This document shows, in pieces, positions 1-25,658 of a stretch of DNA of 25,658 nucleotides; position 1 is the stretch's first letter; each line of letters begins with the position of its first letter. Under the pieces are notes generated by a model. It saw only the letters and a list, made by a program, of their open reading frames with translations, was not told the origin of the DNA and searched no databases. A program made the translations under genes and the position numbers. Origin of the DNA: a virus; the IMG/VR virus record IMGVR_UViG_3300026521_000031, positions 1 to 25,658 of that record. One strand, 5' to 3'.

Positions 1-763
1 AGTAACCTCCATTACCACTAAACTCTGTCCATTCTTTAGGTTTTACAACAAATATAGGGTAACTATAAGTAAAGAATGGTGATAAATCCTTCATCTGTTC
101 GATAATAGCAATCGTAGTATCTGTAAGTTTTAACAGAGTCCTCTTCTTTTTACCTTTTGTTTTTATTGTAACTGTTTTACATAGACCAGCATTTGACTTT
201 ACAACAGCATCAATGAGATTTACACCAAGAGTTAATCCTTGTATATTATCAGGGTCTCCAAGTGCTAGTTTCTTCTTACCAATCATCATTTTCTTATTGG
301 TTCGTCTTCGTACTGAAAGCTTCTTGTATTTCTCATCAATATACTTGTTGAGTCTTGGAGCTTCACCTCTAAATACTTCAAGTTTATACTCTTGTTTTAT
401 GTAACTTAAGATACTCCTAGCAACTGTTAAGAGTGGTACACTATAAGGAGGATACTTATTGTCCCAAGATGATAGTGTGTTATTCATAATACTAGATAAT
501 ACAATGTAAGCTAAAGTCTCTTCGTTCCCTAGGTAGTCCATTACAGGTTCTCTTGTAGCAAACGCTATACCTCGTAAGCTCTTAGAGTTTAGATACTCAC
601 TAAGTTTCTCTGCTACTATAGGTATAGTCCGTTTGATTAAAACTATACCCTCATTAGTTTCACTTCCTCTACCATCTTCAGTATTCTTAAGGAATATGTT
701 TTGAGCTTTAATAGTAGCTACATCATAAGCATCTCTCTCTAGTTTCTTTTGTATCTCAATCAT
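1..763 (-). CDS. Single-subunit phage RNA polymerase, N-terminal part (cut by window edge)
   Basis: The frame is open from an ATG at 763 to the left edge, giving the first 254 residues of a longer protein. The last residues read SPFFTYSYPIFVVKPKEW followed by TEFSGNGGY, which lines up with T7 RNA polymerase SPMFQPCVVPPKPW and TGITGGGYW near T7 residue 230, at about the same distance from the start. The preceding basic, Lys-rich stretch fits the N-terminal promoter-binding domain. In T7-like phages this enzyme transcribes the middle and late genes from its own short promoters. The catalytic palm and fingers lie outside the window. A Shine-Dalgarno sequence (AGGAAAG) precedes the ATG, and the upstream gene ends 13 bases before it. 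I am confident of the family, based on this one strong motif plus the phage context. Confidence 0.9.
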   Translation of the reverse strand, partial: MIEIQKKLERDAYDVATIKAQNIFLKNTEDGRGSETNEGIVLIKRTIPIVAEKLSEYLNSKSLRGIAFATREPVMDYLGNEETLAYIVLSSIMNNTLSSWDNKYPPYSVPLLTVARSILSYIKQEYKLEVFRGEAPRLNKYIDEKYKKLSVRRRTNKKMMIGKKKLALGDPDNIQGLTLGVNLIDAVVKSNAGLCKTVTIKTKGKKKRTLLKLTDTTIAIIEQMKDLSPFFTYSYPIFVVKPKEWTEFSGNGGY

Positions 764-775
764 TATTCTTTCCTA

Positions 776-1042
776 CTATGTCTTTGTTTCAGCTCCTCTT
801 AAGGTTACCTTCATAACAGCATTCTCTTGTAACATCTTAGCTATAAAATTGGACAGTTGAGTTGTAGCTATCTTTAAGCCATCTTTAGTATTTTGTGATA
901 TATTAGACGGACCATTAGCTTGAGCTTCACCTCCACTTATAACACATTGACTAGCAAAGTTACTTATTAGTATGTTTACAACATTTGTAGCTTCTGCTAA
1001 CTCTAGGTTTGCCTGTTCTAGTTCTTTGTTATTGCTATCCAT
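776..1042 (-). CDS. Small hypothetical protein between ThyX and RNA polymerase
   Basis: This encodes an 88-residue acidic protein that I do not recognise. The first 25 residues are Glu/Ala/Leu/Asn-rich and probably helical. The middle (SGGEAQANGPSNISQNTKDG) looks like a flexible linker, and a second helix follows. There is no signal peptide or membrane segment. The start overlaps the 3' end of thyX by 8 bases and has a good ribosome site (GAAGGGAG). The gene ends 13 bases before the RNA polymerase start, so the three are almost certainly one operon. Confidence 0.75.
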   Translation of the reverse strand: MDSNNKELEQANLELAEATNVVNILISNFASQCVISGGEAQANGPSNISQNTKDGLKIATTQLSNFIAKMLQENAVMKVTLRGAETKT

Positions 1043-1736
1043 TGCTTATACTCCCTTCAAATAAAAATCGGTGGTCTTCTGGTAATTGCTTAAAGATTTC
1101 ATTAGCTAAATCTCTTATCTCCCACAGTGCTGCTTTACTAGTCCTAAGTGCTAAGAAGTTCTGTAGGCTTCTTGCATTAACAGTCCATACTAAAGAGGTC
1201 TTGTAACTTTCTGGGAGACAGTACTTAGCGGTGTCATTAGGTACTCCTTTACTCAGTAAAACCCTTAAGTTCTCAAGAGCATATATAGAAGCATTCCTTA
1301 CCTCTTCATTTTGTGTAGGTACTATATATTTTAATGCTCTTTCTTTAGCACCTACTGAAATACCAAGCATCTTCCCAGAGTGATTTAGTGATACAAAAGG
1401 TTCTTCATCTTTAAGCTCCTTCAAAGTATATCTAGTAGATTTAACACTTAAAGAAGCCATACGATGCCTTGCCAACTCTTGAAGCAAAGCTCTAGAGATA
1501 CCATCAATGTCAAAGGTATAGTTCAAATGCTCTATGGTACTAGCGTGTTTGTTTTTATTTGCTACACGGTCTATACGCTCTGTGTTACAGCCTGGCTTTA
1601 ATATAACTTCATCTACTTCAGTTCTCTCTAAATTCATAATTTCATATTTTACATCTGGTGTTGGTTTATTCCAGCACTTTCCTATGGCTTTATCAGATAC
1701 CCAAAGTGGTGTGTGGTGTAGTAATTTAACTTCCAT
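1035..1736 (-). CDS. thyX: Flavin-dependent thymidylate synthase ThyX
   Basis: ThyX methylates dUMP to dTMP using methylenetetrahydrofolate, NADPH and FAD, supplying thymidine for phage DNA synthesis. The family signature RHRxxSxNxxSxR is present at residues 90-102 as RHRMASLSVKSTR; Ser97 replaces the usual Asn. An upstream KHASTIEH (63-70) matches the conserved SHxSxxEH-like segment. The C-terminal NARSLQNFLALRTSKAALWE matches the family's folate/dUMP-binding end. The length of 233 residues is normal. The start codon shares its A with the stop (TAATG) of a 34-residue ORF that carries the Shine-Dalgarno sequence GGAGG, so the two are translationally coupled. The stop is TAG. Confidence 0.95.
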   Translation of the reverse strand: MEVKLLHHTPLWVSDKAIGKCWNKPTPDVKYEIMNLERTEVDEVILKPGCNTERIDRVANKNKHASTIEHLNYTFDIDGISRALLQELARHRMASLSVKSTRYTLKELKDEEPFVSLNHSGKMLGISVGAKERALKYIVPTQNEEVRNASIYALENLRVLLSKGVPNDTAKYCLPESYKTSLVWTVNARSLQNFLALRTSKAALWEIRDLANEIFKQLPEDHRFLFEGSISNG

Positions 1737-1840
1737 TATCGTTCCTCCAATCTCTTTATTCTTTTCTCTAGACTATAAATTGTATTACTAAAGTAATCTA
1801 TCATCTTCTTATAGTCTTTTACTAATTCCTCAAGGCTCAT
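1736..1840 (-). CDS. 34-residue coiled-coil micro-ORF coupled to thyX
   Basis: This is a short ORF starting MSLEELVKDYKK and ending YSLEKRIKRLEER. It is wholly helical in character with heptad-spaced Leu/Ile/Tyr, so a small coiled coil is likely. Its start follows a strong AGGAG site and lies one base after the stop of the upstream membrane-protein gene. Its TAA overlaps the thyX ATG. The perfect packing and the ribosome site argue that it is translated. Its function is unknown; it may act mainly to couple translation. Confidence 0.7.
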   Translation of the reverse strand: MSLEELVKDYKKMIDYFSNTIYSLEKRIKRLEER

Positions 1841-1841
1841 A

Positions 1842-2261
1842 TTACTCTATCTCCTCTTGATTAGAAATTTCTCCATCTAATATCGCTTTTATTCTTTGTT
1901 TAGCAATACTATCAGTTATACCATTCATATATACTTTTGCTGCTTTAATAGCTATATCCCTATCTTTTGCATCAGCATCCACTCTTAGAACAACATACCT
2001 AGCTTTTGGTTTTATCTTACCATCCACCCTTTTTACTTTATGTTTATTTCTTAGTTTTATAGTACTTATCTTATTGTCTCCTTTTGTATTGTCTTTTGTT
2101 TTTAAAATGCCACCTTTATTCTCTTTATGTGAACTACTTGAGATGCCCATCATTAAAAATAATGCAGCAGATAATGGTAGCAGAATACATATTCTGTGTA
2201 TTATTATATACACAATAATAGTTATTAAGAGTAAAATAAAAGCTAAAGTAAAAAATATCAT
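1842..2261 (-). CDS. Membrane-anchored hypothetical protein
   Basis: This encodes a 139-residue protein with two hydrophobic stretches at the N-terminus (about residues 3-20 and 24-40), then a Lys-rich linker (about 45-85). A mixed soluble tail follows (VVLRVDADAKDRDIAIKAAK), ending in an acidic helix. The topology suggests an inner-membrane anchor with a cytoplasmic or periplasmic domain. The start ATG overlaps the ligase stop (TAATG), with GAGGAG upstream. I do not recognise a family. Genes of this kind between phage nucleotide-metabolism genes are common and usually uncharacterised. Confidence 0.75.
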   Translation of the reverse strand: MIFFTLAFILLLITIIVYIIIHRICILLPLSAALFLMMGISSSSHKENKGGILKTKDNTKGDNKISTIKLRNKHKVKRVDGKIKPKARYVVLRVDADAKDRDIAIKAAKVYMNGITDSIAKQRIKAILDGEISNQEEIE

Positions 2262-3130
2262 TAGTCTATCTCCTCTTCATTCTTATCATCTCTAACACAG
2301 CTAAATGTTGGTTGGATATAAGAGTCATTCAGTATCTGCTCATACTCTATCTCTACTACCATCCCTATAAAGACTCTAGGTTCCAAACTTCTCTCAGCAT
2401 CACTCAAACCACTTCCAACAAACACAATACGCCCTTGACTATCTCTAAGTTCTAAACTCCCTATCATTCTACTGTATTTACCCTCGCCAGGTATAGTATT
2501 AACACATAATAAATCAGCAGTATGACGCCCTTTAAGCTTCACAGCGTGATGTACTCTCTTACCAAGGTTGTATGTGCTGTTAGGTCTAATTAACATCGCA
2601 CCTTCCCAACCTTGAGCTATCCAATGGTTTCTTATAGTCAAGGCAGTATCTAGTGTAACCTTTTGAAACACAACAGGTTCTATATCCTTAGGTAGCTTTA
2701 GGTTCTGTAAGGTTTGAAGTCTATAATGGAAGTGAGTGTTTGTTCTAAGACCACCATCAGCCCCCATCTTGATACAATCAAATACCATAATCTTAGAGAA
2801 ATACTCAAGGTCTCTAGTGTTTACTATACCTTTTGTAAAGTTTGTTCTAAGAGTTGTTAGTTTAGCAGACTTTGCTCTAGAACCTAGTTTACCATCTGAG
2901 TCATAGAGATACTCACCTATAAGCACGAAATCCTCTTCTAGGTGGCTTAGAGGCTCTCTAAACCGCTCTATATTGAACTGTTTACCTCCTGAAGTCCAGA
3001 AAGTAACATCTTTACCTCTCTTTTGAATAACTACACAATTTCCGTCATACTTTTTACTCAAATACCAAAAACCTGAAGTATCTTTAATCTTATCTTTACC
3101 AAATGTTTTTGCTTTCTGTAGTTTAATCAT
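2261..3130 (-). CDS. ATP-dependent DNA ligase, T7 gp1.3 type
   Basis: The protein seals nicks in phage DNA through a lysyl-AMP intermediate. The nucleotidyl-transferase motifs are visible in order: motif I KYDG with the adenylated Lys27, motif III-like LIGEYLYD, motif IV EGAML and motif V VKLKG, followed by an OB-fold-like C-terminus. At 289 residues it is shorter than T7 ligase (359) and has no extra domains. I chose the ATG at 3130 because an ideal AGGAGGT lies just upstream; a start 15 bases further up would leave no ribosome site. The start overlaps the end of the peptidase gene by 8 bases. Confidence 0.92.
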   Translation of the reverse strand: MIKLQKAKTFGKDKIKDTSGFWYLSKKYDGNCVVIQKRGKDVTFWTSGGKQFNIERFREPLSHLEEDFVLIGEYLYDSDGKLGSRAKSAKLTTLRTNFTKGIVNTRDLEYFSKIMVFDCIKMGADGGLRTNTHFHYRLQTLQNLKLPKDIEPVVFQKVTLDTALTIRNHWIAQGWEGAMLIRPNSTYNLGKRVHHAVKLKGRHTADLLCVNTIPGEGKYSRMIGSLELRDSQGRIVFVGSGLSDAERSLEPRVFIGMVVEIEYEQILNDSYIQPTFSCVRDDKNEEEID

Positions 3131-3971
3131 AATGTACCTCCTCATAAATGCTTAGCCTACTCTCTAAATACTCTATACGAGCCTCTAGTTCCTCTATATA
3201 CTCTTCCTCAGCTGTTGTATAACCATCATAGTAAAAGCCGTCATACCCATAATTAAAGTAGTCCTTACCGTGATAATGAGTATTACCTAAATTTACTTCT
3301 TTTAACACATTAAGAGTCTCTTCCATACAACTTAAATATAACACCTCTTTTGTAGTGTGTTCTCCATCAAAACCTACTGATAGGTTAATACAAGCTGTAT
3401 CTTCATCAGCTAAGTTACTAGCATCAGTTACACTACCCATATCTGGAGTATATCCATATTCTTCAAATATTTCAGTAAGTTTTGAGTTATCAAAGCCATA
3501 TAAAGCTATCTCTTGATTTCCATTAGGAGACCTTCTGTCCAGCCCTATATAGCAAGTAGTATCGTAATTATGAGAGCAATGTCGTAGATAGTTCGTAGAA
3601 CCTAAGCAGCCTATTTCCTCATCTAAGAAGAAACCAATGTCGTATTTATAATCTTTAGTTTCCTCCATATAAGTTATAAGCTCTAGTGCTATATATAGTC
3701 CTGCTCTGTCATCACCACCTAAACATTTAGCTTTACTATCAGAAGCTAAAGATAGTACCCTTAGAGTATCATCTAACTCTAACTTATCTAATCTTGCGTT
3801 AGATACATCATTGATCGTGTCAAGATGTACACAAAGCATTGGTTTTGGACTTCTAGTTTTAGACCATATCATATAACCCTCACCTTTGTGAGCAAAGCTT
3901 AGTATATCTTTTAAGTGAGTTACGGTCTCAGTTTGCGTCATCATTAATAACTTGTTTATTCTGTTTAACAT
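3123..3971 (-). CDS. Compact zinc-type metallopeptidase, M20/M42/M28-like
   Basis: With the start at 3971 (GAGAGGAG just upstream, directly after the previous stop) the protein has 282 residues. It shows the full residue set of di-zinc exopeptidases: HLDT (His49, Asp51), LGGDDRAG (Asp87), LDEEIG (Glu118 general base, Glu119 metal ligand), Asp145 in GLDRR and His205 in GEHTTKE. Only 60 residues separate Asp145 from His205, so the dimerisation (lid) domain typical of M20 enzymes is absent. The C-terminal 50 residues are Tyr/Gly-rich, then a Glu-rich coiled coil. It may trim peptides or a host or phage protein, or act on a non-peptide amide; the substrate cannot be read from the sequence. Confidence 0.82.
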   Translation of the reverse strand: MLNRINKLLMMTQTETVTHLKDILSFAHKGEGYMIWSKTRSPKPMLCVHLDTINDVSNARLDKLELDDTLRVLSLASDSKAKCLGGDDRAGLYIALELITYMEETKDYKYDIGFFLDEEIGCLGSTNYLRHCSHNYDTTCYIGLDRRSPNGNQEIALYGFDNSKLTEIFEEYGYTPDMGSVTDASNLADEDTACINLSVGFDGEHTTKEVLYLSCMEETLNVLKEVNLGNTHYHGKDYFNYGYDGFYYDGYTTAEEEYIEELEARIEYLESRLSIYEEVHYD

Positions 3972-3972
3972 A

Positions 3973-5133
3973 TTAGTTCTCCTCTCTATAATATTTATAG
4001 CATTCTTCATATTCATCATACCATAGTTCATCTATCTCATCTTCGTGAACATAATCCTCTATATCCTCTACATACACCATCTCGTTAGTAGAACTATACC
4101 AGTTACCTGAGATGTAACATTGGAAACAGTTCTCTATGAAGTCATATTCATCTGTGTCTTCACAATAACAAATGTCATCACAAGTTTGAGTGTACCAACC
4201 GTAGCCATCTACATACACTAATGAGTCATTGTAATAGTAGTAACAATCAAGGTCTTCTACAAAGTACACATCATCTTCATATTCATAAGTATCTGTATCC
4301 TCACAGTAGATACCTTGAGAAAACTCAGTTATAAAACCATCGTTTGAAGCACCTTCAGTTGTCTGGCATTTGTCAAGATACTCGTCGTAATCATTTGATA
4401 ACACGAAGTTACCTTTATACTTTGTCACATAGCACATAGTATCTATATAAGGAACTCCATCAGGATACTCATCAGCTATAGTCTTACTAAACAGATGGAG
4501 GCCGTCAAGTTCCTTGAATGATTTATAGCCATTTTCCTTACACCACTTTTGTAATGTAATTTTATCGTGTTCCGACTCATAGAATATTCTGTCACGAACT
4601 TTATAGATATTACCCTCACTATCTGCAAGGTTATCCCATAATAGACATCTAGCATATAGCCCTTCATAATCATCACCTATGTAGGCTATAGTTGCTCCAG
4701 CATCATAGTAGATGTCCATAAAGTGACCTTTGTTGGCCATACAGCTACCTCCGCATTCGCCCATATCATAGACGCTACTTATATCAGATGAAGTTTCTAC
4801 CACCGATGTGTCAACACAATATTGAGATTTCCAAATACTTACAAGTGTCTCTATGGCAGTTGAGTCAAATTCACTGTCAGTAAGTTCCTTGAATAACTTT
4901 CCAGGCTTTATCTTCATCTTAGAACTACTAAGATATAGGTTACCGTCAAGGTCATTGGTTATGTAATCTACATCACTTGTGTTTAGTGACTTACCAGTTT
5001 CTATAACCTCAATTACACTATTATCCCTAGCTATCGTTCGTATCTCAGCTTTTCTTAAAAACCTTTGTCCTAGCATTATTGACCCTAATCTTTTAAGAGT
5101 ATCACTTTTTATATATAATAATTTGTTACGCAT
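3973..5133 (-). CDS. Hypothetical protein with Tyr/Asp/Glu/Cys-rich repeat tail
   Basis: This encodes a 386-residue acidic protein. The N-terminal part (1-105) is ordinary. Residues 123-185 contain GECGGSCM and ARCLLW...VRDRIFYE, a segment whose type I have seen in uncharacterised phage proteins but cannot name. From about 275 to the end the composition changes to Tyr, Asp, Glu and Cys with imperfect repeats: YCEDTDTY (276) and YCEDTDEY (323), and VYFVEDLDCY and MVYVEDIEDYV. The paired Cys residues suggest small metal-binding or disulphide modules. The start has AGGAGGTG upstream. It lies directly before the metallopeptidase, so the two are probably co-translated. Confidence 0.8.
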   Translation of the reverse strand: MRNKLLYIKSDTLKRLGSIMLGQRFLRKAEIRTIARDNSVIEVIETGKSLNTSDVDYITNDLDGNLYLSSSKMKIKPGKLFKELTDSEFDSTAIETLVSIWKSQYCVDTSVVETSSDISSVYDMGECGGSCMANKGHFMDIYYDAGATIAYIGDDYEGLYARCLLWDNLADSEGNIYKVRDRIFYESEHDKITLQKWCKENGYKSFKELDGLHLFSKTIADEYPDGVPYIDTMCYVTKYKGNFVLSNDYDEYLDKCQTTEGASNDGFITEFSQGIYCEDTDTYEYEDDVYFVEDLDCYYYYNDSLVYVDGYGWYTQTCDDICYCEDTDEYDFIENCFQCYISGNWYSSTNEMVYVEDIEDYVHEDEIDELWYDEYEECYKYYREEN

Positions 5134-5413
5134 AAATCACCTCCTGATGTACATCTTTACCAGCTGGACACCACACTTCTACTATTTCTACATCTCGTGG
5201 TAGATTTATTGTATTTTTCATTTTGTTTTCCTTTAATCTTCTTTCTAATTGAGCTATTTCATTTTTTAACTCTACTATTTTACTTAAGTACATCTTCTCG
5301 TTAAGTATATGTATTACAGATACCTTAGTATCTTCTTTTACACATAAATTAACCAATTCATTCATCTCTTTATGAGTGAGATGACAGTAGCTACCCTTCT
5401 TGTAGTAACTCAT
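5126..5413 (-). CDS. Small hypothetical protein with central coiled coil
   Basis: This encodes a 95-residue protein from the ATG at 5413 (MSYYKKGSYC), preceded by GAGG; an earlier in-frame ATG lacks a ribosome site. The N-terminus is Tyr/Lys-rich. The middle (SKIVELKNEIAQLERRLKEN) is a clear coiled coil. The end (VEIVEVWCPAGKDVHQEVIY) looks like a beta hairpin. It overlaps the HTH gene upstream by 23 bases and the following gene by 8 bases. I do not recognise a family. Confidence 0.7.
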   Translation of the reverse strand: MSYYKKGSYCHLTHKEMNELVNLCVKEDTKVSVIHILNEKMYLSKIVELKNEIAQLERRLKENKMKNTINLPRDVEIVEVWCPAGKDVHQEVIYA

Positions 5414-5744
5414 TACGATGTACCTCAAGTAAATGCTCACGGTTTCTTATCCATACATTTATAACTGATATACTAACTCCAAGAGTATTAGCTATTGTTT
5501 CTTTAGATAGTAGCCCTTGTAGTATAACTCCTGTAGCACATATTTTTGCTAATGTTGATATATCTTTCTTATAGCGTCTTATAGGCATTCTATATCTCTT
5601 ACGAAGTATTGAAACTTCATTACTATTTACGCCTAGAACTGCTAATATATCTTTTTGATACATACCTTTAAGTTTCATTAAGGCATCTAATCTAACAATA
5701 GCTTCTCTAGTGCCTTTTCTTAACTCTTCTTTTAACTTTTCCAT
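5391..5744 (-). CDS. Helix-turn-helix DNA-binding protein
   Basis: This encodes a 117-residue basic protein with two helix-turn-helix-like segments: residues 29-50 (YQKDILAVLGVNSNEVSILR) and residues 79-100 (LSKETIANTLGVSISVINVW). Both fit the pattern of a recognition helix after a Gly turn. It is likely a sequence-specific regulator of the early genes. An AAAGGA site precedes the ATG. The upstream DNA carries tandem AT-rich repeats that could be its operators, which would make it autoregulated; that part is inference. Confidence 0.75.
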   Translation of the reverse strand: MEKLKEELRKGTREAIVRLDALMKLKGMYQKDILAVLGVNSNEVSILRKRYRMPIRRYKKDISTLAKICATGVILQGLLSKETIANTLGVSISVINVWIRNREHLLEVHRNELLQEG

Positions 5745-5766
5745 TGTTGTTCCTTTATATCTTATA

Positions 5767-5835
5767 GTATTACTATATTATATTACTATATTATATTACT
5801 ATAGTATATTATAATAGTAATACTATAGTATTCTA
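5767..5835. repeat. AT-rich tandem and inverted repeats upstream of the HTH gene
   Basis: On the minus strand the unit TATAGTAATATAA is repeated two to three times in tandem. It is preceded by an inverted copy (ACTATAGTATTACTAT...). The block also contains several TATAAT-like hexamers, so it may serve as both promoter and operator for the HTH gene that begins 23 bases downstream. The operator role is inferred. Confidence 0.55.
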
Positions 5836-5911
5836 TAGAGTTCTTATAGTATCTTTAAGAGTCTTTAGTTTCTCTTCTCTAACTATGGCTACTCTTAAGG
5901 TAGCTTTAAGA

Positions 5912-6253
5912 TTACAAGAATTTATTACAAAATTTAACTATTAAACATTCTAGTTTAAAACTTATTTTATTGTAATCTATTATCTTAAACCTAGTGCTAT
6001 TTGTATCTAACACTTGCCATAGATAAGGTTTAGAGAACCTATAAGGTCTCTTACGGTTATCATTACTTATAATTTGATTACCTTTAGTACCCAAATGAAC
6101 TGTATAACCTTCATTGTTTACTAAGGTAAAACCTAGTTGTAACAATTCGTTACATTTAGCGGTTGTTTTAATAGTATGTTGTGTTTGTGGTACTAACCAC
6201 CTTACATATTTAGTACGACCATTATCTTTTATTATAGTTACATTTCTACCCAT
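5912..6253 (-). CDS. Basic hypothetical early protein
   Basis: This encodes a 113-residue basic protein rich in Asn, Lys and aromatic residues, without membrane segments. I do not recognise it. GGAGG precedes the ATG, inside the end of a 29-residue ORF whose stop overlaps the start (TAATG). Small basic proteins in the left end of T7-like genomes are often host-takeover factors, but nothing in this sequence shows a target. Confidence 0.65.
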   Translation of the reverse strand: MGRNVTIIKDNGRTKYVRWLVPQTQHTIKTTAKCNELLQLGFTLVNNEGYTVHLGTKGNQIISNDNRKRPYRFSKPYLWQVLDTNSTRFKIIDYNKISFKLECLIVKFCNKFL

Positions 6254-6342
6254 TAGAAGCCTCCAAATATATAACTTATTGCTATTGTGTTACATATTGT
6301 AATTATACTTACAATTAACACATATTCTCTAATTCTTATCAT
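6253..6342 (-). CDS. 29-residue membrane micro-ORF
   Basis: The ORF reads MIRIREYVLIVSIITICNTI and continues to GGF. It has a short basic N-terminus and one transmembrane helix, probably with the N-terminus inside. It starts one base after the previous gene's stop, is preceded by AAGGTG, and its TAA overlaps the next ATG. Packing and composition support it as a real single-pass membrane peptide of unknown role. Confidence 0.6.
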   Translation of the reverse strand: MIRIREYVLIVSIITICNTIAISYIFGGF

Positions 6343-6343
6343 C

Positions 6344-6544
6344 TTATAGCACCTTATACAATTTACTTATTAACTGTTTCTCTTCAGTTGAAAAGTTTAA
6401 GTGCCTTATGATAAAATCTAAAGATATATCATCTACAACTGTTTTAAAGTCGTGTTTCCATTTGTCTTTACCATTACTACTTAAATGGCTAATGCTATCT
6501 ATAAGACTATGTAACAGTCTTATATTATTTTCTAATGTTTCCAT
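6344..6544 (-). CDS. Small hypothetical early protein
   Basis: This encodes a 66-residue, mostly helical, soluble protein without recognisable motifs. An AAAGGA ribosome site precedes the ATG. It is the first gene after the 700-base non-coding stretch and heads a run of three overlapping or abutting small genes. Its function is unknown. Confidence 0.65.
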   Translation of the reverse strand: METLENNIRLLHSLIDSISHLSSNGKDKWKHDFKTVVDDISLDFIIRHLNFSTEEKQLISKLYKVL

Positions 6545-6810
6545 TATTGTTCCTTTTGTTTTTCTTTATAATACCCTCTAAATCGCCTGTAAAGGTACTT
6601 AGAAGCACCGAAAGTATCTTAAGGGTAGTGATACCCTATAAAATACACTAAATAGACACTATAAGCCTTGTATAGACTTAAAGTATCCATTATAATATAT
6701 TCTATTATCTACTAAGATATTAACCATTTAACCTAGCACCCGTCCTAGTAGATAATACACCTGTATTCTTTACGGTAACTAGTAGGTTCGCTTTGTAAAG
6801 TGTCACTACC

Positions 6811-6850
6811 TTAAATACTATAAGAGATATTATAAAACATTATTATAATA
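6811..6850 (-). promoter_or_regulatory. Promoter-like repeat, copy 2
   Basis: The minus strand carries AATAATGTTTTATAA then CTTATAGTATTTAAGG, matching copy 1 apart from a few inserted bases. Both copies are followed downstream by ACTTTACAA. Confidence 0.35.
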
Positions 6851-7000
6851 CATTATAGTATAAAGATACATTACAAAACTTAACATATATTACATAATAT
6901 TAATTGACTTAACATCTGTTGCACTTAATCTTCAAAGCTACTAACATATACAACTTAATTATATGCCTTACCTTGTAAAGTAGAGGTTCAGAACCACTTT

Positions 7001-7040
7001 AAATCTTTAAAATACTATAACAGTTATAAAACATTATTAC
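7001..7040 (-). promoter_or_regulatory. Promoter-like repeat, copy 1
   Basis: The minus strand reads a run of T/A followed by CTGTTATAGTATTTTAAAG, an extended -10 (TGTTATAGT) without a clear -35. Much of the element recurs about 190 bases downstream. Confidence 0.4.
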
Positions 7041-7240
7041 AACTTTATTGTTTATAGTATAGTAATTAACATTATCTTTAGTTTTTAAATAACATAAGGT
7101 TATACAAATAAAATACAACTACAATATAATAACTATAACATTAATAGCCTATAAGGTAGATATATTCTATAATACCCTTAATAAGATACATAGTGAACTG
7201 GTGGCTCAGTATGTACCCTATAAAGATACTATAAAGATAC

Positions 7241-7675
7241 TTAAGAATATAGTTTTTTAAATCTTGCTATCTCTTTGTTTTTAGTATCCTCTTTAATAGC
7301 TTCAATAAGCTCATCATTATTTTTAAATCTTGTAGCTTTATCTTGATTGATTAGTTTCATACCGTTTTTAAATCTAGTGATTGATAAGTTACTAAAATCT
7401 AAGTTACTTTTAGATGTAAAATATATTATAAACAGTCTATACAATTCTTTAATATCTTTATCAAGAGTTTTGTAAGATATAGTCTCAGTCTCAGATATTA
7501 ACTCTAAGATTTGTTTATTACTTAGTGAGCTATTTGTTTCTTTTAGATTTTTAACATCACTTCTAACCACATTAAAAACATCTTTAAGAATAGTTGCTTT
7601 AGTAATTGTAAGAGATTTAATCTCAGCCTTAACCTCAGTTAGTTTTGTGTTTAGTGTTTGAATGGTTGTATTCAT
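7241..7675 (-). CDS. Lys-rich coiled-coil early protein
   Basis: This encodes a 144-residue protein from the ATG at 7675 (MNTTIQTLNTK), preceded by AAAGGGA. A longer in-frame version would begin inside the promoter -10 box and is rejected. The N-terminal third is a coiled coil with many Lys/Glu/Thr; the rest is helical and basic. I do not recognise a family. It sits behind one of two near-identical promoter modules, so it is expected to be expressed early by host RNA polymerase. Confidence 0.75.
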   Translation of the reverse strand: MNTTIQTLNTKLTEVKAEIKSLTITKATILKDVFNVVRSDVKNLKETNSSLSNKQILELISETETISYKTLDKDIKELYRLFIIYFTSKSNLDFSNLSITRFKNGMKLINQDKATRFKNNDELIEAIKEDTKNKEIARFKKLYS

Positions 7676-7716
7676 TGTTTTCCCTTTGTTTTCTTTGTTT
7701 TTCTTTTTGTAACCGA

Positions 7717-7783
7717 ATTGTAACATCTTAAACCTTAAAATAAAATAAAATTAACTAAAGATTTTAAAGAATGTTACAAAAAC
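7717..7783 (-). promoter_or_regulatory. Host-type early promoter, module 1
   Basis: On the minus strand an AT-rich block with phased T runs (7734-7783) leads to GATGTTACAATTC, an extended -10 box TGTTACAAT (box at 7717-7722). No -35 is evident. The T-rich block recurs almost base for base at 8158-8205. Confidence 0.6.
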
Positions 7784-7802
7784 CTATTTAAGTGCCAAAT
7801 CA

Positions 7803-7842
7803 CTTAATAAGATGCTTAGATTGTTAAGCACCCTATAAGTGA
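7803..7842 (-). terminator. Nested hairpin after the membrane-protein gene
   Basis: The minus strand folds as CACTTA...TGCTTA-ACAATC-TAAGCA...TAAGTG, two stacked 6-bp stems. It overlaps or follows the stop of the upstream gene. There is no long T run, so it may be an RNA-processing site rather than an intrinsic terminator. Confidence 0.4.
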
Positions 7843-8112
7843 TTATAAATCATCATTATACTTAGATGCTAATTTATATAAGTATTCAGTTACCTTATTT
7901 TCTACAAATAACCAATACCACCCTGTCAATGCGAAGAATAAAGCAAATGCTAAACCTAACCAGTTTACTAACTCACAATATTGAGATGGGTCGCAAAAAC
8001 TAAATGCTATAAAAGGTAAGCTCAATAATAAAGCTATGCTTATCATCATTTCAGTATATAAAGCTACTTTAGTAACTACCGCTAGTATTTTTGTTTTTAG
8101 TGTTGTTTCCAT
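7843..8112 (-). CDS. Two-helix inner-membrane early protein
   Basis: This encodes an 89-residue protein with a short N-terminal amphipathic part and two membrane helices (about residues 18-42 and 48-68). The loop contains two Cys (FCDPSQYCELVN), and the C-terminus is charged. Both termini are predicted inside. AAGGGG precedes the ATG. It is the first gene transcribed after the non-coding junction region. The function is unknown; superinfection exclusion or membrane takeover are possible for an early phage membrane protein, but this is speculation. Confidence 0.75.
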   Translation of the reverse strand: METTLKTKILAVVTKVALYTEMMISIALLLSLPFIAFSFCDPSQYCELVNWLGLAFALFFALTGWYWLFVENKVTEYLYKLASKYNDDL

Positions 8113-8141
8113 TTTAACCCCTTGTTTGTTTTGATAATCGT

Positions 8142-8205
8142 ATTATAACAATTGTAACCTTAAAATAAAATAAATTAACTAAAGATTTTAAAGAAATTAC
8201 AAAAT
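8142..8205 (-). promoter_or_regulatory. Host-type early promoter, module 2
   Basis: The minus strand has the same T-rich block as module 1 followed by TTGTTATAATACG, a perfect extended -10 (TGTTATAAT, 8142-8150). It lies 30 bases before the first early gene. Periodic T tracts instead of a -35 resemble promoters of Campylobacterota. Confidence 0.65.
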
Positions 8206-8244
8206 TAAATAAATACTATAAAATAGCTAAAAGATAATAAGGAA

Positions 8245-8254
8245 CGCGTACGCG
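8245..8254. repeat. CGCGTACGCG palindrome
   Basis: This is a perfect 10-bp palindrome, strongly CG-rich in an AT-rich setting. It is flanked by direct copies of TAGCTAAA at 8224-8231 and 8255-8262. It is a candidate protein-binding or cleavage site. Confidence 0.6.
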
Positions 8255-8320
8255 ATAGCTAAAGATGCTTTGATATACCTTAAGAAATACTTTGAGATAC
8301 CTTAAGTTTATAGATTAGTT

Positions 8321-8362
8321 GAGTGGCTTAAAGATTGCCTAGAGTGGCTTAAAGATTGCCTA
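8321..8362. repeat. Perfect 21-bp tandem duplication
   Basis: A 21-base unit beginning GAGTGGCTTAAAG and ending GCCTA is present twice head to tail without mismatch. Each unit contains the heptamer CTTAAAG that recurs through the following 200 bases. Confidence 0.75.
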
Positions 8363-8413
8363 GTAACATTAATAAGATATAGATTAGTTATAAATAGATA
8401 ATAATAGAATGAT

Positions 8414-8545
8414 TTGCTAAAGGTGCTTAAAGGTTCTTAATGTCCTAAAGAGTCTTAAAGATACTCAATAGTTCTTAATGTCTTAAAGATACTCAATAGT
8501 TCTTAAAGAGTCTTTGAGTGTCCTAAAGATGCTTGAAGTGTCTTG
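8414..8545. repeat. Array of CTTAAAG/CCTAAAG heptamers
   Basis: Plus-strand heptamers CTAAAGG, CTTAAAG, CTTAATG, CCTAAAG, CTTAAAG, CTTAATG, CTTAAAG, CTTAAAG, CCTAAAG and CTTGAAG occur at intervals of about 10 bases or multiples. A 28-base unit holding two of them and ACTCAATAG is directly duplicated. T7 has arrays of CCTAAAG-like heptamers next to its terminal repeats, and this is a close analogue. Confidence 0.65.
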
Positions 8546-8614
8546 AGACCCTATGGGGGGACTTGGAGGCTCTGGGATTATGATGATACCCATTGGAATT
8601 CCTAAGGTATTTTG

Positions 8615-8715
8615 AATTACCTTAAGCTCCTGCCAAAGAAGATACAAAGTGCCTACAAGAAGCTTGAGCAATCCTAACAGCGATACAAGCTTCTTGTAGT
8701 ATCTTAAGGAGCTAA
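8615..8715. repeat. Long imperfect hairpin with a perfect 14-bp core
   Basis: CTACAAGAAGCTTG (8653-8666) is repeated inverted at 8686-8699 with a 19-base loop. After short bulges the arms continue (AAGATAC with GTATCTT, CTTAAGCTCC with GGAGCTAAG), giving a structure of about 100 bases. A competing hairpin (TAAGGTA/TACCTTA) overlaps the left arm. Confidence 0.7.
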
Positions 8716-8762
8716 GTACCTTAGGTATCCTTAAGAGTGTGATAAAGAGTGTAGTTAATAGC

Positions 8763-8788
8763 TTACTAATAAGAATTACTATTAGTAA
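8763..8788. repeat. 9-bp perfect inverted repeat
   Basis: TTACTAATA and TATTAGTAA are separated by 8 bases. It is AT-only apart from one pair in each arm, and lies between the long hairpin and the multi-stem element. Confidence 0.6.
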
Positions 8789-8839
8789 TATACTTTATGA
8801 TGTTTTTCATTGTTTTTGTTTATCCAGCTCCCAAGCAAA

Positions 8840-8960
8840 GGACACTATACAAGAGGTTACGACTTGCTCAAGGTAACTACTAGAGAGGTGCTGACCCTAC
8901 AGGCATTCTGTTTGGAATGTGTCCTGTGTAATCCTCTAGCTGTAACATTGTATAGTGTCC
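8840..8960. ncRNA. Candidate structured RNA or DNA element with nested stems
   Basis: A perfect 13-bp outer stem GGACACTATACAA/TTGTATAGTGTCC closes a 121-base element. Inside are GTTAC, which can pair locally with GTAAC at 8873-8877 or with GTAAC at 8942-8946 to extend the outer stem. There are also CTAGAGAGG/CCTCTAG (8880-8888/8933-8939) and a hairpin ACAGG-CATTC/GAATG-CCTGT (8899-8927). The strand is uncertain because stems form on both; neighbouring genes suggest minus. I do not recognise a known RNA family. Confidence 0.5.
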
Positions 8961-8981
8961 TACATAGCATAGTATCTTATA

Positions 8982-9005
8982 GAACCTTCGGAGGCAAGAA
9001 GGCTC
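8982..9005. repeat. 8-bp hairpin next to the structured element
   Basis: GAACCTTC and GAAGGCTC pair (one G-U) around an 8-base loop. The GAAGGCTC arm is shared with the two late hairpins near 18.1 and 18.5 kb. Confidence 0.5.
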
Positions 9006-9052
9006 AATAAGCTACTAATATATGTTAAGATGCTTAGGGCGGATGTTGACTA

Positions 9053-9066
9053 CTAACCAAGGTTAG
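9053..9066. repeat. Short palindrome CTAACC-AA-GGTTAG
   Basis: Two 6-base arms flank two bases, and no gene overlaps it. This could be a protein site. Confidence 0.5.
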
Positions 9067-9129
9067 CCTTTATGATTGTTATCATTTGTTATGTCCTATC
9101 CTACTATGTCCACTATAATTACAAAAGTA

Positions 9130-9162
9130 GCTGTAAGGCCCTTGTTTAAGGGCTCTACAAGC
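9130..9162 (-). terminator. Terminator after the large terminase gene
   Basis: On the minus strand GCTTGTAGAGCCCTT and AAGGGCCTTACAGC form a long stem with a short AAAC loop and one two-base mismatch, followed by CTACTTTTG. It begins 3 bases after the terminase stop codon and is the most convincing intrinsic-type terminator of the window. Confidence 0.7.
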
Positions 9163-9165
9163 ATT

Positions 9166-9810
9166 TTAACTAAATCCCTTGAGTCCTCGTAGAGCCTTGG
9201 ACTTTCTAAGTGAATTACCTCGGTTGTACAGAGGATTACTCTTGAAACTTTTAGTAAATTCTTTTAACTGTTTGTCTAGCTGTCGTTCACGGTACTTACT
9301 AAGAGCATTGTCTAAGTTCTGTTCTAATACATCCCTCTCCAACCAATAGCTTACTGCTAGTGCTAATACATCTAGTCTATCATCGTGTCTTAACGACTGT
9401 CTATCCCTAGTTATATGTGAGAGTTGAAACATCAAACTATACATCATATTGCTAGGGTCTCTAAGAGCTGTTGTAACATCTTGAAGACAACTACTATAGT
9501 TAAATACAAGCCTATGCTGGTTCATTATAGGTTCTAGTGTGTCTATAATCCTAACCTCTTTCTGTATAGATACTCTAACCTCTTCTATATTACAAGGATA
9601 GATACTATTCAATATAGGTGCTAGTAATGAGCTAAACATACCATCACCAAAGTTTGCTTCAACATACACATCATTTACTTTGTATCTCTTAGCTATCTGT
9701 GATAGTTCCATAAGGTTTCTTTCGTTGTAACCTCCACGAATACCACCAAAATCTAACACATATAACCTACCTAATAGATGTGCTACTACACACCATCCCA
9801 TTTCGTCTGT
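9166..9810 (-). CDS. Large terminase subunit, exon 2 (nuclease domain)
   Basis: This exon supplies the C-terminal 214 residues of the packaging motor, the RNase H-like nuclease that cuts concatemers. It begins in frame with TDEMGWCVV and continues through GGIRGGY, VEANFGDGMF, DTLEPIMNQHRLV and HDDRLDVLALA, each matching T7 gp19 (GGFRDGY, YESNFGDGMF, DTLEPVMQTHRLV, HDDRLDALALG). There is no ribosome site at the internal ATG (9801), so it is not an independent gene. Joined to exon 1 it gives a protein of 573 residues, close to T7 gp19 (586). The splice point is deduced in the intron entry. Confidence 0.93.
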   Translation of the reverse strand, partial: TDEMGWCVVAHLLGRLYVLDFGGIRGGYNERNLMELSQIAKRYKVNDVYVEANFGDGMFSSLLAPILNSIYPCNIEEVRVSIQKEVRIIDTLEPIMNQHRLVFNYSSCLQDVTTALRDPSNMMYSLMFQLSHITRDRQSLRHDDRLDVLALAVSYWLERDVLEQNLDNALSKYRERQLDKQLKEFTKSFKSNPLYNRGNSLRKSKALRGLKGFS

Positions 9811-9822
9811 CTTTAGGGATAG

Positions 9823-10404
9823 TTATAATTTTATAGCTTTCCATTGTTTATGATGTTTTCTTGTACCTTTAGCTACTTTCCTTAAGTTCTGTGGTGTTAG
9901 ATTATGTTCTTTACAGAATAGTGTAAATACTTCAGGTCTATACTCATTACCATCAGGGTCTATTAATAGATACTTTTCACCTTTACCATAGTTATGTGGT
10001 GTATTTCCTTTAGTAAACTTACCATCATAATCGTTACACTCAGTACATAGGTGTTTACTGTTTGAATAACCTTTAGGTAAATATTTACCACAGTTACTAC
10101 ATACGACTGTGCTTCTATTACCTCCTGCTTGTATATTCCATCCTATATATCTATTAGGTCTAAGTTCATATTCTTTATCTAAAGCTTCTTCTTTAGTACC
10201 TCTAAATAACTCTACTACTTTTATATCAATTCCAGTATCTTTTAACTCTCGTAATATATAACCTACTGGTCTTTTACTATGCAGATGCTGTCCTAATCTA
10301 TGGAATATGCTATTTTTTGTAACACCAACATAACCTTGAGTTTTATAATCACTCATACCTTCTGTATATATCCAATATACTCTATATAATCTTGTTTTTT
10401 GCAT
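9823..10404 (-). CDS. Intron-encoded GIY-YIG homing endonuclease
   Basis: This encodes a 193-residue enzyme that would cut intronless terminase alleles to spread the intron. The GIY-YIG module spans residues 7-92: YRVYW (GIY strand), YVGVT (YIG strand), Arg36, the catalytic Glu in KEYELRP (78/80) and Asn90 in GWNIQAGG. A zinc finger with Cys102, Cys105, Cys120 and Cys123 follows. The C-terminal 50 residues (LIDPDGNEYRPEVFTLFCKE to KQWKAI) match the DNA-binding module seen at the end of many phage homing endonucleases. All key residues are present, so it looks active. It has its own AGGAG site, within the intron. Confidence 0.93.
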   Translation of the reverse strand: MQKTRLYRVYWIYTEGMSDYKTQGYVGVTKNSIFHRLGQHLHSKRPVGYILRELKDTGIDIKVVELFRGTKEEALDKEYELRPNRYIGWNIQAGGNRSTVVCSNCGKYLPKGYSNSKHLCTECNDYDGKFTKGNTPHNYGKGEKYLLIDPDGNEYRPEVFTLFCKEHNLTPQNLRKVAKGTRKHHKQWKAIKL

Positions 10405-10440
10405 TTATATTCTCCTCACAATGCTTCTATTTTAACTCAT

Positions 10441-10640
10441 ATTACTATGAGGTTCGGACTATATCTTTACCTTATCGGTAGCTACCACTTCCACTCTCTT
10501 GAGCGTACTAATAGTCTCTGAACTTTCCTATACTATTATAGGCTTAGCTGCTGATTACCCTTAACTTAATAATAGGACTTCCAGTCAATTCAATAGCTGT
10601 TTATTTAGGTTCTTCACCAAGGAACAGGCACAGACAATTT
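10441..10640 (-). ncRNA. Group I ribozyme core
   Basis: Conserved elements appear in order on the minus strand. They are P1 with the internal guide (near 10649-10620), the P4 side AATCAGCAGCTAAGCC (10541-10556), the P6 hairpin CCTATA-ATAG-TATAGG, the R element GTTCAGAGACTAT (10511-10523) and the S element AAGATATAGTCC (10456-10467). GACTA of R pairs with TAGTC of S to make P7. The R and S sequences fit the group IA/IB type common in phages. Confidence 0.93.
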
Positions 10641-11717
10641 ACCAGTTCCAGCAGGGTCAATAGCTAGTATTACACCTTCGTATTTCTTTAGGTCATCTGA
10701 GATAGTACCAGGTCTATGTAGTTTATCACCTCTAAAACCTACATTTGGAATATCAGAGATTTCCTTAGAAGCCTCACTGCTCCAAGTGATACTAGCAGGA
10801 CCTTCAAATGTATCAAGGTCTGTTACGATTAAGTCTTTTAGTTTCAATGGATACTTTTCAGCATCACTTAATGTTGTATCTAACATAAATTGTAATTTAA
10901 ACCCTGAGCGTCCATAACGGTTCTCTCTTAGTATAAGGTCTTCTTCAGTAAACCTAGGTTCTGTTGTAGTACCAATAATACTAGGGTCTTTAGCCATAAC
11001 TTCAACCATATAAGGAGCTAAACAACCTTCATATATTGTAGTCTCCTCAGGATACCTAGCAGGGAATATACGAGTTACATATCCATCTTCTCTAAATCCA
11101 TTGTAGATACTCTCAGCACTTTGTGGTGTCCCCAATACAAGTATCTGAGCACCTTCAGTTGTTTGTAAGATAGCTTCGAACTCTGCTGTTTGGTTTCGTA
11201 ACTGCTCTCTTCTCATCTCTGTAGCTGAGTTCTGTTGTCCCTCAACGTCATCTGAGATTAACAGTGATGCCCTATTACCTTGTAACTGACTTGTAATACC
11301 TAGAGCTCTTAGAGAAGGTTGTACAGATACCTCACAACCATTTACATCAAATGCTGTATTACTAGTTCTATGTCCTTTACTCATATCAGGTTTTAAGTGT
11401 GATAGTAAAGGCATAGTCTCAATTAACTTACGAATAAATATAGCAATATTATCTGAGTGTCCACCTGACTGTGATACAATAAGTATCTTCTCATTAGGGT
11501 CTCTCAACAGACGCCAAGCAGCAAACGCACCAGTTATCCAAGTTTTACCTGCACCTCTCAGTGCTTGTAGAACTGACCTACTATGACCTTCCTGTAGAAA
11601 GTCTGCTATCTCATATTGTAATCTACTAGGCTCAGGTAACCTTAAGTGCTCCCAACATATCTTTAGGAATACTTTAAAGTCTGATAGAGCTAATAGCTGT
11701 AATTTAGTGTTATTCAT
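10641..11717 (-). CDS. Large terminase subunit, exon 1 (packaging ATPase)
   Basis: This exon encodes residues 1-359 of the terminase. Visible motifs are Walker A RGAGKT (54-59), Walker B LLISDDVE (152-159) and the coupling motif LGTPQ (195-199). Long matches to T7 gp19 include [20 protein letters not shown] (T7: [20 protein letters not shown]) and AIDPAGTG. The Asp354 of IDPAG is the first catalytic acid of the nuclease, so the intron interrupts the active-site motif. Without splicing, translation runs 8 codons into the intron (to about 10614) and stops at TGA, giving an ATPase without nuclease. GGAGG precedes the ATG. Confidence 0.95.
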
Positions 11718-11761
11718 TGTTTACCTCCAATTATTGTAATTATATTGTCTATGAGACACCT

Positions 11762-11838
11762 AGAAGCTCTTTAAGCTTCTAAGAGACCCATAGGTTACCT
11801 AAAAGACGTTTGTGCCTTCTAGGTACCTTACAGTGCGT
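11762..11838 (-). promoter_or_regulatory. Chain of hairpins between the small and large terminase genes
   Basis: The 120-base gap contains a 7-bp hairpin AGAAGCT-CTTTA-AGCTTCT (11762-11780), a longer imperfect stem (11793-11827, GGTTACCTAAAAG with CTTCTAGGTACC) and a small GCGT/ACGC stem over the upstream stop codon. There are no T runs. RNA processing sites or a weak terminator are the likely roles. Confidence 0.45.
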
Positions 11839-12087
11839 TTAAGACGCCATTGCTATCATATCTTCAACTGATAGTTTATCTGTAGTTGGCATCTTTAAAT
11901 GTTCTTTTATAGCTGTTCCTAATGAGTCACTACTATCATCTTCCATAAGGTCTGCTGTAATATCATTATCCTTTAGAAACTTGATAGCATTAGCAAGAAC
12001 CTTAGGGTCATCTAAGTTCGCCTTTAGTTCTCTTGCTACTGCTGCGTGTAATTCATTAAGAGCATCAAGACTAGCTTTACTCGCCAT
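11839..12087 (-). CDS. Small terminase subunit (gp18-like)
   Basis: This encodes an 82-residue acidic protein placed directly before the large terminase, as in T7. The segment LDALNELHAAVARELKANL, then a helix ending KFLKDNDIT, is typical of small terminase subunits of T7-like phages; the protein is about the size of T7 gp18 (89). It would bind the concatemer end and load the motor. AAAGGAG precedes the ATG. Confidence 0.8.
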   Translation of the reverse strand: MASKASLDALNELHAAVARELKANLDDPKVLANAIKFLKDNDITADLMEDDSSDSLGTAIKEHLKMPTTDKLSVEDMIAMAS

Positions 12088-12097
12088 ATTTACTCCT

Positions 12098-15082
12098 TTA
12101 TTTACCTATTGCTTTATTATAAGCACCAATAGCCATATTATACATCCACATATGTTGTATAGGATTTATACTTCTAGCAGTCTTAAACTCTTTATCTTCA
12201 TCAATAACAGAATGTACGGTTGTCTGTGCTCCTTGTAGCATAGAACCAGAAGCACCTCCAATAACATTTAGCATACCTGGTGCTCTGTCACCTGTAATAG
12301 AATATCCAGCTGCTGATGCAAGTTTTTCTATAGCTAACATACTACTACCAAACATATAAGTTTGTGATACAGCATATAAATAAGCTCTTTTTCTACCTTC
12401 TTCTGTGTCTAAATCAAATAGAGGCTTATCTCTACCTAAATCTTTTATTTGAGATATAGCAACAAACAACGCACTAGATGTAGCTATAGAGATTACTTGG
12501 TTTATATTAGCTTCATCTAAACCTCTCATAGCTAACTTCTCGTGGGCTGCCATAGGATACCTAGTAAATTGCATTGTTAGTTTAGCCAGAGGACTATTAG
12601 GGTCACTCATCCACACAGGTATATTAGTACCATTTGGTTTTAGTATTGTACTATCTGTATGATTTTGTATAGCCCTAGTAAATTTATCTAAAATATCAGA
12701 GTCCCACTTATCAGTATTCAATTTAGTTATAGTATTACCACCTTCATTAAATTGTACATATGCTCTTTGTTTGTGTAATTTCTGTAAGTCATCTCTAGAT
12801 ATTCCTATCCTAGCTAAAGCTTTTTCTTCACTTAAACTAAGAGATTTTTTCTTTGCTACTTGAAACATCCAGTTAATACCACTAATATTAGATACCATTT
12901 GTCCTACTTCAGTTATATAACCTAAACCAAGATATTTATGAATACCGTGATTAGCCTTATCTAACACTTTTTCAAAACCACCTAAGAACCCTTTAAGAGG
13001 TGTATGCATTGTATCTTCAGCATCATATCGCTGTAACTGCCTAGCAGACACAATATCACCAACTAGTCTTAATTGCATCATCTCTTGTACTAGAGGGTCA
13101 GTTAGAGGTTTTCCTTTAATAAGCTCCATAGCTGATTTAAAAGATGGTAATAAACCTTTAACTACATTAAGTAAACCAGCTGTTGCTACAGGTGTAGCTA
13201 ATTCAGCAGCACCAGCTAAGGCAAACCCTGGACTGAATACAGTACGAGAAGCCTTAGTAGTCAATCTTAATGTAGTATCCCATATACCATTAGCATTAGG
13301 AACCTCTCTTGTACCTATTATACTATCATACACTACTTTCATATCTCGTAGTTCAGTTTCAGATAACTCCCTACCAAAAGATTTCACATAATCTTCAAAA
13401 TCAGTTACACTTTCAAAACCTAAAGACTTTTGTACAGCTATACGCCCTGAAGTGTCTCTAGAATACTTTGATATTATCTCATTAACATCATCATTTATAT
13501 ACATTCTCATATCATCTGTAAAGTAACTTAATGTTCTTCTATTAGTGGTTTTAGTATGTTGTGTCCTATTCTTAACAGGTCTCATATAGTGAACATCTAG
13601 AATATGCTCATAAACTGCTTCAGCTTCTTTTGCTATATCTTCATCTTTCTTATTAAAGTTACCTAAGTGTTTACTCATAGAGTCTTTTAGTCTAGCTATA
13701 AAGTCTTCTTTATTAGCTTCCATTCTAGCAACATTAAAGCTCTGAGGTAGATGCCCATTAGGTTTAATATGCTCCATACCTTTCATACCACTAGATTTTA
13801 ATTCAACAGCCATCTTATTAAAATAATTAGCTAAATGATTAGCAGCTTTGACTATACTAGGATTACTATGTGTATATTTAATATTTAAAGGTGTCTCACT
13901 CAGATATTGTTTTATCTTAGCTTCTGTTATAAATCTTTCTAACTCTTTACCTTTCAACCCAGGAGGTACTTTAAAATCTTCAGGTAACTTTATATCTTTT
14001 AAGTTTATGTTAGAGTGTAATTCTTTTTCTGCTTTAGTTCTAGCACCTATATACACATTTAACACTTCATTATTAAAAGATGTTCTATCACCATTAAACT
14101 TATGAGTCTTCTTGGCTTCTCCATACTCTATATCTAGGGTATGCTGAGTGTACTCTGACTCTCTCTCTAATCTACTCTTTATGTTTTCTGCTGTTTCTCC
14201 TGTTACTACTAGGTTTCCCTCTTTATCCTTAAGAGCTTTTGGGGGTGTAACCATTTTATTTGCAAACTCTACAGCTTTATTACTTTTACTGCCATATAAC
14301 CTACCAATAGGTGTAATTATAGTTACACCATTTGTACCAGTTATATGTCCTAATTTCATCTCTTCTACTTGTTTAGCTTCCTGAGAGTCTTTACCTTTAG
14401 TTAACCCGTGAACTATTCTATCAGTTGCTGTTGTACCCTCTGATACATTAGGGTGTATATCTAATGTGTATCTTCCTAACAGACCTCCTATAGTACCTCC
14501 AAAAGCTAGAGAGAACATAGTAGCCTCTTTATCTTCCGTCATCATAGTACCTTGTTGTAGTCTATCATAAGCTACAGCTTCAGTTAAGCCTGCTCCAACT
14601 CCTAGTGATACTTTTTGTAACTTATTTAATTGATACAAATGAGCAGCTGTCTCAGCTCCTTTCCATAAAGCACCTCCAAACAGAGTAGTTGGGTCTGTAA
14701 CTATTCCTGTAGCTAAATTAGCTGGTATATTCCAAGCACCTAAAGCATTATTAGTGTGTTCAGAAGCCTCTTTAAGCTCTTCTTGACGAGCTAAAGCAGC
14801 TCTAAGACTCTCATAATTGTTAATATCAGGGTCTAAGTTCTGAATTACACTAAATGGAACTCCTTTTAGCATTTCTTTAGTCTCAGGAGACTCCCAAGAG
14901 AAATTAGGGTCTGGTATATCCTGACTATAATCTTTTAGGTTTCCTGTTTTATTTTTAGCAAAAGCAACTATTGGGTTTGATTGATATAAAATATCACCTA
15001 TAACAGAGCGGTTACTAGTAGGTTTTTCTGTAACTAACTCTGGTTGTTTCTTTTGTATTAGTGTTTCTTTACCTAAATCCAC
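12098..15082 (-). CDS. Internal virion/ejection protein, gp16-like
   Basis: This encodes a 994-residue protein at the gp16 position of the T7 order, just before the small terminase. In T7-like phages gp16 leaves the capsid first and helps form the DNA channel across the envelope. Gly/Ala-rich hydrophobic stretches (for example near residues 185-205 and 640-665) are consistent with membrane interaction. T7 gp16 has 1318 residues with an N-terminal lytic transglycosylase; here no SLT-type ES...G...Q motif is visible at the N-terminus, so that domain appears absent. The start is GTG at 15082 behind an ideal AGGAGG. Assignment rests mainly on position and size. Confidence 0.78.
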   Translation of the reverse strand: MDLGKETLIQKKQPELVTEKPTSNRSVIGDILYQSNPIVAFAKNKTGNLKDYSQDIPDPNFSWESPETKEMLKGVPFSVIQNLDPDINNYESLRAALARQEELKEASEHTNNALGAWNIPANLATGIVTDPTTLFGGALWKGAETAAHLYQLNKLQKVSLGVGAGLTEAVAYDRLQQGTMMTEDKEATMFSLAFGGTIGGLLGRYTLDIHPNVSEGTTATDRIVHGLTKGKDSQEAKQVEEMKLGHITGTNGVTIITPIGRLYGSKSNKAVEFANKMVTPPKALKDKEGNLVVTGETAENIKSRLERESEYTQHTLDIEYGEAKKTHKFNGDRTSFNNEVLNVYIGARTKAEKELHSNINLKDIKLPEDFKVPPGLKGKELERFITEAKIKQYLSETPLNIKYTHSNPSIVKAANHLANYFNKMAVELKSSGMKGMEHIKPNGHLPQSFNVARMEANKEDFIARLKDSMSKHLGNFNKKDEDIAKEAEAVYEHILDVHYMRPVKNRTQHTKTTNRRTLSYFTDDMRMYINDDVNEIISKYSRDTSGRIAVQKSLGFESVTDFEDYVKSFGRELSETELRDMKVVYDSIIGTREVPNANGIWDTTLRLTTKASRTVFSPGFALAGAAELATPVATAGLLNVVKGLLPSFKSAMELIKGKPLTDPLVQEMMQLRLVGDIVSARQLQRYDAEDTMHTPLKGFLGGFEKVLDKANHGIHKYLGLGYITEVGQMVSNISGINWMFQVAKKKSLSLSEEKALARIGISRDDLQKLHKQRAYVQFNEGGNTITKLNTDKWDSDILDKFTRAIQNHTDSTILKPNGTNIPVWMSDPNSPLAKLTMQFTRYPMAAHEKLAMRGLDEANINQVISIATSSALFVAISQIKDLGRDKPLFDLDTEEGRKRAYLYAVSQTYMFGSSMLAIEKLASAAGYSITGDRAPGMLNVIGGASGSMLQGAQTTVHSVIDEDKEFKTARSINPIQHMWMYNMAIGAYNKAIGK

Positions 15083-15094
15083 TAATGCCTCCTA

Positions 15095-17176
15095 TTATTT
15101 TTCACTATAAGGATTGGTCTCTTCACCTTTACGGATAAAACCACCTGACTTTAATGTGTATGTAGCAGTAAACCAATCCCATATACCACCTCTTCCGTGT
15201 GATTTATTCCATAATTCTTCATTATGAAGTCTAGTTTGTTCGCTTACTACCTCTTGTTGTATAGTATCTATATGTTTTACTGCTATAATTGCACCAGTAT
15301 TATTACTAATTCTTATATTACCATTAACAATCTCAAGATGTGAACCTTCTGGTATATCTCCTGTAGTTGAATATTTTGATAATACTTTAAATAAAACCTT
15401 TCTAGGGTTAGCTTCTTTCTCATCAGGAGCATTTATAAACATTTGAGCTAAATCATCAGTTAACATAGAACCATTGAAACGCCTATGTTCTATATTTTTA
15501 TCATACTCTTCTAAATCTACATAACCAAAAGCTGTTTTTCTTAGTAATAAATCCTCTCTTATTTCTTTTCTATCACTAAAAGGTAAAGCATCTATATAAG
15601 CTGTTTCCTCTTTTGTTAAGTCTCCAGTTGTTGCTATATCTATTTTAGAAGTTCTAATTTTATTTATAGTAGCAAGAGCTTCCTCTTGTGATAATTTACT
15701 CAACAAATCTATGTAAAACTTCTGTTTAGTATCTAATGTGCTATGTAATAACTCACTATCAAAATTATTCAATGTAGTTAAAAGACTTGCTTTTATACTT
15801 TCATAATTATCTGGTGAAGCTTTAAGCACAGTAGTTAAACTTGAATTAAAGAAACCTTTTATAATTGGTTTTACAACATCTGGGTTTGCTTGGTATAAAC
15901 TATTTATAGTACCAAACTTACCAGCTTCTAAGGCTTCTCTAGTAGCACTCTCTGTATATGTTTTTATAGTTTCATTCATAACAGGTGACATTAACTTAGC
16001 ATTAGGTACACTACCTTTTGTATCTACTAATAAATCTAAAGCATAATCAGATACAACTTTACCTACGTGCTTATTTAATTTATCCTCTAATTCCTGACCT
16101 TCATATCCAGCCTGTTTTAATAGTTTAAAATATTCACCACCATAAAGTGCTGTTTTTACATCATTAAGTGTATCACTAAAGTTAGCTTGAGTATAATTAG
16201 CTAAATTTAAGGCTGCTGGAGGGAACTCTGCTCTATTACCATCAAGTAACTTTAAATACTCTTTAGCCTTTTTAATATCCTCTGCTTTACGCTCGCTACT
16301 CTTTTTAGTTGTCTTTCTATCTAACTCTGCTTTATGTTGAGATAACTTACCATAATACTCCATAAAACCTTCTGGTAACTGTTTACCTTGTGATGTATAT
16401 TCATTATAGATACCCATAGCTTCTTTGTATCTACTTTGTATCACAGAATTATTATATTTATAATCATCTATAACTGTAGCAAGTTCAGTATAAGCTGTAG
16501 TTTTCTTACCTGTAGTTACTAAAGTATTAACAGACTCTTTGCTATCTCCTACAATATCATTTATTGACATACCGCTTTTTAAATCTAAAGTTAGTTTAGC
16601 TGTAAGAGCTTTTTGTTTCTTATCTCTAACATCAAGTATATGCTCTTCTGCTGTTTTCTTAACTAATGCTTTCATATCTTTAGTAGATATTTTATCAATA
16701 TAAGCTAGTATATCCTCATTGCCTTTATATTGTGACTTGAGTTCTTCAATTTTAGTTCCATACTGTACTAACATATCCTTACTAGATAACTTGGTTGTAG
16801 TCTCTAACTCAATAATATTACCATTTTTATCATAATCTAAACCACCATTATTTAGTTGTATTTTATTAGTAAACTTAAGATACTCAGCTGCTACTTCCTC
16901 TTTATATTTATCTGTATTATCAATCTTTATTACTTTAGGAGTTTTACTCTTTTCTAATTTAGTTACAGCTGTAGAGTAAGCATAACTATCATTTACAACA
17001 TTAACTGCTGATGCTAATGTTTTAGATAATGTATCCCAAGGATTTGGTGATGTATCCTTAGGAGCTGTAGCTACTCTTGTATCTCTAGCCCTAGGTGCTC
17101 TTACATACTCTTGAATAGATAACCCAGGGATACCTAGAGCACCTGTTTGGTATCCTATTAAATTATTGTTTGCCAT
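15095..17176 (-). CDS. Internal virion/ejection protein, gp15-like
   Basis: This encodes a 693-residue Lys/Thr-rich, mainly helical protein, close in size to T7 gp15 (747), between gp14-like and gp16-like genes. The N-terminus (residues 1-40, ending RAPRARDTRV) is a flexible basic segment, and a long helical body with coiled-coil patches follows. It should form the periplasmic part of the ejection tube. I start it at the ATG 17176 (MANNNLIG), which overlaps the upstream stop (TAATG) and has AGGAG seven bases before; a GTG two codons upstream is less likely. There is no enzymatic motif. Confidence 0.8.
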   Translation of the reverse strand: MANNNLIGYQTGALGIPGLSIQEYVRAPRARDTRVATAPKDTSPNPWDTLSKTLASAVNVVNDSYAYSTAVTKLEKSKTPKVIKIDNTDKYKEEVAAEYLKFTNKIQLNNGGLDYDKNGNIIELETTTKLSSKDMLVQYGTKIEELKSQYKGNEDILAYIDKISTKDMKALVKKTAEEHILDVRDKKQKALTAKLTLDLKSGMSINDIVGDSKESVNTLVTTGKKTTAYTELATVIDDYKYNNSVIQSRYKEAMGIYNEYTSQGKQLPEGFMEYYGKLSQHKAELDRKTTKKSSERKAEDIKKAKEYLKLLDGNRAEFPPAALNLANYTQANFSDTLNDVKTALYGGEYFKLLKQAGYEGQELEDKLNKHVGKVVSDYALDLLVDTKGSVPNAKLMSPVMNETIKTYTESATREALEAGKFGTINSLYQANPDVVKPIIKGFFNSSLTTVLKASPDNYESIKASLLTTLNNFDSELLHSTLDTKQKFYIDLLSKLSQEEALATINKIRTSKIDIATTGDLTKEETAYIDALPFSDRKEIREDLLLRKTAFGYVDLEEYDKNIEHRRFNGSMLTDDLAQMFINAPDEKEANPRKVLFKVLSKYSTTGDIPEGSHLEIVNGNIRISNNTGAIIAVKHIDTIQQEVVSEQTRLHNEELWNKSHGRGGIWDWFTATYTLKSGGFIRKGEETNPYSEK

Positions 17177-17820
17177 TAACACGCTCCTGTTGCTTTACAG
17201 TTACTATAACTAGTAGCTAAATTAAGCCCCATAGAGGCACCTTGTAACCCTGCTGTTGCTACTCCAGCTAGTCCTGTTGAACTACTATATGTAACTCCTC
17301 GTATCTCAGCATTATCGGCTGCTGTTATTGCATTACTAAGGTCTATGTCTAGGTTCATTTGTTCAGTCTCTAGGTTTGTACCCATAGACTCTAATTTACT
17401 CCCTAGGTCTTTTATCTGAGCTTCTGCTCCTTGTACTATAGTTCCTTTCTGCATACTACCTTGTGTAGCTACAGCATTCTTTAATCTCTCTGCTACTCTA
17501 CCTTGTATATGTCTTGAAGCTAATACATTATCTGTAGCACTTCTAGATTTTGCTAAAGTTAAATCAAGACTAGTAAGACTATTAGCAGTTGCTAGCTCTA
17601 TCTGTTGTTGAGAGTCTTTAACTTTCCCTGAGGTTATCTTAAATCTTCTTAGTAATTCATCTCTTCTTGACTTAGCATCTTCCTCTGCTTGTAATCTACT
17701 TCTATCTGCTGCTGCTGCATTAGCTGCATTAGCTGCGGAAGCCGTAGCATCTGCTGTTTGGTTAGCTTCATAACCTAAGAACATATTTGCCGCTGTAGTC
17801 GCTGCTACTAATTCCCACAT
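17176..17820 (-). CDS. Internal virion protein, gp14-like
   Basis: This encodes a 214-residue Ala-rich protein (T7 gp14 has 196). The N-terminal hydrophobic segment (ELVAATTAANMFLGYEANQ) is followed by long Ala/Glu/Lys/Arg helices (30-175) and a Gly/Ala-rich end (STGLAGVATAGLQGASMG). This pattern, and the place before gp15 and gp16, fit the protein that forms the outer-membrane part of the ejection channel. It overlaps the upstream gene by 13 bases; AAAGGA precedes the ATG. Confidence 0.8.
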   Translation of the reverse strand: MWELVAATTAANMFLGYEANQTADATASAANAANAAAADRSRLQAEEDAKSRRDELLRRFKITSGKVKDSQQQIELATANSLTSLDLTLAKSRSATDNVLASRHIQGRVAERLKNAVATQGSMQKGTIVQGAEAQIKDLGSKLESMGTNLETEQMNLDIDLSNAITAADNAEIRGVTYSSSTGLAGVATAGLQGASMGLNLATSYSNCKATGAC

Positions 17821-18098
17821 AATATATTATCCTTTAATTTTAATTTATATACTTTTGTTCCATCTAAGAACCTACCGTCTAACTCACTATGATTTCTCCA
17901 ATAAGAGTCTTTCTGAGTACAAAAATAAATCTCTCGTCCTCTAAACACACTCTTAAGTAACTCTTGCATCATTCTATACAACTCTCGTTTATTATGTCCA
18001 CCTATATGAACTATAAACACACCTTTAGGAGTCTCACTATACTCCCATACTATATAATTTAAACCTTTAGAATAACATTTACAATTTTGTATATCCAT
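17808..18098 (-). CDS. Hypothetical protein at the gp13 position
   Basis: This encodes a 96-residue basic protein with an alternating strand/helix pattern (KGVFIVHIGGHNKRELYRMM and REIYFCTQKDSYWRN), which could be a small alpha/beta fold. Its position immediately before gp14-gp15-gp16 is that of T7 gp13, an assembly factor for the internal core, but I see no sequence match that proves it. It is preceded by AGGAGG and by one of the twin hairpins. Confidence 0.7.
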   Translation of the reverse strand: MDIQNCKCYSKGLNYIVWEYSETPKGVFIVHIGGHNKRELYRMMQELLKSVFRGREIYFCTQKDSYWRNHSELDGRFLDGTKVYKLKLKDNILCGN

Positions 18099-18127
18099 AT
18101 AATTACCTCCTAATTTATAAATACCCT

Positions 18128-18147
18128 AGAAGGCTCAAAGAGCCCTC
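18128..18147 (-). terminator. Twin hairpin, copy A
   Basis: On the minus strand GAGGGCTC-TTT-GAGCCTTC forms a stem with G-U pairs, just after the stop of the gene at 18156. All 20 bases are identical to copy B. It is followed by TAGGGTATTTAT rather than a T run. Confidence 0.5.
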
Positions 18148-18155
18148 CGAGGTGC

Positions 18156-18476
18156 TTATGATTTCATTACAACAAGTGCTGTGCTATCATTATCACATTT
18201 AACTTTAACAGTAGTCAAGTCCACTGTAATGTTTAAGTATTGCTTAGTAGCAGTATCTTGTTCAAAGTCTAGATAAGTAGTACCATCATCTACACTATAT
18301 TTACAAGTATCACTAGCTTTAACTAAAACTCCTCTTTTATCTGTAACATCAATGTCAAGTACATCTCCAGCTGTTGCTAGGATACTTAAAGCCATACTAT
18401 CTATAGCTGGGTTACTATCTAAGTCTGCTATAGCTCCACTGTTTATTATTTTTGTTCCGTGTGCAGTAATTGCCAT
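18156..18476 (-). CDS. Hypothetical virion-type protein
   Basis: This encodes a 106-residue protein rich in Asp, Thr, Ala and Val with strongly alternating beta pattern (VLDIDVTDKRGVLVKASDT, YLNITVDLTTVKVKCD). It looks like a small all-beta structural or decoration protein. It is isolated between two identical hairpins, which would give it its own transcript level. AAGGAG precedes the ATG. I do not recognise the family. Confidence 0.75.
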   Translation of the reverse strand: MAITAHGTKIINSGAIADLDSNPAIDSMALSILATAGDVLDIDVTDKRGVLVKASDTCKYSVDDGTTYLDFEQDTATKQYLNITVDLTTVKVKCDNDSTALVVMKS

Positions 18477-18514
18477 ACTGTCTCCTTAATGTTTGTATTG
18501 TGCCTAGACACTAT

Positions 18515-18534
18515 AGAAGGCTCAAAGAGCCCTC
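18515..18534 (-). terminator. Twin hairpin, copy B
   Basis: The same 20-base hairpin as copy A, right after the lysozyme stop. Downstream it reads TATAGTGTCTAGG, again without a T run. Confidence 0.5.
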
Positions 18535-18537
18535 TTA

Positions 18538-18924
18538 TTATCTAGCTAAAATTTCCATAGCTCTCTTAGCTCTCTCAGGTGTTTGTTTAGCCCAACGACT
18601 ATCTAACCCTTCCTTAGCTGCTTCTTCAAAGTCACCTTTAGATAGAGCTTTAATCATCTTTTTGAAGCCTGAGAACCCATACCAACCTAACTGATACACC
18701 ATACTAATAAGCACACCTTGTTTAGCTAGTGATAACTTACTATACCAAGAGAATGCTTCTGTGAACCTGATGTTTATATCAAGTATCCTATCGGCTACTA
18801 TAGCTTTAGACTCTTCCTCTGTGATATAGGTTAAACCGTGTCCGAATGTAATTACACCAAGAGTATCTTCATAGGGTTTACTTCTAAAGCCCTCTTCTTG
18901 TAATATTAATGATAAAGCGTTCAC
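18538..18924 (-). CDS. Endolysin, T4-lysozyme type (GH24)
   Basis: This encodes a 128-residue muramidase that hydrolyses the MurNAc-GlcNAc bond of peptidoglycan. The catalytic residues fall at the same numbers as in T4 lysozyme: Glu11 (QEEG), Asp20 (YED) and Thr26 (GVITFGHGLT). The rest matches the helical lobe (LSLAKQGVLISMVYQLG...GF). It lacks a signal peptide, so release needs a holin. The start is GTG at 18924, overlapping the upstream TAG, with GAGGG in front. T7 itself uses an amidase, so this is a different endolysin type in a T7-like genome. Confidence 0.93.
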   Translation of the reverse strand: MNALSLILQEEGFRSKPYEDTLGVITFGHGLTYITEEESKAIVADRILDINIRFTEAFSWYSKLSLAKQGVLISMVYQLGWYGFSGFKKMIKALSKGDFEEAAKEGLDSRWAKQTPERAKRAMEILAR

Positions 18925-19208
18925 TATTTACCCTCTAGGTATATACTATCTAAAGTTGCTATTATCTCTTTTGTATAAGCCTTAGCCTCTTTTAGTGTTA
19001 CATCAACTATATCACCACTAGCAGTTTTCCACTTAAAACTCTTACCAGATGTTAAAGTAGATGAGAAATCTGTAGCTATAGCTTTAAGTATAAACACTTT
19101 AGCTAATGACTCATTGAACCAAAACTTACCATCAGATGTCAAAGTACCTTTAGCAAGTTTAGTATCTCTTTCCATTTTTAAGCTTAACTCATATTCTTCT
19201 TTAGTCAT
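18924..19208 (-). CDS. DUF4376-like small tail-type protein
   Basis: This encodes a 94-residue protein with a helical N-terminus and a C-terminal part SGKSFKWKTASGDIVDVTLK that resembles the strand-loop-strand end of DUF4376 domains, often found near phage tail fibre genes. It directly follows the beta-rich gene and overlaps it by 8 bases; GAGG precedes the ATG. The domain assignment is from pattern and context and is moderate. Confidence 0.7.
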   Translation of the reverse strand: MTKEEYELSLKMERDTKLAKGTLTSDGKFWFNESLAKVFILKAIATDFSSTLTSGKSFKWKTASGDIVDVTLKEAKAYTKEIIATLDSIYLEGK

Positions 19209-19878
19209 TGTAATCTACCTCTTTTATAATTACAGTTGTAAAGTTTTGATTACCACCCCAAGATACAACATCACCTCTAGAATTTAGATTATTAGCTGTT
19301 CTGTTTATATCGTGGCTACCATTAACTTTAGCTGTAGCATTGTAACTTCTAGCTGTAAGCTCTACTTGGAATGTATAAGCCTCTGTTAGGTCTAACTCTT
19401 TACAAAGCTTTAGTAGCTTAGTGTTAGTATAATGATGTATTTGTTTAGCCCCAGAGCCCATAACACCACCATCATAACCACAGTTACCTAAGTTATACCA
19501 AGTACCATTTACCTTTACATTTGTATTTATATATAGACCACCCCAGTTGTCATTATCATCACATCTAGTAGGTACATATACATAAAGCTCTACATCTTTA
19601 CCTGCTTGTATAGTAACTTCATCGAATAGGTTTAAAACAGCAGCATCTCCATCATCAAACTCTTTACTACCACTATAAGTCTGCACATATGACTTATTGT
19701 TAGTTGCAGCTTTTAGAGGTTCACCACTTAATGTTGTTAATTCTCCATTCTCCTGTTTTATATCTAGAGCATCTATATCATCTTGAGTTACTTTTTACTC
19801 TACAGTCTCCATAATATTAAAAGGCACTTTCAATACCTCATTATCAAATATACCTTGTTTAGTAATTGTTATTGCCAT
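19201..19878 (-). pseudogene. Beta-rich tail-type protein split by one in-frame TAA
   Basis: From the ATG at 19878 (AAAGGA upstream) the frame reads 27 codons to METVE, then TAA (19795-19797), and then continues in the same frame as KVTQDDIDALD to the stop at 19201. The second part has no ATG or ribosome site near its beginning; its first possible start is a GTG at 19686 without Shine-Dalgarno. The long part is a jelly-roll-like protein (YVYVPTRCDDNDNWGGLYIN, VNGTWYNLGNCGYDGG), probably a tail or receptor-binding component. Read through, it would be 225 residues. Possible explanations are a nonsense mutation, a base error or programmed readthrough. Confidence 0.7.
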
Positions 19879-19887
19879 TTATTTCCT

Positions 19888-20079
19888 TTATAATAATTGT
19901 ATTGTACTACCATCACCTATAGACACAGAGTCAAAAGAAATACTATGTATAAATAGTAAGTTTCTGTTGTTCTCTATGTTAAGTTCTTTCACATATGAGT
20001 AATGTCCCATAATAACTGGAGGAGCCTCACTCACCTCAAGAATAGGTGTTAAGTCAAGTGTACCTATCGCCTTAGCCAT
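19888..20079 (-). CDS. Small hypothetical protein
   Basis: This encodes a 63-residue protein with a beta pattern (SVSIGDGSTIQLL at the end), which I do not recognise. It has an ideal AGGAGG ribosome site and ends 9 bases before the next ATG, so it is part of the same late operon as its neighbours. Confidence 0.65.
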   Translation of the reverse strand: MAKAIGTLDLTPILEVSEAPPVIMGHYSYVKELNIENNRNLLFIHSISFDSVSIGDGSTIQLL

Positions 20080-20091
20080 AGTATCCTCCTA

Positions 20092-20307
20092 TTATTTCAA
20101 AGACGCTATAGCATCATTAAATACATCTTTAGTAGTAATAGAGTTTCTTTTAGACTTTACAATACCATTAATCATAGTTAAAGCTAAGTCCTTCTTAATA
20201 CCACTGTCTGTGCTTGATAGTAGTTTAGATACTCCTATAGCCACTAAGTCCTCTGCTACTTTACTAGTTGAAAACTTTACTAATAGTTTTAATATGAATG
20301 AAAACAT
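20092..20307 (-). CDS. Small protein with amphipathic N-terminus
   Basis: This encodes a 71-residue protein. Its first 12 residues (MFSFILKLLVKF) are hydrophobic with spaced Lys, like a membrane-surface helix; the rest is helical and soluble. It lies in the lysis-type gene group, so a small holin or antiholin role is possible but not shown. AAGGAG precedes the ATG. Confidence 0.65.
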   Translation of the reverse strand: MFSFILKLLVKFSTSKVAEDLVAIGVSKLLSSTDSGIKKDLALTMINGIVKSKRNSITTKDVFNDAIASLK

Positions 20308-20311
20308 ATTA

Positions 20312-20713
20312 CTACTCCTTACCTATCTTAATATTTGGTTTGTATATAGTAACCTCAGGTACTCTACCACTCTTAGCACACTTTATACCAAACAGACCAT
20401 TTAGGTGATGAACACCACTCTGTATATGTTTTAACTGTGAGTTTCTTTGTCCCATCTCGTGTTTTACTAAAGCTATTAAATCTTTCATTTGCTGGTTTCT
20501 ACGATACATACTATCATCTAAATCTTTTTGTATCTTTTGTAACTGTTCGTTTCGCCTAGCCATCTCAAGTTGTAACACAGTTTTCTGTTTAACATCCTGT
20601 AGTTTGTTTATATAGCTACCTTGATATATTATAATTGATTGTATAATTATAACTATAACTGCCATTGAAATAACTATAGGATAACTTAAATCTTTCTTAA
20701 TATTTTTAATCAT
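20312..20713 (-). CDS. N-terminally anchored coiled coil, possible inner-membrane spanin
   Basis: This encodes a 133-residue protein with one N-terminal membrane helix (about residues 11-32), then a long Gln/Lys/Arg-rich coiled coil (35-105) and a short Cys-containing tail. This is the architecture of Rz-type inner-membrane spanins, and a lipoprotein gene lies close upstream. Other anchored coiled coils could look the same. AGGAG precedes the ATG, which overlaps the previous stop. Confidence 0.65.
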   Translation of the reverse strand: MIKNIKKDLSYPIVISMAVIVIIIQSIIIYQGSYINKLQDVKQKTVLQLEMARRNEQLQKIQKDLDDSMYRRNQQMKDLIALVKHEMGQRNSQLKHIQSGVHHLNGLFGIKCAKSGRVPEVTIYKPNIKIGKE

Positions 20714-21102
20714 TACATAACTCCTATTGTTTTAAATACAAGGTAACCAACTCCAGTAAGAAAAGATGATACAACACCCCATACAACCTTTTTAATTAAA
20801 GAATATATTTCTGTTAAATCTCTTTTTATTTCTTGTATGTCTTTATCTGTAAGGTCTTTAGTACCCTTTATCTTACCTTCTGTAATATCCTGTTTGTGAG
20901 CCATCTCAAGCTTCAATAACTTTAAGTCACTTTCAATTATAGCTGTATTTTGAGCTATCTCAGTAAGCTTTGATATGTTAGTCTCAAGAGATGTATAACT
21001 ATGTTTGATACTCTCTATAGCTTCAGAACACTTACTCTGTTTCTCTTTTATAGTAGTATGTTCGTGTTCTAACTGATAAATCTTTCTCTCTATATCATTC
21101 AT
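20713..21102 (-). CDS. Coiled coil with C-terminal membrane helix, holin-like
   Basis: This encodes a 129-residue protein with a charged coiled coil (1-100) and one hydrophobic C-terminal segment (VVWGVVSSFLTGVGYLVFKT). This matches the layout of XhlA/hemolysin-type and some holin-like phage proteins. The ribosome site is weak (GAGAAG), so output may be low or coupled to the lipoprotein gene two bases upstream. Its exact role in lysis is not established by the sequence. Confidence 0.65.
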   Translation of the reverse strand: MNDIERKIYQLEHEHTTIKEKQSKCSEAIESIKHSYTSLETNISKLTEIAQNTAIIESDLKLLKLEMAHKQDITEGKIKGTKDLTDKDIQEIKRDLTEIYSLIKKVVWGVVSSFLTGVGYLVFKTIGVM

Positions 21103-21104
21103 AG

Positions 21105-21293
21105 TTACTTCTCAGTACAGTATGTTTTACCTTCAATATTCTTAGGGTCTCTACACAACTTAACAGTTTTCAAATCTTTTACAACACATACATTATCTTT
21201 GTAAGATTTACATTTAGATATTTGTATTGTACTTTTAGTACACCCTGTGAATATAGCTGTTGCTAATACTAAACCTGCGATTATCTTAATCAT
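21105..21293 (-). CDS. Small lipoprotein, possible outer-membrane spanin
   Basis: This encodes a 62-residue protein with a lipoprotein signal peptide: positive MIK, hydrophobic core, then FTGC with the acylated Cys18. The mature 45 residues contain three more Cys and many Lys. Rz1-type spanins are small lipoproteins encoded near the inner-membrane spanin, but they are usually Pro-rich, which this is not. AAGGAT precedes the ATG. Confidence 0.7.
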   Translation of the reverse strand: MIKIIAGLVLATAIFTGCTKSTIQISKCKSYKDNVCVVKDLKTVKLCRDPKNIEGKTYCTEK

Positions 21294-21302
21294 TGAATAT
21301 CC

Positions 21303-21530
21303 TTAACATTTATTATAGAAGTACCAACCAAATAGGCGTACTCCTAGATACATTATAACTCCAACAAGCTTATTGTGTTTACTCACACATCTATATAGTA
21401 ATATATCAGCTTGTCGTCTAGTTAACCTTTTGTTCTCATAGCGTCTGTCGTGTTTTTCACAACAAGAGCTCCAAGTGCCCTCAGGGAAGAGAGTACAGTT
21501 GTTAGTTTTTAAAGAACTTGTTACGCTCAT
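21303..21530 (-). CDS. Miniature phospholipase A2-like protein
   Basis: This encodes a 75-residue protein from the ATG at 21530. It carries the active-site helix pattern of secreted phospholipases A2: CCEKHDRRY (Cys23, Cys24, His27, Asp28, Tyr31), and a second helix ADILLYRC supplying Asp42 and Cys48. The classical calcium loop is not visible, and a hydrophobic C-terminus (VGVIMYLGVRLFGWYFY) may bind membrane. It sits between tail-fibre and lysis genes, so it may weaken membranes at entry or lysis. It overlaps the upstream gene by 29 bases and has no clear ribosome site, which suggests translational coupling; the start is uncertain. Confidence 0.7.
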   Translation of the reverse strand: MSVTSSLKTNNCTLFPEGTWSSCCEKHDRRYENKRLTRRQADILLYRCVSKHNKLVGVIMYLGVRLFGWYFYNKC

Positions 21531-21912
21531 TAGCAAACCACTTTGCGAACTCAGGGAACTCTTTAGCCTCCATAGGAAGCTTAGTACCATTACTAAACTC
21601 TATAGTGGTTGAAGGTACACCTAATTCAAAAGCAGCTTTAACTTGTAACATACCCATTGCATCATCTTTTGTAAATGATATATTAGGCCCATCAGCTGTA
21701 TAAGGTTTCCCTTTAGATTTAGCGTCTCTAATAGCTTGTTTAGACTCATCTTTAGTTTTACTCTCGTTTATTAAATCTAGTACATCTTGTGGTAGTTCCT
21801 CAACTATATGATACCCCTCCTTAGTATAACACCACTGAGGTATATCAACTCCTTCTACAGAGTCATCTAACATCCAAACTTTATTTTTACTTGTTATTGT
21901 ATATGCTATCAT
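21502..21912 (-). CDS. DUF4376-like protein after the tail fibres
   Basis: This encodes a 136-residue protein. Residues 75-133 (FTKDDAMGMLQVKAAFELGV to EFAKWFANERNKFF) fit the DUF4376 pattern of an Asp-rich helix, a strand with SNGTKL and a closing helix; this domain is often attached to tail-fibre assembly or adhesion proteins. The first 70 residues form a different, small alpha/beta region. It follows the beta-helix fibre, and AAAGGA precedes the ATG. An adhesion or chaperone role is inferred from position. Confidence 0.7.
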   Translation of the reverse strand: MIAYTITSKNKVWMLDDSVEGVDIPQWCYTKEGYHIVEELPQDVLDLINESKTKDESKQAIRDAKSKGKPYTADGPNISFTKDDAMGMLQVKAAFELGVPSTTIEFSNGTKLPMEAKEFPEFAKWFANERNKFFKN

Positions 21913-21925
21913 TCTCTATCCTTTC

Positions 21926-23038
21926 CTATTGATATATTATACCACTAGCATCTAGTGTATTTACTGAAATATTTGTATCAGTCTCACCTGAAGCACCTTC
22001 TATAGATAGTGTTGAACCTCTTATAACAGCATACTCTTCTGTAGGGTCACCATCAGTAGAACAGTTGGAATAATCAGCAGCAATATGGGAATTATACTCA
22101 GCTATTATACTATAATTACCTGTATTTGTTGCAGTGGCACTTCTAGCACTAATTACCGAAGCTGAATTAGCTATTATTCCAAAACTCGCACTATTACTTG
22201 CATCAGCACTATTAGCATTTACTACTGAACCATAAGCAGCTTCAATACCATAACCACCTGTACCACTAGCATTAGCATTCTGAGCATTTATTGTTGAATT
22301 TCCTGTAGCAAAAATACCTCTAGCACCTGCACCACTAGCATCAGCACCTTTAGCATTTATTGTTGAACCATTGACTGCATAAATACCGTGACTACTAGCA
22401 CCACTAAATATACTTTCTCTAATATCTGCTGAAGAACTTTGTGTTGCTATAATACCGTGTTGACCCACATTCTTAACACCACAGCTAGCTAATACTTTAC
22501 ACTTACTGTTTTCTAAATGTATTCCATTGTTTTCAGAGCCACCGTTTATTGTAGTAAACAACTGTCCTATTGTAGGTAATACACCATTCTTAACACTAAA
22601 TGTAGGAGTATTAGTATTGTGATATTCCAAAGATGGTATATCAACAAAACTACCAGCATCTATAGTAGTCTCAGCATCCTCTCCAGTTATTGAAATCCAA
22701 CCTAAATCAATCCCTTTAATTATAACTTGTTCTTTCATTATAAAACCAGCAAGTAACTTAACCTCTACAGTATAACCACTTTGCTTATAAAGAGGATATA
22801 ACTTACTTAACTCTGTAAGTGCTTCATTTATAGTAGCATAATCTCCAGTATCTCCAACAGTTACCGTTTTATCTGCTGTTATGTCTGACCATAGAGCTAG
22901 AGGATACCCACCAGCTTTTGCACCGTTGTGTACCACCACTGTATTCTTATCAGTATCTACTGTTATCTCTCGCTCTGCTCCTGTAAAGGTACTATGTTCT
23001 GCTGTAGTACCGCCTCTTATTTGTAATTGCTTACTCAT
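21926..23038 (-). CDS. Tail fibre or spike with 23-residue beta-helix repeats
   Basis: This encodes a 370-residue protein. The N-terminus (LQIRGGTTAEHSTFTGAERE to NTVVVHNG) is the short attachment module shared by many phage fibres. Residues 60-130 resemble the opening of pectate-lyase-type beta helices (DYATINEAL). Residues 172-332 consist of seven units of exactly 23 residues, pattern GIxAxxxSxxNAxxAxASxxxxx, which build a right-handed beta helix. It probably binds or degrades a surface polysaccharide; no catalytic pair can be assigned. AAGGAG precedes the ATG. Confidence 0.85.
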   Translation of the reverse strand: MSKQLQIRGGTTAEHSTFTGAEREITVDTDKNTVVVHNGAKAGGYPLALWSDITADKTVTVGDTGDYATINEALTELSKLYPLYKQSGYTVEVKLLAGFIMKEQVIIKGIDLGWISITGEDAETTIDAGSFVDIPSLEYHNTNTPTFSVKNGVLPTIGQLFTTINGGSENNGIHLENSKCKVLASCGVKNVGQHGIIATQSSSADIRESIFSGASSHGIYAVNGSTINAKGADASGAGARGIFATGNSTINAQNANASGTGGYGIEAAYGSVVNANSADASNSASFGIIANSASVISARSATATNTGNYSIIAEYNSHIAADYSNCSTDGDPTEEYAVIRGSTLSIEGASGETDTNISVNTLDASGIIYQ

Positions 23039-23047
23039 ATAATCTCC

Positions 23048-23968
23048 TTAAGTTAAATCACCACAATCAAGTGGAGTTGTAAATCTTGTTTTAGCTAAAT
23101 CTATATATCTTTCAGACTCAATAGCAAACCCTGTGACGTCTCCAAAATCATCTGACTCATCACCATCTGTAAAAAATACTTCACTTGCTACGTCTTTAAC
23201 AGCCTCAATATTAGTGCTTACATTGTTTACATCATTTATATTACTAGATACAGTATTTACATTGGCTATATTATCAGCCGTTGTATTAACATTAACTATA
23301 TCTGTAGCTACAGTATTAATATTAGTTGAGTTACTACTTACAATATTAATATTAGCTGTGTTATTACTTACAGTATTTACATTAGCTATATCTGTAGCTA
23401 CAATAGTAATCTTACTATCTACTGAATTAAGGTCATTTGCTAAAGTATTTACATTAGCTATGTTATTTGACACTGTAGTAATAGCACTTGTTGTACTTCC
23501 TCCAGTAACTTCCTCAGTGATGCTTCCATTATCTACAATAAACTCAAAATCATTAGATAAGTCATTACCTATCAGCTCAACATTAGTTATGTTATCAGCT
23601 GTTGTATTGATATTATCCGTATTATCACTCACAATATTAATATTATCTGTATTATCACTAACAGTTACTATCTCGTTAATAATAGAAGCTATATCACTAT
23701 AAATACTAGGAGCTGTATCAAGCCCTTCACCATCTGTTGATGATGTAATTTTTACCACATACCCATCTGTAGGAGCATCGTTAAACACAATACTGTTATT
23801 GATTACGTCCCATACATTTGAAGGCACTTCGTGGTCTGTAGCTGTACCTGAGCCATCATCATCATAGTAGAAATCTACTCTACAATGGCTTTGAGACAAT
23901 ATAGTAGAAGCTAGTGTAAATATCTTACTTATACCATCAGCATTAAAGCTTTCAGTTGTAATTGCCAT
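23048..23968 (-). CDS. Tail fibre with coiled-coil Asn/Val repeats
   Basis: This encodes a 306-residue acidic protein. The first 90 residues look like the attachment domain of T7-like fibres (SKIFTLASTILSQSHCRVDF, DGYVVKITSS). Residues 100-131 and 164-260 consist of heptad-type repeats NIxNVNTVxxN, a trimeric coiled-coil shaft known from many podovirus fibres. A short end domain follows (YIDLAKTRFTTPLDCGDLT). It lies right after the tail nozzle gene and before the beta-helix fibre, so it may be the adaptor that carries the latter. AGGGAG precedes the ATG. Confidence 0.82.
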   Translation of the reverse strand: MAITTESFNADGISKIFTLASTILSQSHCRVDFYYDDDGSGTATDHEVPSNVWDVINNSIVFNDAPTDGYVVKITSSTDGEGLDTAPSIYSDIASIINEIVTVSDNTDNINIVSDNTDNINTTADNITNVELIGNDLSNDFEFIVDNGSITEEVTGGSTTSAITTVSNNIANVNTLANDLNSVDSKITIVATDIANVNTVSNNTANINIVSSNSTNINTVATDIVNVNTTADNIANVNTVSSNINDVNNVSTNIEAVKDVASEVFFTDGDESDDFGDVTGFAIESERYIDLAKTRFTTPLDCGDLT

Positions 23969-23977
23969 TTAATCTCC

Positions 23978-25658
23978 CTAAATTGTTTCTCTACCTTTTT
24001 CTCTATAAGTACCACTCATTGCTATACTATTTATAGTAAAAGGTTTATCACCGTCATTTAATATAGATAATGTTGTTTTATCTGTATTACTTAACACATT
24101 AATCCGTTTGTCATTTAAGATGGGTTTAATCTGTGTAAAATCTCTATCTTCCTTATATACCTCAAGGTTTGCGTCGCCTTCTAACGATATTGTAATATCC
24201 CTAATCTGTAAGCGTCCTCTAGGTGTCTGTACCTGAGCTTGAGTTTTCTTAGGTCTCCATTTAGTTAGTACAATACGACTTTCAAATTCAGTAGTTCCTA
24301 AATCCTTACAGCTACTACAAGTATCTTTAAGACCTAGAGGTATCTTATATACACCATCTATACTTACAAAATACAAATAACCATTTATTACCATAATATG
24401 TAATATAGGATTTTCTAGTATATTAGAGAAGTCCCACTTATACCAAGAACTCTGTACCATCTGGTCACCTGAGACAACCTCACGGTATATATAGATAAAC
24501 TTCTCATCGCCTACACGAACTATAAGAGTACCATCTTCTGTGTAATTCTCAATCTGTTCTACAACACCTTTAAGGTATGAAGGTACTTGTATTGTTAAAT
24601 CAAGAGCTTTATTCTCACTAGTTAGTCTAGCAACACGATACCTATAAAGCCTAGCAGTATCACCAGTGATACCAGAAAACACAATACTATCTCCATCATA
24701 AACTGTACCTCCTCTATTGTTGTAACTATAGTTAGATAGCTTATTTACTATAACTGTTGAAGGCGATATACCATTTTCTGTATTAAATAGGTATTGACCT
24801 TCTGAACTCATTATAAGTAGTCCTGACTGAAATATAGCAACCTGTAGTATATCAAGGACTCTTTCAGAAGCTATCTTTACTTCTAGACTATCTGCATCAA
24901 GTAAATTTATAACACTTGTAATATAGAAGTTCCATAGTAAATCAACCTCACTGAAAGTTAAACTATCACCAGCAACAATACAAATACGACCATTTATATA
25001 AAATAACTGTCTAATCTGTTTACCAACAAAGTAAGGGTCTTTATCATTCTCTGCGTTACCTACAAGAGGTGGGCGTAACCCATCTGAAGTCTTTAAGAAC
25101 TTAGCTGAGAACTCTGTTTCACTTTCTCTACGAATTACAACAGGCATATTATTCAAGAGTGGTAATTTTCTAACGCCATTCTCGTATATAGCTCTGTTTG
25201 TAAATTCTTGCCAAGTACCTTGCCACCTCATTACATAATAACTTGTACTTATAGAACCATCGCTAGAGTTTATTCTAGCTACTGCACCATCCCAAGGGAA
25301 GCTTGAAGGTAAATCTTGTAACTTAGGCACATCATACTTCCAACCAAATGAAGCTAAAGAACCCCAAGAGTCCCAATAGTTAAATGTAAAATCACTATAG
25401 GCATCTTTCCATATTCTAATGATACTACCTATTGCCTCTGTACTGAAACCATTAGTATTTCTTGTAGGTGTAACTAATGAAGCTACAAATTCATTTAACT
25501 GTGCTGTAAAGTTATCTGCTACTGCATTTGTAGAAGTTTCAGTAACTACATAAAACTCCTGTTCTCCTATATTCAATAGATATGATATAGGGTCTTGAGA
25601 GTTAGCTGTATTTATAGTAACTGTGTATTGCCCTACACCATCTCTCGTCCAAGTTAAA
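23978..25658 (-). CDS. Tail nozzle protein, gp12-like (start outside window)
   Basis: The frame is open to the right edge (it begins LTWTRDGVGQYTV), so 559 C-terminal residues of a longer protein are present; a TTG at 25576 is not the start. Matches to T7 gp12 include GLRPPLVGNAENDKDPYFVG-KQIRQLFYINGRI (T7: PSFVGSSINDVFFFRNRL), LLWNFYITSVINLLDADSLE, SEGQYLFN and SSWYKWDFS (T7: QSWSHWDFG). Gp12 forms the tip of the short tail through which DNA leaves. It is the first gene of the late operon seen here, and ends 9 bases before the fibre ATG. Confidence 0.88.
   Translation of the reverse strand, partial: LTWTRDGVGQYTVTINTANSQDPISYLLNIGEQEFYVVTETSTNAVADNFTAQLNEFVASLVTPTRNTNGFSTEAIGSIIRIWKDAYSDFTFNYWDSWGSLASFGWKYDVPKLQDLPSSFPWDGAVARINSSDGSISTSYYVMRWQGTWQEFTNRAIYENGVRKLPLLNNMPVVIRRESETEFSAKFLKTSDGLRPPLVGNAENDKDPYFVGKQIRQLFYINGRICIVAGDSLTFSEVDLLWNFYITSVINLLDADSLEVKIASERVLDILQVAIFQSGLLIMSSEGQYLFNTENGISPSTVIVNKLSNYSYNNRGGTVYDGDSIVFSGITGDTARLYRYRVARLTSENKALDLTIQVPSYLKGVVEQIENYTEDGTLIVRVGDEKFIYIYREVVSGDQMVQSSWYKWDFSNILENPILHIMVINGYLYFVSIDGVYKIPLGLKDTCSSCKDLGTTEFESRIVLTKWRPKKTQAQVQTPRGRLQIRDITISLEGDANLEVYKEDRDFTQIKPILNDKRINVLSNTDKTTLSILNDGDKPFTINSIAMSGTYREKGRETI

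Follow-up and report, generated by a model that had tools for sequence, protein, structure and literature searches.

The right end of T7, which is among the best-studied viruses, has so far been described by proteins and DNA sites, in terms of phiOR, the terminal repeat and concatemer cutting, and to our knowledge T7 needs no packaging RNA. Its promoter phiOR lies 99 bp after gene 19 and is followed by the small gene 19.5; the distance from promoter to terminal repeat is 549 bp, and the repeat itself measures 160 bp, with AAAGTTCCCCCATAGG located roughly 20 bp inside the left terminus. The open-licence literature offered nothing on point concerning a noncoding RNA at this end. The pRNA of phi29-like phages maintains a conserved fold at a sequence similarity of 12% (PMC5340915). 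GOLLD and ROOL are elaborate phage-encoded noncoding RNAs of unknown function, and the expression of GOLLD increases during lysis (PMC12286853). For the T7-like phage LUZ100, whose transcriptome has been mapped, the available part of the report describes an antisense transcript thought to be noncoding, but no RNA of the kind considered here (PMC10134795).

The present locus lies in a virus contig of 25,658 nucleotides (IMG/VR record IMGVR_UViG_3300026521_000031, positions 1 to 25,658), the whole of which is termed the window. A structured element had been predicted there between terminase and genome end, overlapping no supported gene, and both statements proved correct: the supported genes around the element are on the minus strand, the element is 3' of the gene for the terminase large subunit (TerL), and the sole ORF over it is a mechanical 66-aa antisense frame. 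The surroundings resemble the T7 right end. In both, a promoter (predicted in the window) lies some 65-100 bp after TerL and 510-550 bp before the terminal repeat (likewise predicted in the window), a T7-type RNA polymerase (here encoded by the full-length relatives) accompanies the terminase, and AAAGT(T)CCCCCATAGG occurs near the terminus. The downstream content is different: in place of gene 19.5 there is a structured RNA, with no gene-strand ORF of at least 50 aa from 9166 to 8112 but a mechanical 62-aa TTG frame (8483-8671), and the T7 right end gave no match to the RNA model.

With the phi29-type pRNA the element has in common that it is a phage noncoding RNA with a three-way junction and a fold that outlasts its sequence; here it stands beside packaging genes. 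These, however, encode T7-type enzymes (TerS, TerL) and not a phi29-type packaging ATPase or prohead connector, the phage is not phi29-like, and the pRNA covariance model in Rfam gave no match in the region up to E = 5. GOLLD and ROOL are recognised by Rfam, span several hundred nt and are often near tRNA islands; the present RNA is much smaller, has no Rfam match and has no tRNA island nearby, the window holding no tRNA. Nor is it a group I intron or another catalytic RNA of Rfam, the window's only Rfam match (RF00028, 10435-10683) being the group I intron in the terminase gene, which occupies 9802-10683 on the minus strand. The intron ORF (9823-10404, 193 aa) looks by eye like a GIY-YIG homing endonuclease and had no match in Pfam.

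Architecture and covariation

The original prediction described a 121-base multi-stem element at 8840-8960 with a perfect 13-bp outer stem. The stems are real, yet the outer one is longer, 14 perfect base pairs (8839-8852 / 8948-8961) around further stems, and the extent was misjudged: the 121 bases form one arm, designated C, of an RNA of approximately 223 nt that runs on the minus strand from 9044 to 8822. The fold of 8840-8960 has z = -3.0 on the plus strand and z = -4.4 on the minus strand, and that of the closed unit 8822-9044 has z = -6.95. Perfect inverted repeats of at least 13 bp, with a spacing of at most 150, number three in the window, compared to a mean of 0.17 and a maximum of 2 in 60 dinucleotide shuffles; two of the three are located at the RNA region, near the predicted terminal repeat. 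The minus strand, the full extent, a second arm with a conserved loop, and the putative promoter had all been overlooked.

The features of the RNA and its surroundings are collected in the table. Single-sequence folds of the gene strand gave the same overall three-way junction in all nine sequences (the window and eight relatives), although the details of arm C vary between single folds. The strands of closing stem A are of the type CCAGC-CTC on the 5' side and GGGAGCTGG on the 3' side across the homologues. In arm B, the internal loop pattern is conserved as UAN/UGC in the homologues, and the GCCUCC at the end of the apical loop is invariant in 9/9, whereas its stem changes freely (for relative L007, where MAFFT misplaced this loop, it was taken from the sequence's own fold). 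Within arm C, P2 of L004 reads GUAUC/GAUAC, a compensatory exchange, and hand alignment gave UACUU/AGGUA, UAUCC/GGAUA, GACUU/AGGUC, CACU/AGUG and UGGG/UCCA as homologous forms of P3b. An initial reading had the P3b loop (CAGC) form a pseudoknot with the 3' strand GGGAGCUGG; it was abandoned because that same strand forms stem A with covariation.

Features of the RNA and of the surrounding region, in window coordinates
Feature	Positions	Strand	Basis
Terminase small subunit, DNA_Packaging_2, T7 gp18-like	11839..12087	-	Pfam
Terminase large subunit exon 1, within ORF 10614-11717; group I intron interrupts the gene	10614-11717	-	gene search and Rfam
Terminase large subunit exon 2, T7 gp19-like	9166..9801	-	gene search
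Predicted phage-RNAP-type promoter motif TAATTATAGTGGACATAGTAGGATAG, +1 near 9101	9096..9121	-	PWM, recurrence, phiOR position
Direct repeat, 5' copy, ~35-45 nt, A-rich, begins at +1	9068..9101	-	repeat comparison
Whole structured RNA, three-way junction, 223 nt	8822..9044	-	single folds, strand comparison, RNAalifold, pair counts
Stem A, 5' strand (ATCC-GC-CCTAAGC)	9032..9044	-	folds and alignment
Arm B hairpin, 3x3 internal loop UAU (9018-9020) / UGC (8967-8969)	8963..9024	-	folds and alignment
Arm B apical loop UUGCCUCC	8990..8997	-	folds
Arm C outer stem, 5' strand	8948..8960	-	12/14 pairs of the helix changed on both sides
P2, 5' strand GUUAC, partner 8856-8860	8942..8946	-	95.6% of cells paired
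P3, 5' strand, partner 8880-8885	8934..8939	-	100% of cells paired
P3a, extra hairpin, window and L168 only	8899..8927	-	alignment
P3b, hairpin GGGU-CAGC-ACCU	8886..8897	-	hand-aligned
P4, hairpin CUU-GAGC-AAG	8863..8872	-	hand-aligned, 3 mismatched cells
P2, 3' strand GUAAC	8856..8860	-	alignment
Arm C outer stem, 3' strand	8840..8852	-	alignment pair counts
Stem A, 3' strand (GCUUGGGAGCUGGAU)	8822..8836	-	alignment
Direct repeat, 3' copy, begins at end of stem A	8793..8825	-	repeat comparison
Conserved inverted repeat (14 bp) around TATCGCTGTTAGGATT, 3' of the RNA	8653..8699	-	inverted-repeat scan and homologues
Block with the highest DNA conservation in the region, AAGTCCCCCCATAGGG at its end; predicted terminal-repeat start	8549..8628	-	T7 likeness and G004 overlap

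The nine sequences were aligned by MAFFT without structural guidance, and the consensus structure was obtained from RNAalifold, which recovered the junction unaided. Its 50 pairs include 33 that are changed on both sides (34 by a separate pair count). Standard pairs occupy 91.1% of the cells, compared to 72.0 +- 1.4% in shuffled and 37-45% in slid alignments; the covariation score is 0.62 against 0.25 in the control, and 86 cells have both sides changed against 28.3 in shuffles. The observed pairing and covariation values were reached by none of 500 shuffles, bearing in mind that related sequences can outscore shuffles in the absence of structure; the slid controls, which retain this relatedness, score far lower, although an alignment-derived structure is still at an advantage there. 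Uncompensated loss of pairing in homologues, which the original prediction had named as evidence against itself, was looked for in this alignment, and the structure survived.

In 9/9 sequences the fold of the gene strand is more stable than that of the complementary strand (z from -3.8 to -8.4, compared to -2.3 to -6.3), which favours an RNA on that strand over a DNA hairpin. The helix cells contain 50 G-U and 2 A-C combinations, a ratio biased by the choice of helices under RNA rules. Coding was considered and rejected: reading frames, read directly from the sequences, differ between relatives, and no ORF of at least 50 aa occurs on the gene strand within the RNA. Compensatory changes on one strand and across homologues are the mark of structured noncoding RNA in general, and they strongly support the small-RNA role that had been among those suggested, in so far as it concerns a conserved RNA structure. 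Judged from the nine sequences, the element is almost certainly a conserved structured RNA.

The proposal of a two-state switch, in which the pentamer GTTAC would alternate between a local partner and one extending the outer stem, did not survive the comparison. Both pairings are possible in the window sequence alone. In the homologue alignment the local GTTAC/GTAAC helix is paired in 66.7% of cells, equal to the shuffled mean of 66.7%, whereas the outer-stem extension (P2) attains the high pairing given in the table, with compensatory changes present. The second GTTAC-type partner in the window is thus best read as a chance match.

Distribution among T7-like phages

Seven relatives (L004-L010), with terminase identities of 69-79%, were obtained by terminase search, and an eighth (L168) by a DNA pattern match. 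Sequence landmarks after the terminase are common to all eight, and the RNA follows TerL directly in all nine sequences. Because the length of the full unit precluded calibration, the covariance model used comprised arm C and the 3' strand of stem A. With it the RNA was found once per genome in each of the six genomes searched whole. The search was widened to more distant phages whose terminases are 36-53% identical and to 106 contigs that carry the promoter motif; beyond L168, none of these more than 100 other T7-like terminase loci and motif contigs matched, which implies that the RNA does not belong to the T7 machinery in general. Two further candidate copies were rejected, namely a pattern match in L208, which lies inside a coding region, and a GCCTCC hairpin in L052, which is a coincidence. 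No DNA match to the region was found in 50,697 phage records, the window region had no Rfam match up to E = 5, and a search of the seven homologous loci up to E = 1 yielded only an unrelated miRNA-like match elsewhere in L009.

Fold z-scores of the sequence following the terminase in other T7-like phages gave no sign of strong structure as a regular feature. The same scan led to a second and unrelated element, GGTTGCCCAATTGGAAA..., which in another T7-like clade follows TerL. It is matched by 20 stretches (L266 2499-2612, L268, L271, L274, L056, L069, L319-L323, L326, L328-L334 and L336). In 15 of these, some of which are almost the same in sequence, it stands 30-128 nt after the terminase; the remaining five are located elsewhere and resemble chance matches. 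It shares with the present RNA its genomic position after TerL and its conserved hairpins, yet differs in sequence and fold, having two hairpins and no three-way junction. Its covariation is weaker (5/26 pairs), and it gave no Rfam match above chance and no match in the phage records.

Promoter, repeats and genome end

In the window, the motif TTAGASTGGACATATTAGGA stands approximately 65 bp past the stop codon of the terminase, and every relative has it in the corresponding position. A PWM derived from such sites found, in six genomes, 28 sites on the gene strand and none on the reverse strand. In one mononucleotide shuffle 7 sites passed the loosest cut-off and 1 passed the strictest, at which 26 gene-strand sites were left. 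A T7-type RNA polymerase is encoded by all five full-length relatives (the window contig is partial), and both the motif and its position agree with T7 phiOR. By its position, strand bias and recurrence, the motif is likely to be a promoter for the phage's own RNA polymerase.

At the far side of the locus, AAAGTCCCCCATAG follows immediately after the strongly conserved block AATTCCAAKGGGTATCAT (window 8549-8628) in this clade. The ends of contig G004 overlap by 164 bp, and the overlap begins inside that block. A 127-bp end overlap in G005 was left out, its size being that of a common assembler word length. The G004 overlap and the T7-like terminus sequence together suggest that the terminal repeat probably starts near 8590, some 510 bp past the putative promoter, and the block is likely to be the region cut by the terminase. 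The same block, AATTCCAATGGGTATCATCA...AAGTCCCCCCATAGGG on the minus strand, has CCCCCATAGG in common with the left terminus of T7. Short degenerate repeats, TTAAAGAGTCTT and ATACTCAATAGTTCTT, are arrayed at 8400-8550, near the predicted terminal repeat.

The RNA is flanked by a pair of direct repeats. The two copies beat all 1000 shuffles in eight genomes, and in the window they reach 35 against a shuffle maximum of 36. The 5' copy is best matched by the 3' copy of its own genome in 7/9, while the repeat sequences differ between genomes; when one copy is searched for in a genome, its next-best match is usually the other copy. As for antisense targets, the genomes searched contain no strong complement of the repeats. 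The simplest idea is that they may be a pair of sites to which a single partner binds. In the interval from the RNA to the predicted terminal repeat, the conserved inverted repeat encompasses the motif CTGTTWGGATTS (CTGTTWGGATT, window 8669-8680, minus strand), which is present in G001-G005, G007 and G009, appears twice in this interval in several genomes, about 40 bp apart, and elsewhere is on the other strand. The inverted repeat and motif are possibly a pause or terminator site.

Possible functions and further features of the window

The occurrence of a conserved folded RNA with an apparent promoter in the right-end slot would point to a component that has been overlooked, at least in one clade; the T7-type life cycle may thus include an RNA that has escaped notice. 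Its covariance model and anatomy allow a new RNA family to be registered. The phage's T7-type polymerase would transcribe the RNA from a promoter of its own, which occupies the place of phiOR immediately past the terminase; the late RNA would bind a phage protein via its conserved internal and apical loops; and the protein-bound RNA would then act in right-end replication, concatemer maturation or DNA packaging. A role at the genome end is proposed because of the unbroken link to the terminase and genome end and the phage-type promoter. The unrelated conserved element directly after TerL in another T7-like clade also points toward it, while the T7 right end and the more than 100 terminase loci that lack a match point against it, as does the distance from the end of the RNA to the conserved terminal block, which varies from 167 to 473 bp across genomes. 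The genome-end role itself is advanced tentatively and falls somewhat short of an even chance; an RNA with its own promoter and some role at the genome end is the best single guess, on which belief and doubt are about balanced. The wider statement, that in some T7-type phages a dedicated RNA, transcribed at the right-end promoter, is a working part of packaging or concatemer maturation, is improbable on present grounds. If true, a terminase system regarded as purely protein-based would have an RNA cofactor, and the position behind TerL would be filled by unrelated RNAs in different clades.

The main rival, unlikely but a little less so than that wider statement, is a trans-acting regulatory RNA, the exposed GCCUCC loop of which would shift late translation by pairing with Shine-Dalgarno sequences, GGAGG(C), in mRNAs of the host or the phage. 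This reading accounts for the sole apical loop that is invariant while its stem varies, and phage genes do have GGAGG sites followed by start codons; the inconstant distance to the genome end likewise fits an RNA that acts freely better than one tied in cis to the junction. Yet no conserved target gene with GGAGGC(A) is evident across the genomes, and a simple antisense RNA needs neither a three-way junction and conserved internal loops nor some 190 nt of maintained structure. Less probable again is an element for the processing or stability of late mRNA, acting as a 3' barrier or an RNase III target that protects or trims read-through transcripts. Its long helices directly 3' of the last gene would suit such a function, but a promoter-like site of its own upstream of the RNA would not, and a large junction with conserved internal and apical loops exceeds the needs of a barrier for which a simple hairpin would do.

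A decoy or inhibitor RNA directed against a host defence system or nuclease is a distinctly poor prospect: it would suit a structured phage RNA that has no evident gene target and is confined to one clade, but the RNA resembles no Rfam family. Poorer still is the suggestion, made in the original prediction, of a DNA structure for concatemer processing, here a cruciform or hairpin for concatemer cutting or duplication of the terminal repeat. The closeness to the predicted terminal repeat and the over-representation of perfect inverted repeats, two of the three at this place, speak for it; it is nevertheless unlikely as a main function, given the better fold of the gene strand relative to the complement in all nine sequences, and the conserved asymmetric internal loops, the variable spacing to the genome end and the excess of G-U over A-C cells (subject to the bias mentioned) weigh against it as well. 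A two-state attenuator or riboswitch for a downstream gene, for which the two possible partners of the GTAAC strand in the window sequence alone were the sole attraction, can practically be dismissed, since the alternative helix is conserved at shuffle level only, so that two conserved exclusive folds were not found, and neither a terminator-like site nor a supported gene directly follows the RNA, the nearest supported same-strand ORF lying about 700 nt downstream, beyond the predicted genome end.

Several further features of the window were recorded in passing. Two copies of a sequence of about 80 bp, 84% identical (7700-7781 and 8125-8204), lie upstream of two small early ORFs and are probably repeated early promoters. 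On the minus strand, this T7-like phage likewise encodes a ThyX thymidylate synthase (1035-1736) and a tail protein that combines an Mtd_N domain with a beta-helix (21926-23038).
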